Assembly (NCBI GenBank): GCA_028711215.1
Contig: JAQTSO010000004.1
Coordinates: 38,653-102,652 of the forward strand
Origin: Endomicrobiaceae bacterium
Lineage (GTDB): Bacteria > Elusimicrobiota > Endomicrobiia > Endomicrobiales > Endomicrobiaceae
DNA length: 64,000 nucleotides
Direction of reading: 5' to 3'
The notes beneath the pieces were generated by a model. The model worked only from the letters and a program-made list of their open reading frames with translations, had not been told where the DNA came from and searched no databases. Of this stretch, positions 1 to 64,000 are shown in pieces (positions within the stretch are counted from its first letter, which is position 1; every line of letters starts with the position of its first letter). Made by a program: the position numbers and the translations under genes.

Positions 1-6
1 TTTGAT

Positions 7-1263
7 ATGACAACAACTAAGAAATTAAATTTTTCAACTATTAAAAGTGCCGTTAAAGATATTGCAACCGGCAAAATGATTATCGTTGTAGATGACCCTA
101 ACAGAGAAAACGAAGGTGATTTAGTATGTTCGGCACAGAAAGTTACTCCCGAAATAATTAATTTTATGACAAAATTCGGAAGGGGTCTTGTTTGTGTTCC
201 CGTTAAAGGAGAAAGGCTTGATAATCTTGAAATAAAAGTTGTGGAAAAAAAACACGGTGTCGTAATTAATGAAAAAATAAGCTGTGCTTTTACGGAATCA
301 GTTGATTATAAAAAAGGAACAACTACCGGAATTTCTGCCTATGACAGAGCAAAAACAATAAGGGCACTTGCAGACAATAAAAGTTTACCTTCAGATTTTG
401 AAAGACCGGGGCATATTTTTCCTTTAAGATATAAAGAAGGCGGGGTTTTGGTAAGGGCAGGGCATACCGAGGCTTCAGTTGATTTGGCTCTTCTTGCAGG
501 GTTGGACGGTTCTGCTGTTATTTGTGAAATAATGAAAGATGACGGAACAATGGCAAGATTACATGACCTGTTTGCATTTGCAAAAAAATATAAATTAAAA
601 ATTATCACCGTTGAAGAACTGATCAAATACAGAAGAAAAAATGAAAAATTGGTAAAAGAAGTTGTAAGTGTAAAATTTCCGACCAAATACGGCAATTTTA
701 ATCTGTCACTTTTTGAGGATACAATAAAAAAAGAAACTCATTTGGCAATTATAAAAGGGAATGTCAGGAATAAAAAGAATGTTCTTGTAAGAGTACATTC
801 ATCATGTGAAACAGGGGATATTTTTCACTCATTAAAATGTGATTGCGGAGAACAACTTGAACAAGCATTAACCATGATAGAAAAACAGGGTTGCGGGGTT
901 GTTCTCTATATGCACCAGGAAGGAAGAGGGATAGGACTTGCAAATAAAATAAAAGCATATAAACTACAGGAAGAAGGTATGGATACCGTTGAAGCAAATG
1001 TTGCTTTAGGTTTTGCGCCCGATCTTAGAGATTACGGAGTAGGAGCACAAATTTTATGCGAACTCGGGATATCAAGTATAAAATTAATGACAAATAATCC
1101 CAGAAAAATTATCGGATTAAATGGATACGGGCTGAAAATTACAGGCCGAGTTCCTATAGAAGTTCCTTCAAATAAAATAAATAAAAAATATTTAAAAACA
1201 AAAAAAGACAAGATGGGACATATTTTAAAAGAATTTAAAGGAGATAAAAATGAAAACTATTAG
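7..1263 (+). CDS. ribBA: Bifunctional 3,4-dihydroxy-2-butanone 4-phosphate synthase / GTP cyclohydrolase II
   Basis: This protein supplies both precursors of riboflavin: the N-terminal half makes DHBP from ribulose 5-phosphate and the C-terminal half opens the ring of GTP. The DHBP synthase acidic motif [10 protein letters not shown] lies near residue 29 and PGHIFPLR near residue 131. The cyclohydrolase half shows the zinc cysteines in HSSCETGD and LKCDCG, the QEGRGIGL loop and TNNPRKI. The length of 418 residues is normal for RibBA. The ATG at base 7 gives a normal N-terminus, but its ribosome binding site lies outside the window and the frame is open to the edge, so the start is not fully proven. 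It overlaps ribH by 14 bases, which suggests translational coupling. Confidence 0.96.
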
Positions 1264-1711
1264 TGGTCAGTTAAGTTCAACAGGTAAGAAATTTGCAGTT
1301 GTAGTTTCAAGATTTAATGAATTTATTACAAACAAATTAGCATCAGGTTCTGTTGATATGTTGGTCAGACACGGTGCAAAAGAAGATGATATTACAACAG
1401 TTTGGGTACCGGGTGCTTTTGAAATTTCAACAGTAGCAAAAAAATTAGCAGATTCATCAAAATATGATGCAGTTATTTGTTTAGGCTGTGTTATCAGAGG
1501 TTCAACACCGCATTTTGATTATGTTTCTGCAGAAGTTTCAAAAGGTATTGCAACGGTCGGATTATCAAGCAAAATTCCTGTAATATTCGGTGTTTTAACA
1601 ACTGATACGATAGAACAGGCTATTGAAAGAGCCGGAACAAAAGCAGGCAACAAAGGCAGTGATGCCGCTTTGACAGCAATAGAAATGGTAAGTTTGTATT
1701 CTCAGATATAA
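1250..1711 (+). CDS. ribH: 6,7-dimethyl-8-ribityllumazine synthase
   Basis: It condenses the DHBP and pyrimidine products of the riboflavin pathway into lumazine, the penultimate step. The family signatures are GAFEI near residue 55, the LGCVIRG stretch and TPHFDYV carrying the catalytic histidine, and FGVLTTDT. At 153 residues it has the usual length. A strong Shine-Dalgarno sequence (AAAGGAGAT) sits inside the end of ribBA, and the start overlaps that gene, fixing the ATG at 1250. Riboflavin synthase (ribE) and ribD are not in the window and may lie upstream. Confidence 0.97.
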
Positions 1712-1735
1712 TAAGTTTATATACTGATTATTTTT

Positions 1736-3490
1736 ATGAAAAGAATATTTATAATTTTTACAATTCTTTTATTATTTACAGTTTTAAAAGCCGAGGAAAA
1801 AATTACTGATTTTAACGTTATACTTACGTTAAATACTGATGCATCTGCGACAGTAACAGAAAACATAACGGTAAATGCAGAAAACAAATCAATTAAAAGA
1901 GGAATTTACAGAACTATCCCTTTTGACAGAAACGAAAAAATAACCGTTATAAATTTATTTATGGACGGTCAGCCTCATCCTTATTTCATACAAAAACGCA
2001 GTGGTATTTTAACTGTGAATTTCGGCAATGACAATTTTATTTCTCAAGGCCTACATAAATATTCGCTAACTTACAAATTTGAAAACGCTGTAAATTTTTT
2101 TAAAGAATATGATGAAATTTACTGGAATGTAACAGGAAACAAATGGTCTTTTAAAATTGAAAAAGCTTCTTTTGAACTTATTCTTCCACAAGATGCCCTT
2201 CCTTTGAAAGATAAAATTTCTTTATACACCGGTCGATACGGTTCAAAAGAACACAATGCAAAACAAACGGCAGATTTATGTTTTGAAACAACAAAAATAC
2301 TTGAGATAAACGAAGGTTTTTCTGTAGCCGTTCCTTTTTTAAAAAATGCCGTAATAAAACATTCATTCTTTGATAAAAATAAAACAAATATAGTCATAGT
2401 GATTATATTAATAATACTACCATTCATATACTCAAAGATAATAAAAAGATTTTATATCGGCTCTGATATGAAGGACCGCATAATTCTACGCAATTTTACT
2501 CCGCCTGCGAATATTTCTCCTGCTTTTGCAGGATATGTAGCAAGTATGAATGCAGGTACGGCTTTTACAACCGTTATTGTATCTCTTGCATTAAAAGGTA
2601 TAATAGAAATAGAATATGATTCTTTACAGTCTGCTTACGTTTTAAAAAACAAGTTAAATACAATCGCACCTGAATTATCTGATGAAGAAAATGCAGCTTA
2701 TAGAACTCTTTTTCCTGTGGATTCTTCTTCGCATGTTGTCTTATCCGGCTATGTTAAGAAAATAGCCGAAGCAAGAAAAAATCTTATCTCATCTCTTAAA
2801 ACACAGGAAAGCGGAAATTATTTCAAAAAGAATATCTTGTGGTCTCTGCCATTGTGTTTGTTTATATTATTTTTAGCTGCATACGGACAGATTTCAGGAC
2901 TCATAATATTTGCGGCTTTATTTTTTGCGATAATATTTACAAAAGAAGATTCAATCCCGTGGTTTTTAACTTTTTTTGTGGCTTTTACACTGAGCATTAT
3001 AAATGGAAATGTTCCGTTTTTTTTCTCTGACAGTTTTTTTATCTTCACAATAGGATTTATTTGTCTTGTAATTATAAGTATTTTAATTACAAAAAGTTTC
3101 AGAAGATATACTGAAAAAGGGCGTTTTCTCATGGATGAAATTGACGGATTCAAACAGTATATTAAATCTGTTGAAGAATATAGAGTTGAATTATCGGATC
3201 CCACAAATGCACAAAAAATATTCTGTGATTACCTGCCTTTTGCGATTGCTTTCAAAATGGATAATAAATGGATAAATTCATTCGGTAAAATACTTGACAA
3301 AACAATGATTGACGAAGCATTGAAAACAAGAGGAATTCATACACATCAAGGAATATTTTTTGCAAACGGTATAAGCAATTTTACAAATGCTTTAAATGCT
3401 TCATCTTCGGCAAAAAGAAGCGGAAGCGGAGGAGGCGGTTTTTCAGGTGGCGGCAGAGGCGGTGGCGGCGGCGGCGGCGGTGGCAGATAA
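1736..3490 (+). CDS. DUF2207-type membrane protein with poly-glycine C-terminus
   Basis: This 584-residue protein has an N-terminal signal peptide, an extracytoplasmic beta-rich domain of about 190 residues (IKRGIYRTIPF is typical of DUF2207), a membrane segment near residue 220, a cytoplasmic part, then several hydrophobic segments between about 370 and 455. It ends in a serine- and glycine-rich tail finishing with nine consecutive glycines. DUF2207 proteins are often encoded next to lemA, and here the gene converges on htpX-lemA with only 3 bases between the stop codons. The molecular function of the family is not established; an envelope role is inferred from context. There is no strong ribosome binding site before the ATG. 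Confidence 0.85.
   Translation: MKRIFIIFTILLLFTVLKAEEKITDFNVILTLNTDASATVTENITVNAENKSIKRGIYRTIPFDRNEKITVINLFMDGQPHPYFIQKRSGILTVNFGNDNFISQGLHKYSLTYKFENAVNFFKEYDEIYWNVTGNKWSFKIEKASFELILPQDALPLKDKISLYTGRYGSKEHNAKQTADLCFETTKILEINEGFSVAVPFLKNAVIKHSFFDKNKTNIVIVIILIILPFIYSKIIKRFYIGSDMKDRIILRNFTPPANISPAFAGYVASMNAGTAFTTVIVSLALKGIIEIEYDSLQSAYVLKNKLNTIAPELSDEENAAYRTLFPVDSSSHVVLSGYVKKIAEARKNLISSLKTQESGNYFKKNILWSLPLCLFILFLAAYGQISGLIIFAALFFAIIFTKEDSIPWFLTFFVAFTLSIINGNVPFFFSDSFFIFTIGFICLVIISILITKSFRRYTEKGRFLMDEIDGFKQYIKSVEEYRVELSDPTNAQKIFCDYLPFAIAFKMDNKWINSFGKILDKTMIDEALKTRGIHTHQGIFFANGISNFTNALNASSSAKRSGSGGGGFSGGGRGGGGGGGGGR
3458..3484 (+). repeat. (GGN)9 glycine-codon microsatellite
   Basis: Nine consecutive GGC or GGT codons encode the last glycine run of the DUF2207 protein. 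The tract is strikingly G+C rich inside an AT-rich chromosome and, being a trinucleotide repeat, could change length by slippage without shifting the frame. Confidence 0.9.
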
Positions 3491-3493
3491 GTA

Positions 3494-4474
3494 CTAATCT
3501 GTTGAAATACCGTCCATTTGCTCTAAAGCTTTTATTCTATCTTCAACCGGCGGATGTGTGGAAAATAATCCGTGAAGCGAATCAAAAATATTAATTCCCT
3601 CTTTTAAAGGACTTTCAATACACATTGCAGACATTATTTCTTTTCCGTCAAACGAATCAACTCTTGGGTTAGAACTTATTTTCTTTAAGGCGGAAATCAA
3701 CCCTTGGGGATTTCTGGTTATAAGAGCCGCAGTGGCATCAGCCTGATATTCTCTTCTTCTTGATACTGCAAGTCTGATTATAGGGGCAATTAATGTCCCG
3801 TAAATATATAGAATAAGACCGACAATAAGAAATATTAAGGCTCCTTTATTTCTTCCTCCCCTGCCCCTAAAAGAAACTCTCATTAATAAACTGCCTGCCA
3901 ATGTAAAAAAACCTATGACTAAAATTATAATCATCATAAGCTTTGTATCGCTATTTCCTATATGAGACATTTCATGAGCTATAACACCTTCAAGTTCAGA
4001 TTTTTCCAATTTTCCAATAATACCGGTTGTTAATACCACATAAGCATTTTCAGGATTTCGTCCTGTGGCAAAAGCATTTAATGCAGGTGTATCCATAATG
4101 TAAACTTGTGGCATGGGAAGTCCGGCAGTTATTGCTATATTTTCAACTAACCTTATAATTTCCTTGTCAGTTTCCCGGTTGGCTTGCCTTGAATTTACGG
4201 ATGATAATATAAAATTATGTCCGGAATAAAACGAAATCAAAGTCCATAGTGACGATAATATTATAATACCGGCAAAAATATATAAAAAATAAATGTTTAT
4301 ATTCTGCAAAACTGAAACAGCCGATATTTGATTTTGCGGCTGGTTACTGTTATAAATATATAAAAAACCAAATAAAGAAACGTAAGTCATAATAGCAAGA
4401 CTTACAGGAAAAAATGCTATTAAGAAAATGGTTTTTCTTTTGTTGCTGTCTATAAAATCATAGGTTGTTTTCAT
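3494..4474 (-). CDS. htpX: M48-family membrane zinc metalloprotease, HtpX type
   Basis: HtpX is an inner-membrane protease that degrades misfolded membrane proteins with its active site facing the cytoplasm. The zinc-binding HEMSH motif is near residue 168, followed by transmembrane segments and the downstream SRRREYQADA stretch that supplies the third ligand glutamate. Two further membrane segments lie near residues 15-40 and 48-72. At 326 residues it is slightly longer than the E. coli protein. It follows lemA by 7 bases, a common pairing (LemA plus M48 protease), so the two are probably co-transcribed from the promoter upstream of lemA. Confidence 0.93.
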   Translation of the reverse strand: MKTTYDFIDSNKRKTIFLIAFFPVSLAIMTYVSLFGFLYIYNSNQPQNQISAVSVLQNINIYFLYIFAGIIILSSLWTLISFYSGHNFILSSVNSRQANRETDKEIIRLVENIAITAGLPMPQVYIMDTPALNAFATGRNPENAYVVLTTGIIGKLEKSELEGVIAHEMSHIGNSDTKLMMIIILVIGFFTLAGSLLMRVSFRGRGGRNKGALIFLIVGLILYIYGTLIAPIIRLAVSRRREYQADATAALITRNPQGLISALKKISSNPRVDSFDGKEIMSAMCIESPLKEGINIFDSLHGLFSTHPPVEDRIKALEQMDGISTD

Positions 4475-4481
4475 TTGTCAA

Positions 4482-5048
4482 TTAAAATGATATTTTTACG
4501 GGATTTTTTGCCGCCTGTTCATCTGCATCAAGTTCAAAAAATTTCTGTTTTTCAAAATTGAACATATTTGCAATTATATTGCTCGGAAAAAGCTCAATTT
4601 TTGTATTTAATGATAAAACATTTGCATTGTAAAATCTTCTGGATGCCTGAATTTTATTTTCAGTATCTACAAGTTCTCTTTGTAATTCTAAAAAATTCGC
4701 ATTGGCTTTCAAATCCGGATAATTTTCACTTAAAGCAAATAATGATTTTAATGTACCGCTTAATATATTTTCTGACTTTGCCTGTTCTTCTATTGAACCT
4801 TTATTTGCAGACATTGCCATATTTCTTGCTTGAATAACAGCTTCCAACGTATTTCTTTCATGTGCCGCATAACCTTTAACAATTTCTACCAGATTCGGTA
4901 TTAAATCATATCTTCTTTTTAATAAAACTTCTATATCGCTCCAAGCCTCTTTTACTCTGTTTTTCAATACTATAAATCTGTTATATGTAGACCATAAAAA
5001 CAAACCGACAACAACCAAAAGAAATACTATTACAGATAATGCAATCAT
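4482..5048 (-). CDS. lemA: LemA family membrane-anchored coiled-coil protein
   Basis: LemA proteins have one N-terminal membrane anchor and a helical bundle facing outward; their exact role is unknown. The family signature is clear: TYNRFIVLKNRVKEAW, then DLIPNLVEIVKGYA and the SENYPDLKAN motif. The ORF track starts at 5102, but that extension contains the probable promoter and is partly inside priA. The ATG at 5048 follows a GGGGGG Shine-Dalgarno sequence and places the membrane segment directly at the N-terminus, giving 188 residues, the usual size. It is followed closely by htpX. Confidence 0.93.
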   Translation of the reverse strand: MIALSVIVFLLVVVGLFLWSTYNRFIVLKNRVKEAWSDIEVLLKRRYDLIPNLVEIVKGYAAHERNTLEAVIQARNMAMSANKGSIEEQAKSENILSGTLKSLFALSENYPDLKANANFLELQRELVDTENKIQASRRFYNANVLSLNTKIELFPSNIIANMFNFEKQKFFELDADEQAAKNPVKISF

Positions 5049-5087
5049 TATTCCCCCCAACTGCTTAAATTTTTCAACTGTTATTTC

Positions 5088-5093
5088 ATTATA
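5088..5093 (-). promoter_or_regulatory. Probable promoter -10 box for lemA-htpX
   Basis: On the minus strand TTTGCTATAAT provides a TATAAT box with an extended TGC element, overlapping the last codons of priA. The predicted start of transcription is near 5081, about 33 bases before the lemA ATG. I find no good -35 box. Confidence 0.55.
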
Positions 5094-7074
5094 GCAAATC
5101 ACTTGGGTCTAATTCCAAATTAACATAAGTTTCTGTAGGTATTTTCAAATCCGTAATTTGTTCTAAAATTACTTTTATTTCGCGTTTTTTTCCTTTTAAA
5201 ATTATTTGCCATCTGTACGTTCCGTTTTGTTTTGCAATATAAGCCTGAGACGGACCTAACAATGTTATTTTATAACCAAACTTATCTATCTTTTCCTGCA
5301 GATAAACATATACCTGTTTAATAAAATCTAAAGTTTTTTTATCATCTTTATTTCTAACGGTGACTTTTGCAATATCACAAAAAGGCGGATATTTCAACTC
5401 TTGTCTAAATTCTATTTCCTGTCCGTAAAATTGTTTATAATTGTATTGTTTTGCATTCACTAATGCATAATTATCAAGATATTTTGTCTGCACCAAAACT
5501 TTACCCTTAATATCGGCTCTTCCGCACCTTCCTGCAACCTGTGTAATTAATTGAAAAGTTTTTTCGGAAGAACGAAAATCCGGCAAGTATAAAGAGGTAT
5601 CTGCATCAACAACACAAACCAGTGATATTCTTGAAAAATCAAAACCTTTGGCAACCATCTGGGTTCCCAGTAAAATATCATATTCCTCATTTTTTATACC
5701 TTCATAAACTTTAGAATATATTTCTTTACTTTTAGCCGTATCGGCATCCAATCTGAATATCTTTGCATGAGGAAGTATTCGTTTTAATTCTTCTTCAACC
5801 CTTTGCGTACCGACTCCAAAAATTGCAAATTCTTTCCCGTTGCATTTATTACATTTTATAGGGAATTTTACTTCCGAACCGCAATAATGACATTTTAATA
5901 TTTCAGGTTTTTTATGATATACCATTGAAACAGAACAGTTTTGACACTGATAAACCGTATCACATTTTTTACACATCAAAGTCGGAGAAAAACCTCTCCT
6001 GTTTAAAAATACTATTATTTGTTCTCTTCTTGCCAGTGCTTGTTTTATCGCTGAAATTAATTTGTTTGATAAAACCGATTCTTTATTTTTTATATCTTTT
6101 AAAGATATCATTTCTATTACCGGCATCTGTTTGTTATCTATTCTCTTTGGAAGCTCTAATAATTTTAAATGACCGTCAATACTTTTCTTATATGTTTCTA
6201 TTGCAGGTGTAGCTGAACCTAAAACACATACGGCATTATTGTATTTTGCGCGCCATAAGGCAATCTCTTTTGCATCATAACACGGTTTGTTATCTTGTTT
6301 ATATGTTGATTCATGTTCTTCATCTATTACAATAAAACCTAAATTTGTAAAAGGCAAAAAAATTGCAGATCTTGCACCTATTACAATCTTTATATCACCG
6401 GTTCTAACTGAATCAAATATTTTATATTTTTGTAACATTGACACACCGCTATGCCATAATGCGACGATGTCTCCGAATCTTTTTTTAATAATGCTTATAA
6501 ATTGGGGTGTCAGTGCGATTTCAGGAAGCAAAAAAATAGCCGTTCTGTTCTTATCCAGTGTTTTTTGAATAGCTCTTAAATAAATTTCAGTTTTACCTGA
6601 ACCGGTTACACCATGCAACAAAAAATTTATATTTTTATTTACGGATATTGCATCATATATTTTATCTAATGATTCTTTTTGATATTCGGTAACTTTAAAA
6701 TTGGGATTTTCTATTTTGGTTTTCTTACTGTTTTTTTTTGATGTTTTTCTTTTTGGAATTTTCATTGATATCGGAACTATCGTAGAAAGTGCTTCCCCTA
6801 CTGAACAAAGATATGTTTCAGATAACCAACCTGACATTTCTTTCATTTCTTTTGAAATAACGGGTTCATTGTCCAACACCTCAATAATATCTTTAAATTT
6901 TATTTTTTCATCACTTATTTCTTTTATATCAATTGCATAACCTGTAGTAATTCTGTTACCAAAAGAAACTTTTATCCTTCTGTCTATTATTTTTTCAGCA
7001 TCTAATTTAGCCGGAACCGTATAATAAAAGGATTTATTTAAAGGTATTGGAATAACAACTTCGATAACTCTCAT
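5089..7074 (-). CDS. priA: Primosomal replication restart helicase PriA
   Basis: PriA recognises stalled forks and reloads the replicative helicase. The protein shows an N-terminal DNA-binding domain, Walker A GVTGSGKTE near residue 155, the DEEH box, and the inserted zinc-binding region with paired cysteines (CKKC, CQNC, CHYC, CNKC), followed by GTQRVEEEL and the helicase C-terminal motifs QVAGRCGRAD. At 661 residues it is somewhat shorter than the roughly 730 typical of E. coli, mainly in the N-terminal part. It lies one base downstream of the glycosylase gene and its stop region carries the lemA promoter. Confidence 0.96.
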   Translation of the reverse strand: MRVIEVVIPIPLNKSFYYTVPAKLDAEKIIDRRIKVSFGNRITTGYAIDIKEISDEKIKFKDIIEVLDNEPVISKEMKEMSGWLSETYLCSVGEALSTIVPISMKIPKRKTSKKNSKKTKIENPNFKVTEYQKESLDKIYDAISVNKNINFLLHGVTGSGKTEIYLRAIQKTLDKNRTAIFLLPEIALTPQFISIIKKRFGDIVALWHSGVSMLQKYKIFDSVRTGDIKIVIGARSAIFLPFTNLGFIVIDEEHESTYKQDNKPCYDAKEIALWRAKYNNAVCVLGSATPAIETYKKSIDGHLKLLELPKRIDNKQMPVIEMISLKDIKNKESVLSNKLISAIKQALARREQIIVFLNRRGFSPTLMCKKCDTVYQCQNCSVSMVYHKKPEILKCHYCGSEVKFPIKCNKCNGKEFAIFGVGTQRVEEELKRILPHAKIFRLDADTAKSKEIYSKVYEGIKNEEYDILLGTQMVAKGFDFSRISLVCVVDADTSLYLPDFRSSEKTFQLITQVAGRCGRADIKGKVLVQTKYLDNYALVNAKQYNYKQFYGQEIEFRQELKYPPFCDIAKVTVRNKDDKKTLDFIKQVYVYLQEKIDKFGYKITLLGPSQAYIAKQNGTYRWQIILKGKKREIKVILEQITDLKIPTETYVNLELDPSDLL

Positions 7075-7075
7075 A

Positions 7076-7801
7076 TTATCTCTGTTTTAAATAGGATAGA
7101 ACTTCTTTCATATCCTGCCATGTATCTTTTTTCAAATTTGGATTTCTAAGCAATGCGGCAGGATGAAATGTCGGCATTAATTTGATGCCGTTATATGTCT
7201 TAAACTTTCCTCTTAAATTGCTGATAGTTTCTTCAGTATTTAATAAGCATCTTGTAGATGATGAACCCAAAGTTATTATTACTTTAGGAGAAATTATTTC
7301 TATCTGTTTATCAAGATAACCTTTACATTTTGACATTTCTTCTTGTGTAGGCGGCCTGTCATTATTGGTTAACTCAGGATTTGTAGGATCCTTCATCGGG
7401 TGACATTTTACTATATTTGCAATATAGATTGATTGTCTTGTATAGCCCATAGCTTCAATAATTTTATCAAGCAACGCACCTGCACGTCCTATAAACGGTT
7501 CGCCTTTATGGTCTTCCTTAAAGCCCGGACCTTCTCCGACAAACATAATCTCTGCATTTGGATTACCGACACCAAATACAAAATTCAATCTTGATTGTCC
7601 AAGAGAACATTTATTACAAACACATATTTTTTTTCTAAATATTTCCAATAACTCGCCGGCAGACTTTATTTGTTTTTGCTCTTTTACCATATTAGGTTTA
7701 GAAATTTCTTTACCGACAGAAATTTCGTCTTCCCCCCAGTTTTCATGTTCCCTAATTGCTGTTTTTGTAAGTTTTATAAGATTTGATTTTGATGATTTCA
7801 T
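7076..7801 (-). CDS. Family 4-type uracil-DNA glycosylase (4Fe-4S)
   Basis: This enzyme family excises uracil from deaminated DNA. The active-site motif GEGPGFKED is followed by [13 protein letters not shown], the family 4 signature. Four cysteines suited to an iron-sulfur cluster are visible: two in CVCNKC (around residue 60), one in VKCHP, one in SKCKGY. The second motif is [10 protein letters not shown]. The ORF start used here overlaps coaB by 50 bases and adds about 40 poorly conserved residues; a later start such as the MVKEQK methionine is possible, so the N-terminus is uncertain. Confidence 0.9.
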
Positions 7802-8405
7802 TAATTATCTCTTTTGCTATGTATTGTTTTTTTGCCGATTTTAATTTCTTTTTTTTGCCGTCGCTGAAAATCAAATACGGATTCGATTTTTCAGACGATA
7901 TTGTATCTATCCCGTTAGCAATTATCAGATCAAGTTTCTTTTCTTTAAGTTTCTTTTTAGCATATCCGAGTATATTATCTGATTCAAGTGCGAAACCAAC
8001 TACTGTTTTGTTATACTTATGTTCTGAGACATAACCGATTATATCAGGATTTTTTTTTAGTTTTAAATTTAAAATATTTTTATTTTTTTTAATTTTTATT
8101 TTTGAAAAAGAAACCGGAGCATAATCGGCAACTGCCGCAACACCGATAAAAATATCGGCAAATTTTAGATTTATTTTAACTGCATCAAACATTTGCTTTG
8201 CACTTATTACATCTATTATTTTACATTTCTTTGACGATTTCATTTCTTCTGAAGGACCTTTAACAACAATAATATTAAAGCCTTTTTTTAACGCCTCTTC
8301 AACTATTGCTTTTCCCATTTTACCGGAAGAGGAATTAGAAATAAATCTTACAGGGTCAATATACTCTCTGGTCGGACCGGATGTGATAAGAATTGTTTTT
8401 GTCAT
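7752..8405 (-). CDS. coaB: Phosphopantothenate-cysteine ligase (CoaB), stand-alone
   Basis: CoaB joins 4'-phosphopantothenate to cysteine in coenzyme A synthesis. The N-terminal [14 protein letters not shown] and the SNSSSGKMG motif are the hallmarks of the ligase, with VAAVADYAP later. In most bacteria this domain is fused to CoaC; here it is a separate 217-residue gene that starts 12 bases after the coaC stop. The C-terminus overlaps the glycosylase ORF by 50 bases. Whether it uses ATP or CTP cannot be judged from the sequence alone. Confidence 0.92.
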
Positions 8406-8417
8406 AGATTTTTAATT

Positions 8418-8963
8418 TCAGATAATTTCTTTAATTATTGTCTCTACTATATTTTCAACAGACGCTAAATTCCCGTTGCCGACAGTACCACATGCAAGTT
8501 TACCGCTTTTGGGTTCCACAAATTTATAGCCGTAATCTTTCAGAGTCATTATATTCTTTTGTGTGGCTTGATGTTCCAACATATTTGTATTCATTGCCGG
8601 ACATACTAAAATTTTGGCTTTTGTAGCAAGAACTGTCGAACAGACAAGATTATCTGCAAAACCATAAGCAAGTTTTGCAATCGTGTTTGCAGTTGCAGGA
8701 ACAACAACAACAATATCAGCTTTCTTTGCAAGGGATATGTGATCAATATCCCACGATTCTGTATTAAACATATCATGGTAAACTTTATTCTTTGATAATG
8801 TCTGAAATGTAAGCGGTGTAACAAATTTCATCGCATTTTCAGTCATAACACAAGTAACCATGGCATCTGCTGATATAAGTTTTCTAACTAAATCACAAAC
8901 TTTATACACGGCAATACCACCACAGACAGCCAATATAATGTTTTTACCTTTTAGGTTTATCAT
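8418..8963 (-). CDS. coaC: Phosphopantothenoylcysteine decarboxylase (CoaC), stand-alone
   Basis: This FMN-dependent enzyme decarboxylates phosphopantothenoylcysteine to phosphopantetheine. The flavoprotein fold is shown by GGIAVYKVCDL at the N-terminus, the PAMNTNM motif near residue 122, and the substrate-recognition clamp LACGTVGNG with the catalytic cysteine near residue 158. At 181 residues it is exactly the flavoprotein half of a CoaBC fusion. It overlaps rpoZ by one base (TAATG) and precedes coaB. Confidence 0.94.
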   Translation of the reverse strand: MINLKGKNIILAVCGGIAVYKVCDLVRKLISADAMVTCVMTENAMKFVTPLTFQTLSKNKVYHDMFNTESWDIDHISLAKKADIVVVVPATANTIAKLAYGFADNLVCSTVLATKAKILVCPAMNTNMLEHQATQKNIMTLKDYGYKFVEPKSGKLACGTVGNGNLASVENIVETIIKEII

Positions 8964-9220
8964 TACTGTTTTTCTTCTTGTTTTACTTGTTTAACAATTT
9001 TTTTCTTTTTTAATTCTGCTATTTCCGATTCTGTGTCTTGTTGTTTTTTACCCAACACATCTCTTACTGCCTTATCTAGCAACTGTATCTGAGATAAATG
9101 TTTATATCCTTCTTCGTCTTTTTTAACTTTTATCCATTCAATAGCCAGTTTTACAATTTCATACTTCCCCATTTTTGACTCAAAAAACACCTGATCTAAA
9201 GGTTTTTCAACTACACTCAT
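8963..9220 (-). CDS. rpoZ: RNA polymerase omega subunit
   Basis: An 85-residue protein encoded between gmk and coaC, the classical position of rpoZ. The conserved start (pattern of KMGKYEIVKLAIEWI) matches the omega helix that carries the family's YxxVxxxAxRA-like motif, though it is diverged. It has a lysine- and glutamate-rich tail. The gene begins 11 bases after gmk with a GGAG-type ribosome binding site. The call rests on weak sequence similarity plus strong gene-order support. Confidence 0.82.
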   Translation of the reverse strand: MSVVEKPLDQVFFESKMGKYEIVKLAIEWIKVKKDEEGYKHLSQIQLLDKAVRDVLGKKQQDTESEIAELKKKKIVKQVKQEEKQ

Positions 9221-9231
9221 TATACCGCTCC

Positions 9232-9825
9232 TTAAAATATTATTTTATTTCGTTTTATCGATAATCTTTCTGCTTTAATAACGGATTTTACATCGTTTAT
9301 ACTTTCCTGAAGTTTATCATTGAATATCAAATAATCATATTTGTCGGCATATTTTATTTCTTTTTTAGCATTTTCAATTCTTGTATTTATTGTTTCTTTA
9401 GAATCTTTATTCCTTTTTACAAGCCTGTTTTTTAATTCTTTTAAAGTCGGCGTCATGATAAATAACATCAAAGCATTTTTATATTGTTTCCTTATATTCA
9501 ATGCACCCTGAACATCTATATCCAGCAATACATCTTTGCCTTTTGATAATGCCCCCTGCAATACAGCTTTACTTGTCCCGTAATAATTGTTATGAACTTT
9601 TGCCCACTCAATAAATTTGCCGGTTTTAATATCTTGCTTAAATTTTTTTTCATCAACAAAAAAATATTCTCTGCCGTTTTTCTCACCGGTTCTCGGATTT
9701 CTTGTTGTGGTTGATATGGAATAAACTATATTTTTGTCATCTTTTATAATAGCATCACAAATACTTGTTTTGCCGGCTCCTGACGGAGAAGAAACTATAA
9801 TAATCATACCGTGTTTTTTATTCAT
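9232..9825 (-). CDS. gmk: Guanylate kinase
   Basis: It phosphorylates GMP to GDP with ATP. The P-loop SSPSGAGKTS is at residue 12, the GMP-binding stretch STTTRNPRTGEKNGREYFF follows at about 37-55, then DIDVQGALNIR and a lid region RNKDSKETINTR. Length 197 is normal. It overlaps yebC by one base (TAATG) and is followed by rpoZ, a very common gene pair. Confidence 0.97.
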   Translation of the reverse strand: MNKKHGMIIIVSSPSGAGKTSICDAIIKDDKNIVYSISTTTRNPRTGEKNGREYFFVDEKKFKQDIKTGKFIEWAKVHNNYYGTSKAVLQGALSKGKDVLLDIDVQGALNIRKQYKNALMLFIMTPTLKELKNRLVKRNKDSKETINTRIENAKKEIKYADKYDYLIFNDKLQESINDVKSVIKAERLSIKRNKIIF

Positions 9826-10574
9826 TATACGCTAAATTTTTCCATGTCTTCCTTTGAAATATCAAAATTGGAAAACACATTTTTCACATCATCATATTCT
9901 TCAAGTTCATCCATAAGTTTTATCATATGTTCTGCATCTGTACCTGTAAGTTTTACATATGTTTGGGGAAACATTGATATTTCCGATGTTGAAATCTCAA
10001 TATTCTTACTGCTAAGAGCATTTTTTACAGTTTCCAAATCCTCAGGCTTAGTATAAATCTCATAAACTTCATCTTCAACGGAAAAATCATCCGCACCGCT
10101 TTCAAGAGCAAGTGTCATGACCGTATCTTCATCGGAAGCGGTTTTATTTATTGATATATATCCTTTTCTTGAAAACATCCATCCTACACAACCTGATTCT
10201 CCCATATTACCTGAATGTTTTGTAAACATTTTTCTGATGTCAGCTGATGTTCTGTTTTTATTATCCGTTGTAGTTTCAATAATTAGTGCAACACCTGCCG
10301 GACCGTATCCTTCATATGTTATTTCTTCATACATAACACCCGGAATTTCACCTGTTCCGCGCTGTATGGCTTTTTTTATATTATCCTGCGGCATATTTGC
10401 TTCTCTGGCATCATTCATTGCTTTTCTTAATCTGGCATTATTTTCAGGATTACCGCCGCTTTCTTTTGCCGAAACAACTATTTCTCTGATAATTTTTGTA
10501 AAAACTTTACCTCTTTTTGAATCTGTTGCAGCTTTTTTGTGCTTAATACTGGCCCACTTATTATGACCTGACAT
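9825..10574 (-). CDS. yebC: YebC/PmpR family regulatory protein
   Basis: The full-length 249-residue YebC family protein starts with the diagnostic SGHNKWASIKHKKAATD and has the AMNDAREANMPQDNIKKAI and YEGYGPAGVA motifs. Members act as transcriptional regulators in some bacteria and, in more recent work, as factors that relieve ribosome stalling. It lies between the lipoprotein gene and gmk, not next to ruvC as in many proteobacteria. Confidence 0.96.
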   Translation of the reverse strand: MSGHNKWASIKHKKAATDSKRGKVFTKIIREIVVSAKESGGNPENNARLRKAMNDAREANMPQDNIKKAIQRGTGEIPGVMYEEITYEGYGPAGVALIIETTTDNKNRTSADIRKMFTKHSGNMGESGCVGWMFSRKGYISINKTASDEDTVMTLALESGADDFSVEDEVYEIYTKPEDLETVKNALSSKNIEISTSEISMFPQTYVKLTGTDAEHMIKLMDELEEYDDVKNVFSNFDISKEDMEKFSV

Positions 10575-10585
10575 AACAACACCCC

Positions 10586-11500
10586 TTAATATCTTATTTT
10601 AAAAATTTGTTTTCCTGTACCGTCAAATGCCGTTCTTGAAATTTTTCTGCCGTTACTGTAAACATCTATATACAACGGAACTTCCGAATTATTATTGCTG
10701 TATACTTTTGTGTCCCCGTCTAATTTCCCATTTTTATATTTTTCAATTTTATTTATAGCACCGTCTTCATAATAGGTTCTTGTTTCACCAACCAGTTTGT
10801 CCTGAGAATAGTTGTATTCTTTCATTAATATCCCGTTTGAAAAATATTCTTTACTGTATCCTTCTTTTTTACCCTTGTAATATTCTGTTTCTGTTCTAAC
10901 AGTACCGGTGACAAAAAATTCCTTATATAATCCGTCCAATATACCGTCATAATACTGTGCGGACACTAAAAGTGTATCAGTCGGAGAATATTTTCTCAAT
11001 GTACCGTTTAATAAATTATTTTTGTACCCTGCCTCGCTTTTCTTGTTGCCGTTATCATAATATTCCGTAACTTGGCCTTCCAAATAACCGTTTTTATAAT
11101 TTTTTACATATTCCAGGTTACCGTTCGAATAATATTTTTTATTTAGCCCCTCAAGTTTACCGGCATTATAATTAATTTCTGCTACAAGTTTTTTATCCAT
11201 ATCATACTGTTTAATTAAACCCTTCGGAGTTTCGCCCTCAAACAAAATAACTTTACCGGCTTTATCCAATTTTTCTTTGGCAATAATTTTATCATTAAGA
11301 ACATACTCATATTCTCTGGGAATACCATTTGTCACAAGTACAAGTCTCTTTTCTGTATAAACAGGATTTTCGGATGCAATTTGATCACCCGGTTCTGTTA
11401 CCGATATTGGATACATTTCATTATTAATTTTTTGCGGCGAAGAGCAAGAAATTACTGAAAACATTAAAAACAATATCAGATAGCCAAAAATACATTTCAT
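10586..11500 (-). CDS. Lipoprotein with YwqK/MORN-like repeats
   Basis: The N-terminus is a lipoprotein signal: a hydrophobic stretch ending in the lipobox VISC near residue 19. From about residue 105 to 275 there is a run of roughly seven repeats of 23-24 residues with the pattern YYxNGxLxxxxxYKNGxLxG, as in the YwqK antitoxin-component family and MORN-like beta-hairpin repeats. The function is unknown; the repeats suggest a rigid envelope-anchored scaffold. It overlaps atpC by one base and so is probably translated with the ATP synthase operon. No toxin partner was seen nearby, so the name 'antitoxin' should not be taken literally. Confidence 0.82.
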   Translation of the reverse strand: MKCIFGYLILFLMFSVISCSSPQKINNEMYPISVTEPGDQIASENPVYTEKRLVLVTNGIPREYEYVLNDKIIAKEKLDKAGKVILFEGETPKGLIKQYDMDKKLVAEINYNAGKLEGLNKKYYSNGNLEYVKNYKNGYLEGQVTEYYDNGNKKSEAGYKNNLLNGTLRKYSPTDTLLVSAQYYDGILDGLYKEFFVTGTVRTETEYYKGKKEGYSKEYFSNGILMKEYNYSQDKLVGETRTYYEDGAINKIEKYKNGKLDGDTKVYSNNNSEVPLYIDVYSNGRKISRTAFDGTGKQIFKIRY

Positions 11501-11931
11501 TATTTTGCACCTCTATTTCTATTTTTAATTTTGATTTTATCAAAAAATTTTAATTCCAAAACTGCTTTTTGCAAATCATGTTCGTTAATTGCTGATGTTA
11601 ATTTATCTTTCTTGTTCAATTGCTCTTCAGCATATTCTTTTGCTTTCTGTATTTTTTGTTCATCTAATTCTTCAGACCTTACTGCAAAATCCGCTATTAT
11701 ACTTGCCACATTATTTGAAACTTCTAAAAAACCGCCCATAATGGCAATAAATTTCATTTCTCCTTCATGCTCTATTTCAACCTGCCCACTTGATAATTTT
11801 GTAATTATATCAGCATGATCTGCAAGAATTGTAATAATGCCTGTTTCAGTAGGCAGAGTCATTTGGGATATTTCTCCGCTAAAAACTGACCCTTCAGGTG
11901 ATAGTATATCTAATTTAAACAACTTTGTCAT
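11500..11931 (-). CDS. atpC: ATP synthase F1 epsilon subunit
   Basis: The central-stalk epsilon subunit couples rotation to catalysis and can inhibit ATP hydrolysis. The N-terminal beta sandwich is recognisable from KLDILSPEGSVFSGEISQMTLPT, with GGFLEV near residue 87, followed by a two-helix C-terminal domain. It is 143 residues long and the last ATP synthase gene of the operon, beginning 12 bases after atpD. Confidence 0.96.
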   Translation of the reverse strand: MTKLFKLDILSPEGSVFSGEISQMTLPTETGIITILADHADIITKLSSGQVEIEHEGEMKFIAIMGGFLEVSNNVASIIADFAVRSEELDEQKIQKAKEYAEEQLNKKDKLTSAINEHDLQKAVLELKFFDKIKIKNRNRGAK

Positions 11932-11943
11932 TGTATATTACCC

Positions 11944-13386
<1,443 letters not shown>

Positions 13387-13414
13387 CTACAAAAAAACAT
13401 TTTTTTAAAAAAAT

Positions 13415-14260
13415 CTAACTTATAAGTCCGTTTGCCAAATCCAGTATTTCATTTGTAATTTTTTCCTGTCTTGATTTATTATAAACAGTCGTTAAAAATA
13501 TTGAAATATCTTTTGCATTTTCTTTTGAATTATTCATTGCCTGCATTCTTGCCGCCTGTTCGGATGCATAAGCATTCATTATCATATCGTAAAATTCAAC
13601 TTCAAAATAATACGGCATTAAACTTTCAAAAACGGATTTCGGAGAGGGTTCAAAAATATGAATCCCTTTATCCACAAAACCTTTATCTATTTCAACCGGT
13701 GCCAAAACTGTCGTAATCGGTTGCTGAACCATACGGTTTTTAAAATTTGTATAAACAACTTCGACGCCGCAAATCTTTTTCTGTGCATAATAGGTTTCAA
13801 TAAATTTCAACACATGTGTAAATTCGAAATATTTTGGAAAAGTCGTTCCCATATTAAACGATGCTATAACATTAAACCCGTTTTTTATACAGAAATTCTG
13901 TGCTTTTTTGCCTATGGTAACCACATAGTCATGCTTTGAAACTTTAGAAACAAACTCTAAAAAAAGATTTGCCAGTAATCCTCCGCACAAACCCTTATCC
14001 GGAGATATTATGTAGACCAATTTTTTATCTGTTACGGACTTTAATTTAAAAAATACATGTTCTGCCAGTTCATCACCATGTTTTGTTAAAAGCTTTTGAA
14101 CTACGGTTTTAACTCTTTGTGCATATGGTCTGTTTTTTTCAACGGCACTTTGTGCTTTTTTAATTTTAGATGCAGCAATCATTTCCATAGCTTTTGAAAT
14201 CTGTGCTATGTTATTTGCTGTTTTTATTCTCTTTTTTATTTGTTGTAAACTTTCTGCCAT
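13415..14260 (-). CDS. atpG: ATP synthase F1 gamma subunit
   Basis: The rotating central shaft of F1. The N-terminal helix (QIKKRIKTANNIAQISKAMEMIAASK) and the SPDKGLCGGL motif near residue 93 are typical, as is the C-terminal helix ending QEKITNEILDLANG. Length 281 is normal. It sits between atpA and atpD, separated by about 55 bases on each side. Confidence 0.97.
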   Translation of the reverse strand: MAESLQQIKKRIKTANNIAQISKAMEMIAASKIKKAQSAVEKNRPYAQRVKTVVQKLLTKHGDELAEHVFFKLKSVTDKKLVYIISPDKGLCGGLLANLFLEFVSKVSKHDYVVTIGKKAQNFCIKNGFNVIASFNMGTTFPKYFEFTHVLKFIETYYAQKKICGVEVVYTNFKNRMVQQPITTVLAPVEIDKGFVDKGIHIFEPSPKSVFESLMPYYFEVEFYDMIMNAYASEQAARMQAMNNSKENAKDISIFLTTVYNKSRQEKITNEILDLANGLIS

Positions 14261-14316
14261 TTATTTATCCTAAAGTTAAAAATTTCGGCGCAATGATTTA
14301 CTTTTTTTTACAAAAC

Positions 14317-15831
14317 CTAAACAAGCGTTTTCTTGCATTCATCTATTCTTTTTTTAAGTTCTGACAACGTATCTTCGTCTAATTTTTTATTTTCTGAAAT
14401 TTTTAAAATTAATTCTTTTTGGTTAGTTTTAATAAATTCAATAATTTTATTTTCAATATCCGAAACTTTTTCTATGGGAACATCATCTAAACAACCTGAT
14501 GTTGCCGAGTATATTGCTATAACTTCCGATACTTCGTCATAAGGCCGGTATTGAGGCTGTTTTAATATCTCTGTTAATACTTTACCTCTTAATATTTTCT
14601 TCAGCGTATCATTATCCAGATCAGAACCGAATTGGGCAAAACTTTGCAATTCTCTAAATTGAGATAATTCCAATCTTACAGGACCTGCAAGTTGTTTCAT
14701 CGGTTTTGTCTGGGCAGCACCGCCGACTCTTGATACGGATAAACCTACATTTAATGCAGGTCTGACACCTGAATTAAACAAGTCCGCTTCGAGATATATT
14801 TGACCGTCGGTAATTGATATAACATTTGTCGGAATATATGCAGACACGTCATTTCCCTGGGTTTCAATAATAGGAAGTGCCGTTAATGTTCCTCCGCCGT
14901 TTTTATCTGAAAGTCTCACTGCTCTTTCAAGAAGTCTTGAATGCAAATAAAAAATATCACCGGGATACGCTTCTCTTCCGGCAGGTTTTCTGAGCAAAAG
15001 AGATAACTGTCTGTATGCCCAGGCATGTTTAGTTAAATCGTCATATACAACCAAAACATCTTCGCCTTTTTCAGTAAAATATTCTCCTATTGCACAAGCT
15101 GCAAACGGTGCAATATATTGAAGTGAGGCATTATCCGAGGCAGTTGCCGAAACAACTATCGTATAATCCAATGCACCCTCTTCTTTTAACTTTGCAACTA
15201 TTCTTGCCACATTTGATCTTTTTTGTCCGATTGCACAATAAATACAAATAACTTTTTTTAATCCCAAATCTAATTTCTTTTGATTGATTATGGTATCAAT
15301 TGCAATAGCCGTTTTACCTGTATTTCTGTCTCCGATAATAAGTTCTCTTTGTCCTCTTCCAATCGGAATCATGGCATCAATTGCCTTAATACCTGTTTTT
15401 ATAGGTCTGTCAACAGGGCTTCTTTCAATGATACCTGCCGCTATTTTTTCAAACGGATATAGTTTCCCGTCATCAATTTTCAATTCTTTTTCATCTAAAG
15501 GAAGTCCCAAAGGATCAATAACTCTGCCGATAAGTTTTTCAGATACATTTATACCTAAAATTTTACCGGTTGTAATAATTTTCATACCTCTTGTTACTTC
15601 AATATCTGAAAGTAATACTATATATACGGCATCTTCATCTAAATTTAATACTAATCCTTTTACTTTATTTTCAAATTCAACTTCTTCTCCGTATCCGACA
15701 CTTGAAAGTCCGGTAGCTCTGACGATACCGTCTCCTACAGTATCAACAACTCCATAATTAACAAGCTCCGGATTTATATTTACTGAATTTAGTTTTTCTT
15801 CAATTTGTTTTATAAGCTCTTCTGGTTTCAT
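14317..15831 (-). CDS. atpA: ATP synthase F1 alpha subunit
   Basis: The non-catalytic nucleotide-binding subunit of F1. The P-loop GDRNTGKTA is near residue 170, followed by VYDDLTKHAWAYRQLSLL and the conserved SVSRVGGAAQ near residue 370. Length 504 is normal. It overlaps atpH by four bases (ATGA), so the two are translationally coupled. Confidence 0.98.
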   Translation of the reverse strand: MKPEELIKQIEEKLNSVNINPELVNYGVVDTVGDGIVRATGLSSVGYGEEVEFENKVKGLVLNLDEDAVYIVLLSDIEVTRGMKIITTGKILGINVSEKLIGRVIDPLGLPLDEKELKIDDGKLYPFEKIAAGIIERSPVDRPIKTGIKAIDAMIPIGRGQRELIIGDRNTGKTAIAIDTIINQKKLDLGLKKVICIYCAIGQKRSNVARIVAKLKEEGALDYTIVVSATASDNASLQYIAPFAACAIGEYFTEKGEDVLVVYDDLTKHAWAYRQLSLLLRKPAGREAYPGDIFYLHSRLLERAVRLSDKNGGGTLTALPIIETQGNDVSAYIPTNVISITDGQIYLEADLFNSGVRPALNVGLSVSRVGGAAQTKPMKQLAGPVRLELSQFRELQSFAQFGSDLDNDTLKKILRGKVLTEILKQPQYRPYDEVSEVIAIYSATSGCLDDVPIEKVSDIENKIIEFIKTNQKELILKISENKKLDEDTLSELKKRIDECKKTLV

Positions 15832-16184
15832 AAGTTCTCTCTTATATCTTTCATTATTTTTTCAACCATTGTTGAAACTGTATAGTCCAAAATATAGTCG
15901 CCAAAATTTATTTTTATCCCTGCTCCGATTTCTTCATCTTTTCTTACAAAAATAATATTTTTATCCGGAAACATTTTTTGAAATTTATTTTTTGATGTTT
16001 CTGACAAAACACCTGAATACTGGGCAACAACCGTTGCTTCTCTCCGTGCATTATTGAAATACCTCAGAAAAAGTTTCATGTCTGCTTTTGATAAATTATT
16101 AAGCATCCATTTTGAGACATTTTCCGATATTTCACCGCTTGCAACCACTGAATATGCAAGTTTTTTAATTTGTTCCTTTTTCAT
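15828..16184 (-). CDS. atpH: ATP synthase F1 delta subunit (short)
   Basis: Delta links F1 to the peripheral stalk. The gene lies in the standard position between atpF and atpA. The C-terminal pattern (GAGIKINFGDYILDYTVSTMVEKI) matches the family's conserved GGxxIxxGdxxxDxSvrxrL motif. With 118 residues it is clearly shorter than the usual 175-185, with the N-terminal helical domain reduced. It overlaps atpF by 20 bases. Confidence 0.85.
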   Translation of the reverse strand: MKKEQIKKLAYSVVASGEISENVSKWMLNNLSKADMKLFLRYFNNARREATVVAQYSGVLSETSKNKFQKMFPDKNIIFVRKDEEIGAGIKINFGDYILDYTVSTMVEKIMKDIRENL

Positions 16185-16686
16185 AACCGGTCTTCTCTAT
16201 TTTTTCTATTGCTTTTGACAAAATTGCCGACTTTTCCTGTTCTGTAAAAATTTCAGACAAAACTTTTGAAACAATTTTTTGCGAAATATCAACCGACATT
16301 TTACCTATTTGTTTACTTGCTTTCTCAAATTCTTCCGAAGCTTGTTTCCTTGCATCATCTACAATTCCGAGAGATTGTTTCTTAGCATCATCTATACTTT
16401 TTTGTTTTAAACTTTCAGCAACACTTTTTGTATTTTCCAAAATTTTATCAGCATCTATTTTGGCAACTTTTAAAATTCCGATTTTCTGCGTATCTGCTTC
16501 CTGTAAAGACTTTCTTGCTTTCTCAGCATCATCAAGTCCTTGCTTAATTCTTTGATTTCTTTCATCAAGCATTGACATAATCGGTTTATATAAAAAAACC
16601 TTTAAAATAAAAAAGAGTATAAGAAAATTTAGAATTTGTCCTATAAATAAGCCCGTTTCTAAGCCGAATAAATTTAATATATCCAT
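16165..16686 (-). CDS. atpF: ATP synthase Fo b subunit
   Basis: The peripheral stalk subunit: one N-terminal membrane helix (about residues 8-30) followed by a long charged, alanine- and lysine-rich helix with the typical KPIMSMLDERNQRI start. At 173 residues it has the standard size, and only a single b gene is present, so this is not the b/b' type. Confidence 0.94.
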   Translation of the reverse strand: MDILNLFGLETGLFIGQILNFLILFFILKVFLYKPIMSMLDERNQRIKQGLDDAEKARKSLQEADTQKIGILKVAKIDADKILENTKSVAESLKQKSIDDAKKQSLGIVDDARKQASEEFEKASKQIGKMSVDISQKIVSKVLSEIFTEQEKSAILSKAIEKIEKTGYEKGTN

Positions 16687-16690
16687 AGTT

Positions 16691-16912
<222 letters not shown>

Positions 16913-16925
16913 CTAAAATATATCT

Positions 16926-17693
16926 TTAATGATTCTTGTCTGTCATTATACTCATAAAAACCATTGTCAGCATTGCAAATACTATTGCCTGTATAAGTGC
17001 AACTATTGTTTCCAACATCATAAACGGAACTTTTGCCAATACCTGCCCTGTAACAATAAGAAATGAAGGTAATGGAATTGCTCCTATTATTGAAGTAACC
17101 GTGCCTAATACAATTTCTCCCGCCCAAATATTACCAAACAATCTGAATGAAAAAGAAAGAATTTTTGTAAATTCACCTATAAATTCTAACAATCCGACAA
17201 ATAAAAATATCGGCAACATTTTAAACGATATAAATCTTCCTATATAAGATTTAATACCGGTATATTTTATGGATAATATATGTGTAACAACCAGCGAAAT
17301 TACCGCCAATGCCAATGTAAGATTTAAATCACTTGTTGCTGTTCTCAAAAGCGGAACGCCTTCAAGTTCGGTACTGCCAATCGGATGAAATCTGATAGAT
17401 TCAACTCCCGGCAATAACCCAATGAAATTTGAAATAACTATCATAATAAAAAAAGTTGTAACCCACGGGTAAATATAGCGTGCTCTTTCGCCTGCAATAT
17501 CTTTTGTAGCATTGTAAAAATATTCTATAACCATCTCACACATATTTTGAAATTTTCTGGGATACAAAGCAACAGAAAATCTGAACGCAAAAATAACGGC
17601 TATTATAACCACATCGGTAATAATAGTCATAAGAACTGTGTTTGTTATCGGTACACCAAAAATAGTGGACAAGACATTTGGAGCTATTGTCAT
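16926..17693 (-). CDS. atpB: ATP synthase Fo a subunit
   Basis: The stator subunit forms the proton half-channels. Several membrane helices are visible, and helix 4 carries the essential arginine in SFSFRLFGNIWAGE near residue 182. The N-terminal half has the typical FHPIG and ATSDLNLTLALA motifs. At 255 residues it is normal. It is the first gene of the ATP synthase operon; no atpI is found in front. The transcript probably starts from the promoters in the duplicated region just upstream. Confidence 0.96.
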   Translation of the reverse strand: MTIAPNVLSTIFGVPITNTVLMTIITDVVIIAVIFAFRFSVALYPRKFQNMCEMVIEYFYNATKDIAGERARYIYPWVTTFFIMIVISNFIGLLPGVESIRFHPIGSTELEGVPLLRTATSDLNLTLALAVISLVVTHILSIKYTGIKSYIGRFISFKMLPIFLFVGLLEFIGEFTKILSFSFRLFGNIWAGEIVLGTVTSIIGAIPLPSFLIVTGQVLAKVPFMMLETIVALIQAIVFAMLTMVFMSIMTDKNH

Positions 17694-17735
17694 TGTAATA
17701 TATTCCTAAATGTTTTTTTATTAACAAATAATTTA

Positions 17736-17899
17736 TTGATTCTACTATTATAGCAAATCATTGTCAATAATCGTAATAATTGATTCGTATACGGTATTTT
17801 TATAATTTGATTTTTCTTTTATTTATTGGATTTCAAGAGATTATGGAAAACAATAAAATATCAGTAATACGATACTTCGTTGTATTGTAAACTGGTAGA
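17736..17899 (-). repeat. Tandem duplication, atpB-proximal copy (dnaE tail plus promoter)
   Basis: This segment closely resembles 17907-18039. Read on the minus strand, both copies begin with the sequence CTACCAGTTTACAATACAAC, which is the end of the dnaE reading frame, and end with GTAGAATCAA. This copy contains about 30 extra bases in the middle. It is non-coding: the copied dnaE end would read STSLQYNEV then SYY and stop, without a start. The whole 316-base gap between dnaE and atpB is made of these two copies plus short joints. Confidence 0.85.
17739..17767 (-). promoter_or_regulatory. Probable sigma-70 promoter for the atp operon (proximal)
   Basis: On the minus strand TTGACA (17767-17762) is followed by a 17-base spacer and TAGAAT (17744-17739). 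Transcription would start near 17732, about 39 bases before the atpB ATG. The spacer also contains TGCTATAAT, a second possible -10. Confidence 0.7.
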
Positions 17900-17906
17900 C
17901 CGTTTT

Positions 17907-18039
17907 TTGATTCTACCACTATAGCAAATTATTGTCAACAATCATCGTAATAATTGATTCGTGTATTTTTATAGTTTGATATTAAAAAAACAATAAAACA
18001 TCGGTAATACTACACTTCGTTGTATTGTAAACTGGTAGA
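17907..18039 (-). repeat. Tandem duplication, dnaE-proximal copy
   Basis: This copy includes the real last codons and stop of dnaE and the DNA behind it down to GTAGAATCAA. It differs from the other copy by scattered substitutions and the absence of the central insert, so the duplication is not recent. Confidence 0.85.
17910..17938 (-). promoter_or_regulatory. Duplicated promoter for the atp operon (distal)
   Basis: The duplicated counterpart has TTGACA (17938-17933), again exactly 17 bases, and TAGAAT (17915-17910). Both hexamers are unchanged although the spacer has mutated (TATAAT to TATAGT), which argues that TTGACA-17-TAGAAT is the selected element. A transcript would start near 17903. 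Confidence 0.62.
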
Positions 18040-21000
18040 TTGCTCTCCCAACAAATTCTCAAGTTCTTTCAAACAATCATCGCTATATTTTACACTATAT
18101 TCCGTTTCAATTAAATAATCACCGTTTTGATAATCTTTTATATCTAAGAACACCTTGGATTTTCCCGGATATTTTTTTAGTGTGTCTATTATCTTTTCCG
18201 ACAATTCATCATCTAATAGAATTTCAGAAACATGTATATGCAGACATCCCAAATTTGGGGTATATTTCTTTTTTGCTTCATCAATTGTGTATATTTCTTC
18301 CACAACAATCTGTCTTTTTCCCTGTTTATTTAACAATTTTCCTTTAACGACTATTACATTTTTTTCACTTAAATATTTTTCTAATCTATCAAACGTTTTC
18401 GGGAACATAACACATTCAATGTCTCCGTGCAAGTCTGCAACAACAAAACTGGCAAATTTCTTTTTTTCTTCCTTTGTTACCAACATCCTAATGGAAGTAA
18501 TCATACCGGCAATTCTAATAATTTTAGCCGTAGCTAAATTATTATTTTCCGTCGGCATCGGTATTTTATCAAACCTATACTGTGAAAATGCAATCAGATC
18601 TCTTTTGTATTTATCCAATGGATGACCTGAAACATAAAAATCTAAAACTTCCTTTTCATATTCCAATGATATTGATTCTTCCAATGGTTCTGTCTTTTTC
18701 TGAACTGATGAATTTTTTTTGCTAAATGTTTCTTCCGGTTCAAATAAAAAACCTTGATTTGAATCTAAATTTTTCCTGTTTTTTGTTACTATTGACAGTA
18801 ATTCTTCCATATTTTCAAGTATATCAGCTCTAACCTGTAACTTATCTTTGCCAAAACTATCAAATGCACCTGCTTTTGCAAGAGATTCTATTGTTTTTTT
18901 GCTAACTGTAGCTAAATCAACTTTAGATAAAAAATCGTCAAATGAAGTAAATTTTTTATGTTCTTTTCTGGCATTTGAGATAGCATTTGCCGGACCTTCG
19001 CCGACATTTTTTATGCCTATCAACCCATACCTTATATTTTTCCCTTCTATTGAAAATTTCCCTTCTGAAAATTGAACATCAGGCGGTAAAACTTTTATCC
19101 CGAATTGTTTAGCATCTTCTATATATGAGACAAGTTTTTTTTCTTCTCCTTCTTTTGCTTTTGCTCCGCCTATTTCAGAATTCATCATTGCAGTCATAAA
19201 TTCCAGCGGATAATTTGCTTTTAAAAATGCTGTCTGATATGAAACATAACCATAGGCAGCTGAATGAGACTTATTGAAACCATATCCGCCGAATGTTTCC
19301 ATATTGTCGTAAATTTTATTGGCAATTTGTTCGCTAACTTTATTCTTCTTTGCTCCTTCAATAAATTTCGCTCTCTGTTTTTGAATTTCTTCAGGTTTCT
19401 TTTTTCCCATGGCTTTTCTAAGACCATCCGCTTCACCCGGAGTAAAACCGCCTATAACCATTGCCATTTGCATAACCTGTTCCTGATAAATGATGCAACC
19501 ATAAGTGTTTTTTAATATTGGCTCCTGTGAAGGATGATCATAAGATATGCTTTTTCTTCCGTGCTTGCAATCAACAAAAATATCAGGCATATGTGCATTC
19601 ATTGGTCCGGGTCTGTAAAGAGCTATTAAAGCAATAATATGATCTATGTTTGTCGGTTTTAGTCTCTTGGTTAAACTTTTTATTCCGTCAGATTCTAACT
19701 GAAATACACCATATGTTTTACCTTCTTGCAATAATTGATAAGTCTTTCCATCATCTAAATCTAATTTGCTTATATCAAATTTTTTATTTTTTAGTTGTAT
19801 TAATTTAACTGCTTCATCTATAATTGACAATGTTTTAAGTCCCAAAAAATCAACTTTCAGCAGGCCCAGTTTGGGCAGTGTATTTCCATCGTATTGTGTA
19901 GTTACTATGTCTTTTGAACCTTTTGCAAGAGGAGAAAAACGCCTTATGTCTTCAGGTGCAATAACCATACCGGCAGCATGAACACCTGTATGTCTTTTGA
20001 TTCCTTCAAGTTTGCCCGCAATTTTTATGAGTTCCGCTATTTTTTCATCACCTTTAATAATTTTCTGTAATTCTTCGGAATTTATCTTTGCATCACCGAT
20101 TGAGACTCCGTTAGGAATTGCATTTGCAATTTTTTGTCCTTCAGTCGGAGAAAATCCCATAGCTCTTGCAACGTCCTTAACAACCATTTTGGATTTCATT
20201 GATCCATATGTAATAATCTGGGCACAGTTATTATGTCCGTATTTATTGCGCACGTATTCAATAACTCTGTCTCTGCCAAAATCGGCAAAATCTATATCAA
20301 GATCAGGCATTGATCTTCTGTCCGGATTTAAAAATCTTTCAAAAAGCAAATTATACCTCAACGGGCATATATCTGTTATTCCCAGCACATAAGCAACAAT
20401 TGCACCGGCACCGGAGCCTCTGCCCGGACCTACAGGAATATTATTATCTTTTGCATATTTTATGAAGTCCCATACAATTAAAAAATATGAATCAAAACCC
20501 ATTTTTTTAATAATTTTTAACTCATGCTCCAATCTTTCTAAATGTTCTTTTTTTACTGTGCCATATCTTTTTACCAATCCTTCTCTGCATAATTTTTCTA
20601 AATATGTATCGGGAGTGAAACCTTCGGGAACAGTATAATTAGGAAGCAGCAATTGATCGGTTTTGATATTTAAATCTATTATGTCAGAAATTACTAAAGT
20701 ATTTTTTATAGCCTCAGGAACATATGAAAATGTTTCAATCATTTCTTGCGGTGGTCTGTAATAAAATAAATTTGAGCCGAATCTCATCCTGTCAGGATCA
20801 TTTACTAATTTATTTGTGTTTATGCATAATAGCACATCATGATAATATGCATCTTCTTTTTTTAAATAATGACAATCGTTTGTAGCAACAAGAGGAATCA
20901 TCGTTGTTTTTGAAAGTTCAATCAAAGGTGCAATTATTTTTTTTTGATCTTCAAGGCCGTTATCTTGAATCTCCAGATAAAAATTATCAGAACCAAAAGT

Positions 21001-21510
21001 ATCTTTATAAAAATTAGCACTTTTTTCAGCTTCTTTAATATTTCCTTCCAACAGCAAATTAGCAACTTCACCTGCAATACAACCGGACAGGCAAATAAGT
21101 CCTTTTGAATATTTTTCTAATAATTCTTTATCTACTCTTGGTTTTGAATAAAACCCTTCGGTAAAACCAAGACTGACAAGCATCATAAGATTTGTATACC
21201 CCTGCATATCTTTTGCAAGCAAAACTAAATGATGATATCCGCCTGTTTCTTTTGTTTTATCCAGCCTTGATTTTTTTGCGACGTAAACCTCACAGCCGAT
21301 AATAGGCTTTATTCCTGAATCTTTACATGCCCAATAAAACTCCATTGCACCATACATATTACCGTGGTCAGTGATGGCAAGTGCCGGCATTTTATACTCT
21401 TTAATAAGTTGAAATAATTCCGCAGGTCTACCGTCTTTTGTTAACCGAACTGCACCATCCAAAAGAGAATATTCAGTATGATTGTGTAAATGTATAAATT
21501 CTGATGACAT
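18010..21510 (-). CDS. dnaE: DNA polymerase III alpha subunit
   Basis: The replicative polymerase, DnaE type. The PHP domain starts with HNHTEYSLLDGA near residue 8; the polymerase active-site aspartates are in PDLDIDF near residue 400, after the GPGRGSGAGA motif; an OB-fold region follows near residue 1000. QGFLF at residues 919-923 matches the internal clamp-binding motif in the place where E. coli has QADMF. Length 1166 is standard. A good AAAGGAAA ribosome binding site precedes the ATG, 85 bases after rsfS. The last codons are included in the duplication described separately. Confidence 0.98.
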   Translation of the reverse strand: MSSEFIHLHNHTEYSLLDGAVRLTKDGRPAELFQLIKEYKMPALAITDHGNMYGAMEFYWACKDSGIKPIIGCEVYVAKKSRLDKTKETGGYHHLVLLAKDMQGYTNLMMLVSLGFTEGFYSKPRVDKELLEKYSKGLICLSGCIAGEVANLLLEGNIKEAEKSANFYKDTFGSDNFYLEIQDNGLEDQKKIIAPLIELSKTTMIPLVATNDCHYLKKEDAYYHDVLLCINTNKLVNDPDRMRFGSNLFYYRPPQEMIETFSYVPEAIKNTLVISDIIDLNIKTDQLLLPNYTVPEGFTPDTYLEKLCREGLVKRYGTVKKEHLERLEHELKIIKKMGFDSYFLIVWDFIKYAKDNNIPVGPGRGSGAGAIVAYVLGITDICPLRYNLLFERFLNPDRRSMPDLDIDFADFGRDRVIEYVRNKYGHNNCAQIITYGSMKSKMVVKDVARAMGFSPTEGQKIANAIPNGVSIGDAKINSEELQKIIKGDEKIAELIKIAGKLEGIKRHTGVHAAGMVIAPEDIRRFSPLAKGSKDIVTTQYDGNTLPKLGLLKVDFLGLKTLSIIDEAVKLIQLKNKKFDISKLDLDDGKTYQLLQEGKTYGVFQLESDGIKSLTKRLKPTNIDHIIALIALYRPGPMNAHMPDIFVDCKHGRKSISYDHPSQEPILKNTYGCIIYQEQVMQMAMVIGGFTPGEADGLRKAMGKKKPEEIQKQRAKFIEGAKKNKVSEQIANKIYDNMETFGGYGFNKSHSAAYGYVSYQTAFLKANYPLEFMTAMMNSEIGGAKAKEGEEKKLVSYIEDAKQFGIKVLPPDVQFSEGKFSIEGKNIRYGLIGIKNVGEGPANAISNARKEHKKFTSFDDFLSKVDLATVSKKTIESLAKAGAFDSFGKDKLQVRADILENMEELLSIVTKNRKNLDSNQGFLFEPEETFSKKNSSVQKKTEPLEESISLEYEKEVLDFYVSGHPLDKYKRDLIAFSQYRFDKIPMPTENNNLATAKIIRIAGMITSIRMLVTKEEKKKFASFVVADLHGDIECVMFPKTFDRLEKYLSEKNVIVVKGKLLNKQGKRQIVVEEIYTIDEAKKKYTPNLGCLHIHVSEILLDDELSEKIIDTLKKYPGKSKVFLDIKDYQNGDYLIETEYSVKYSDDCLKELENLLGEQSTSLQYNEV

Positions 21511-21595
21511 TTTTTCCTTTAAAAACTATTTTGAATACACCCAAGGGAAACTTTGATTGTACAAGATAATTTAGTGTTTTTTATAAATATAAATC

Positions 21596-22069
21596 TTATT
21601 TTTTACTTTTATTTTTAATAACTTTCTTTTTAGATGCAATCTTTTTTACAGAAACTTTCTTCTTAACAACTTTCTTTTTAGCTACAAACTTTTTTATATA
21701 AACTTTTTTTATTTTTTCTTTTTTAGTTTTTTCATCGGGGGTGTTCCAGATTTTTTCAAGATTATACTGAGCCCTTACGTCCGGAGTCATTATGTGTACT
21801 AAAAGTCCTCCGAAATCAATAACCTTCCACGTCGGTGATGAACGACCTTCTCTTCTGACCGGCGGGACATCAAAATCATACTTTAATGTTTTCTCTATTT
21901 CATTTGATATAGCATTAATTTGCGGAGTAGAGGTAGCGGTAATTATAAGAAAATAATTAGCAATCGCAGTCTTGCCTGTTACATCAATGACTATGACATC
22001 TTCACCTTTCTTATCTTCTGCAATTTTTTGAGCTTGTTTTGCTAGTTCCAAAAAATCAATTTTTACCAT
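21596..22069 (-). CDS. rsfS: Ribosomal silencing factor RsfS with lysine-rich tail
   Basis: RsfS binds ribosomal protein L14 and blocks subunit joining in starved cells. The core of about 110 residues has the usual IVIDVTGKTAIANYFLI and GRSSPTWKVIDFGGLLVHIMTP motifs. Behind it is an unusual tail of about 45 residues made largely of lysine, valine and serine in repeated KKKVVKKK-like units, which makes the protein 157 residues long instead of about 110. The tail could bind rRNA. The gene follows the LytR_C gene by 9 bases. Confidence 0.93.
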   Translation of the reverse strand: MVKIDFLELAKQAQKIAEDKKGEDVIVIDVTGKTAIANYFLIITATSTPQINAISNEIEKTLKYDFDVPPVRREGRSSPTWKVIDFGGLLVHIMTPDVRAQYNLEKIWNTPDEKTKKEKIKKVYIKKFVAKKKVVKKKVSVKKIASKKKVIKNKSKK

Positions 22070-22078
22070 GAAAATCTC

Positions 22079-23152
22079 CTATTTTTTTTGTATTTTATCA
22101 AGTTTATCATACAAATTACAATCATTACCAATCAAAACCGTCATATCCACAAATGGTTTGGGGTTTGGCACAACTAAAACTTCTCCACAGCCTAATATAT
22201 CAACGATTTGGCTTGATTTTTCATGATTATTTATCCTATCCAAAATAATTGTAAAATCATTTTTTTGAGATTCATTCCCCCAATAAAAAACGTCAAATAA
22301 ATTTTGTCTTAACATGTTTACCGCTTTTTCCGCCAATCTGTTTTTATTTGAAGCATTTAACACTTTAAGATTTATTTTATAACGATTGTCCTCCGTAAAA
22401 TCATTATTTAAGATTTCAATAACTCTATCAAATGATATATCATCTATTTCTATTCTATTTCTTCTTATCACCGTAGGTATATCAACAAATGTAATATCTT
22501 TAATGTTAATATTTTTTATAATATGATTTATTGGTATGCAATCAATCCACTTAAAATTTGTAGACATCACAATATTATTATTTTTTAAAAATTTAATAAT
22601 ATCAATTATCATCCTTCTGTTAAAATTCACAATGACATATTTGATTACTTTAATGTTTATTACTATATTGTTTAAATAATTACTATTGTTTAAAATATTT
22701 TTTAAAAAATTATCTCCAAATAATTTGTTTACTTCCGTCTTATTAAATAACTTTAAAAAGGAATTTAATGTATCCGTATTCAAATAAATATAATAATCTA
22801 TATTCAGAGCATTATTAAATAATTTTGCAATCTCTTTTTGAATAAAATCTATTCTGTTGTTTTCTTTTTCTGTATAAAATAATTCTTTTAATGTTCTTGT
22901 CTTTGATTTTCTTTTTAAAATAGCTATATTTTCATTTATAAACAAAAATTGAATACGTTTTGTTTTCGGAATGTATTGACATAAAAGAATTTTCAAAGTA
23001 TTCGGATATGTTTCCTGACTGCCTTCAATGACCACTAATACATTAATAGTTTTGTGTAAACCTATATATTCATATATATCAGAAAGATAATACAAAACAG
23101 ACGATGCAATAATTAAACAGACAAAAAAAACCAGTATAATTTTTTTAAACAT
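22079..23152 (-). CDS. Degenerate LytR-CpsA-Psr-like protein with LytR_C domain
   Basis: One N-terminal membrane segment (residues 5-25) is followed by a domain shaped like the LCP domain and, from about residue 265, a clear LytR_C domain (LKVLNASNKNRLAEKAVNML and the final VLIGNDC). LCP enzymes attach polymers to the wall and need arginine and aspartate residues in RSDT and PRD motifs; the corresponding stretches here read TYPNTLKILL and FINENIAI, so the catalytic residues seem to be missing. Position between yqeK and rsfS is typical of the LytR_C gene in several phyla. Probably a non-enzymatic envelope protein. Confidence 0.72.
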   Translation of the reverse strand: MFKKIILVFFVCLIIASSVLYYLSDIYEYIGLHKTINVLVVIEGSQETYPNTLKILLCQYIPKTKRIQFLFINENIAILKRKSKTRTLKELFYTEKENNRIDFIQKEIAKLFNNALNIDYYIYLNTDTLNSFLKLFNKTEVNKLFGDNFLKNILNNSNYLNNIVINIKVIKYVIVNFNRRMIIDIIKFLKNNNIVMSTNFKWIDCIPINHIIKNINIKDITFVDIPTVIRRNRIEIDDISFDRVIEILNNDFTEDNRYKINLKVLNASNKNRLAEKAVNMLRQNLFDVFYWGNESQKNDFTIILDRINNHEKSSQIVDILGCGEVLVVPNPKPFVDMTVLIGNDCNLYDKLDKIQKK

Positions 23153-23713
23153 TTATTTATTATAAGAATTCCAAATATTAATGATATCAGGATGTAATAC
23201 TTTAAATCTTGAGATAACATATTGAATTTTATTTTGCAAAACCAATTTAAAGGTTTGATCCAAATCTTTGTAGATTGTATCTTTTTCTATATTAAATTTA
23301 AATTTCCTATCAGGTGATAAAGCATCTGCTATGAAAACTATTTTTTCAGCACTGCTCATATTTATTCTGCCGACAGTATGATACTTTATTGCATTTAATA
23401 TTTTTTTATTTTTAATTTTAAATTTTCTTTTGGCAATGTCTTCCGATATATATGCATGTAAAATTTGAGGAGCAAATTTTAATATAAAGGAATAATATTT
23501 TATTTTAACTTTATTAATCGCAATATATTCTTGTGACTCTTGCAATGTCATCCATTTGCCGCAATCATGCAAAAGAGATGCTATTTGGATATTATAAATA
23601 TTTTCGTTATAGTTGGTTGCTAATTTTGTTGCAAAATCATAAACATGTAAAGTATGTTCATACCTTTCTGAATTCAAATATTTATACAAATAATCAAAAA
23701 TTTTATTTTCCAT
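23153..23713 (-). CDS. yqeK: YqeK-type HD-domain phosphohydrolase
   Basis: YqeK-family HD proteins hydrolyse diadenosine tetraphosphate in Gram-positive bacteria. Metal ligands are visible in the first histidines (YEHTLHVYDFA), the HDCGK motif near residue 47 and later HTVGR. The ORF track begins at 23776, but that extra part lies inside nadD; the ATG at 23713 follows AAGGAT, overlaps the nadD end by 11 bases and gives the usual length of about 186 residues. It stands directly downstream of nadD, as in many bacteria. Confidence 0.9.
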   Translation of the reverse strand: MENKIFDYLYKYLNSERYEHTLHVYDFATKLATNYNENIYNIQIASLLHDCGKWMTLQESQEYIAINKVKIKYYSFILKFAPQILHAYISEDIAKRKFKIKNKKILNAIKYHTVGRINMSSAEKIVFIADALSPDRKFKFNIEKDTIYKDLDQTFKLVLQNKIQYVISRFKVLHPDIINIWNSYNK

Positions 23714-24281
23714 ATAAATTGTTATCCTTAATATATTCCAAAACTTTTTTTGGAATAAAATCATCAACATTTTCATTGTTTTTAATCATTGTTCTGATTT
23801 GTGTTGAGGCAATATCTTTCATCAACGTTTTTGAAAGACAGGCATACTTATAATATTTACTGTTTATATCTGTAACAACATTTGGCCTTTGCATTACAAA
23901 AAAACCGTATTTTTTAGCTATATATTCCGGTTTTTTCCAAGTATCTAATTGATTAAAAGTATCTGAACCTACTATCAACTTAATTTTATCCTTAAAATAT
24001 TTTTTTTGTAAATAATCTAAAGTTTGAAACGAATATATAATTTTTTTACTTTCTATTTCAAATGTATCAAGTAAAAATTTATGATTATTCTCTATACCCA
24101 ATGACACCATATTCAATCTATGCACATCGGAAACTTCTAATTTTTGTTTATGGGGTGGTAAATATGCAGGAACAAATATAACAAAATCTAATTCAAATTC
24201 AAAAACTGCTTTTTGAGCAACTTCTATGTGTGCATTATGTATCGGATCAAATGAGCCGCCCAAAACCCCTATTTTAGACAT
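23703..24281 (-). CDS. nadD: Nicotinate-nucleotide adenylyltransferase
   Basis: It converts nicotinate mononucleotide to deamido-NAD in NAD synthesis. The nucleotidyltransferase motif GGSFDPIHNAH is at residue 9, PPHKQ near residue 43, and the second signature reads IASTQIR near residue 160 (usual form ISSTxIR). Length 192 is normal. It starts directly after the batE-like gene, without any spacing, and overlaps yqeK. Confidence 0.96.
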   Translation of the reverse strand: MSKIGVLGGSFDPIHNAHIEVAQKAVFEFELDFVIFVPAYLPPHKQKLEVSDVHRLNMVSLGIENNHKFLLDTFEIESKKIIYSFQTLDYLQKKYFKDKIKLIVGSDTFNQLDTWKKPEYIAKKYGFFVMQRPNVVTDINSKYYKYACLSKTLMKDIASTQIRTMIKNNENVDDFIPKKVLEYIKDNNLYGK

Positions 24282-25016
24282 TTATATTTTCTCCACAGAA
24301 TTTTTGTCAACCCAACCGCTGAATCCGTCCAATAAAAGTTTTATATTAACCCATTTTCCTAATTCAAACAAAATTATAACTTTTCTGCCGGCAAAAACTT
24401 CAAATGCCACTTCTTCAGTTTTAATTGGTTTATTTCTTACATAGGTATCTGTTAAAACAATTGCTTCCTGCATTATACACTCATTATTAAATTTAATATA
24501 CATTAACACACCGCTTAATACAAATAATATAAAAAAGAAAATTGAACTTTTAAAAAATATTTTTTGTTTTTTTAAACAATATAAGCCGAAACAAAAAGCC
24601 AAAACCGCAAATGAAACACCTGCTATAACAGTTATTTCATTTAAGGAAACTAAAAACTTTATTTCCTGAACTATAAATTCTGCAATATTAGGGTCAGGCT
24701 CTTTCGCTAATTTTGCCAACAACATTCTGTTGTATTGTATATCTTTATCTCTTGGTACAAGCCTCAAAGCTCTTTCAATATTAACAGAAGCTTTTCCGAT
24801 ATTTCCTATTTTATAATATGCATTTGATAAATTATAAAAAACATAAGGATTATTCAAACCTTCTAAAATCATAATTTCATATTCTTTTACTGCTTGATCA
24901 TAATTTTCTTGCTGATAAAATAATAATGCTTTATCCGTTTGTTCTTGATTTGTGCCGAAAGCATAAACCAGTAAAAAACAAAAAAACAATAGGAAACCGA
25001 TTAATATTTTATTCAT
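24282..25016 (-). CDS. batE: BatE-like TPR and SH3b membrane protein
   Basis: The protein has an N-terminal signal or anchor (residues 4-22), two to three tetratricopeptide repeats (about 28-105), two membrane helices (about 125-185), and a C-terminal SH3-like domain (VRNKP ... GRKVIILFELGKWVNIK ... GWVDKNSVEKI). This architecture and the place after batD match BatE of the Bacteroides aerotolerance operon. The function in the family is not known biochemically; the domains suggest protein binding on the periplasmic side. It overlaps the end of batD by 8 bases. Confidence 0.78.
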   Translation of the reverse strand: MNKILIGFLLFFCFLLVYAFGTNQEQTDKALLFYQQENYDQAVKEYEIMILEGLNNPYVFYNLSNAYYKIGNIGKASVNIERALRLVPRDKDIQYNRMLLAKLAKEPDPNIAEFIVQEIKFLVSLNEITVIAGVSFAVLAFCFGLYCLKKQKIFFKSSIFFFILFVLSGVLMYIKFNNECIMQEAIVLTDTYVRNKPIKTEEVAFEVFAGRKVIILFELGKWVNIKLLLDGFSGWVDKNSVEKI

Positions 25017-26670
25017 AATATTTTCTTAGCTCTTTAATAATATATTTTGTTTTATAATAGTATTTATTCATTTCCAAAACATCAGCTTTTACGGATTTAA
25101 ATTTGAAAGTCTCACACTCTTTTAAAATCCCTGATATTTCTTTTATTAATTCCGGATCCATATCAATTTCATTAAGATTTATTTCTATTTCTCTTTTTGA
25201 CATATTCATATATCCGACACTGGTTTTAGATTGTAAAAATGTTTTTAGAGCAAAATCTAAATTTGTATAAAAATTCACTTGTTCTTCTTTGCATAGATTT
25301 TCATAAGAAGCGTTAAGATACTGCACTGATTTTTTATATGCTTTTATTTTTTGCATTTTTTCATGATCTCTTTCTATATAAATAATGATAATCCTGTATA
25401 TAAAAGAACATATTGCAAACATTGCAAACAAAAACAATATTAACATAAATAATTTATTTTTAACCAGATATCTTTTGTATTGTTTGATTTTTATATTATC
25501 TTTTACGGGTTTAAAAGTCTCTTGTATGATATCGGCATTATTATTTTTGTTATCCTGTTTTCTATCATATACTCCCGGATTTACATTAAATACTATGGGC
25601 GAAGATTTAGTAACAACATAACTTTTAAAATCAGGATCAAAATAAGAAAAAGTAATTTCGGGTATATTTTTTTTACCGCTGATTAACGGAATCAGTATGC
25701 ATCGGAATTTTTTCGAACTAATAACCTCATCTGTATCAATATTAACAAAAGTTGCATATTTTTTGATATCACTTGATAATTCAAAAACCGGCTCAGTTAT
25801 GGAATTAATATTACCGTTACCTTTTATATGTATTGTTAAATTAACAGGTTCGTTTACTTTTACATTAATTTTATTAATAGATGATGTAATATAATATTTT
25901 CCTACAGCACCCGTAAAATTTTCAGGAATATTTTTCTGTGGCAAAGAAAAAACTTTAATTTTAATCGGGTTTGTTTTAAAAGTATATTTATTTTTATTAT
26001 TCAAATATTTAACTTCAACAAGTGACGAATCTATAATTATATTCCCGTCCCTCATAGGATAGAGTTGAGTTGTAACTTTAAATGTAAAATAATTTTCTCC
26101 TCCTATCAATTCATATCCGCTTTTTACATTTGATTTGTTTTTCCAAAAATCTTTAAACATAGGAAGTATATAACTTGGATTTGAATGCAAATCATATCTG
26201 GTTGCAAATTCAAGTGTATAATACACCTGCTGATTAACATATGCTACTTCTGTATCGACATATGCTTTTACAAAAGTATTTTCATCACTCATTGTATAGT
26301 TCGCCTGCACTTTTTGTGTTTTAAGGACATGAACTTCTATTGGACTTGAAACAACTTCTTTTTGATCTGCATCATAAACAGTAACTGAAGGTATTGTAAA
26401 AAAACCGGATGTTTTAGGAGTTATGATATATTCATATGTATATTGACCGTTTTTTCTGTAATTTCTTTTTGACAGAACCAAAAAATCTTCTATTTTAGGC
26501 AGCTGAAATATATCTGAATCTTTAATACTCTCGGATAATTCTACACTTAATTTAATGTTTTCACCTTCAAAAATTTCTCTTTTATCAAGTGAAATATTAA
26601 AAATTTCATTGGCAAAAAGCAAAAACGGAATTAATAAAATAAATAATAAAAAAATAGATTTCTTTAACAT
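25009..26670 (-). CDS. batD: BatD-like membrane protein (oxygen-tolerance family)
   Basis: A signal peptide (residues 1-21) leads into several immunoglobulin-like beta domains (to about residue 380), one membrane helix near 405-430, and a cytoplasmic helical tail. The first domain begins FNISLDKREIFEGENIKLSVEL and a later one has KINVKVNEPVNLTIHIKGNGN, the family pattern. At 553 residues it is of the usual size. BatD is thought to form a membrane complex with the VWA proteins BatA and BatB. It starts directly after the giant BatC-like gene. Confidence 0.87.
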   Translation of the reverse strand: MLKKSIFLLFILLIPFLLFANEIFNISLDKREIFEGENIKLSVELSESIKDSDIFQLPKIEDFLVLSKRNYRKNGQYTYEYIITPKTSGFFTIPSVTVYDADQKEVVSSPIEVHVLKTQKVQANYTMSDENTFVKAYVDTEVAYVNQQVYYTLEFATRYDLHSNPSYILPMFKDFWKNKSNVKSGYELIGGENYFTFKVTTQLYPMRDGNIIIDSSLVEVKYLNNKNKYTFKTNPIKIKVFSLPQKNIPENFTGAVGKYYITSSINKINVKVNEPVNLTIHIKGNGNINSITEPVFELSSDIKKYATFVNIDTDEVISSKKFRCILIPLISGKKNIPEITFSYFDPDFKSYVVTKSSPIVFNVNPGVYDRKQDNKNNNADIIQETFKPVKDNIKIKQYKRYLVKNKLFMLILFLFAMFAICSFIYRIIIIYIERDHEKMQKIKAYKKSVQYLNASYENLCKEEQVNFYTNLDFALKTFLQSKTSVGYMNMSKREIEINLNEIDMDPELIKEISGILKECETFKFKSVKADVLEMNKYYYKTKYIIKELRKYYE

Positions 26671-29600
26671 TTACCAATCTCTCTGAGTTTCATCTATTTC
26701 CTGCCCTTTTATTTTTTTATCATTTTCCGGCTTATCCATATCACCGTAAAAATTTAAAACCCGGTTCAAATCCTGATTGCCTATTTTTTTACTTTTTGTA
26801 TCACTACTTTGCTCATCCATATCCTCATTTTCTTTTGGATCAAAATCACTGTCTAAATCCGCCATTTCCGCCATTGATTTTTCAAATTCATCAGCCATTT
26901 TATTTTTTTCTGTCTTTAATTGTTCTTCTGTTTTCTTTAATTTTTCAAGTTTATTGTCAGAATCAGATACCTGACTTGCATACATTTTGGATTCTTTATC
27001 CATATTTTTATATTTCATCTTCATTTCATCCATTTTATTTGAACTTAATGCTTGTCCTACTTGAAGTCTCTGATCCATTGTTTTAATCAAATCACTTTCA
27101 GCGGTTTTAATTTTCCTTTCAATATTCGCATTTTTGTCTTCGTTATACTGTCTTCTTAATTTTTCTAATTCCGCTTCAAGTTCTCTTTGTTTCTTTAATA
27201 TTTGATCTAACTTTTCTTTTTCTTTTTGTAAAGCTTCCTGTTGTTTTTTTAATTCCAGGCTTGCAATATCTTTTTCGCTGTTTGCCCATTTTTTACCGTG
27301 CTCAGCTTTCTGTTTATCTTTTTCAACTCCCATCTGGGCTTCCTTGTTTTTGGTCAATTCTCTATTGATATCTTTTATTTTTTTCTGCATTTTCTGCATT
27401 TGTTTTTTTAATTCTGCCGTTTTTTTATCTTTTTCTGTTTCTTGAGGTTTTTTTACTAATTGATTTTCCTCTTTTTCATCTGTTTTTTTATTAATATTTT
27501 GCTTCAGATTTTTTATATTCTCCTCTAACATTTTTTGCTGTTGAATTAATTTATTATTTAATTTTCTGGTTTCTTCCTGTTGCTTTTTTAATTCATTTAT
27601 TGCTTCTTCCTGTTGTTTTTGTTCATCTTTATTTATTTCTTGATTATTAGCTCCACTTTTATCTTGATTTCTCCACATCTCTTTCAATATGCTTTCTTTT
27701 GTTTTATCATTTCCTATGTTCACTTTTTGTTCATTAAGATTTTTAATTTTATTACTGTTTTCATTTATTTCGTTTTGCAAGATTTCCTGTGCTTTTTCAA
27801 ATCTTTCAAATTTTTCAACATTTCTTTCTTTTTTGCTTTCTTTAAATTCATTTATTTTGCTTTCTTCTTTTTCTATTGATTTTTTAATTTCTTCCAATTG
27901 TTTAGATTGTTGCCTTAAATGTTCAAGTCTTTTTTGAGCTGTCACTTTTTCTTTTAAACTTCTGTTTACGGATTCAAGTTCTGAAAGAAGACTTTTTTGT
28001 TCCTGCTTAATTCTAGTTTCTTCTTCTTCCAGTTCTAATTTCTGCTTTTCAAGTCCGGCCATACTTTTATTAATGTCCAAATTATCAGACTTTGCCAATT
28101 TGACTTCAGTTGACTGTGTTTGCTTTTCATTCATACGGATATTTTCAAAAGATTGTTTTTTCTGTTTTTCCAAAATATTTTGAAATCCATCCTTTAACTC
28201 GTTATCTTTAATATCTTTTACTTGTTTTTCCAAATCATTAATATTTGTCTGCAAATACTGTTTGTTATTTATTAAATCTTCTTTAATTTTACTGTTTTTT
28301 TCCTGTTTTATCGTATCTTCCAATAATTGCATTTGCTCTTTATTTTTCTCTATCTGTTTTTCAAGCAATCTTTTATTTTCATTTTTTGTTTTTGCCAATT
28401 CCATATCTATATTTTCATTTAATTTTTTTTCTGTAAGATTTTGTTTTTCTAATAAATCTTTTAAATCTTTCTCTTTCGTATTTTTTCTTAACGTCATTTT
28501 TTTAAGTTCATATTTATTATTCTGTTGCTGTTCTAGAATTTCTTTATTTATTTTCTGTTGCATAGCATCTTCAAAAATTTTTGTTTTTTGATGAAGTTTT
28601 TCCTTTGATTCTATTTGGCGTTGCAGACTTTGCATATTGCGTTGATATTCCTTTGCAATTTCTGATTTGAAGTTTTTCATATCTTCCTTAATTTTTTGAA
28701 AAACTTCTTTTCTTTGATTTTCAATATCCTGTCTATCTTTTTCTATAATTTTTTCCTGACCGGTTAATTCATCTATTTTATCTTGTTGATTTTGATTTTT
28801 GTCCGTTTTTTTCAGTGCCATCTTTTGTGCATTTAATTGCATCTGTTTATTCAAAATTTCATCGTATTTTGCATCCAGTTGTTTTTTTTGTTCATTTAAC
28901 AAAAGTGATTTTTGTTGTTTTTCTGCTATTTTCTCAATCTGTTTATCCATCTGCTGTTTTAATTTTTCAATTTCATTTTTTTGCTCTGCATTTTGTTGTT
29001 CAATAACCGATAATACCTTCTCTTCTATTTTAACCTTAGACTTCTCATCCGCTAAATTTTTTAAGTCTTCAATATTTAACTTTTGCATTTCATTTTTTTG
29101 ATTTTGTTGGACTAATTTATTCTTTTCTTCTTCAAATATTTTATTATATTTATCTAATTCATTTTTCTCAGTTATGTTTTTCAAATTATTGATGCTGTTT
29201 TCCAACAACTCTAATTGCTGATTATATTGATGATTTACAAGTTCTTTTTTGTCAACTGACAATTTTTGCATTAATGTATTATTACTGATTTTTTGTTCAT
29301 ACTGCTGTATTTGGGATAGTTTCTGTTCCATATTTTCAGATTCTTTTTGTTTCAAAAGATTATCATGCTGTTTGTATACATCATTTAAATCTCCTGACAT
29401 AGAATCTATTTTTTCTGTGGTTTGCAGTTGATGATTTAATACATTTTCTTTTATCTCCAGAATATTTTTTTCAAGTTCTGTCCCCATCATTTGACGTTCT
29501 TGTATCAACGATTGGATATTATTTGAAATTTCATCAAGTTTTTGCCTGCTTAACCGTTCCTTGTTTGAGATATCATTTAATTTATCTTTGAGTTTTTCCC

Positions 29601-31038
29601 TTTCTTCTATATTCTGTGTTGAATTAATCTCATTTTCAACATTTGTTTTTTCCTGAGATAATTTTTCTATGGAATTATTCATCAATTGTTGTTGTTGATA
29701 AAGATTTTGCTCTTCACTGATATTCTTTTGTGCAATTTCTTTATTTAATTTTGACATTTCTCTTAAAATTTCCGATTGTTCATTATTTGATTGCTCAAGT
29801 ATTTTTTGTTTTTGAATATTAATCTGTTCAAAAGCATTTTGCACGTACAAATTATCTTTTTGCTGATTTTGCAAAGAATTCTGGGATTGGATTATATCTT
29901 CATGTTCATATTTATATTTTGATTTTTTGTTATCCTTTTCATTCTCCAACGGTGGTACATTATATACTATTTGTTTCTTTTCCTCTTTTTTTTCAATATC
30001 GGAATAATCAATTTGATTTAAATTACGGTATATTACTTCCTTTTCTTCTTCTATTAAAACCTTTTTATCGTCAGCATAGCTCGGAGCAAAATATCCGTCA
30101 ATAATCTTTTTCGGATTTATTACTTTTTCCGGTCTTACTACTTCCTGAAATATATTATCCTCTATTTTTTCCAGCATCTCAACTTTATTGTTGGTTTTTT
30201 TAAAGTTTTCTTTTAATTTTGACTCCAAAATATTTTTTTGTTCTTCCAATTTTAAATTTGCCGTTTTATCTTCTTCACTTAAAGAATTATTTGCAGATTT
30301 TTGAATATTATCTTCACTTTGTTTTGATATTGTTTTTTCCAATTCCTGTTTTTGTGCCAAAAGGTTTTGTTTTTCCTGCAATAAATATTGCAAATCATCT
30401 TTGATATATTTTGTATTAAGCTGTTTTTTTTCAGCAATAGCTGTAGCTATTTTTGCTACTTCTTCATTTTTAACCTGTTTTTCTGAACCCACCTCCTTTA
30501 AATTGCCGGTAATTTTTGTTTCTTCTTCTTCTATTTTATTTTTTTGTTCATTTAAATCTTCTTTGAATGCTTCAGCTATTTTTGCTATTTCTTCATTTTC
30601 CCAAATCAAATTCATGATATATTCGATATTGTACATTGCATCCATATCAATAGGATTAAGAAATAGAGTAAGCTTGTAATACTCTAATGCTTTATCATAA
30701 TCGTCATAAAGAAAATAAATATTGCCTATGTTATAGTATATTTCTGATTTTTCCAAATTATTTATTTTGCCTTCCTGCAGTATTTTTTCATATACAGCTA
30801 AAGCCTCTTCATAATTTGAAATTTTATATTTTAAATTTGCGTAATTAAATTTGAGAATATAATCATCTGTTTTTCTTTTTAACATTTTTTTAAATTCTGT
30901 TTCAAAATCTTTAAAATTACCGTTTTTCAGTTCTTCTACTGCACGGTTGTTTATTTTTTTAATACTTATAAAATAGTTATATGAAATAACCATCACAAAA
31001 GTTAATATAAGAAATACAAATATTTTAAATTTATTCAT
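26671..31038 (-). CDS. Giant TPR plus coiled-coil protein in the BatC position
   Basis: I do not recognise the full protein. The first 25 residues form a membrane anchor, residues 30-145 hold TPR units (NYEEALAVYEKIL, DDYDKALEYYKLTLFLNP) as in BatC, and the next about 1200 residues are an almost continuous coiled coil rich in K, E, Q and N, then an acidic stretch (DLDSDFDPKENEDMDEQ) and an end QEIDETQRDW that resembles the end of BatC proteins. BatC proteins are usually about 250 residues; this has 1455. The ATG at 31038 was chosen because the GAGAGG Shine-Dalgarno lies 6 bases in front; the ORF track start at 31080 is inside batB. It overlaps batB by 8 bases. Confidence 0.85.
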   Translation of the reverse strand: MNKFKIFVFLILTFVMVISYNYFISIKKINNRAVEELKNGNFKDFETEFKKMLKRKTDDYILKFNYANLKYKISNYEEALAVYEKILQEGKINNLEKSEIYYNIGNIYFLYDDYDKALEYYKLTLFLNPIDMDAMYNIEYIMNLIWENEEIAKIAEAFKEDLNEQKNKIEEEETKITGNLKEVGSEKQVKNEEVAKIATAIAEKKQLNTKYIKDDLQYLLQEKQNLLAQKQELEKTISKQSEDNIQKSANNSLSEEDKTANLKLEEQKNILESKLKENFKKTNNKVEMLEKIEDNIFQEVVRPEKVINPKKIIDGYFAPSYADDKKVLIEEEKEVIYRNLNQIDYSDIEKKEEKKQIVYNVPPLENEKDNKKSKYKYEHEDIIQSQNSLQNQQKDNLYVQNAFEQINIQKQKILEQSNNEQSEILREMSKLNKEIAQKNISEEQNLYQQQQLMNNSIEKLSQEKTNVENEINSTQNIEEREKLKDKLNDISNKERLSRQKLDEISNNIQSLIQERQMMGTELEKNILEIKENVLNHQLQTTEKIDSMSGDLNDVYKQHDNLLKQKESENMEQKLSQIQQYEQKISNNTLMQKLSVDKKELVNHQYNQQLELLENSINNLKNITEKNELDKYNKIFEEEKNKLVQQNQKNEMQKLNIEDLKNLADEKSKVKIEEKVLSVIEQQNAEQKNEIEKLKQQMDKQIEKIAEKQQKSLLLNEQKKQLDAKYDEILNKQMQLNAQKMALKKTDKNQNQQDKIDELTGQEKIIEKDRQDIENQRKEVFQKIKEDMKNFKSEIAKEYQRNMQSLQRQIESKEKLHQKTKIFEDAMQQKINKEILEQQQNNKYELKKMTLRKNTKEKDLKDLLEKQNLTEKKLNENIDMELAKTKNENKRLLEKQIEKNKEQMQLLEDTIKQEKNSKIKEDLINNKQYLQTNINDLEKQVKDIKDNELKDGFQNILEKQKKQSFENIRMNEKQTQSTEVKLAKSDNLDINKSMAGLEKQKLELEEEETRIKQEQKSLLSELESVNRSLKEKVTAQKRLEHLRQQSKQLEEIKKSIEKEESKINEFKESKKERNVEKFERFEKAQEILQNEINENSNKIKNLNEQKVNIGNDKTKESILKEMWRNQDKSGANNQEINKDEQKQQEEAINELKKQQEETRKLNNKLIQQQKMLEENIKNLKQNINKKTDEKEENQLVKKPQETEKDKKTAELKKQMQKMQKKIKDINRELTKNKEAQMGVEKDKQKAEHGKKWANSEKDIASLELKKQQEALQKEKEKLDQILKKQRELEAELEKLRRQYNEDKNANIERKIKTAESDLIKTMDQRLQVGQALSSNKMDEMKMKYKNMDKESKMYASQVSDSDNKLEKLKKTEEQLKTEKNKMADEFEKSMAEMADLDSDFDPKENEDMDEQSSDTKSKKIGNQDLNRVLNFYGDMDKPENDKKIKGQEIDETQRDW

Positions 31039-32023
31039 TTTCATCCTCTCTTTTAAAAATTGATAGATAAAAAGATACACAAAACAAAATAAAAGCTATA
31101 AACAAAAATATCTGATATTGTTCCTCTCGTTTAACTTCTTTGCTTATTTCATCTTTTGATTTATCCAAAGAATGGGCTATTTGCAATATTTTAAAAATAC
31201 TGTCCTGGCTCTCAGAAAGATTTATATACTCTCCGCCGGTTTCATCCGAAATATACTGTAATGTTTGCTCATCAAGTCTTGTTATCACAGTATCGCCTTT
31301 TTCATCCTTCATATATTCATTGTTACTTACAGGTATTTTTGTTCCTTCGGTATTACCTATACCTATTGTATATATTTTAGTTTTATGTTTTTTTGCCTTT
31401 TCTATCAATACATGTAATCCGCTGTCATCATCTTCACCGTCCGTTACCAAAATAATCGCCTTCGCTCCCTCCGGTATATCAACCGTGCTGTTTAAAGCTA
31501 AATCGAGAGCTTTTGATATTTTTGTGCCGCCTAACGGCACATCATCGGGATTTAAAGTGTTTAAAAAATTATTCGCTGAAACCACATCGGCAGTAATCGG
31601 ACATTTCCAAAATGCGGAACCTGCAAATACAACTATTCCTATCTTGTTACCTTTAAAACCGGCTATTAAATTTGATAATGAAGCTTTTGCTATTTCTAGC
31701 CTGTTTGGTTTTAAGTCCTCTGCCAACATACTCTTGGAAACATCCATAACTATTACAATTGTAGCAGCTTTCTTTGAAACAATTATGGTTTTTACTCCAA
31801 ACTTAGGATTTGATAAAGCTATTATCACAAAAAATATACTGACTAACAGAAGAATATTTTTTAATTTATATCTGTTAATATTTATACCGGTTGTTTCATT
31901 AAACATCTTAAATGTCATGAATTTTGAAATATTTTTTTTCTTTTTATAAAAAAAATAAAATAAGAAGATTGCCATAAAAGGAATCAAAAGCAATAAAATT
32001 AAAAATTCTTTATTTTCAAACAT
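31031..32023 (-). CDS. batB: BatB-like VWA-domain membrane protein
   Basis: Two N-terminal membrane helices (residues 8-25 and 58-75) are followed by a von Willebrand factor A domain with an intact metal site, DVSKSM near residue 93, and VTDGEDDD near 195, then a C-terminal membrane helix. This is the BatA/BatB topology. The VWA domain should face the cytoplasm or periplasm as a divalent-metal-dependent binding module. It follows batA with a 1-base gap and precedes the BatC-like gene, as in Bacteroides and spirochaete Bat operons. Confidence 0.88.
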   Translation of the reverse strand: MFENKEFLILLLLIPFMAIFLFYFFYKKKKNISKFMTFKMFNETTGININRYKLKNILLLVSIFFVIIALSNPKFGVKTIIVSKKAATIVIVMDVSKSMLAEDLKPNRLEIAKASLSNLIAGFKGNKIGIVVFAGSAFWKCPITADVVSANNFLNTLNPDDVPLGGTKISKALDLALNSTVDIPEGAKAIILVTDGEDDDSGLHVLIEKAKKHKTKIYTIGIGNTEGTKIPVSNNEYMKDEKGDTVITRLDEQTLQYISDETGGEYINLSESQDSIFKILQIAHSLDKSKDEISKEVKREEQYQIFLFIAFILFCVSFYLSIFKREDENE

Positions 32024-32024
32024 T

Positions 32025-33026
32025 TTATGTTAATTTCCTTAAAAAAATATTTTCCAACAATATTTTCACCATTATCATTATAAATAACAGCATTATAAAT
32101 TTGTAAAAAATATCCTGATATAAATTAAACTTTAACGATTTCATATCAGTTTTTTCCATTTCATCAATCTGGGCAATAATTTTTCCCAACATTTCTGTAT
32201 TATCCGCCCTGAAATACTTACCGTCGGTAATTGAAGCTATTTCTTTAAGAGTATTTTCATCAAGATCCTGTTCCTCTATCTTTACAAATGTCATTCCTTG
32301 AACAGGATCCATAACCTGATAATATGAGCCTTCCGGATCTCCTGCACCTATAGTGTATATTTTGATATTAAAATTCTTGGCAATTTCGGCAGCAGTTATA
32401 GGATCTATCTCTCCTATATTGTTTGAGCCGTCGGTAATAAGAATAATAACTCTGCTTTTTGCTTCGCTTTCTTTTAGTCTGTTACAAGCCGTTGCTATTG
32501 CAGAGCCTATTGCGGTCCCGTCTATTGAACTCATACCTATTTTTGCCGACATTAAAGTATTTGCTACAGACATTATGTCATTTGTCAGCGGAGCCTGAGT
32601 AAAAGCAAGTCCGGCAAACAAAACTATTCCTACTCTGTCATATTTTCTTGTTTTAACAAAATCAACCGCGATTTTTTTTGCTGCTTCCAATCTATTAATA
32701 GGTTTAAAATCCAACGCTTCCATACTTGAAGAGATATCCAATGCAATCATTATATCGGTACCCTGATTTAAAACATCATCTGTTTTTTCGCCGATTTGCG
32801 GTCTGGCAAGCGCCAAAATAAAAATAGCTATTATCAGATAATTAATTATCATTAGCAGTTTTGTATATATTTTTATCTTATTGGATAATCTGGTCTGTTT
32901 AACTATATCGTACCTTGAAAAGTTTATTAAGTTTTTATTTCTGTTCTTATTTTTAACGTAATTGTAAATTTCTATTATAAGTACCAAAGGAAACAAAATT
33001 AAAAATACTGGCGTAGCAAAATGCAA
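32025..33026 (-). CDS. batA: BatA-like VWA-domain membrane protein
   Basis: It has the same architecture as batB and is surely a paralogue: two N-terminal membrane helices, VWA domain with the metal site DISSSM near residue 95 and TDGSNN near 200, and a C-terminal helix (about 310-330). Length 333. The motif FKPINRLEAAK after the metal site is shared with BatB (LKPNRLEIAK). It lies between the BatD-like short gene and batB. Confidence 0.88.
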   Translation of the reverse strand: MHFATPVFLILFPLVLIIEIYNYVKNKNRNKNLINFSRYDIVKQTRLSNKIKIYTKLLMIINYLIIAIFILALARPQIGEKTDDVLNQGTDIMIALDISSSMEALDFKPINRLEAAKKIAVDFVKTRKYDRVGIVLFAGLAFTQAPLTNDIMSVANTLMSAKIGMSSIDGTAIGSAIATACNRLKESEAKSRVIILITDGSNNIGEIDPITAAEIAKNFNIKIYTIGAGDPEGSYYQVMDPVQGMTFVKIEEQDLDENTLKEIASITDGKYFRADNTEMLGKIIAQIDEMEKTDMKSLKFNLYQDIFYKFIMLLFIMIMVKILLENIFLRKLT

Positions 33027-33044
33027 TCGATTACTCCGTTAAAT

Positions 33045-33962
33045 CTAAAATTTTTCTATTATTTCTCTAGTTTGTTTAAAACTTTCCCAAAAATCCTCAT
33101 TACTTAAATTTCCTGTTCCGGTATATTTCACTTGATCATACCTTTCAAACAATAAAGAAATTTCATTAAAATATTTATTGAATATATTACCATCAGCTCT
33201 TATTAAGTCTAATAATTCTGTTGTTGTTATTTCTTTTTTTATGTCTAATGTGTCAGTGATAAAATGATTCAAGATATTACTCAACTCAAAATAATGTTCT
33301 TTTATTTTTTCATTGGAGATTAGATATTTCATATATAATCTATTCAAATTTTTTATGGCTTTTTCTTTACAAGTAAATACATATTCCGGCTTTATCAATT
33401 TTGATATTTTTACAATCACAAGATGTCTGTAAACGACAAATATTACAAATAATCCGTAGAATAAGGCGATATAATAGTATAAATGCGTAATATTCATCTT
33501 CTTAAATTGCTTAATATCTCTTATATCGGAAAAATTGTTATCTTTAAATATATTTTTGATATTAACCAATACAGAATTACTAAAAAAATAAAATATTTTA
33601 GGATTAGAATCATTTATCTCGTCTTTGTTAATATAAGAGAATCTTACCGGAGGTATGCCTCTTATTCTGCTGTCAAATGTTGTTATTTTCAAACCTACAA
33701 TATATTTTCCCTCAGTCGTTATATCTTTTTTAAATGATAACTCCTGAATATCCCATCCGGGAATTAAAATATTTTCTTCCGCCTGCAAAAGATCAACAAA
33801 ATCGGGAATAAACACTTCAATCCTAGCCTGTATTGGTTGTCCTATCGTTATCTCTGTTTTATCTGTGGTCAAATCGGCACTTGGAAATGTTACAAAAGCC
33901 AATATTGACCCGCAAAACAAAAACAGAAAATTTAGAATAAGTATTATTTTATATCTATTCAC
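33045..33962 (-). CDS. Short BatD-like / DUF4381-like membrane protein
   Basis: A signal segment (VNRYKIILILNFLFLF), one beta domain beginning with DLTTDKTEITIGQPIQARIEV, a membrane helix near residue 165-185, and a cytoplasmic helical domain with the ITTTELLDLI pattern seen in BatD and DUF4381 proteins. It is a reduced relative of BatD, standing between the DUF58 gene and batA, where such proteins are usual. The ORF track starts at 34034, inside the DUF58 gene; the GTG at 33962, just after the DUF58 stop and behind GGGAT, is more likely and gives 305 residues. The start remains uncertain. Confidence 0.72.
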   Translation of the reverse strand: MNRYKIILILNFLFLFCGSILAFVTFPSADLTTDKTEITIGQPIQARIEVFIPDFVDLLQAEENILIPGWDIQELSFKKDITTEGKYIVGLKITTFDSRIRGIPPVRFSYINKDEINDSNPKIFYFFSNSVLVNIKNIFKDNNFSDIRDIKQFKKMNITHLYYYIALFYGLFVIFVVYRHLVIVKISKLIKPEYVFTCKEKAIKNLNRLYMKYLISNEKIKEHYFELSNILNHFITDTLDIKKEITTTELLDLIRADGNIFNKYFNEISLLFERYDQVKYTGTGNLSNEDFWESFKQTREIIEKF

Positions 33963-33966
33963 TTTG

Positions 33967-34854
33967 TTATCCCAAAACAGTTTTTCTCTGCCTGTTTGCA
34001 AAAAATTTTGAAAGTTGCGGCAAATAATTGGCACCTGTCATTATATTTATTACATCTACAGAACTTTTGGCAAACATTTTTTTTCTTTGTTCATCCAAAT
34101 ACTGTATTTTATGATAATAATCTGTTATCATTCGTCTATCGGAAGAATCTATCGTAAAAACTTTATTTCTCTCAGGGTCATAAAAATCTATCATGCCGAC
34201 CCTAGGCAATCCCTTTTCTTTCGGATCGGAAATATTTACGCAGATCAAATCATGTCTTTTCGCTGTTAATTTTAAATCTTTTTCATAGTTTATGTCCTGA
34301 AAATCCGAAACTAAAAAAACAACTGCTTTTCTTTGCCATATTTCATTTATTGCTTTCAGTCCGACAGATATAGATGTTTTTGTACCCTTAGGTTTAAAAT
34401 GTAATAATTCTCTTATCATTCTCAAAATATTATTTTTACCTTTTTTAGGTCTGAGCACCTGTTCTATCTTGTCCGTAAAAGATAACATTCCGACCATGTC
34501 ATTATTTTTAATTGCAGAAAAAGCAAGCACTGATACAATTTCTGCAGCCAGTGACATTTTTGTCTGGTCAATACTTCCAAAAGACAAAGATGCAGACATA
34601 TCTATTAAAAATATAACCGTCATTTCCCTTTCTTCGGTAAAAACTTTAATATACGGTTTTTGATGCTTTGCAGTAACATTCCAATCTATATTTCTTATAT
34701 CATCGCCGTATTGATATTCTCTGACAGAATCAAATTCCATACCTCTGCCTTTAAACGTACTGTGATACTTACCGGCAAGGCCGCTGTTTACCAAACGGTT
34801 AGATTTTATTTCTATTTGCCTTATCTTTTTTTTTAAGATATCTTTTGTATCCAT
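33967..34854 (-). CDS. DUF58 domain protein
   Basis: The DUF58 signature is strong: FKGRGMEFDSVREYQYGDDIRNIDW near residue 34, followed by a VWA-like fold with IDMSASL (metal-site sequence) near residue 85. Members are almost always encoded next to MoxR ATPases and VWA genes; they are thought to be the partner handled by MoxR. Length 295. It starts 19 bases after moxR. Confidence 0.93.
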   Translation of the reverse strand: MDTKDILKKKIRQIEIKSNRLVNSGLAGKYHSTFKGRGMEFDSVREYQYGDDIRNIDWNVTAKHQKPYIKVFTEEREMTVIFLIDMSASLSFGSIDQTKMSLAAEIVSVLAFSAIKNNDMVGMLSFTDKIEQVLRPKKGKNNILRMIRELLHFKPKGTKTSISVGLKAINEIWQRKAVVFLVSDFQDINYEKDLKLTAKRHDLICVNISDPKEKGLPRVGMIDFYDPERNKVFTIDSSDRRMITDYYHKIQYLDEQRKKMFAKSSVDVINIMTGANYLPQLSKFFANRQRKTVLG

Positions 34855-34873
34855 TTATTTTATCCCTGACAAT

Positions 34874-35869
34874 CTAAGGAATCGGTATTTCTGAAAATAT
34901 CTGTTTAATAATATCATCTGATTTTAATGATTCAGCCTCTGCTTCATAAGTTGTTATTATTCTGTGTCTCAAAACATCCAACCCTATTGCCTTTACATCT
35001 TCAGGTATTACAAAACCTCTGCCCTGCAAAAAAGCATAGGCTTTAGATGCAAGTGTTAAATTTATTGTTGCTCTCGGAGAAGACCCGATTGATATAAGAG
35101 GTTTTAAATTATCTAATCCGTATTTTTCCGGTTGTCTTGTGGCAAACACAATGTCAACTATATAATCTTTAACCTTTTGATCAACATATACCTCATTTAC
35201 CAATTCTTTAGCTTTTTGAATATCTTCCAAAGCTAAAACCGGTTTTGTTTTCATTTTTTTATTTTTAGTCATTCTGTCAAGAATAATTCTTTCTTCTTCA
35301 ATATTGGGATAAACAACATTTAACTTTAACATAAATCTGTCAAGTTGTGCTTCCGGCAAAGCATAAGTTCCTTCCTGTTCTATCGGATTTTGGGTCGCCA
35401 TAACTAAAAAAGGCGAAGGAAGTTGATATGTTGTATCACCAATCGTTACCTGTCTTTCTGCCATAGATTCAAGAAGAGCACTTTGGACTTTTGCAGGAGC
35501 TCTGTTAATTTCATCTGCTAAAACAATGTTTGTAAATATCGGACCCTTTTTAACGGTAAAATCAGATTTCTGAGGATTATATATCATTGTTCCGATCAAA
35601 TCAGCCGGTAATAAATCCGGTGTAAATTGTATTCTTTTAAAATCTGCCTGAATCGCATTGGCTAAAGAATTAACCGATAACGTTTTTGCAAGACCGGGAA
35701 CTCCTTCCAATAAAATATGCCCGTCAGCCAGTAATCCGATAAGCATTCTCTCTATTACATATTTTTGCCCGACCACAACATTTGCTATTTCGTCCACAAT
35801 TTTTTTTATTTCAAGTCCTTCTTTATGTATTTTCTCATCCAATTCTTCAACACTGATTTTATCTTCCAT
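34874..35869 (-). CDS. MoxR-family AAA+ ATPase
   Basis: MoxR ATPases act as chaperones that help assemble or activate VWA-containing complexes. Walker A is GVPGLAKT near residue 50, Walker B region is VLADEINRAPAKVQSALLE near 107, and sensor motif ATQNPIEQEGTYALPEAQLDRF follows near 150. The ORF track begins at 35890; the ATG at 35869 is preferred because GGAGGGG lies just upstream. This gives 331 residues, normal for the family. It heads the MoxR-DUF58-Bat set and follows proA after 25 bases. Confidence 0.95.
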   Translation of the reverse strand: MEDKISVEELDEKIHKEGLEIKKIVDEIANVVVGQKYVIERMLIGLLADGHILLEGVPGLAKTLSVNSLANAIQADFKRIQFTPDLLPADLIGTMIYNPQKSDFTVKKGPIFTNIVLADEINRAPAKVQSALLESMAERQVTIGDTTYQLPSPFLVMATQNPIEQEGTYALPEAQLDRFMLKLNVVYPNIEEERIILDRMTKNKKMKTKPVLALEDIQKAKELVNEVYVDQKVKDYIVDIVFATRQPEKYGLDNLKPLISIGSSPRATINLTLASKAYAFLQGRGFVIPEDVKAIGLDVLRHRIITTYEAEAESLKSDDIIKQIFSEIPIP

Positions 35870-35894
35870 GTACCCCTCCAAAAAATACAATATT

Positions 35895-37160
35895 TTAATT
35901 TCTTATATGTCCGTTACCTCTGACTATAAACTTTGTGGTTGTCAATTCTCTTGCTCCCATTGCACCCCTGGCATGCAGTTTATTTGTTGCAATCCCAATT
36001 TCTGCTCCTATACCGAAAACACCACCGTCATGTAATCTTGTTGAAACATTATGAAATACAGCCGCACTGTCAACTTCTTTTATAAACTTTTCGGCTCTTT
36101 CTTTATTTTCGGTAATTATTGAATCAGAATGAGCTGACCCGTATCTGTTTATATGTAATATTGCATCTTCCAATGAATTTACAACCTTAATTGAGATTAT
36201 TAAAGACTGATATTCCATACTCCAATCTTCTTCTGTTGCGTCAATAACTGCAGGAACTATGGCTTTTGTCAAAGGACAACCTCTTATTTCTGTCCCAAGT
36301 TCACTGTATTTACTGCAAAGTTTAGGTAACACTTTACCTGCAATATCTCTGTGTACTAATAATGTCTCGGTAGCATTACATACGCCCGGTCTTTGGCATT
36401 TGGCATTTACTGCAACTTTTATTGCCATATCAATATTTGCTTCTTTGTCAATATAGGTATGACACAATCCTTTTCCGTGGGATAAAACAGGAATTGTTGA
36501 GTGTTTTTTTATAAAATTAATAAATTCTTCTCCGCCTCTTGGGATTAATAAATCTATAAATTTATCCAGCACTATTAATTCTGAAATAGCTGTTCTGTCG
36601 GTAATATCGATAAAAGAAATTGCCCCAACAGGCATTCCGCCGGCTTCTGCTGCCGTTGAAATTATTTTTGCTAAAATTTTATTTGAATTGATTGCCTCAG
36701 AACCGCCTCTTAAAACTATTGCATTGCCCGATTTGATAGCCAATGCAGTGGCATCAACGGTTACATTTGGTCTTGATTCGTATATCATTGCTATAGTTCC
36801 GAGAGGAACTCTGATTTTTTGAATATTTAAACCGTCATTTAATGTTCTGCTTTCCAATATCTCTCCAACAGGATCCTGCTGATTTACAATATCTCTGATG
36901 CCTTTTATCATCTCTTTTATTCTTTTCTCTGAAAGCGTAAGCCTGTCTATCAATGTACTTGCAAATCCTTCCGATTTTGCAACATCAACATCAATTTTAT
37001 TATGGAAAAGAATATCATCCATACTCTTTTCCAAACCGTATGCTATGGCTAAGAGAATGGCATTTTTCTGTTCGGAAGTTAACAAGCCGAGTTTCTGTGA
37101 TGCAATTTTTGCCGACGAAACTTTTTGTAAAACTAAACTTCTGATTTCTTTATTTTCCAT
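35895..37160 (-). CDS. proA: Gamma-glutamyl phosphate reductase
   Basis: It reduces glutamyl 5-phosphate to the semialdehyde with NADPH in proline synthesis. The catalytic cysteine is in GVCNATETLL near residue 255, with the earlier VTVDATALAIKSGNA and the late DGGVFGIGAEIGI motifs. Length 421 is normal. proB is not adjacent, while proC is found at 55848-56663 in this same window. It begins one base after acn. Confidence 0.97.
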   Translation of the reverse strand: MENKEIRSLVLQKVSSAKIASQKLGLLTSEQKNAILLAIAYGLEKSMDDILFHNKIDVDVAKSEGFASTLIDRLTLSEKRIKEMIKGIRDIVNQQDPVGEILESRTLNDGLNIQKIRVPLGTIAMIYESRPNVTVDATALAIKSGNAIVLRGGSEAINSNKILAKIISTAAEAGGMPVGAISFIDITDRTAISELIVLDKFIDLLIPRGGEEFINFIKKHSTIPVLSHGKGLCHTYIDKEANIDMAIKVAVNAKCQRPGVCNATETLLVHRDIAGKVLPKLCSKYSELGTEIRGCPLTKAIVPAVIDATEEDWSMEYQSLIISIKVVNSLEDAILHINRYGSAHSDSIITENKERAEKFIKEVDSAAVFHNVSTRLHDGGVFGIGAEIGIATNKLHARGAMGARELTTTKFIVRGNGHIRN

Positions 37161-37161
37161 T

Positions 37162-39081
37162 TTATTTTACACCCTCTTTTATCCAGTTTAACAAACCTCC
37201 GGCAAAAATAATTTCCTTTTGTCTGCCGGTAAAATTATAATTCAGTTTTATGTTCTTGCCGGCGATTTTTATTGTTAAATCTGTATTATTTTTAATCGCA
37301 TTTTTTATATTTAAAAATTCTATTCTGTCACCCAATTTTATATTTTCATAATCACTAGGATTATGAAAAGTTAAAGGTATAATTCCAAAATTAATTAAAT
37401 TTGCCAAATGTATTCTTGCAAATGACTTTACCAAAACAATTTGAATGCCCAAATATCTCGGGGCAAGTGCTGCATGTTCTCTTGAAGAACCTTGCCCGTA
37501 ATTATCCGCTCCTATTATTACTCCGCTTGAAACTGCTTTTGCTCTTGAAACAAAATCTTTATCAACACTGGCAAAAGTATATTCGGATATCGCAGGTAAA
37601 TTAGACCTCAACGGAAGAATTTTTGCACCTGCCGGCAGTATATGATCGGTTGAAATATTATCACCTACTTTTAAAACAACTTCTGCTTTTATTGTATCTT
37701 TAAGTTTCTCAAATATCGGCAACGGCTTTATATTCGGACCTCTGACTATTTCCACTTTTGAAGTATCTTTCATCGGCAACTGAAAGTGATCATCGTTAAC
37801 ATAAAACTGTTCCGGTAATGTTATCTCAGGTTTATCAGAAAAATATTCCATCGGATCTGATATCTCACCGGATAAAGATGCCGCTAATGCCACTTCCGGT
37901 GAACAAAGATAAACCTGAGCATCTTTTGTACCGCTTCTTCCTTCGAAATTTCTGTTAAATGTTCTTAATGAAACTGCCTTTGTTTTAGGAGCCTGTCCCA
38001 TACCTATGCAAGGACCACAAGCACATTCTAATATTCTTGCTCCTGCATCTATAATATTAAATAAATCACCTGAATTTGCAAGCATTGACATAACTTGTCT
38101 TGAACCCGGTGAAATGACTAAACTTGTATTTCTATTTATCTTTTTACCCTTTAAAACTTTAGCACATAACATCATATCTGCAAGCGATGAATTTGTACAT
38201 GACCCGATTCCAACTTGGTCTACTTTAATGCCCTTTAACTCTTTAACTTTTTTAACATTGTCCGGACTGTGAGGCATTGCAATCAGCGGTTCTAAAGTAT
38301 TTAGGTCTATTGTCATTTCTTCATCATATTTGGCATCTTGATCTGCACCCAATTCTACCCAAACATTTTCTCTTGACTGTTTTTTTAGAAAATCTTTTGT
38401 TATTTCATCAGACGGAAATATTGTAGTTGTCGCACCAAGCTCAGTTCCCATATTTGTTATTGTCGCTCTTTCAGGGACAGATAAAGTTTTTACTCCCTCA
38501 CCTGAGAATTCAAATATTTTTCCTCTGCCACCTTTGACAGAGAGTATTCTTAAAAGTTCAAGTATAATATCCTTAGCACTTACCCATGGTCTGAGTTTGC
38601 CAATTAAATTCACTCTGACAATCTTTGGCATTGTTATATAAAAAGGTTGTCCTGCCATAGCACATGCAACATCCAATCCGCCCGCCCCAAATGACAACAT
38701 TCCAATTCCTCCGCCTGTCGGAGTGTGAGAATCCGAACCTATTAAAGTTTTACCCGGTATTCCAAATCTTTCAAGATGTACCTGATGACAAATACCTGTG
38801 CCTGCAGGAGAAAAAACTATTCCGTATTTACTTGCTATTGTCTGTAAAAATTTATGATCGTCTGCATTTTCAAAACCCGATTGAAGAGTATTGTGATCAA
38901 TATAACTTACTGAAAGTTCTGTTTTAACTCTAGGAACACCCATGGCCTCAAATTGTAAATATGCCATTGTCCCTGTTGCATCCTGAGTTAGTGTTTGATC
39001 TATTTTTAATCCTATCTCTGTACCTGCTTCCATTACACCGTTAACCAAATGTTGTTTAATAATTTTTTTCGATAAATTCAT
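37162..39081 (-). CDS. acn: Aconitate hydratase
   Basis: It isomerises citrate and isocitrate with a 4Fe-4S cluster. The three cluster cysteines are visible in GSCTNSS near residue 298 and CACGPCIGMG near 360. GSDSHTPTGGGIG near 118 and the swivel-domain GADNYGQGSSREHAA near 545 complete the picture. The length of about 640 matches the shorter aconitase type found in anaerobes and mitochondria, not the 890-residue AcnA or AcnB of E. coli. A GAGG ribosome binding site precedes the ATG. A related homoaconitase or isopropylmalate isomerase is less likely because those are usually split or shorter. Confidence 0.93.
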   Translation of the reverse strand: MNLSKKIIKQHLVNGVMEAGTEIGLKIDQTLTQDATGTMAYLQFEAMGVPRVKTELSVSYIDHNTLQSGFENADDHKFLQTIASKYGIVFSPAGTGICHQVHLERFGIPGKTLIGSDSHTPTGGGIGMLSFGAGGLDVACAMAGQPFYITMPKIVRVNLIGKLRPWVSAKDIILELLRILSVKGGRGKIFEFSGEGVKTLSVPERATITNMGTELGATTTIFPSDEITKDFLKKQSRENVWVELGADQDAKYDEEMTIDLNTLEPLIAMPHSPDNVKKVKELKGIKVDQVGIGSCTNSSLADMMLCAKVLKGKKINRNTSLVISPGSRQVMSMLANSGDLFNIIDAGARILECACGPCIGMGQAPKTKAVSLRTFNRNFEGRSGTKDAQVYLCSPEVALAASLSGEISDPMEYFSDKPEITLPEQFYVNDDHFQLPMKDTSKVEIVRGPNIKPLPIFEKLKDTIKAEVVLKVGDNISTDHILPAGAKILPLRSNLPAISEYTFASVDKDFVSRAKAVSSGVIIGADNYGQGSSREHAALAPRYLGIQIVLVKSFARIHLANLINFGIIPLTFHNPSDYENIKLGDRIEFLNIKNAIKNNTDLTIKIAGKNIKLNYNFTGRQKEIIFAGGLLNWIKEGVK

Positions 39082-39169
39082 ATATCAATCCTCATTAAAA
39101 TATTTTTTCTATTTTATCAAATTTAAAGATTTTTTTCATCTCAGCAAACAAATATAAATTACAATTTTT

Positions 39170-39175
39170 ATTATA
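39170..39175 (-). promoter_or_regulatory. Possible -10 box for acn
   Basis: TATAAT on the minus strand in the divergent acn-thrC gap. A transcript would start near 39163 with a leader of about 80 bases. No convincing -35 box is present at 17 bases, so this is a weak call. Confidence 0.35.
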
Positions 39176-39184
39176 CAAACTTGT

Positions 39185-39213
39185 TTGACAGTTATGTGCT
39201 AAAAAGATAGAAT
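39185..39213 (+). promoter_or_regulatory. Sigma-70-type promoter for thrC
   Basis: TTGACA, exactly 17 bases, then TAGAAT. The start of transcription is expected near 39220, about 27 bases before the thrC ATG, which has an AAAGGA ribosome binding site. Both boxes are identical to those of the duplicated atp promoter. Confidence 0.8.
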
Positions 39214-39246
39214 TCTAAGACAAAAATTTATAAAAAAGGAAATTTT

Positions 39247-40308
39247 ATGTACACAGGATTAATAACAAAGTATAGTAAATATTTACCGGTCAGCGATAAA
39301 ACTCCGGTAATCACATTACACGAAGGAAATACGCCTTTAATACCTGCGAGAAATTTAGCCGAAAAAATCGGTTTTCCGGGGACTATATATTTCAAATATG
39401 AAGGATTAAATCCAACCGGTTCTTTCAAAGACAGAGGCATGACAATGGCTGTTTCAAAAGCTGTTGAAGAAGGCAGTAAAGCTGTTATATGCGCCTCAAC
39501 CGGAAACACATCGGCTTCAGCAGCCGCTTATGCAGCAAGAGCTGGAATAAAATGTGTAGTATTAATACCGGAAGGAAAAATTGCTTTGGGTAAACTTTCA
39601 CAAGCGGTTATGCATGGTGCAACAGTACTTGCAATTGACGGCAATTTCGATGTTGCATTGGAACTTGTAAAAGATTTAAGCAAAAATTATCCTTTAACTC
39701 TTGTTAATTCCGTTAATCCTTACAGAATAGAAGGTCAAAAAACAGGATCATTTGAAATTTGTGAAGCCCTTGAACAATCTCCCGATTATCAATTTATGCC
39801 CGTAGGCAATGCCGGAAATATAACTGCTTATTGGAAAGGATACAAAGAATACAACTCATTATTTCCTGAAAAATATAAATTGCCAAAAATAATGGGGTTT
39901 CAGGCAGAGGGCTCAGCTCCTATAGTAAAAGGACATCCTATTGAGAAACCTGAAACACTTGCAACTGCTATCAGAATAGGCAATCCCGCTTCATGGAAAA
40001 CTGCTGAAGAGGCCAGAGATGAATCAAAAGGTGTTATAGATATGGTGAGTGATGATGATATAATTGAAGCATATCAAATGATTGCTTCTAACGAAGGTGT
40101 TTTTGCAGAACCGGCATCAGCTGCATCATTTGCAGGTCTTTTAAAATATACAAGACAAGGGTATTTTAAAAGTGAAAAAAATCTAAAGGCAGTTTGTATT
40201 TTAACCGGACACGGATTAAAAGACCCGGACAGAGCCGTTATGTGTTCACAAAAACCTCATCAGGTTAAGGCAAATATGCAGGATATTATAAAAGCAATCG
40301 GATTCTAG
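39247..40308 (+). CDS. thrC: Threonine synthase
   Basis: A PLP enzyme converting phosphohomoserine to threonine. The PLP lysine is in GSFKDRGM near residue 60, the phosphate-binding loop is ASTGNTSASAA near 88, and VGNAGNITAYWKGY near 187. Length 353 matches the short threonine synthase group. It is the first gene of a long plus-strand operon and is divergent from acn. Confidence 0.95.
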   Translation: MYTGLITKYSKYLPVSDKTPVITLHEGNTPLIPARNLAEKIGFPGTIYFKYEGLNPTGSFKDRGMTMAVSKAVEEGSKAVICASTGNTSASAAAYAARAGIKCVVLIPEGKIALGKLSQAVMHGATVLAIDGNFDVALELVKDLSKNYPLTLVNSVNPYRIEGQKTGSFEICEALEQSPDYQFMPVGNAGNITAYWKGYKEYNSLFPEKYKLPKIMGFQAEGSAPIVKGHPIEKPETLATAIRIGNPASWKTAEEARDESKGVIDMVSDDDIIEAYQMIASNEGVFAEPASAASFAGLLKYTRQGYFKSEKNLKAVCILTGHGLKDPDRAVMCSQKPHQVKANMQDIIKAIGF

Positions 40309-40316
40309 GGGGTCTT

Positions 40317-40613
40317 ATGGCAGAAGAACTAAAAAAACAAGAGATAAAAATTGAAATTGACGAACAAACTGCAAACGGTGCATATTCAAACTCGGCATTA
40401 ATAGCACATTCAGAAACAGAATTTATTATAGATTTTATTTTTGTCCAACCTCAAAATGCTAAGGCAAAGGTAAGAAGCAGAATTCTTCTATCACCTTTAC
40501 ATGCGAAAAGGTTATCTGAAGCGCTCAAAGAAAACATCATGAAATATGAAATGAGATTCGGACAAGTAAAAAATCCGACAGCATCTCAAGAAAAATCTGA
40601 ATTTTATAATTAA
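40317..40613 (+). CDS. DUF3467 small protein
   Basis: A 98-residue protein of the DUF3467 family: GAYSNSALIAHSETEFIIDFIFVQP is the family core, followed by RILLSPLHAKRLSEALKENI. Such proteins are widespread in Bacteroidota, Elusimicrobiota and others; no function is known. It starts 8 bases after thrC behind a GGGGG-type ribosome binding site. Confidence 0.88.
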   Translation: MAEELKKQEIKIEIDEQTANGAYSNSALIAHSETEFIIDFIFVQPQNAKAKVRSRILLSPLHAKRLSEALKENIMKYEMRFGQVKNPTASQEKSEFYN

Positions 40614-40623
40614 CAGGTTTTAA

Positions 40624-41922
40624 ATGAAAATTGAACTTATTTGTACAGGTTCGGAATTATTGACCGGCAAACTAAATACCAATGCTTCGTTCATTGGGCA
40701 AAAATTGTCATTATTAGGTTTGGATTTATCATTAATAACAACAGTATCCGACAGAAAATCAGAATTTACAGAAACGTTAAAACTTGCAAAAGAAAGAAGC
40801 TCTGTAATTATTATTACGGGCGGACTCGGACCGACTTTTGACGATATAACTGTTGAAACTGTAGCAAAAGTTTTAGAATTAAAGACTTACAAAGATGAAA
40901 ATGTCGTTAAATCAATATGTCAATTTTTTGAAAAAAGGGGACTTAAACCTTCACAAAACAATGAAAGACAATCTTATATTATCCAAAATTCAAAAGTTTT
41001 AGAAAATAGATTTGGTACAGCTCCGGGACAGATGTTGCATTTTGAATATTTAAAACAGGACGGTAAAAAAATTAGAAAAACAATATTTTTATTGCCGGGT
41101 CCTCCAAGAGAAATGCAGCCGATGTTTGAAGAAAATCTTTTGCCGTTTTTTAAAAGTTATCAAACAGTTATGAAAAAGGCTTTGATATTGCATGTTTGCG
41201 GAATGCCGGAATCACTGGTTGATGAAAAAATTCAACCGATCCTTGAAATGTATCGTGAAAATAAAGATGTTGAATTTGCAATACTTGCACATCAATATAT
41301 TATTACGGTAAAGGCATTTATCAAAGGTGAAGATGAGATGCTTATTGATGAAACTATAACAAATATAAAATGTGAGTTTGTAAATATTTTGGGCGAAAAT
41401 ATTTTTGGTTATGACAATGATACCGTTGAAAGTGTCGTACAAAAATTATTGATTGAAAATAAAAAAACAATTTCAATAGCTGAGTCTTGTACCGGAGGAC
41501 TGATTACAAGTAAATTGATATCAATACCCGGCAGTTCTATATGCATAAAAGAAGGAGTTATTACATATTCCAACGAATCAAAAATCAGTCTGTTGGGTGT
41601 AAAAAAAGAAACTATTGATAAATTCGGAGCTGTAAGCGAACAAGTTGCAAGCGAAATGCTGGATGGAATACTAAATTTATCAAAATCTGATTTTGCCGTA
41701 TCTATTACAGGCATTGCAGGTCCTTCAGGTACAACTGACAATAAACCTGTCGGACTTGTTTATATCGGAAGCGGTGGTTGCGGTGATTATGAAATTTCAA
41801 AATACATATTTACCGGCACCAGAAATGATATCAGAGAACGAGCATCAAATGTTGCGCTTGATTTAATCAGAAAAAAACTTTTAAATTTAAAAAATAAAAC
41901 CAAAAGTAAAAAAGGAAAATAA
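40624..41922 (+). CDS. cinA: CinA-like protein (MoaB-like domain plus NMN amidohydrolase domain)
   Basis: The N-terminal half is a molybdopterin-binding-type domain (IELICTGSELLTGK, ITGGLGPTFDDITVE), the C-terminal half is a PncC domain (SIAESCTGGLITSKL, AVSITGIAGPSG, GLVYIG). The protein hydrolyses ADP-ribose and deamidates nicotinamide mononucleotide in the family, recycling pyridine nucleotides. Length 432 is usual. It overlaps ruvX by one base. Confidence 0.95.
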   Translation: MKIELICTGSELLTGKLNTNASFIGQKLSLLGLDLSLITTVSDRKSEFTETLKLAKERSSVIIITGGLGPTFDDITVETVAKVLELKTYKDENVVKSICQFFEKRGLKPSQNNERQSYIIQNSKVLENRFGTAPGQMLHFEYLKQDGKKIRKTIFLLPGPPREMQPMFEENLLPFFKSYQTVMKKALILHVCGMPESLVDEKIQPILEMYRENKDVEFAILAHQYIITVKAFIKGEDEMLIDETITNIKCEFVNILGENIFGYDNDTVESVVQKLLIENKKTISIAESCTGGLITSKLISIPGSSICIKEGVITYSNESKISLLGVKKETIDKFGAVSEQVASEMLDGILNLSKSDFAVSITGIAGPSGTTDNKPVGLVYIGSGGCGDYEISKYIFTGTRNDIRERASNVALDLIRKKLLNLKNKTKSKKGK

Positions 41923-42347
41923 TGGGAAGATTTTTAGGTATAGATTACGGTAAAAAAAGAATAGGTTTGGCATTATCAGATATTATGGCTATATTTGCAC
42001 AACCTTTTGATGTTATTGAAAGTAAAGGCATAAAAAACGATGCTTTAAATATTTTAAAAATATCAAAAGAAAATTCCGTTTCCTGTATAGTTATCGGAAT
42101 TCCGATAAGACTTGATACCAGCGAAGGCGAAATGGCGGAACTCACAAAGGAATTTATTGAAGAACTAAAAAAACTAACAACAGAAATTAAAATAGATGTT
42201 ATAGATGAAAGATTAACAACTACACAGGCAGAGCGAATGTTAACGGAAGAAGCAAACATGTCAAGAGAAAAAAGAAAAAATGTCAGAGATAAAATAGCCG
42301 CCACATTTATTTTACAAACATATTTGGATATAAAAGCAGGTTGTTAA
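41922..42347 (+). CDS. ruvX: YqgF/RuvX-family pre-16S rRNA nuclease
   Basis: An RNase H-fold protein processing the 5' end of 16S rRNA. The first acidic motif FLGIDYGKKRIGLALSD is at residue 3, GIPIRLD near 63, DERLTT near 93, and the last acidic residue lies in KIAATFILQTYL. Length 141 is normal. The coding sequence starts inside the cinA stop (TAATG). Confidence 0.95.
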   Translation: MGRFLGIDYGKKRIGLALSDIMAIFAQPFDVIESKGIKNDALNILKISKENSVSCIVIGIPIRLDTSEGEMAELTKEFIEELKKLTTEIKIDVIDERLTTTQAERMLTEEANMSREKRKNVRDKIAATFILQTYLDIKAGC

Positions 42348-42353
42348 ATTGTT

Positions 42354-42848
42354 ATGGAATACATAATTGATGGTTATAATGTTATAAAAAACGATAAGTA
42401 TTCTCATTTATTTGAAGATAAAACTCTGGAAAAATCCAGAAATAAATTATTTAACTTTGTTTATTCAAATCACCCCCAAGGTGAAAATAACATAACAATT
42501 GTATTTGATTGCAGAAATAAAAATCCATATGAGTTTGACGGTTATAGTGCCGGTACCGTTATAGGCATGAGGATAATTTTCAGCGACGGACAATTGAGGG
42601 CAGATGATGTAATAGTTGAACTTGTTGAAAATGCCGAAAATCCTGCTGATATGACAATTGTAACTAATGACAAAGGTATTAAGAGAAGAATCGGTGGTAG
42701 CGGGGCAAAAACAAAATCCGTTGAAGATTTTATAATAAAAGGATTAAAAAACATAAAAAAAACTGATAATATAAGTAAAATGGCAGAAAAAGATAATGTT
42801 GAACAAATAAATAAAGAGTTTCTGAAAAAATGGTTAAACAAAAAATAG
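42354..42848 (+). CDS. NYN/PIN-like RNase of the YacP family
   Basis: The N-terminal IIDGYNVI, FDCRN near residue 52 and VTNDKGIKRRI near 100 are the acidic motifs of YacP (Rae1) proteins, ribosome-associated RNases in Gram-positive bacteria. The C-terminal 45 residues are charged and not conserved. Length 164. It overlaps mltG by 19 bases. Confidence 0.85.
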   Translation: MEYIIDGYNVIKNDKYSHLFEDKTLEKSRNKLFNFVYSNHPQGENNITIVFDCRNKNPYEFDGYSAGTVIGMRIIFSDGQLRADDVIVELVENAENPADMTIVTNDKGIKRRIGGSGAKTKSVEDFIIKGLKNIKKTDNISKMAEKDNVEQINKEFLKKWLNKK

Positions 42849-43801
42849 TTAAATTTATTTTTATATTTTTTATATCTTTAAGTTTATTTTCATGTTCAAA
42901 TGGAAATAAAGATATAGAAATTGTTTTTCAAAAGGGATTATCTCCCAGAGGTATGGCAAATAAACTTAGGGATGCTGATTTAATCTCATCAAGTAATATA
43001 TTTGTAGCAATTGTAAAATTATTTGGTTGGTCAAAAGAATTAAAAGCAGGCAGATATGAATTTAATGAAAGTGACAGTATTTTTAAAATCTTGTCTAAAA
43101 TAAGAAAAGGTGAAAGTTTAAATATAAAAATAACAATTCCTGAAGGTTTTGATATTAAAAAAATCGCTGATTTATTACAAGAAAAAGGAATAGGTACAAG
43201 TAATAATTTTGTTGAACTTGCAAAAAAACAAAATATGGAAGGTTTTTTACTGCCTGAAACTTATTTTGTAGATCCGACATCAACAGAAAAAGATATAATG
43301 AAAACTATGAATGATGAGTTTAATAAATTTTGGTCTCCGGAATTTGATGAAAGAACAAAACAACTTAAAATGACACAAAAAGATATAATAATTCTTGCTT
43401 CCATAGTTGAAAAAGAAGCTGTATCTGCTAATGAAAGAAATATAATAGCCGGAATTTTTTATAACAGATTATATAAAAAAATGAGATTAGAATCTTGTTC
43501 CACAGTTTTATATGCTATGGGAATCAATAAAGAAAGATTAACTTTTGAAGATTTAAAATTTGATTCAAAATATAATACTTACCAACATTCGGGTTTACCG
43601 CCGGGACCTATATGTAATCCGGGAAAAGAAACAATTAAAGCAACGTTATTTCCGGCAATAACCGATTATTTATATTTTGTATCGAAAGGAGACGGGACTC
43701 ATTTATTTGCAACAAATTTAAATGAACATGTTATTCAAAAACAAGTTACTAAAAAAATAATAAAGAAGGCAAAAAATGGCAAAAAGAAAAGTTTATCTTG
43801 A
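42830..43801 (+). CDS. mltG: Endolytic transglycosylase MltG
   Basis: It cuts nascent peptidoglycan strands at the inner membrane. After an N-terminal membrane segment (which also looks like a lipobox, LFSC) comes a LysM-like region (GLSPRGMANKLRDADLI), then the YceG domain with the catalytic glutamate in SIVEKEA near residue 198 and SGLPPGPICNPG near 261. Length 323. It overlaps the next gene by 26 bases. Confidence 0.94.
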   Translation: MVKQKIVKFIFIFFISLSLFSCSNGNKDIEIVFQKGLSPRGMANKLRDADLISSSNIFVAIVKLFGWSKELKAGRYEFNESDSIFKILSKIRKGESLNIKITIPEGFDIKKIADLLQEKGIGTSNNFVELAKKQNMEGFLLPETYFVDPTSTEKDIMKTMNDEFNKFWSPEFDERTKQLKMTQKDIIILASIVEKEAVSANERNIIAGIFYNRLYKKMRLESCSTVLYAMGINKERLTFEDLKFDSKYNTYQHSGLPPGPICNPGKETIKATLFPAITDYLYFVSKGDGTHLFATNLNEHVIQKQVTKKIIKKAKNGKKKSLS

Positions 43802-44960
43802 CAACAGTGCAACAACCTACACAAGACCGGAAGTTGTTGAGGCAATGTTGCCATATTACACAAATATTTACGGGAATGCTTCTTCCGTTCATAGCTTTGG
43901 GCAAGATGCAAAAAATGCATTAACGGAAGCAAGAAAAAAGTTTGCACAACTTATAAATGCCGAGTCGTCTGATGAAATAATTTTTACAAGTTGCGGGACT
44001 GAATCTGACAATATGGCAATAATCGGATTATTGGAAGCTACAAATGGCAAGCATATAATAACAAGTCAACTGGAGCATCATGCTGTTTTACATACTTGCA
44101 AATATCTTGAAACTTGCGGATATAAGGTAGATTATATACCTGTTGATTCGTCAGGTATAATAAAATTGGATGTTTTAAAAGAAAAAATTACAGATGATAC
44201 AACAATTATAAGCATAATGCATGCAAACAATGAAATCGGTGTTATTGAGCCGATTGAAGAAATTTCAAAGATTATTAAAGAACTTAATAGCACCAGAAAA
44301 AATCAAATATTCTTTCATACTGATGCAGTTCAAACTGCCGGTAAAATAAAATTAGATGTGCAAAAATTAGGAATAGATTTATTGTCAGTTTCTGCACATA
44401 AATTTTACGGACCCAAAGGTGTCGGTGCATTATATGTAAAACAAGGAACTAAAATTAGCCCTATATTGCATGGCGGACATCATGAAAACGGTTTAAAACC
44501 CGGAACAGAAAACATTGCAGGGATTGTCGGAATGACAAAAGCCTTAGAACTTGCAAATAATGAAATTGAATCTGAAAATAAAAAATGTTCTATGTTAAGA
44601 GAAAAATTAAAAACCGGAATTTTAAACCTAATTCCAAAATCAATAATAAATACAGATTTTTCAAATTCTGTTTCCAGTATTTTAAATGTCAGCTTTGAAT
44701 CAGTTGAAGGAGAGTCATTACTTTTAATGTTAGATATGCAAGGTATAGCGGTATCTACAGGGTCTGCATGTGCTTCCGGCTCAACAGAACCTTCTTATGT
44801 TTTAAAATCCATTGGACTTGATCCTGTAACGGCTCAAGGAACGATAAGATTTTCTCTCGGCAGACAAAACACACATGAAGATATTGCTTACGTATTGGAA
44901 GTATTGCCAAAAATCGTAGAGAAAGTCAGACAAATGTCGCCGGTTTGGAATAAAAGGTAG
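43776..44960 (+). CDS. Cysteine desulfurase (NifS/IscS type)
   Basis: A PLP enzyme that provides sulfur for iron-sulfur clusters and tRNA thiolation. The N-terminus YLDNSATT, the PLP lysine in SAHKFYGPKG near residue 208 and the active cysteine in STGSACASGS near 330 are all present. Length 394. The start overlaps mltG and has a GAAGG site in front. Because mnmA follows directly, it probably serves mnm5s2U formation and may serve cluster assembly too; no iscU is found next to it. Confidence 0.95.
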   Translation: MAKRKVYLDNSATTYTRPEVVEAMLPYYTNIYGNASSVHSFGQDAKNALTEARKKFAQLINAESSDEIIFTSCGTESDNMAIIGLLEATNGKHIITSQLEHHAVLHTCKYLETCGYKVDYIPVDSSGIIKLDVLKEKITDDTTIISIMHANNEIGVIEPIEEISKIIKELNSTRKNQIFFHTDAVQTAGKIKLDVQKLGIDLLSVSAHKFYGPKGVGALYVKQGTKISPILHGGHHENGLKPGTENIAGIVGMTKALELANNEIESENKKCSMLREKLKTGILNLIPKSIINTDFSNSVSSILNVSFESVEGESLLLMLDMQGIAVSTGSACASGSTEPSYVLKSIGLDPVTAQGTIRFSLGRQNTHEDIAYVLEVLPKIVEKVRQMSPVWNKR

Positions 44961-44970
44961 GTTTATTATA

Positions 44971-46002
44971 ATGAAAGTTGTTGTTGCTATGTCAGGCGGC
45001 GTTGATTCGTCAGTTTGTGCATATTTATTAAAAGAACAAGGTTTTGATGTTGTTGGACTAACATTAAAGTTATATGATACAAAATCCTCTGTTTGCGGTT
45101 CTTTGCGCAATATTGAAGATGCAAAAAAAGTCTGCAATATCCTTAGGATAGAACATGAGGTATTAGATTTACAAAAAGATTTTTCAAAAGAAATCATTGG
45201 TAACTTTAAAAACTCTTATTTATCTGCAAGAACGCCAAATCCCTGTATATTGTGTAATGAAAAAATTAAATTTGGATTAATGTTGAAATATGTAACAGCA
45301 AATAATTTTGATTATCTTTCAACCGGACATTATGCCACAATAGAAAAAAACGGTAATGAATATAAATTAAAAATCCCAAAAGACAAATCAAAAGATCAGA
45401 CATATTTTCTTTATAGATTATCACAAGAAAAATTATCAAAAATATTGTTCCCTCTCGGTGAATATACAAAAAAAGAAATAAGAGATTTGGCAATTAAGGC
45501 AAATTTGCCGGTAGCAAAAAAACCTGATAGCCAGGAAATATGTTTTATTCAAAACACATATCATGATTTTTTAGAAAACAATATAAAAGATTTTAAAAAA
45601 ATTGTATTGCCGGGATTAATAGTAGACAGTAAGGGTAATAAATTGGGAAAACACAAAGGTTTAATTTATTATACTATAGGGCAAAGAAGTGGACTCGGCA
45701 TTACAACACCGGAACCTGTATATGTTTTAAGATTGGATATTGCAACAAATACGGTCATTGTAGGAACAAGAGAGGAAGTCTTCGGCAGAGTAGCAAAAAT
45801 CTATGATATAAATTTTATTTCTGACAATCCAAAAAAAGATTTCAGGGCATCTGTTAAAATAAGAAGAATGCACAAACCTGCACAAGCAACAATAAATAAT
45901 GATATAATACTGTTTGATGAAAAACAATCATCAATAACACCGGGACAGTCTGCTGTGTTTTATGACGGAGATTATGTTTTAGGCGGAGGATTTATAACAT
46001 GA
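44971..46002 (+). CDS. mnmA: tRNA-uridine 2-sulfurtransferase MnmA
   Basis: It thiolates U34 of tRNAs for Lys, Glu and Gln. The P-loop GGVDSSV is at residue 9, the first catalytic cysteine in NPCILCNEKIKFG near 93 and the second in QEICFI near 189. Length 343 is a little short, as in many low-GC bacteria. It follows the desulfurase by 10 bases and overlaps the next gene by four bases (ATGA). Confidence 0.96.
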   Translation: MKVVVAMSGGVDSSVCAYLLKEQGFDVVGLTLKLYDTKSSVCGSLRNIEDAKKVCNILRIEHEVLDLQKDFSKEIIGNFKNSYLSARTPNPCILCNEKIKFGLMLKYVTANNFDYLSTGHYATIEKNGNEYKLKIPKDKSKDQTYFLYRLSQEKLSKILFPLGEYTKKEIRDLAIKANLPVAKKPDSQEICFIQNTYHDFLENNIKDFKKIVLPGLIVDSKGNKLGKHKGLIYYTIGQRSGLGITTPEPVYVLRLDIATNTVIVGTREEVFGRVAKIYDINFISDNPKKDFRASVKIRRMHKPAQATINNDIILFDEKQSSITPGQSAVFYDGDYVLGGGFIT

Positions 46003-46265
46003 TTAAATATATAAAATTTCAATACTCAATACCGATTTGTGCCATACTTTTTTTAAGTTTAAATCCAACTGCTATAAAAATATACTCCAGCTATAAAGAA
46101 AAAACCGATTTATTATCAAAAATAGCTCTTATAAAACAAGAAAATGAAAAATATACCAAGAGTTTATACTATTTAGAAACAAAAGAGTCACACTTAGAAA
46201 GAATGGTTAAATCCGAATTAGGAGTTATAGCAAACGGTGAAATCGAGTACAGATTTATAAAATAA
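45999..46265 (+). CDS. Septum formation initiator (DivIC/FtsB-like)
   Basis: An 88-residue protein with one N-terminal membrane helix (residues 8-24), a short coiled coil (LLSKIALIKQENEKYTKSLYYLETKESHLERMVKSELG) and a C-terminal end near GVIANGEIEYRF that matches the DivIC/FtsB pattern. These proteins form a trimer with FtsL and FtsQ in the divisome. The call relies on this layout, not on strong sequence identity. Confidence 0.75.
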   Translation: MIKYIKFQYSIPICAILFLSLNPTAIKIYSSYKEKTDLLSKIALIKQENEKYTKSLYYLETKESHLERMVKSELGVIANGEIEYRFIK

Positions 46266-46284
46266 GATTTTGAAAGGTAAATGA

Positions 46285-47091
46285 ATGAAATTTAGATTCG
46301 TATCATTTTTAATATGTTTCTGTTTATTATTTAGTACCATTACTTTTGCGGGAGAACGAAAAAAACTTAAAGTCGCTGTAACAACATCACATTTGTCGAG
46401 CCTTATGCAGGAAATATGCCAAGACAAAATTGATGTTATAACAATCCTGGAGCCGACAACTTGTCCCAGTAACAATGACATTGATGCAAAAAAAATCAAA
46501 GAGATTTCAACAAGCAATATTGTTCTTTATCACATCTGGCAACCTTGGGCAAAAGACTTAAAATATAAAATAGCTAATTTAGAAATCTTATATAAGGAAT
46601 TTAAAACCGAAGGTAATTTAATGATTCCGTATATAAACATCAGAGGTGCCGAAGAAATAAAAAATATATTTTCCGTGTTAGATGCCGAAAACAAACAAAC
46701 TTATGAATCAAATTTCATAAAATATGTTTTTAAAATTAATCAACTATCTGAAGAAATAATAAGAAACAATGGCAACAATTATAATAAAAAAATCGCATGC
46801 AATTATATGATTTCAGATTTTATGAAATGGTTAGGATTTAATGTTGTTGCCACATACCCAAAATCCGATAAAATTTTATCTTCGGACATGGCAAATTTAA
46901 TAAGAAAAATAAAAAAAGCAAATGCCGTATGTGTGGTTGACAATTTACAACTTGGCACTGATGTAGGAAGAATATTGAACAAAGATTTAAAAATAAGAAA
47001 CACTGTTATCAGCAACTTCCCGCTTGGAAATTCATATATACACACTCTAAAAGATAACATTGCAAAGATAGATAAGGTTATTAACCAATGA
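46285..47091 (+). CDS. ZnuA-like metal ABC transporter substrate-binding protein
   Basis: A signal peptide (to about residue 23, ending FAGERKK) precedes a domain of the zinc/manganese solute-binding type, with the linker-helix pattern and the order substrate-binding, ATPase, permease in the operon. The canonical histidines of ZnuA are not visible: the DPHxYEP place reads EPTTCPSNNDID, and no HxAFxY motif occurs. A subgroup with CPGHxD at this place exists, from memory. The metal is therefore unknown. Length 268. It overlaps znuC by four bases. Confidence 0.75.
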   Translation: MKFRFVSFLICFCLLFSTITFAGERKKLKVAVTTSHLSSLMQEICQDKIDVITILEPTTCPSNNDIDAKKIKEISTSNIVLYHIWQPWAKDLKYKIANLEILYKEFKTEGNLMIPYINIRGAEEIKNIFSVLDAENKQTYESNFIKYVFKINQLSEEIIRNNGNNYNKKIACNYMISDFMKWLGFNVVATYPKSDKILSSDMANLIRKIKKANAVCVVDNLQLGTDVGRILNKDLKIRNTVISNFPLGNSYIHTLKDNIAKIDKVINQ

Positions 47092-47804
47092 CATCTATCA
47101 TTTCAATTAAAAACTTAAATGTAACAAGCAATAAACATGTAATGCTTAAAGATATTAATATTGAAATTGAATATGGTGATTGTATTGCCATTTTGGGTCC
47201 TAACGGAGCTGGTAAAACGACTTTTTTAAAAACGGTAAACGGATTAATAAGGCAAAAATCGGGAACCGTTAAAGTTTTGGGAATGCCATTAGATAATGAT
47301 ATAAAAAGTAAAATAGGTTATATACCCCAAAACAATTATTTTGATTCTTTGTTGCCAATATCAGTAAGAGATGTCATTTCAATAGGAATATCTGCTCAGT
47401 TTGGAATATTTAAAAAATTTACAAATTTCGACAATAAAACAATTGAAGATATAGCCAAAGGTTTAAATATTTTTAACTTGATTGATAAGCCTATAGGACA
47501 ACTCTCCGGCGGTGAAAGTCAAAAAGTTTCAATAGCAAGAGTTCTGGCACAAAATCCCAAATTAATCTTGATGGATGAACCTCTTTCTAACTTAGATAAT
47601 AAAGCTCAAACAGATATTCTTAATTTAATTGATTTTATATATCAAGAACAAACAATAACATTATTGATAGTAGTGCATAATTTAACTCAAATACCTAAAT
47701 CATGTAACAAAGTAGTTTTAATTGCAGACGGACAAATAATTGATTCTGGAAAAAAAGAAGATGTTTTCAAACACAACAAATTTAAAGAACTTTATAATTT
47801 ATGA
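47088..47804 (+). CDS. znuC: Metal ABC transporter ATPase (ZnuC-type)
   Basis: The Walker A motif GPNGAGKTT is at residue 37, the ABC signature LSGGESQKVSIAR near 138, Walker B LILMDEPLSNLD near 162, H-loop VVHN. Length 238. Overlaps of four bases (ATGA) with both neighbours show that all three transporter genes are translated together. Confidence 0.93.
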   Translation: MTSIISIKNLNVTSNKHVMLKDINIEIEYGDCIAILGPNGAGKTTFLKTVNGLIRQKSGTVKVLGMPLDNDIKSKIGYIPQNNYFDSLLPISVRDVISIGISAQFGIFKKFTNFDNKTIEDIAKGLNIFNLIDKPIGQLSGGESQKVSIARVLAQNPKLILMDEPLSNLDNKAQTDILNLIDFIYQEQTITLLIVVHNLTQIPKSCNKVVLIADGQIIDSGKKEDVFKHNKFKELYNL

Positions 47805-48619
47805 TTGAATTCTTAGATTTTTTTAATTTTTCATTTTTTAACAGGGCATTGATAATGTCTGTTTTATGCGGAATTTCATGTGGTATTATCGGTGTGTGGA
47901 TTTTACTTCTTAATATTCCGTTTATAGGCGTTACAATGGCACATTCTGCATTTGCCGGAGCCATTGTAGGACTGGTCTGTGGAGTAAATCCGATATTATC
48001 AGGATTTATTTTTTGTATTTTATCATCTTTTATTATAGGGCCTTTATCGGATAAAACGAAACTTAATAATAATATGAGTATTAATCTTTTGTTCTCTCTG
48101 ACTATTGGAGTAGCATTTTTATTAATAGGCATACAGAAAGATTCCAATGCAAATATTTTAACATTTATATGGGGCAGTATTTTAATGACTTCTTGGTTAG
48201 ACATACAAATATCAATTGTCATAATAGTCTTATTACTATTGTTTACATTTATATTTCATAAAGGGATATTGGCTGTTTTATTTAACAGAGAAATCGCAAG
48301 ATCCTGCGGTATTCCGGAAAGAGCTATTTTTTATGCTTTGTTAATATTTTCCGGTATGATTGTAAGTTTAAATTTGCATGCTGTCGGCGGTTTATTAATT
48401 TACAGTTTGATAGCGTTGCCTTCTGCTACAGCATATCAGTTAACAAACAAAATTAAAACAATGTATGTATTATCTTCTGTTTTTTCAGTCGGAGCTTGTT
48501 TGTTGGGACTATTTACATCAACTATTTTTAATTTACCGGTCAGTGCTACAATAATTGTTCTATCATGTGTAATATTTTTTGTTTCAATAATTTTTTCTAA
48601 AAAACATATTGATAAATAA
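47801..48619 (+). CDS. znuB: Metal ABC transporter permease (ZnuB-type)
   Basis: An integral membrane protein with about eight helices. The MAHSAFAGA motif near residue 47 and the later GGLLIYSLIALPSATA near 195 are typical of the ABC-3 permease family. Length 272. No second permease gene is seen, so it probably forms a homodimer. Confidence 0.93.
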   Translation: MIEFLDFFNFSFFNRALIMSVLCGISCGIIGVWILLLNIPFIGVTMAHSAFAGAIVGLVCGVNPILSGFIFCILSSFIIGPLSDKTKLNNNMSINLLFSLTIGVAFLLIGIQKDSNANILTFIWGSILMTSWLDIQISIVIIVLLLLFTFIFHKGILAVLFNREIARSCGIPERAIFYALLIFSGMIVSLNLHAVGGLLIYSLIALPSATAYQLTNKIKTMYVLSSVFSVGACLLGLFTSTIFNLPVSATIIVLSCVIFFVSIIFSKKHIDK

Positions 48620-48637
48620 CTAATATATAAATATAAT
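48609..48637 (+). promoter_or_regulatory. Probable promoter for gpmA
   Basis: TTGATA, 17-base spacer, TATAAT. The -35 box overlaps the end of znuB. Transcription would start near 48644, about 33 bases before the gpmA ATG, which is preceded by GGGGGAG. Confidence 0.6.
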
Positions 48638-48676
48638 ACTTGTCATTATAAATATAAAATCAGGGGGAGTTACAGG

Positions 48677-49423
48677 ATGTATAAAATTGTTTTAATCAGG
48701 CACGGCGAAAGCACATGGAACAAAGAAAACAGATTTACCGGATGGACAGACGTTGATTTGTCTGAAAAAGGAGTTCAGGAAGCAATAAATGCCGGACAAC
48801 AACTGAAAAATGACGGATTTGATTTTGATTTGGCATATACTTCAGTATTAAAAAGAGCTATTAAAACACTAAGCAATGTTTTAGAACAGATGGATCTTTT
48901 ATGGATACCTGTAATTAAATCTTGGACACTCAATGAAAGACACTATGGAATATTACAAGGCTTAAATAAAGCAGAAATGGCAAAACAATACGGCGAAGAT
49001 AAAGTGAAAATATGGAGAAGAAGTTATAATATCCCCCCTGAACCTTTGACTGAATCTGATCCGAGATATGCAGGAAATGACAAAAGATACAAAGATTTGA
49101 ACAAAAAAGACATACCTCTTACAGAATGTCTAAAAGACACTGTTGCAAGAGTTATTCCTTTCTGGACATCTGAAATTGTGCCTAACATCAAGGCAGGTAA
49201 AAAAATAATCATAGCTGCACACGGCAACAGTTTAAGAGCATTGATAAAATATTTGGACAATGTCAGTGAGAGTGATATTGTTAATTTGAATGTGCCGACT
49301 GCTATGCCTTTGGTATATGAATTAGATGATAATCTAAAACCGATAAAAAGTTATTATGTAGGCGATCCTGAAGCAGTTAAAAAAGCTATGGAAGCAGTTG
49401 CTAACCAAGGAAAAACTAAATAA
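48677..49423 (+). CDS. gpmA: 2,3-bisphosphoglycerate-dependent phosphoglycerate mutase
   Basis: It interconverts 3- and 2-phosphoglycerate in glycolysis. The phosphohistidine motif [10 protein letters not shown] is at residue 5, followed by [13 protein letters not shown] and the second histidine in [10 protein letters not shown] near 180. Length 248 is normal. It is the last gene of the plus-strand run and ends just before a strong terminator; it also has its own promoter. Confidence 0.97.
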
Positions 49424-49433
49424 AATTTTGAAT

Positions 49434-49478
49434 AAAAAAGAAAGACACTTAATTCTATATTAAGTGTCTTTCTTTTTT
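49434..49478. terminator. Bidirectional intrinsic terminator (20-bp perfect stem)
   Basis: The arms AAAAAAGAAAGACACTTAAT and its exact reverse complement surround the 5-base loop TCTAT. The stem ends in A- and T-tracts, so it works as an intrinsic terminator in both directions. It lies between the convergent gpmA (plus) and sulP (minus). Confidence 0.93.
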
Positions 49479-49514
49479 CAATTTCAATCTTTACAGATTT
49501 TATCTTTATTCAAA

Positions 49515-51191
49515 TTATTTTTGCACTAACGATTTTATATATTTATCCGCCTGTTTAAGAGCAGAATTTAAATTTAAAGAAATATTTTCTCTTCCAATAT
49601 CATTTATAAAGTTATATTTTGTTAATAATTTTAAAGGTTGTTTTTGAATATGACATAAAATTAATCTTGTATTGGTTTTTTTACATCTTTTATATATTTT
49701 ATATAAAGCGTTATACCCGGTTGCATCCATAACAGGCACTTTTCTCATTCTTAAAATTATTACTTTACACTGTTTGATATTTTCCATATGTTCAACAAAT
49801 GTACTTGCTGCTCCAAAGAAAAAAGCTCCCGTAATTTCATGAACTACAACATCTTTTGCAAATATTTTTTTATCAATGCCGTCTGAATCTTCTATTTCGT
49901 CTTCAAAGTCACTTTCCTGGTCCAAAACAGAAATATTAGTCATATCCGACATTCTTTTCATAAATAACAATGATGCTAAAACAACCCCTATTTCTATTGC
50001 ATAGATTAAATTTACAAATACTGTTAAAAGAAACGTTGTTATTAAAACTAATGTGTCATTTTTTGGAGCTTTTGTAATTTCAGAAAAAGCCCTAAAATCA
50101 ATCATTCTGTAAGCTACATTAAATAAAATAGTAGCCAATACAACCATCGGAATTAATTGAACATATTGCATACAAAATATCATTGCAATAAAAATAAATA
50201 TTGCATTTGCTATTCCTGCTATCGGAGTTCTTGCTCCATTTGTAATCCCGGCAGATGTTCTTGCAATTGCGCCGGTTGCCGGCACACCACCAAAAACAGC
50301 AGACCCTAAATTAGCAAAACCTTGCGCGATAACTTCCGTATTTGATCTGTGTTTTTTTTCAATCATACCATCGGCAACAACAGCAGACAACAAAGATTCA
50401 ATTGCCGCAAGAAAAGCGATTATAAACGCCGAAGGCATTAAATGAACCAGCATATCAATATTTACCGAAGGAATTTTCGGCATAAAAGAAACTGTTTTTG
50501 ATATATCCCCAAAATGTGTATATATAGTATCAACATTGAAATTAAAAAATTTAACAGCAAGTGTTGATATTACAATAACGGCTAAACTTGCAGGAAAAAA
50601 TTTAAATCTTTTCGGGTAAAAAAACATAAATAAAAGTGAACCTATTCCCAGGGCTAGCGTTTGAAAATTGACATTGACAATATTTGCCAGATAAAGTTTC
50701 CACTGAGGGATAAATTCGCTTGGAATATTTTTGAGACTTAAACCGAAAAAATCATTTATTTGTGTGGAAAACAGGACAACTGCAATTCCGCTTGTAAAAC
50801 CTATAATCAACGGATCCGGTATATATTTTAAAACACTTCCGAATTTCAAAAAACCCATTACAACTAAAATTATACCGGCCATTGCAGTTGCAACAATAAG
50901 TCCGTCTATACCGAATTTTTGCACAATACCGTATACAATAACAACAAATGCACCTGTCGGTCCTGCTATCTGAACCCTGCTGCCGCCAAAAACAGAAACT
51001 ATTATACCTGCAATAACACCTGTTATCAATCCTTTTTCAAGACTAACACCTGAAGCAATTGCAAGTGCTATTGATAACGGTATTGATATAAAAGATATTA
51101 TAAGCCCGACCATAATTTCTTTTAGAATATTATGAGGTTTAAATTCTTCCGGTTTATTTTTCAACAACGTAAATAACTTAGGTCTAAACAT
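49515..51191 (-). CDS. SulP-family anion transporter with STAS domain
   Basis: A multi-helix transporter (about residues 25-420) with SulP signatures such as GSRVQIAGPTGAF near residue 70 and SVFGGVPATGAIART near 295, followed by a cytoplasmic STAS domain (about 440-555) containing VPVMDATGYNAL. The transported anion (sulfate, bicarbonate or other) cannot be deduced. Length 558. It follows lspA by 29 bases with an AAGGAAG ribosome binding site and is the last gene before the terminator. Confidence 0.92.
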   Translation of the reverse strand: MFRPKLFTLLKNKPEEFKPHNILKEIMVGLIISFISIPLSIALAIASGVSLEKGLITGVIAGIIVSVFGGSRVQIAGPTGAFVVIVYGIVQKFGIDGLIVATAMAGIILVVMGFLKFGSVLKYIPDPLIIGFTSGIAVVLFSTQINDFFGLSLKNIPSEFIPQWKLYLANIVNVNFQTLALGIGSLLFMFFYPKRFKFFPASLAVIVISTLAVKFFNFNVDTIYTHFGDISKTVSFMPKIPSVNIDMLVHLMPSAFIIAFLAAIESLLSAVVADGMIEKKHRSNTEVIAQGFANLGSAVFGGVPATGAIARTSAGITNGARTPIAGIANAIFIFIAMIFCMQYVQLIPMVVLATILFNVAYRMIDFRAFSEITKAPKNDTLVLITTFLLTVFVNLIYAIEIGVVLASLLFMKRMSDMTNISVLDQESDFEDEIEDSDGIDKKIFAKDVVVHEITGAFFFGAASTFVEHMENIKQCKVIILRMRKVPVMDATGYNALYKIYKRCKKTNTRLILCHIQKQPLKLLTKYNFINDIGRENISLNLNSALKQADKYIKSLVQK

Positions 51192-51220
51192 GATGTTTGA
51201 TCTTCCTTTTTTTAAGATTA

Positions 51221-51679
51221 TTATTGTTTATCTTTTTTTTGAAACAACATTGAAATGATAAATAAAGCAACACCTATACAAACGCAGGAATCAGCAAAAT
51301 TAAATGAGGGCCATCTATAAATATTTTTATATCCCACATCTATAAAATCAATGACGGCACCTCTGAAAATTCTATCTATGAGATTGCCTATCCCGCCTGA
51401 AATAACTAATATCATTGCATGCATTTGCAATTTTGTTAATTCATGTTTATATCTGAATATAAATAATATAACACCAACGACAACTGATGCGGTTAATACA
51501 GTAAAAATTGCATTTAGCCCCTGTAACATGCTGAAAGCAACACCTGTATTTGTTATATGAACTATATTCAGATAATCACAAATTGTTATACTCGAACCGT
51601 AAGGAATGTTTTTGACAACTACCCATTTCGTCAGTTGGTCAAAAATTATATAAAATAAAGCTAATATTAAATATATCAT
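51221..51679 (-). CDS. lspA: Lipoprotein signal peptidase
   Basis: It cleaves prolipoprotein signal peptides. Four membrane helices and all conserved patches are present: FDQLTKW near residue 13, TNTGVAFSM near 44, GGIGNLIDR with the first catalytic aspartate near 102, and FNFADSC with the second near 125. Length 152. It follows ileS, an order common in bacteria. Confidence 0.96.
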   Translation of the reverse strand: MIYLILALFYIIFDQLTKWVVVKNIPYGSSITICDYLNIVHITNTGVAFSMLQGLNAIFTVLTASVVVGVILFIFRYKHELTKLQMHAMILVISGGIGNLIDRIFRGAVIDFIDVGYKNIYRWPSFNFADSCVCIGVALFIISMLFQKKDKQ

Positions 51680-51703
51680 TTATTTTCTTCTATTATTTAT
51701 AAA

Positions 51704-54484
51704 TTATTTTATTGCATCCGTACATCTTGCACAAAGTCCGTCTTCAATTCCGTCAATATGCCTCCAACATCTGTCACATTTTTCAAAATTTGATTTATTT
51801 GAAGTAACGATTAAAGTATCCTCATTAATATCTTTTTCAAATGTTATATCCCAACTACCAAAAACAACGTTTGCAAGTGATTGATCTTTTAGGGATTGTT
51901 CATATTTATTGCCGTATTTTATGGTTAAACTTGCTTGTAAATTAGAACCTATTATTTTTTGTTGTCTTAACTTTTCATTTTCTGCAAGTACTTTTTGTTT
52001 TATTAAAACAAGATTTTCCCATTTTGTTAATGTTTCATTGTCCAGATTATATTTCATGTTTTCTTTCGGATAATCAGCTAATGTAACAAATTTTGGTAAA
52101 TTTTTATTTATCTTTATTATTTCATTCCAAGATTCTTGAGTTGTAAATGATAAAATAGGAGCTAAAATTTGAGTTAAAACAGTTACAATTTCAAGCATTG
52201 CGGTTTGTCCGCTTTTTCTGTCTTTACTGTTAACTTTATCACAATACATAATATCTTTTAATGCGTCTAAATAAAATCCGCTTAAGAAAACCGTACAGAA
52301 ATTATTTACAGCATTAACAGTTTTGTGAAATTCATAATTTTCAAAACCAAGTGTTGCCTGTTTTATAACATCATTTAAAGACGACAATGCATATTTATCT
52401 ATTTCATTTAAATCATTATATTCAACAATATCTCCAGAAGTCATATCTCCGATATTACCCAGTAAAAACTTTATCGTGTTTCTTATTTTTCTATAGGCAT
52501 CAATATGCCCTTTTAATATTTCTTCCGATACTCTGACATCTTCCCTGTAATCACAACTTGCTACCCATAATCTCAGAACATCCGCACCATATTTATTTAT
52601 AATCAGTTCCGGTTCCATACCATTTTTTAGTGATTTTGACATCTTCTTGCCTTGACCGTCTACTAAAAAACCGTGAGTCAAAACAGTTTTATAAGGTGCT
52701 TTATTTTTTAATGCAACTGACGGAAGCAAAGAAGTTTGAAACCATCCTCTGTGCTGGTCACTGCCTTCCAAATACATATCGGCAGGAAATTGTAAATCAT
52801 CGTAATTGCCGCTTGATAAAACCGCTTCCGCAGATACTCCTGAATCAAACCAAACATCTAATATATCTTCTTCTTTTTTAAATTCTTTTTTACCGCATGA
52901 ATGGCATTTAACATCAAAACCTTCGAGTAATTCTTCAGCAGTTTTTTCAAACCAGACAGTTGCACCGTGAACAGCGAATAATTCTGCAACTTTATCAATA
53001 ATTTTTTTATCTACAATAGCTTCACCGCATTCTTTACAATAAAATACCGGTAACGGCACTCCCCATAATCTTTGTCTGCTTAAACACCAATCAGGTCTTG
53101 CTTCTATCATTGATGTTATTCTGTTTTCGCCGTATTTCGGTATCCAACCTACATTTTTTATTTCAGACAGCAAATTCTGTCTTAAATTATTATGTTCAAC
53201 ACTCATAAACCATTGTGGTGTTGCCCTGAATATTACAGGTTTTTTACATCTCCAACAATGTGGGTATGAATGTTCTATTTTTAAACTTGCTAAAATTTTA
53301 CTTTCACTTTGTAATTTTTCTATTATTAAAGGATTTGCCTTAAAAACATTTAGCCCTTCAAACTCCGGTACTTGATTTGTAAATTGTCCTCTGTCATTTA
53401 ACGGCGAAATCACATCAAGTTTATAAGCTATGCCTGCCTGATAATCTTCCTGTCCGTGTCCCGGAGCAATATGAACTACACCGGTCCCGTCTTCCATACT
53501 GACAAAATCAGCAAGTATCCCTACTGATAATCTGTCAACAACAGGATTTTCACATTTTATATATTCCAGATTTACACCTGAAATTTCATCTGTTATTTTG
53601 TATGAATCGGCATTTATTTTTGTTTTTACATTTTCCAATAAATCTTTAGCAACTATTAATTTCTCGGTTTTATCAGCTATCGTAAATTCACATGCAACAT
53701 AAGTTGCATTCGGTGAAAATGCCAAAGCAACATTTGACGGCAATGTCCAAGGAGTTGTCGTCCATATTAAAACCGAATATTGAGATAAATCTTTGCCTTT
53801 TAATTTATCGTTTATCTCAACTATTTGAAATTTTACAAATATTGATTCTGAACTATGGTCTGCATATTCCACTTCAGCATCTGCAAGTGCAGTTTCACAC
53901 GACGCGCACCAATAAACAGGTTTCTTTTTTCTAAATAAAAAACCTTTTTCTGCCAATTCTCCGAACACTTTAATTATGGAAGCTTCATATTTTGGATCAA
54001 GCGTTAAATAAGGTTTATCCCAATCCGCAAAAACTCCGAGTCTTATAAAACCTTCTTTTTGTATATTAACAAATCTCTTTGCAAAATCGCCTGCTTGTTG
54101 TCTGAATATTTTTTTATCTACATTATTTTTATCTGTTTTTAATTCTTTCAAACATTGTGTTTCTATCGGGAGTCCGTGACAATCCCAACCGGGCGTAAAA
54201 GGTGTGTCAAAACCCTGCATATTTTTATATTTAACAACCAAATCTTTTAAGACCTTATTTAAAGCATGTCCCAAATGTAAATTACCGTTTGCATAAGGCG
54301 GTCCGTCATGCAAAATAAATTTTTCTTTGCCTTTATTTTTTAATCTCATTTGTTGATAAATCTTAGAATCCTGCCATTCTTTAATAAATAAAGGTTCTCT
54401 CTGAGGCAAATTAGCTTTCATAGCAAAATCTGTTTTAGGCAGATTTACTGTTTTAGAGTAATCTTTTTTTTCGTTATTTTCCAT
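51704..54484 (-). CDS. ileS: Isoleucyl-tRNA synthetase
   Basis: The class I signature GNLHLGHALNK (HIGH motif) is near residue 69, followed by an editing domain, the KMSKS motif in GKKMSKSLKNG near 620, and the C-terminal zinc-binding CDRCW / CARC region. This C-terminal zinc finger marks the bacterial IleRS type. Length 926 is normal. Confidence 0.98.
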   Translation of the reverse strand: MENNEKKDYSKTVNLPKTDFAMKANLPQREPLFIKEWQDSKIYQQMRLKNKGKEKFILHDGPPYANGNLHLGHALNKVLKDLVVKYKNMQGFDTPFTPGWDCHGLPIETQCLKELKTDKNNVDKKIFRQQAGDFAKRFVNIQKEGFIRLGVFADWDKPYLTLDPKYEASIIKVFGELAEKGFLFRKKKPVYWCASCETALADAEVEYADHSSESIFVKFQIVEINDKLKGKDLSQYSVLIWTTTPWTLPSNVALAFSPNATYVACEFTIADKTEKLIVAKDLLENVKTKINADSYKITDEISGVNLEYIKCENPVVDRLSVGILADFVSMEDGTGVVHIAPGHGQEDYQAGIAYKLDVISPLNDRGQFTNQVPEFEGLNVFKANPLIIEKLQSESKILASLKIEHSYPHCWRCKKPVIFRATPQWFMSVEHNNLRQNLLSEIKNVGWIPKYGENRITSMIEARPDWCLSRQRLWGVPLPVFYCKECGEAIVDKKIIDKVAELFAVHGATVWFEKTAEELLEGFDVKCHSCGKKEFKKEEDILDVWFDSGVSAEAVLSSGNYDDLQFPADMYLEGSDQHRGWFQTSLLPSVALKNKAPYKTVLTHGFLVDGQGKKMSKSLKNGMEPELIINKYGADVLRLWVASCDYREDVRVSEEILKGHIDAYRKIRNTIKFLLGNIGDMTSGDIVEYNDLNEIDKYALSSLNDVIKQATLGFENYEFHKTVNAVNNFCTVFLSGFYLDALKDIMYCDKVNSKDRKSGQTAMLEIVTVLTQILAPILSFTTQESWNEIIKINKNLPKFVTLADYPKENMKYNLDNETLTKWENLVLIKQKVLAENEKLRQQKIIGSNLQASLTIKYGNKYEQSLKDQSLANVVFGSWDITFEKDINEDTLIVTSNKSNFEKCDRCWRHIDGIEDGLCARCTDAIK

Positions 54485-54489
54485 TTTTT

Positions 54490-55533
54490 TTATTTAACCT
54501 TTTTTAATGTTGAAATTTTATTCGGTTTGAATACGCCTTTTTCAGTGATAATCATTGTAATATTGCTTGCAGGAGTTATATCAAAACTTGGATGTCTTAC
54601 AGCAGTTCCTTTCGGTGCTATTTCTTTACCATTTATTTTTAGAACTTCATCTGCAGATCTTTCTTCTATTACGATTTTTGAACCGTATGTGGTATTAAAA
54701 TCTATTGTTGAACTTGGAGCAACAACATAAAACGGAATCTTATGGTACTTTGCAAGTATTGATAAAGAATACGTACCAATTTTATTTGCAACATCGCCGT
54801 TTAACGCAACCCTGTCTGCACCGACTATAACAGCATCTATTTTATTGGTTTTCATAATATATCCTGCCATACTGTCTGTTATAAGAACACATGGTATTTT
54901 TTCTTGCTGCAATTCCCATGTAGTAAGCCTTGCTCCCTGTAAATAAGGTCTTGTTTCATCAACAAATACATTTTTTATTTTACCGTCTTTATATGCAGTT
55001 CTTATAACTCCCAGAGCTGTTCCGTATCCTGCAGTTGCAAGTGCCCCCGCATTACAATGTGTCAATACTGTTGAGTCTTTTTTTAATAATCTTGCTCCGA
55101 ACTCTCCCATCTTTTTGTTTATAGCAATATCTTCATCATACATATCCAGTGCCGCTTGTTCCAGCTCATTTATATAATTTTGAGGATTAAGATTAACTGA
55201 TTTTTCCGAAACTTTTGCCATTCTCTCTACAGCCCATTTTAAATTTATGGCTGTCGGTCTTGATGATATCAACACTATTGAAGCTTTTTTTATGTACGAA
55301 AGCTTTTCAAGCGGAGAAAGCCTTGATGCTTTTATTCCGGCAAGAACTACTCCAAAAGCACCGGCAACACCTATGGCCGGAGCTCCTCTTATTATCATAT
55401 TTTTTATAGCTTCAGAGACATCAGTATAAGTTGTACACTGTTTATATGAAACTTTACAGGGTAAAGCCAACTGGTCTAGTAAATGAAGCGTATTGCCTTT
55501 CCAAAACAAAGTTTTAGCTATATCTTTTTTCAT
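54490..55533 (-). CDS. mtnA: S-methyl-5-thioribose-1-phosphate isomerase
   Basis: An enzyme of methionine salvage that converts methylthioribose 1-phosphate to the ribulose form. RGAPAIGVAGA near residue 50, the active-site cysteine in THCNAGALAT near 160, and GADRVALNGDVANKIGT with the catalytic aspartate near 238 are typical. Length 347. No other mtn gene is close by. The related translation initiation factor eIF2B family is excluded by these motifs. Confidence 0.95.
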   Translation of the reverse strand: MKKDIAKTLFWKGNTLHLLDQLALPCKVSYKQCTTYTDVSEAIKNMIIRGAPAIGVAGAFGVVLAGIKASRLSPLEKLSYIKKASIVLISSRPTAINLKWAVERMAKVSEKSVNLNPQNYINELEQAALDMYDEDIAINKKMGEFGARLLKKDSTVLTHCNAGALATAGYGTALGVIRTAYKDGKIKNVFVDETRPYLQGARLTTWELQQEKIPCVLITDSMAGYIMKTNKIDAVIVGADRVALNGDVANKIGTYSLSILAKYHKIPFYVVAPSSTIDFNTTYGSKIVIEERSADEVLKINGKEIAPKGTAVRHPSFDITPASNITMIITEKGVFKPNKISTLKKVK

Positions 55534-55555
55534 TATTTTGTCTCTAAAATTCAGT

Positions 55556-55819
55556 CTACGGTATTGTTCCTAAAACTTCTTCCAATTCTTCCTCAGTACG
55601 CCCGTTAATTTCAATTGTTTTTTCTCTTCCTCGCTCACCTTTTCTCAGTAAAACATTAGACCTTCCCACATCAAAAAAATCAGATAAATACTCACATAAC
55701 TCTTCATTTGCTTGCCCCTCAACGGCAGGAGCTGCTATTTTAACTCTCAAAATCGAACCAATTCTACTGACAACATCATTTCTTTTTGAGTTTGGAATAA
55801 CTCTAACTTTAATAATCAT
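55556..55819 (-). CDS. DUF167 / YggU family protein
   Basis: An 87-residue protein of the YggU family: RVIPNSKRNDVV at the start, VKIAAPAVEGQANEELCEYLSDFF in the middle, GERGREKTIEI at the end. Function is unknown. Its place after proC and yggS matches the well-known yggS-proC-yggT-yggU neighbourhood, here without yggT. Confidence 0.93.
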   Translation of the reverse strand: MIIKVRVIPNSKRNDVVSRIGSILRVKIAAPAVEGQANEELCEYLSDFFDVGRSNVLLRKGERGREKTIEINGRTEEELEEVLGTIP

Positions 55820-55847
55820 TTGCCACCTCTTAAATACTAAAATATAT

Positions 55848-56663
55848 TTAAAGTTCTTCAGATCTTTTTTTTGCCTTTTCTATAGCTGAAAAAACGATTT
55901 GTCTAAAATTATTATTTTCAAAATCTTCTATTGCTTTTTCCGTAGTTCCGCCGGGTGAAGTAACATGTTTTCTTAATATTGTATCGTCTAAACCACTCTC
56001 TATAAGCATCGTGCCTGCACCATATATTGTCTGGTAAACAAGGTGCTTTGCGACATCAGCCGGAACACCAAACTGCTCAGCTGTATTTCTCATAATCTCT
56101 GATAAATAAAAAACATAAGCCGGACCTGAACCGGAAACAGCAGTTATTGCATTCATTATTTTTTCTTCAACACATTCAACTCTTCCTATAACAGAAAACA
56201 TATCTGCTATATCCTGTATATTTTCTTTACTTGCATTTTTACCACCACAAACAGCTATAGCTCCTTTTCCAACCAGTGCCGGGGTATTCGGCATTGCTCT
56301 GACAACGATATTTTTTGGTAAAAACTTTTCAATAAACTCAGTACTTATACCGGCTGCAACTGATACTATCAACTTTGCCTTCTTTATTTCATCAGAATGC
56401 TCTTTTAGAATGGTATCAAAATGTTGCGGTTTTGTTGACAAAAAAACAACTTCCGCATTTTCCAATGCCTGAGATTTATCTTGCTGTATTTCAACAGCAT
56501 ATTTGTGTGATAAAATGCTTAATCTTTCTTCCGATATATCATTACAAACAATATTAGAACTTTTTACAATATCATTTTTCACAAAACCGGCGATTATGGC
56601 TTCCGCCATATTGCCTGAACCTATAAAAACAATTTTTTTATCATAAAATTTTTTATTTATCAT
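55848..56663 (-). CDS. proC: Pyrroline-5-carboxylate reductase
   Basis: It makes proline from pyrroline-5-carboxylate. The dinucleotide-binding motif FIGSGNMAEAIIAG is near residue 12, VRAMPNTPALVGKGA near 122, and the signature GSGPAYVFYL near 165 with TSPGGTTEKAI later. The ORF track starts at 56693, but the ATG at 56663 has GGAG in front and begins with INKKFYDKKIVFIG, so it is preferred (271 residues). It overlaps yggS by 11 bases. Confidence 0.95.
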   Translation of the reverse strand: MINKKFYDKKIVFIGSGNMAEAIIAGFVKNDIVKSSNIVCNDISEERLSILSHKYAVEIQQDKSQALENAEVVFLSTKPQHFDTILKEHSDEIKKAKLIVSVAAGISTEFIEKFLPKNIVVRAMPNTPALVGKGAIAVCGGKNASKENIQDIADMFSVIGRVECVEEKIMNAITAVSGSGPAYVFYLSEIMRNTAEQFGVPADVAKHLVYQTIYGAGTMLIESGLDDTILRKHVTSPGGTTEKAIEDFENNNFRQIVFSAIEKAKKRSEEL

Positions 56664-57351
56664 ATATTCTTTCTCCAAATACAGCTGAACCAATCCTAAC
56701 CATATTCGACCCTTCTTGTACAGCTATTTCAAAATCATCTGACATACCCATTGATAGAACTGAAAAATCTTTATTATTAAATCTGTGCTTTAACTTTAAA
56801 AAAATATTATAAGCTGTTTTAAAATACGGTCTGACTTCTTCTTTAAGTTCAAAATAAGGAGCTATTGTCATTATTCCACATATTTTGATATTTTGACAAT
56901 TCTCAATGCAATAATCATATATTCCAGCCGCTTGTTCCTCAGAAACACCGTGTTTTGTAATTTCCTGTGAAACTTTTAGCTCAATCAAACATTCTTGAAT
57001 TTTGTTAATATCTCTGGCATGTCTATTTATATCAGATGCTAACTCTCTGCTGTCTAAAGATTGTATTAAGTCAAAATTTGATACAGTCTTTTTAACTTTA
57101 TTTGATTGAAGATGTCCGATAAAATGTTTTTTAACATTTTTTAAAACTTCTTTATTTGAAAGAACATCAAACTTTGGCAGAGCTTCTTGAATCTTACTTT
57201 CAGCTATATCTGTTATGCCAGACATAATAGCTGATTCAACATAATCTGCTTTAAAAGTTTTAGTAACGGCAACAATAGAAACATTCCTGCTATTAGACAC
57301 ATCTGATATTCTGTCACGGATAAATGCTATATTTTCACTTATATTTACCAC
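56653..57351 (-). CDS. yggS: YggS/PROSC-family PLP-binding protein
   Basis: A PLP-binding protein with a single TIM-barrel domain that keeps PLP and amino acid pools in balance. The lysine is in VAVTKTF near residue 30; HFIGHLQSNKVK near 80 and the late SMGMSDDFEIAVQEGSNMVRIGSAVFGER are clear. The start is a GTG; there is no ATG and no clear ribosome binding site in front, and the -10 box ends only about 9 bases upstream. Confidence 0.94.
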   Translation of the reverse strand: MVNISENIAFIRDRISDVSNSRNVSIVAVTKTFKADYVESAIMSGITDIAESKIQEALPKFDVLSNKEVLKNVKKHFIGHLQSNKVKKTVSNFDLIQSLDSRELASDINRHARDINKIQECLIELKVSQEITKHGVSEEQAAGIYDYCIENCQNIKICGIMTIAPYFELKEEVRPYFKTAYNIFLKLKHRFNNKDFSVLSMGMSDDFEIAVQEGSNMVRIGSAVFGERIYDK

Positions 57352-57360
57352 TGTTCGTTT

Positions 57361-57389
57361 ATTATAGCATATTTTGGATGGATTTTAAA
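57361..57389 (-). promoter_or_regulatory. Probable promoter of yggS-proC, giving a leaderless message
   Basis: On the minus strand TTTAAA (4 of 6 with consensus), 17 bases, then TATAAT with an extended TGC. The predicted start is near 57354, about three bases before the GTG of yggS, so the transcript would have almost no leader. Confidence 0.6.
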
Positions 57390-57414
57390 ATACATTTGTA
57401 TGTGATATATTAAT

Positions 57415-59589
57415 TTAACACACTACTTTGTCAATTGGCTCTGCAAGATTTTTTGACATTGGCAATGTTATTAAAAAACTTGACCCATGTCTGTATTTTG
57501 TTTTAAAAATTATTTTCCCATTATGGTTTTCTTCTATCATTCTTTTTGTAACATATGCTCCTATACCGGAACCTGATTTACTTGATGGTTTTGTAGTAAA
57601 AAATGCAGAAAATATTTTCGCTTCATTCTCCTTTTTTATACCTATACCATTATCTGCGATTTCTATATTTACTAATCCTTCTATAAATTTCAAACTTACT
57701 TTAATCTCCGGTTTAAAATTATTTTTTATATTTTCCAACCTATTCAATTGTTCCATTTCAACAATCGCTTCATAGGCATTGTCCAAACAATTATATATAA
57801 CCTCCTGTATCTGAGATTTAACACCATATATCTTATCTTCTTCCGGTATTTCTAACACCATGGGGATATTTTCAATTCCATGCTTTACCTTCATCAGATC
57901 CATTGATTGGTCTACTATTTCCTTAAATGCAAAATATCCAAAGTATGTATCTCGCTCCGTTGTCTTTGCAAAACTTAATATACCTTTTAATATTGTATCT
58001 GTCTTTTTTACATTCTCTGTCATTTTAGCAATGATTTCTTTTATTTCTTCTACCATATTTTTAACTTTCGGATTATTTTCTACAAACTCCTTATTTTCGC
58101 CTTCAAAATCTCTTATTTCAAAGTCAATACTTGTCTGTCCCATTAAAAAAACGTTCAATCTATTTTTGATTTGATGTGCCATTCCGTCAGCCATTCCACC
58201 TATAGATGCCAATTTTTCAGCATCAAACAATCTTTTTTGTTGTTTTTGTGTTTCTGCCAAAAAATTACAATTTTCTACTGCAAGTCCCGCCTGATTTGAC
58301 AATGTTTTAAATACCTCTATATCTTGTGATGAATAAACCGTTTTGTTGGTTTTTTCTCCCAATACTAAAAAAGCTATCAATTTGTCTCTTAACATTGACG
58401 GGACTATTAAATTTATATCATTATGTATCTCTGAAAATAATTCTTTCAATTCTTTGGTCATACTTAAAAATAAAAACGGATTTCTCATAAACTTCATATA
58501 CTGGCAAATTTTACTATCATCTAAAAAAGTTATATCCAAATTTTTATTTGCATCCCCTCTTGCACCTAAACAAATAAATTTATTTTTTTCTTGATCAAAT
58601 ATAAATAAATATACAAAATTAACTTTTACTGATCTCTTAATAATTCTAACTGTCAACTGAGCTAATTTTGGCAATTGTTGTTGTTCCATCATGCCCTTTG
58701 ATGCCTGTACTAACAATTGCTGATATGCATTCTGTTCTGCTAATAATATTTTTTCAGCTTTTTTTTGTAAATATCTAAAAAATATGGGACCTATTGTAGA
58801 CAAAACAAATAACATTATTGAAGAAATAATCCATTGATTCGTTACAAATCCAAGGTAAAAGGGTACACCTAAAATTAAAGCATATAACACAATAAAAATA
58901 CCCGTTTGTGTTAATGCTAATTTAATATCCATTAAATTAGTTTTTACAATACTCAAACTAATAATCGCAAGAAAAATTAAGGTAAGTATATATCCAAATG
59001 GATATATTTCTATAGAATTAAATTTAGTTATATAATCGCCTGATCCCAAAAAAGCAATTGAAAAAGCAACTAGTAAATATTTTAATTGCTGTTGTTTTAT
59101 CGCACTGAATTTTGGATTATTTAAATTTTTCAGCAACAGAATCATAGCTATAGCGATTACAACGGTAAATTGTACAAGTATAAGAAAATATAAATTCCCA
59201 GCTTTTGGATAAAATCCCCAAAAACATATTTTGATACCACTATAAAAATAATTTGTAAAAAAACCAATTACCCAAGCTCCTGTAGAAAAAGCATACAGTA
59301 TTTTAACAATCTTTTCATATTTATGTTTCAAAAAAGTTACTATCATATGAAATATACCAACAGGCAAAATAAGAACACCTAGAAAGCCTATTTTGGCAAA
59401 TATATATGCCTTTTTTGGATCTGCTGTCCAGTACATCAAAGAAAATGGAAAAAGCCAAAAAAATACAGCTAAACAAATTATAAGATAAGCTCTGTTAATA
59501 TTAGCTTTTTTATTTTTAAAAAATACAAAAAAACCTAAAAATAAAAACAAAACAGAAGTTATTGTTGGTAAAAGGGCATAGTAATTCAC
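57415..59589 (-). CDS. Sensor histidine kinase with 7TM-type N-terminus and GAF domain
   Basis: The first about 280 residues contain eight to nine hydrophobic segments of the histidine-kinase N-terminal 7TM type. A GAF domain follows (about 285-440; QDIEVFKTLSNQAGLAVEN at its end), then the phospho-acceptor helix with His472 in GMAHQIKNRL, and an HATPase domain with N-box YNCLDNAYEA near 600, NGIGI, and SGSGIGAY. Length 724. No response regulator is encoded nearby. It begins one base after the aldehyde dehydrogenase gene, so the two are almost certainly one transcript. The signal is unknown. Confidence 0.9.
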   Translation of the reverse strand: MNYYALLPTITSVLFLFLGFFVFFKNKKANINRAYLIICLAVFFWLFPFSLMYWTADPKKAYIFAKIGFLGVLILPVGIFHMIVTFLKHKYEKIVKILYAFSTGAWVIGFFTNYFYSGIKICFWGFYPKAGNLYFLILVQFTVVIAIAMILLLKNLNNPKFSAIKQQQLKYLLVAFSIAFLGSGDYITKFNSIEIYPFGYILTLIFLAIISLSIVKTNLMDIKLALTQTGIFIVLYALILGVPFYLGFVTNQWIISSIMLFVLSTIGPIFFRYLQKKAEKILLAEQNAYQQLLVQASKGMMEQQQLPKLAQLTVRIIKRSVKVNFVYLFIFDQEKNKFICLGARGDANKNLDITFLDDSKICQYMKFMRNPFLFLSMTKELKELFSEIHNDINLIVPSMLRDKLIAFLVLGEKTNKTVYSSQDIEVFKTLSNQAGLAVENCNFLAETQKQQKRLFDAEKLASIGGMADGMAHQIKNRLNVFLMGQTSIDFEIRDFEGENKEFVENNPKVKNMVEEIKEIIAKMTENVKKTDTILKGILSFAKTTERDTYFGYFAFKEIVDQSMDLMKVKHGIENIPMVLEIPEEDKIYGVKSQIQEVIYNCLDNAYEAIVEMEQLNRLENIKNNFKPEIKVSLKFIEGLVNIEIADNGIGIKKENEAKIFSAFFTTKPSSKSGSGIGAYVTKRMIEENHNGKIIFKTKYRHGSSFLITLPMSKNLAEPIDKVVC

Positions 59590-59590
59590 T

Positions 59591-61165
59591 TTATTTCCTT
59601 GTTAGACTTATTCCTTGCAAATGACTTGTTTTTTGCCATATATAATTCATTTCGCCGGAAGGTCCTCCGGTTTTTCCGACTCCACCATGAACAGCGTTAT
59701 ATGGAGATACGTCAACATGCCTTGAATTTATTCTCAATAAACCACTATTATCAATATATTTCATAAATTGCCTGGTGTAATGTGGCGATTTTACCCAAAC
59801 AGATGCTCTTAATCCATATTCATTATTTTCTGCAATTTCCAGCATCTTATTAAAGATATCTTTATCTCTGTCAATTTTATTATTTTTAATGGATTTTACT
59901 TTTATTACCGGTATTACGGGGAAAAAGTTTTCTTCTTTAATAAGTCGAATATTGTATAAATCTAGATTTTCCGTATCAAATTCTACTAATGTTGGTTGAA
60001 AATATACACCCCTTTCATTTTCAATTCCGTTATGATCAACTCTTTTCCCCCCACATAATAATTCCCCTTTTTTATTTAATGCTTCTTCTAAAAATTCTTG
60101 ACATTCTTTCATTTTAATAACGGGAGTTAAAACAGTTTCAGAATTTGATGGAAGAGCAATTTTTGTTTTTTTAACTTCACAAATAAACTTTTCAATGAAT
60201 AAATCATATATATCTTCATGGACTATTATATTTTTAGGAACCATACATATTTGTGTTGAACCCAAAAATGCATCTAGCGATGCTTTTACTGCATCATCAA
60301 AATTACAATCATGCCAAACATATAAATTATCATTACCGGATAACTCCAATATCATTTTTTTACCATTATTATACCCTCTCTTAGCTAATTCCAAACCATG
60401 TTCGCTTTCACCGAAAAAGAAAATATCATTAACCTTAGAATTTGATATCCATTCATCCATTATATTTTTTGCGTTACCATTTATTATATTTAAAACGCCA
60501 TCTGGAGCATTATTTTCTTTTAAAACTTTTACAACAATATTTTTCCATGCAAAAATTGTGGCAATAGGAGCTTTTAAAGGTGCTTTTACAATAACAGCAT
60601 TACCTGATAAAAAAGCATACACAGCTGCTAAAGAATTACTGGCTGATGCATTTTTAGGTGGACTAACAACGATAACACCGTCTGGTTTTCTCACAGAATA
60701 AGTTCTCTCATTGCCTTCGGAACCAAGTTCTCTAAATAAATCATTCTTACATAAATTATTACTTGTTTCTGATAATCCTTTTAACATTGAATGAAATTCC
60801 CATTTTGCAAGGTTATAGGGATGTCCTTCTATGACAAGAATATTTATAAATTTCTCTTCATTTCGTTCTAAGTTTTTTAAAATATCTAGAACAATTTTTT
60901 TTCTCTTCGAAATCGGCATATTTTTCATAATTTTACTTGCTCTATATGCAGATTCTATTGCCTGTTTATTAAGTTCATTATCCCCAACACAATATTTGGC
61001 ATAAATATATTTATCAACATCTTCAGGAATTTCACCCCTCTTCAATTTTGTAATTGTCTGGTAAGTTTTTTTAAAATCAAGGATAGCCTGGTCAGCATAA
61101 GGGAAATATTCATACTTACCTGTATCAACATCTTTGCCGTTGACAAACAATGTAAATTCTTCCAT
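59591..61165 (-). CDS. Aldehyde dehydrogenase-family protein
   Basis: A 524-residue member of the aldehyde dehydrogenase superfamily. The catalytic cysteine is in GSTQICMVPKN near residue 305, the glutamate in ELSGNDN near 271, and the region PDGVIVVSPPKNASASN corresponds to the cofactor-binding start. The glutamate motif is diverged from ELGGKSP, and the first about 70 residues do not resemble common family members. The substrate is unknown. It follows prfB by 19 bases and precedes the kinase; a role in making or removing a signal for the kinase is only a guess. Confidence 0.82.
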   Translation of the reverse strand: MEEFTLFVNGKDVDTGKYEYFPYADQAILDFKKTYQTITKLKRGEIPEDVDKYIYAKYCVGDNELNKQAIESAYRASKIMKNMPISKRKKIVLDILKNLERNEEKFINILVIEGHPYNLAKWEFHSMLKGLSETSNNLCKNDLFRELGSEGNERTYSVRKPDGVIVVSPPKNASASNSLAAVYAFLSGNAVIVKAPLKAPIATIFAWKNIVVKVLKENNAPDGVLNIINGNAKNIMDEWISNSKVNDIFFFGESEHGLELAKRGYNNGKKMILELSGNDNLYVWHDCNFDDAVKASLDAFLGSTQICMVPKNIIVHEDIYDLFIEKFICEVKKTKIALPSNSETVLTPVIKMKECQEFLEEALNKKGELLCGGKRVDHNGIENERGVYFQPTLVEFDTENLDLYNIRLIKEENFFPVIPVIKVKSIKNNKIDRDKDIFNKMLEIAENNEYGLRASVWVKSPHYTRQFMKYIDNSGLLRINSRHVDVSPYNAVHGGVGKTGGPSGEMNYIWQKTSHLQGISLTRK

Positions 61166-61184
61166 AGATAATCCCCTTTTATAA

Positions 61185-62271
61185 TTATTTTTTTTGCATT
61201 AGTTTCCAATTTAAATACTCATTTATAAAATTATCCAAATCACCATCCATAACTTTTGACACTTGTGACGTTTCATAATCGGTACGATGGTCTTTAACAA
61301 GCTGATAGGGCATAAAAACATAAGAACGGATTTGGTTCCCCCACGCAATTAATCCTTTTGCATCGTAATGTTTCTCATAAGCCTGCCTGTTTTTTTCTTG
61401 TTCATATTCATATAACTTGGCTTTTAGTAAAGTCATTGCAGTTGCTCTGTTTTTTATTTGCGATCTTTCAGCTTGAGATTGAGAAACAATATTTGTCGGC
61501 AAATGCGTAATTCTAACTGCTGAATCTGTTGTATTAACATGTTGTCCGCCGGCACCGCCTGACCTATATGTATCAATTCTTAAATCTTTTTCGTCTATAA
61601 CCATATCTATTTCGTCATCTACTTCCGGTATAACATCTACTGAACAAAAAGAAGTATGCCTTCTTTTATTTGAATCAAAAGGTGATATTCTCACCAATCG
61701 GTGAACCCCGATTTCTGATTGCAATAGTCCATAAGCATATTCACCCTTAACAATGAAAGTTATATTTTTTATACCTGCTTCATCGCCGTCTAATATATCT
61801 ACGGTATTTAAACTAAAACCTTTATCTTCTGCCCACATTGTATACATTCTAAAAATCATTGAAACCCAGTCACAGGACTCAGTTCCGCCGGCACCTGCAT
61901 TTATTGAAACAATGGCATTATTTTTATCATGTTGTCCGGAAAGTTTTGTTTTTATATCTAATTTTTTTATTTCTATATCTAATTTTTTGGTGTCTTCTTG
62001 TAATTGCCTGGCTAATTCTTCATCTTGCTCTGTTTCTAACAGTTGTTCTATCTCCGACAATTCGTTTATTTGTGTATATAAATTTTGCCACTGGTTAACT
62101 AAATTTTTTAGTCCGTCTAATTTCCCCATAATTGTTTTTGCATTATTTTGATCTAACCAAAAATCTTGTGCCAAGACAATATTATCTAACTCTGAAATCT
62201 CTTTAATTTTACCATCTATATCAAAGAGACCCCCTTAACATATTTATTTTTTCTTTAAATTCTTCAAGCAT
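61185..62271 (-). CDS. prfB: Peptide chain release factor 2 (programmed +1 frameshift)
   Basis: RF2 terminates translation at UAA and UGA. The ORF track gives only the main frame, starting with a false TTG. The real ATG at 62271 follows AGAGGAT and opens a 16-codon leader ending CTT TGA; the frame then shifts by +1 at CTT into GATATAGATGG and joins the main frame, giving about 361 residues. The SPF anticodon-like tripeptide is in ISPFDSN and the GGQ loop in GGAGGQHVN. It begins 11 bases after lnt. Confidence 0.95.
62221..62235 (-). promoter_or_regulatory. RF2 autoregulatory frameshift signal
   Basis: Reading the minus strand, AGGGGG TCT CTT TGA: a Shine-Dalgarno-like stimulator, three bases, the slippery CTT, and an in-frame UGA. 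The spacing is identical to that of E. coli prfB. Low RF2 slows termination at UGA and favours the shift. Confidence 0.95.
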
Positions 62272-62282
62272 TTTTATCCTCT

Positions 62283-63770
62283 TTATATTATAAAAATTAT
62301 TATTAAAATAAATAATGTAAATGTAACGCATGCAAATGCAAAAAAATCACCAAATTTACTATATATCGTTACATAATCATTTTGATATGCACTGCTTGTA
62401 AAATTAATATTTTCATTTACTTGGGTTTTAAAAATAGTATTCCCGTATGAATCTATAACACCTGATACCCCTGAATTTGCAGACACTATTATGTTCTTTC
62501 TGTTTTCTACCGCTCTGAAAATATTCATTACAAAATGCTGGTATGGAGCAAACGTATCAAAAAACCAAGCATCATTCGTATGGTTAGTTAAAATTTTAGC
62601 ACCCTTTGAAACTAAGTCTCTTGATAATGACGGAAAGAAATTTTCGGAGCATATAGTCGGACCGACAATTATTTTACCACAACTGTAGACTTGCATTACA
62701 CCACCCTTTGAAAAATCCCCAAGAGAATTTAAAATACCGAAAAATTTGGATAATATTTTTCTAAACGGTATGTACTCCCCAAAAATAACTAAATGATTTT
62801 TATCATGTATATTGGCAATTTCTTCATTATTAATCGCAAAAATAGAATTATATATTTTGTTATCAATTTTACTTGGTGCACCAATTAAATTCAAATATGA
62901 AAGTTTTGAAATATTTTTTATTAAATCCTGTATTTCTGTATCACCTTGCAAAAATCCGGGCAGTGTTGTTTCCGGATATACTATCATATCAACATTTTTA
63001 TTTTCAAAATATTTTGCAGAACTTTCTAATGTTGTCAGTATTTCATTTTTATACTCACTATCCCATTTTTTATATTGGTCAATATTAGGCTGTACGACAC
63101 CGATTGTTAATTTTTCACCGTACGAAGTATTAAATTTCTGCATTTTCATTAAACCATAGGTGATTAAAATTAACATTACCAGTGCTGAAATTAATATATA
63201 TTTACGTTTCCCGCTTTTGGAAAACAACCAATAATATAACAACATGTTTACACAAATTATTACAAATGAAATTCCATACGTGCCAATAACATCTGCTATT
63301 TGAATTATTTGAAGAAAAGAATTTTGTGTGTAACCTAATAAATTCCACGGAAAACCGGTTAAAAAATATGTTCTTAAAAGTTCTAATGAAACCCAGGCAC
63401 AAGAAGCAAATAATATTGATAATAAAGGATACAAATGCCTTCTGGTAAAACTCAAAAAACCCGACCATAAAGCAAAATATAATGCCAAATATGACCATAA
63501 CAAAACTGACACTATAACTGATTGAATTATTGAATCTGTATTGTATTGAATAAACGGGAATATCCAGTATAATGATATTCCGTTACATATAAATCCTGCC
63601 AAAAAACCATATATTAAAGAATTTTTAACACAATTTCTAAGTGCGGAATATATAAGAGGAACAAATGCAATCCACGTCAGATAAAAAGCATTTATTTTTG
63701 GAAATGATAACGCTATAAGGACACCTGTTAATATAGACAACAAAAAGTATTTTAACCTAAATTGTCTCAC
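62283..63770 (-). CDS. lnt: Apolipoprotein N-acyltransferase
   Basis: It adds the third acyl chain to lipoproteins in the inner membrane. Six to eight hydrophobic helices fill the first 200 residues, followed by a nitrilase-like domain with the triad Glu in YPETTLPG, Lys in HDKNHLVIFGEY and Cys in PTICSENFFP. HTNDAWF and FRAVENRK match the family. Length 495 is typical. Together with lspA it indicates a diderm (Gram-negative) lipoprotein pathway. Confidence 0.95.
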   Translation of the reverse strand: MRQFRLKYFLLSILTGVLIALSFPKINAFYLTWIAFVPLIYSALRNCVKNSLIYGFLAGFICNGISLYWIFPFIQYNTDSIIQSVIVSVLLWSYLALYFALWSGFLSFTRRHLYPLLSILFASCAWVSLELLRTYFLTGFPWNLLGYTQNSFLQIIQIADVIGTYGISFVIICVNMLLYYWLFSKSGKRKYILISALVMLILITYGLMKMQKFNTSYGEKLTIGVVQPNIDQYKKWDSEYKNEILTTLESSAKYFENKNVDMIVYPETTLPGFLQGDTEIQDLIKNISKLSYLNLIGAPSKIDNKIYNSIFAINNEEIANIHDKNHLVIFGEYIPFRKILSKFFGILNSLGDFSKGGVMQVYSCGKIIVGPTICSENFFPSLSRDLVSKGAKILTNHTNDAWFFDTFAPYQHFVMNIFRAVENRKNIIVSANSGVSGVIDSYGNTIFKTQVNENINFTSSAYQNDYVTIYSKFGDFFAFACVTFTLFILIIIFII

Positions 63771-63819
63771 AGCCCACCTATTTACCGTTTATTTTTTTCC
63801 TAATTTTTACAATAATTTT

Positions 63820-64000
63820 CTAAACATTTACTCCACAACATTTCTTATATTTTTTACCACTGCCACATGGACATGGATCATTTCTTCCGATTTTTTTTAT
63901 ATCTTTAGCATTGATTTTACTTTTATTATTATTTTCTTTCTCAACTCCGTCGGCGGGTTTTCCCTCTACCATTTTTTGTTGGTTAAAAACAGGTTTAGGG
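63820..64000 (-). CDS. secA: Preprotein translocase SecA, C-terminal fragment
   Basis: The last 59 codons of a gene that continues beyond the window edge. The end [19 protein letters not shown] is the zinc-binding SEC-C motif that in SecA binds SecB, preceded by a charged linker. Other SEC-C proteins exist (for example short YchJ-like ones), so the call as SecA is likely but not certain. It stops 49 bases before lnt. Not in the ORF track because it lacks a start inside the window. Confidence 0.82.

Follow-up and report, generated by a model that had tools for sequence, protein, structure and literature searches.

The window analyzed here is a 64,000-nucleotide stretch of an Endomicrobiaceae genome with an assembly size of 2.2 Mb, completeness of 99.6%, and contamination of 8.8%; Ca. 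Proruminimicrobium and Ca. Ruminimicrobiellum, also Endomicrobiaceae, are among its nearest named relatives. It contains a gene for an aldehyde dehydrogenase (ALDH)-superfamily enzyme followed by one for a 7TM-GAF sensor histidine kinase (Table 1). Both reading frames are intact and separated by exactly one base (position 59590), which bears out the tight linkage pointed out in an earlier note on this DNA. All genes from lnt to ileS lie on one strand. The AAGGAA sequence at the end of the enzyme gene suggests that the translation of the enzyme and kinase is coupled. Because prfB ends so close to the enzyme gene, the transcript may also include prfB, which is a conserved upstream neighbor of the enzyme gene in the g1/g9/g11 lineages. 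The kinase gene is followed by yggS (56653–57351) and then proC; therefore, no response regulator adjoins the pair in the window.

The segment 62174–62275 of the minus strand contains the classic autoregulatory programmed +1 frameshift of prfB. The leader frame MLEEFKEKINMLRGSL stops at AGGGGGTCTCTTTGAT; the release-factor-2 frame is reached by a +1 shift at CTT TGA, so that the start of the mechanically called open reading frame is placed too late.

Table 1 Features of the enzyme–kinase locus in the window and of the related G011 locus
Feature	Position	Strand	Details
ALDH-superfamily enzyme, 524 aa	59591..61165	-	Aldedh 221 bits; catalytic residues compared in 25 homologues
Catalytic residues of the enzyme			Cys307, Glu274, Asn172, Glu412, Phe414
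7TM-GAF sensor histidine kinase, 724 aa, GTG start	57415..59589	-	H-box His472 and ATPase motifs intact
HisKA_7TM membrane sensor region of kinase, residues 10-222	58924..59562	-	PF16927, E 9.7e-12
Kinase GAF domain, residues 307-440	58270..58671	-	GAF_3, E 1.8e-8
Predicted phospho-accepting His472 of kinase (GMAHQIKNRL)	58174..58176	-	Invariant in 7 aligned kinases
Kinase HATPase_c domain, residues 590-712	57454..57822	-	E 1.5e-18
Ribosome-binding-like AAGGAA	59595..59600	-	Inside enzyme gene end, 5 nt before kinase GTG; read from sequence
prfB (release factor 2)	61185..62174	-	Ends 19 bases upstream of enzyme gene
L097 (G011:C8:37000-56000)	6905-12867		prfB, 7TM kinase, SRPBCC gene, acyl-ACP-reductase-like gene, second 7TM kinase, purC-like gene

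Families and residues of the enzyme and kinase

The enzyme belongs to the ALDH superfamily, with a match to PF00171 far above the curated cut-off (221 versus 23 bits). None of the NCBIfam ALDH equivalogs scores above its cut-off, the best being lactaldehyde dehydrogenase (213 versus 650), and among solved structures the closest are generic ALDHs of low identity, again lactaldehyde dehydrogenase. The AlphaFold model of the enzyme, with a pLDDT of 52.9, is too poor to be used. Residues C307, E274, E412, and F414 are invariant in 25 of 25 homologues from three phyla, and the oxyanion Asn172 is kept in 22 of the 25, including the window enzyme, the exceptions being three proteins from Omnitrophota. 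The earlier note had considered the enzyme to be set apart by its N-terminus and by an altered glutamate motif. The former distinction holds, since the first ~60 residues form a family-specific N-terminus that is conserved into Omnitrophota and partly in Streptomyces. The latter does not: the motif, LELSGND, is only mildly unusual and is a family signature in which no catalytic residue is lost; the catalytic Glu is invariant in all homologues compared. The distinctive C-terminus is also conserved in the Omnitrophota proteins and recognizable in those of Streptomyces. In most homologues, the position usually occupied by the NAD-selecting Glu, according to our own assignment, is apparently filled by Leu, with a basic residue after it, an arrangement hinting at the use of NADP(H).

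The kinase is a HisKA_7TM sensor histidine kinase, in which HisKA_7TM (45.6 versus a cut-off of 28.6) and HATPase_c (67.7 versus 26.4) both score above their cut-offs, GAF_3 scores 35.3 bits, and the predicted phospho-accepting histidine is invariant. The AlphaFold model of the kinase (pLDDT 69.1) supports only a run of long N-terminal helices. The architecture is similar to that of PrsK and other 7TM/GAF kinases (TIGR02916); however, the window kinase is not PrsK, as its score of 52.7 falls below the cut-off of 300. It has no fused receiver. In the literature found, HisKA_7TM sensor domains are listed without a ligand.

Conservation of the enzyme–kinase pair

The enzyme was detected in 17 of the 60 Endomicrobiaceae and 9 of the 285 Omnitrophota genomes searched, and is absent elsewhere in a 150-genome sample of Elusimicrobiota (E<=1e-60). 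In all loci with a contig that reaches far enough, a 7TM kinase gene lies beside the enzyme gene or with a single gene in between. In Endomicrobiaceae, the gene following the enzyme encodes a 7TM kinase in every locus with a continuing contig; the contig of G024 breaks off, and in G042 the enzyme gene is split over two contigs, with the kinase following its 3' part. In Omnitrophota, the kinase directly follows the enzyme in seven of nine loci, and in the other two comes after one intervening gene, which is nitronate-monooxygenase/FabK-like in L041 and a GMC oxidoreductase in L042. The linkage greatly exceeds what chance would produce, because HisKA_7TM kinases are rare, with a total of 35 across ten enzyme-positive genomes. 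The probability of a chance linkage is approximately 1e-21 if the genomes are taken as independent, which they are not fully.

The Endomicrobiaceae enzymes form one clade. By contrast, their partner kinases belong to several lineages in a quick tree with some long branches, in which the paired kinases of genera g10 and g13 are nearer to unpaired HK2 kinases. A strictly vertical history of the pair, with a single clade of paired kinases, was rejected for Endomicrobiaceae (p-AU 2e-5). Because the enzymes form one clade and the kinases do not, the linkage has persisted while the kinase was replaced or diverged deeply. The flanks of the pair change as well: prfB is missing in the g10/g13 lineages, and the neighbors in Omnitrophota are quite different. 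Most Endomicrobiaceae loci retain only the enzyme and kinase, often amid housekeeping genes. The earlier note had named conservation across genomes as a check of the pair and its lack among close relatives as the refutation; this refutation clearly fails, since the pair is kept across Endomicrobiaceae and in a second phylum. The enzyme and kinase are associated, and a functional link between them is strongly supported.

The earlier observation that no response regulator follows the kinase is correct for the window. The absence is a local feature, since other Endomicrobiaceae and some Omnitrophota have regulators next to the pair. A receiver-only regulator lies directly 3' of the kinase in L046 and L048 from Endomicrobiaceae and in several Omnitrophota loci; a GAF-HD-GYP gene is added in two Omnitrophota loci, L007 and L045. 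Loci with receiver and HD-GYP neighbors are L007, L045, L046, L048, and L101. Among the ten receivers of the window genome, the one most similar to those of L046 and L048 is encoded in an HK2-receiver-GAF-HD-GYP operon (G000:C102:75.3-79.0 kb) with intact HD-GYP motifs. This similarity suggests the C102 receiver as the best candidate for the regulator on which the window kinase acts. HK2-type kinases occur in nearly all enzyme-positive genomes, but also in some enzyme-negative ones, and GGDEF proteins are present in these genomes.

The open frames at positions 14177–15163 of L046 translate a tandem repeat of VPIARCGVRKRF units with variable stretches between them, and resemble a CRISPR array rendered in amino acids.

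Probable chemistry of the enzyme

Full-length homologues of the enzyme, with 34% identity, are encoded in azoxy clusters on Streptomyces plasmids, together with genes for KAS III, ACP, an aminotransferase, a flavin reductase, and VlmB-like proteins; two of the three clusters also contain a serine-tRNA ligase gene. In the azodyrecin cluster, the putative dehydrogenase Ady2 has been proposed to make a fatty aldehyde, which is converted to an amine by an aminotransferase (PMC9379638). The gene context, rather than the sequence of Ady2, indicates that the Streptomyces homologue probably corresponds to Ady2. The Streptomyces ALDHs share a recognizably similar N-terminus and the same catalytic residues with the window enzyme; however, their clusters contain no kinase, and the ALDH gene is followed by aminotransferase and N-oxidation genes.

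The pair loci of Omnitrophota variously include genes for ACP, acyltransferase, FabK-like/nitronate-monooxygenase, methyltransferase, GDSL, GMC, and SRPBCC/acyl-ACP-reductase-like proteins, most of which are missing from the loci of Endomicrobiaceae. The SRPBCC and acyl-ACP-reductase-like gene of L044 scores 178 bits with TIGR04058 and 172 bits with PigE; since the cut-off of the long-chain acyl-ACP reductase equivalog TIGR04058 is 449.7, it is a superfamily relative only. Acyl-ACP-reductase-like genes were found in 82 of 270 Omnitrophota genomes, and a 7TM kinase is located downstream in 17 of the 30 best Omnitrophota loci, with one gene intervening in L116. A Rossmann motif of the GGTGDIG type is present in all the reductase-like sequences, and 29 of 31 contain the predicted active-site Cys, the position of which is assigned from cyanobacterial AAR. 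A homologous thioester-reductase domain, TamH from tambjamine biosynthesis, produces fatty aldehyde from acyl-ACP in vitro (PMC9594044).

Large clusters in two Omnitrophota loci, L044 and L045, combine an acyltransferase, an SRPBCC/acyl-ACP-reductase fusion, the ALDH, two or three 7TM kinases, several receivers, and a methyltransferase/FabK-like fusion or HD-GYP. A GMC oxidoreductase, possibly an alcohol/aldehyde oxidase, is a recurrent neighbor of reductase, ALDH, and kinase genes in Omnitrophota (L118, L122, L042, and L140).

The dehydrogenase is absent from G011, a 100% complete genome of Endomicrobiaceae. Its orthologue of the window kinase (57% identity) directly follows prfB and lies between prfB and a reductase-like enzyme. 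In this single case, a predicted aldehyde-making reductase thus appears in the place of the dehydrogenase beside the sensor. The consistent enzyme–kinase linkage and this substitution together suggest a lipid-signal system that has not been described. No acyl-ACP-reductase-like enzyme was found in the window genome at E<=1e-6; therefore, the window lineage would depend either on the ALDH by itself or on a different source of aldehyde. Because of the Streptomyces clusters, the lipid genes and reductase of Omnitrophota, and the substitution in G011, it is reasonably probable that the enzyme acts in fatty-acyl/fatty-aldehyde chemistry on a substrate of this class. The direction of the reaction and the identity of the ligand can be proposed with much less assurance.

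Proposed mechanism and related signaling systems

We slightly favor the interpretation that the pair is a signal-enzyme/sensor cassette, in which an ALDH-fold enzyme and a 7TM-GAF kinase are joined by an acyl-derived, fatty-aldehyde signal. The enzyme would interconvert a fatty-acyl derivative, either an acyl thioester or a fatty acid, and a fatty aldehyde, and would thereby form, or tune the level of, the aldehyde or a derived lipid. Either this product or a derivative of it would be sensed in the membrane by the kinase, which would phosphorylate a receiver-only response regulator, encoded beside the pair in relatives. In the window genome, the candidate regulator is the C102 receiver of the paralogous HK2-receiver-GAF-HD-GYP operon; since it belongs to an HD-GYP operon, the output may be the breakdown of cyclic-di-GMP. 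The aldehyde may be the substrate of the enzyme and not its product, because the conserved catalytic Glu of the enzyme is typical of hydrolytic aldehyde oxidation and not of thioester reduction. The idea in the earlier note that the enzyme makes, removes, or modifies the ligand of the sensor is now the best explanation and has been sharpened to fatty-acyl/fatty-aldehyde chemistry, with both the ligand and the activity being predictions. More tentatively, it can be speculated that fatty aldehydes or their direct derivatives are signals in Endomicrobiaceae and Omnitrophota, where two unrelated, interchangeable types of enzyme, ALDH-fold and acyl-ACP-reductase-like, would supply co-encoded HisKA_7TM kinases acting on stand-alone receivers and HD-GYP proteins.

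The main rival, which we regard as rather unlikely, is a response to toxic aldehydes or lipid damage. The enzyme would oxidize fatty aldehydes to acids, and the kinase would sense the aldehyde or membrane damage and adjust expression, so that a stimulus is removed and no signal is made. The conservation of both the catalytic Glu and Cys, as in oxidizing ALDHs, agrees with detoxification, and so does the presence of the enzyme together with an aldehyde-making reductase in L044 and L045, as expected of a producer and consumer. However, the residues at the apparent NAD-selecting position hint at NADP(H) in most homologues, the Streptomyces homologues sit in biosynthetic clusters, and an aldehyde-forming reductase can replace the enzyme beside the kinase. 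It is less probable still that the enzyme belongs to a lipid or natural-product pathway, leading for example to a fatty amine, alcohol, or ester, which the kinase regulates in response to a stimulus unrelated to the enzyme product. The ACP, acyltransferase, FabK/nitronate-monooxygenase, methyltransferase, GDSL, and GMC genes of the Omnitrophota loci would fit such a pathway, but most Endomicrobiaceae keep the enzyme and kinase alone, often between housekeeping genes; therefore, these loci contain no pathway for the kinase to control. The shared strand of the window genes from lnt to ileS could reflect an accident of operons shared with prfB and housekeeping genes. This explanation, to which we assign a negligible probability, was rejected because the neighbors change and the pair stays, both in g10/g13 without prfB and in Omnitrophota.

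The hosts of the pair are little-studied, mostly uncultured bacteria from two phyla, and the repeated linkage of HisKA_7TM kinases to predicted fatty-aldehyde enzymes in them offers a concrete, testable class of ligand. If the signal-enzyme/sensor cassette is real, it would add fatty aldehydes or derived lipids to two-component signaling as a new chemical class, provide a ligand class for HisKA_7TM, and open signaling in Omnitrophota and in gut and rumen Elusimicrobiota to experiment. No description of this enzyme–kinase pairing in Endomicrobi- or Omnitroph- organisms was found in the literature published under open licenses.

The proposed arrangement resembles several characterized systems. 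In alpha-hydroxyketone signaling by CqsA/CqsS and LqsA/LqsS, the synthase of an acyl-derived signal, which is a PLP enzyme, is linked to a multi-TM kinase, like the arrangement proposed for the window pair. Among the neighbors of the kinase that were examined, the only PLP enzyme is the housekeeping yggS. CqsS senses CAI-1 (PMC8895600). The RpfF-RpfC-RpfG system likewise combines a lipid-acting enzyme with a multi-TM sensor kinase and HD-GYP output. However, RpfF has a crotonase fold, whereas the adjacent enzyme here is of the ALDH or AAR type; RpfC, a hybrid kinase, carries a receiver, which is missing from the kinase here; and RpfG fuses the receiver and HD-GYP, which are separate proteins here. 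In Xanthomonas, this system mediates DSF quorum sensing with a fatty-acid ligand (PMC5391125). The PhcB/PhcS/PhcR/PhcQ system of Ralstonia signals with 3-hydroxy fatty-acid methyl esters (PMC8578825, PMC11960443), and its lipid-signal enzyme, sensor kinase, and further regulators are similar to the components discussed here. PhcB is a methyltransferase, whereas none adjoins the window pair and one is present in a single Omnitrophota locus (L044). The window pair is not a member of RpfF/RpfC/RpfG, CqsA/CqsS, or PhcB/PhcS, because it departs from their defining features in having a different enzyme and no fused receiver; it is best interpreted as probably working in a manner like theirs.
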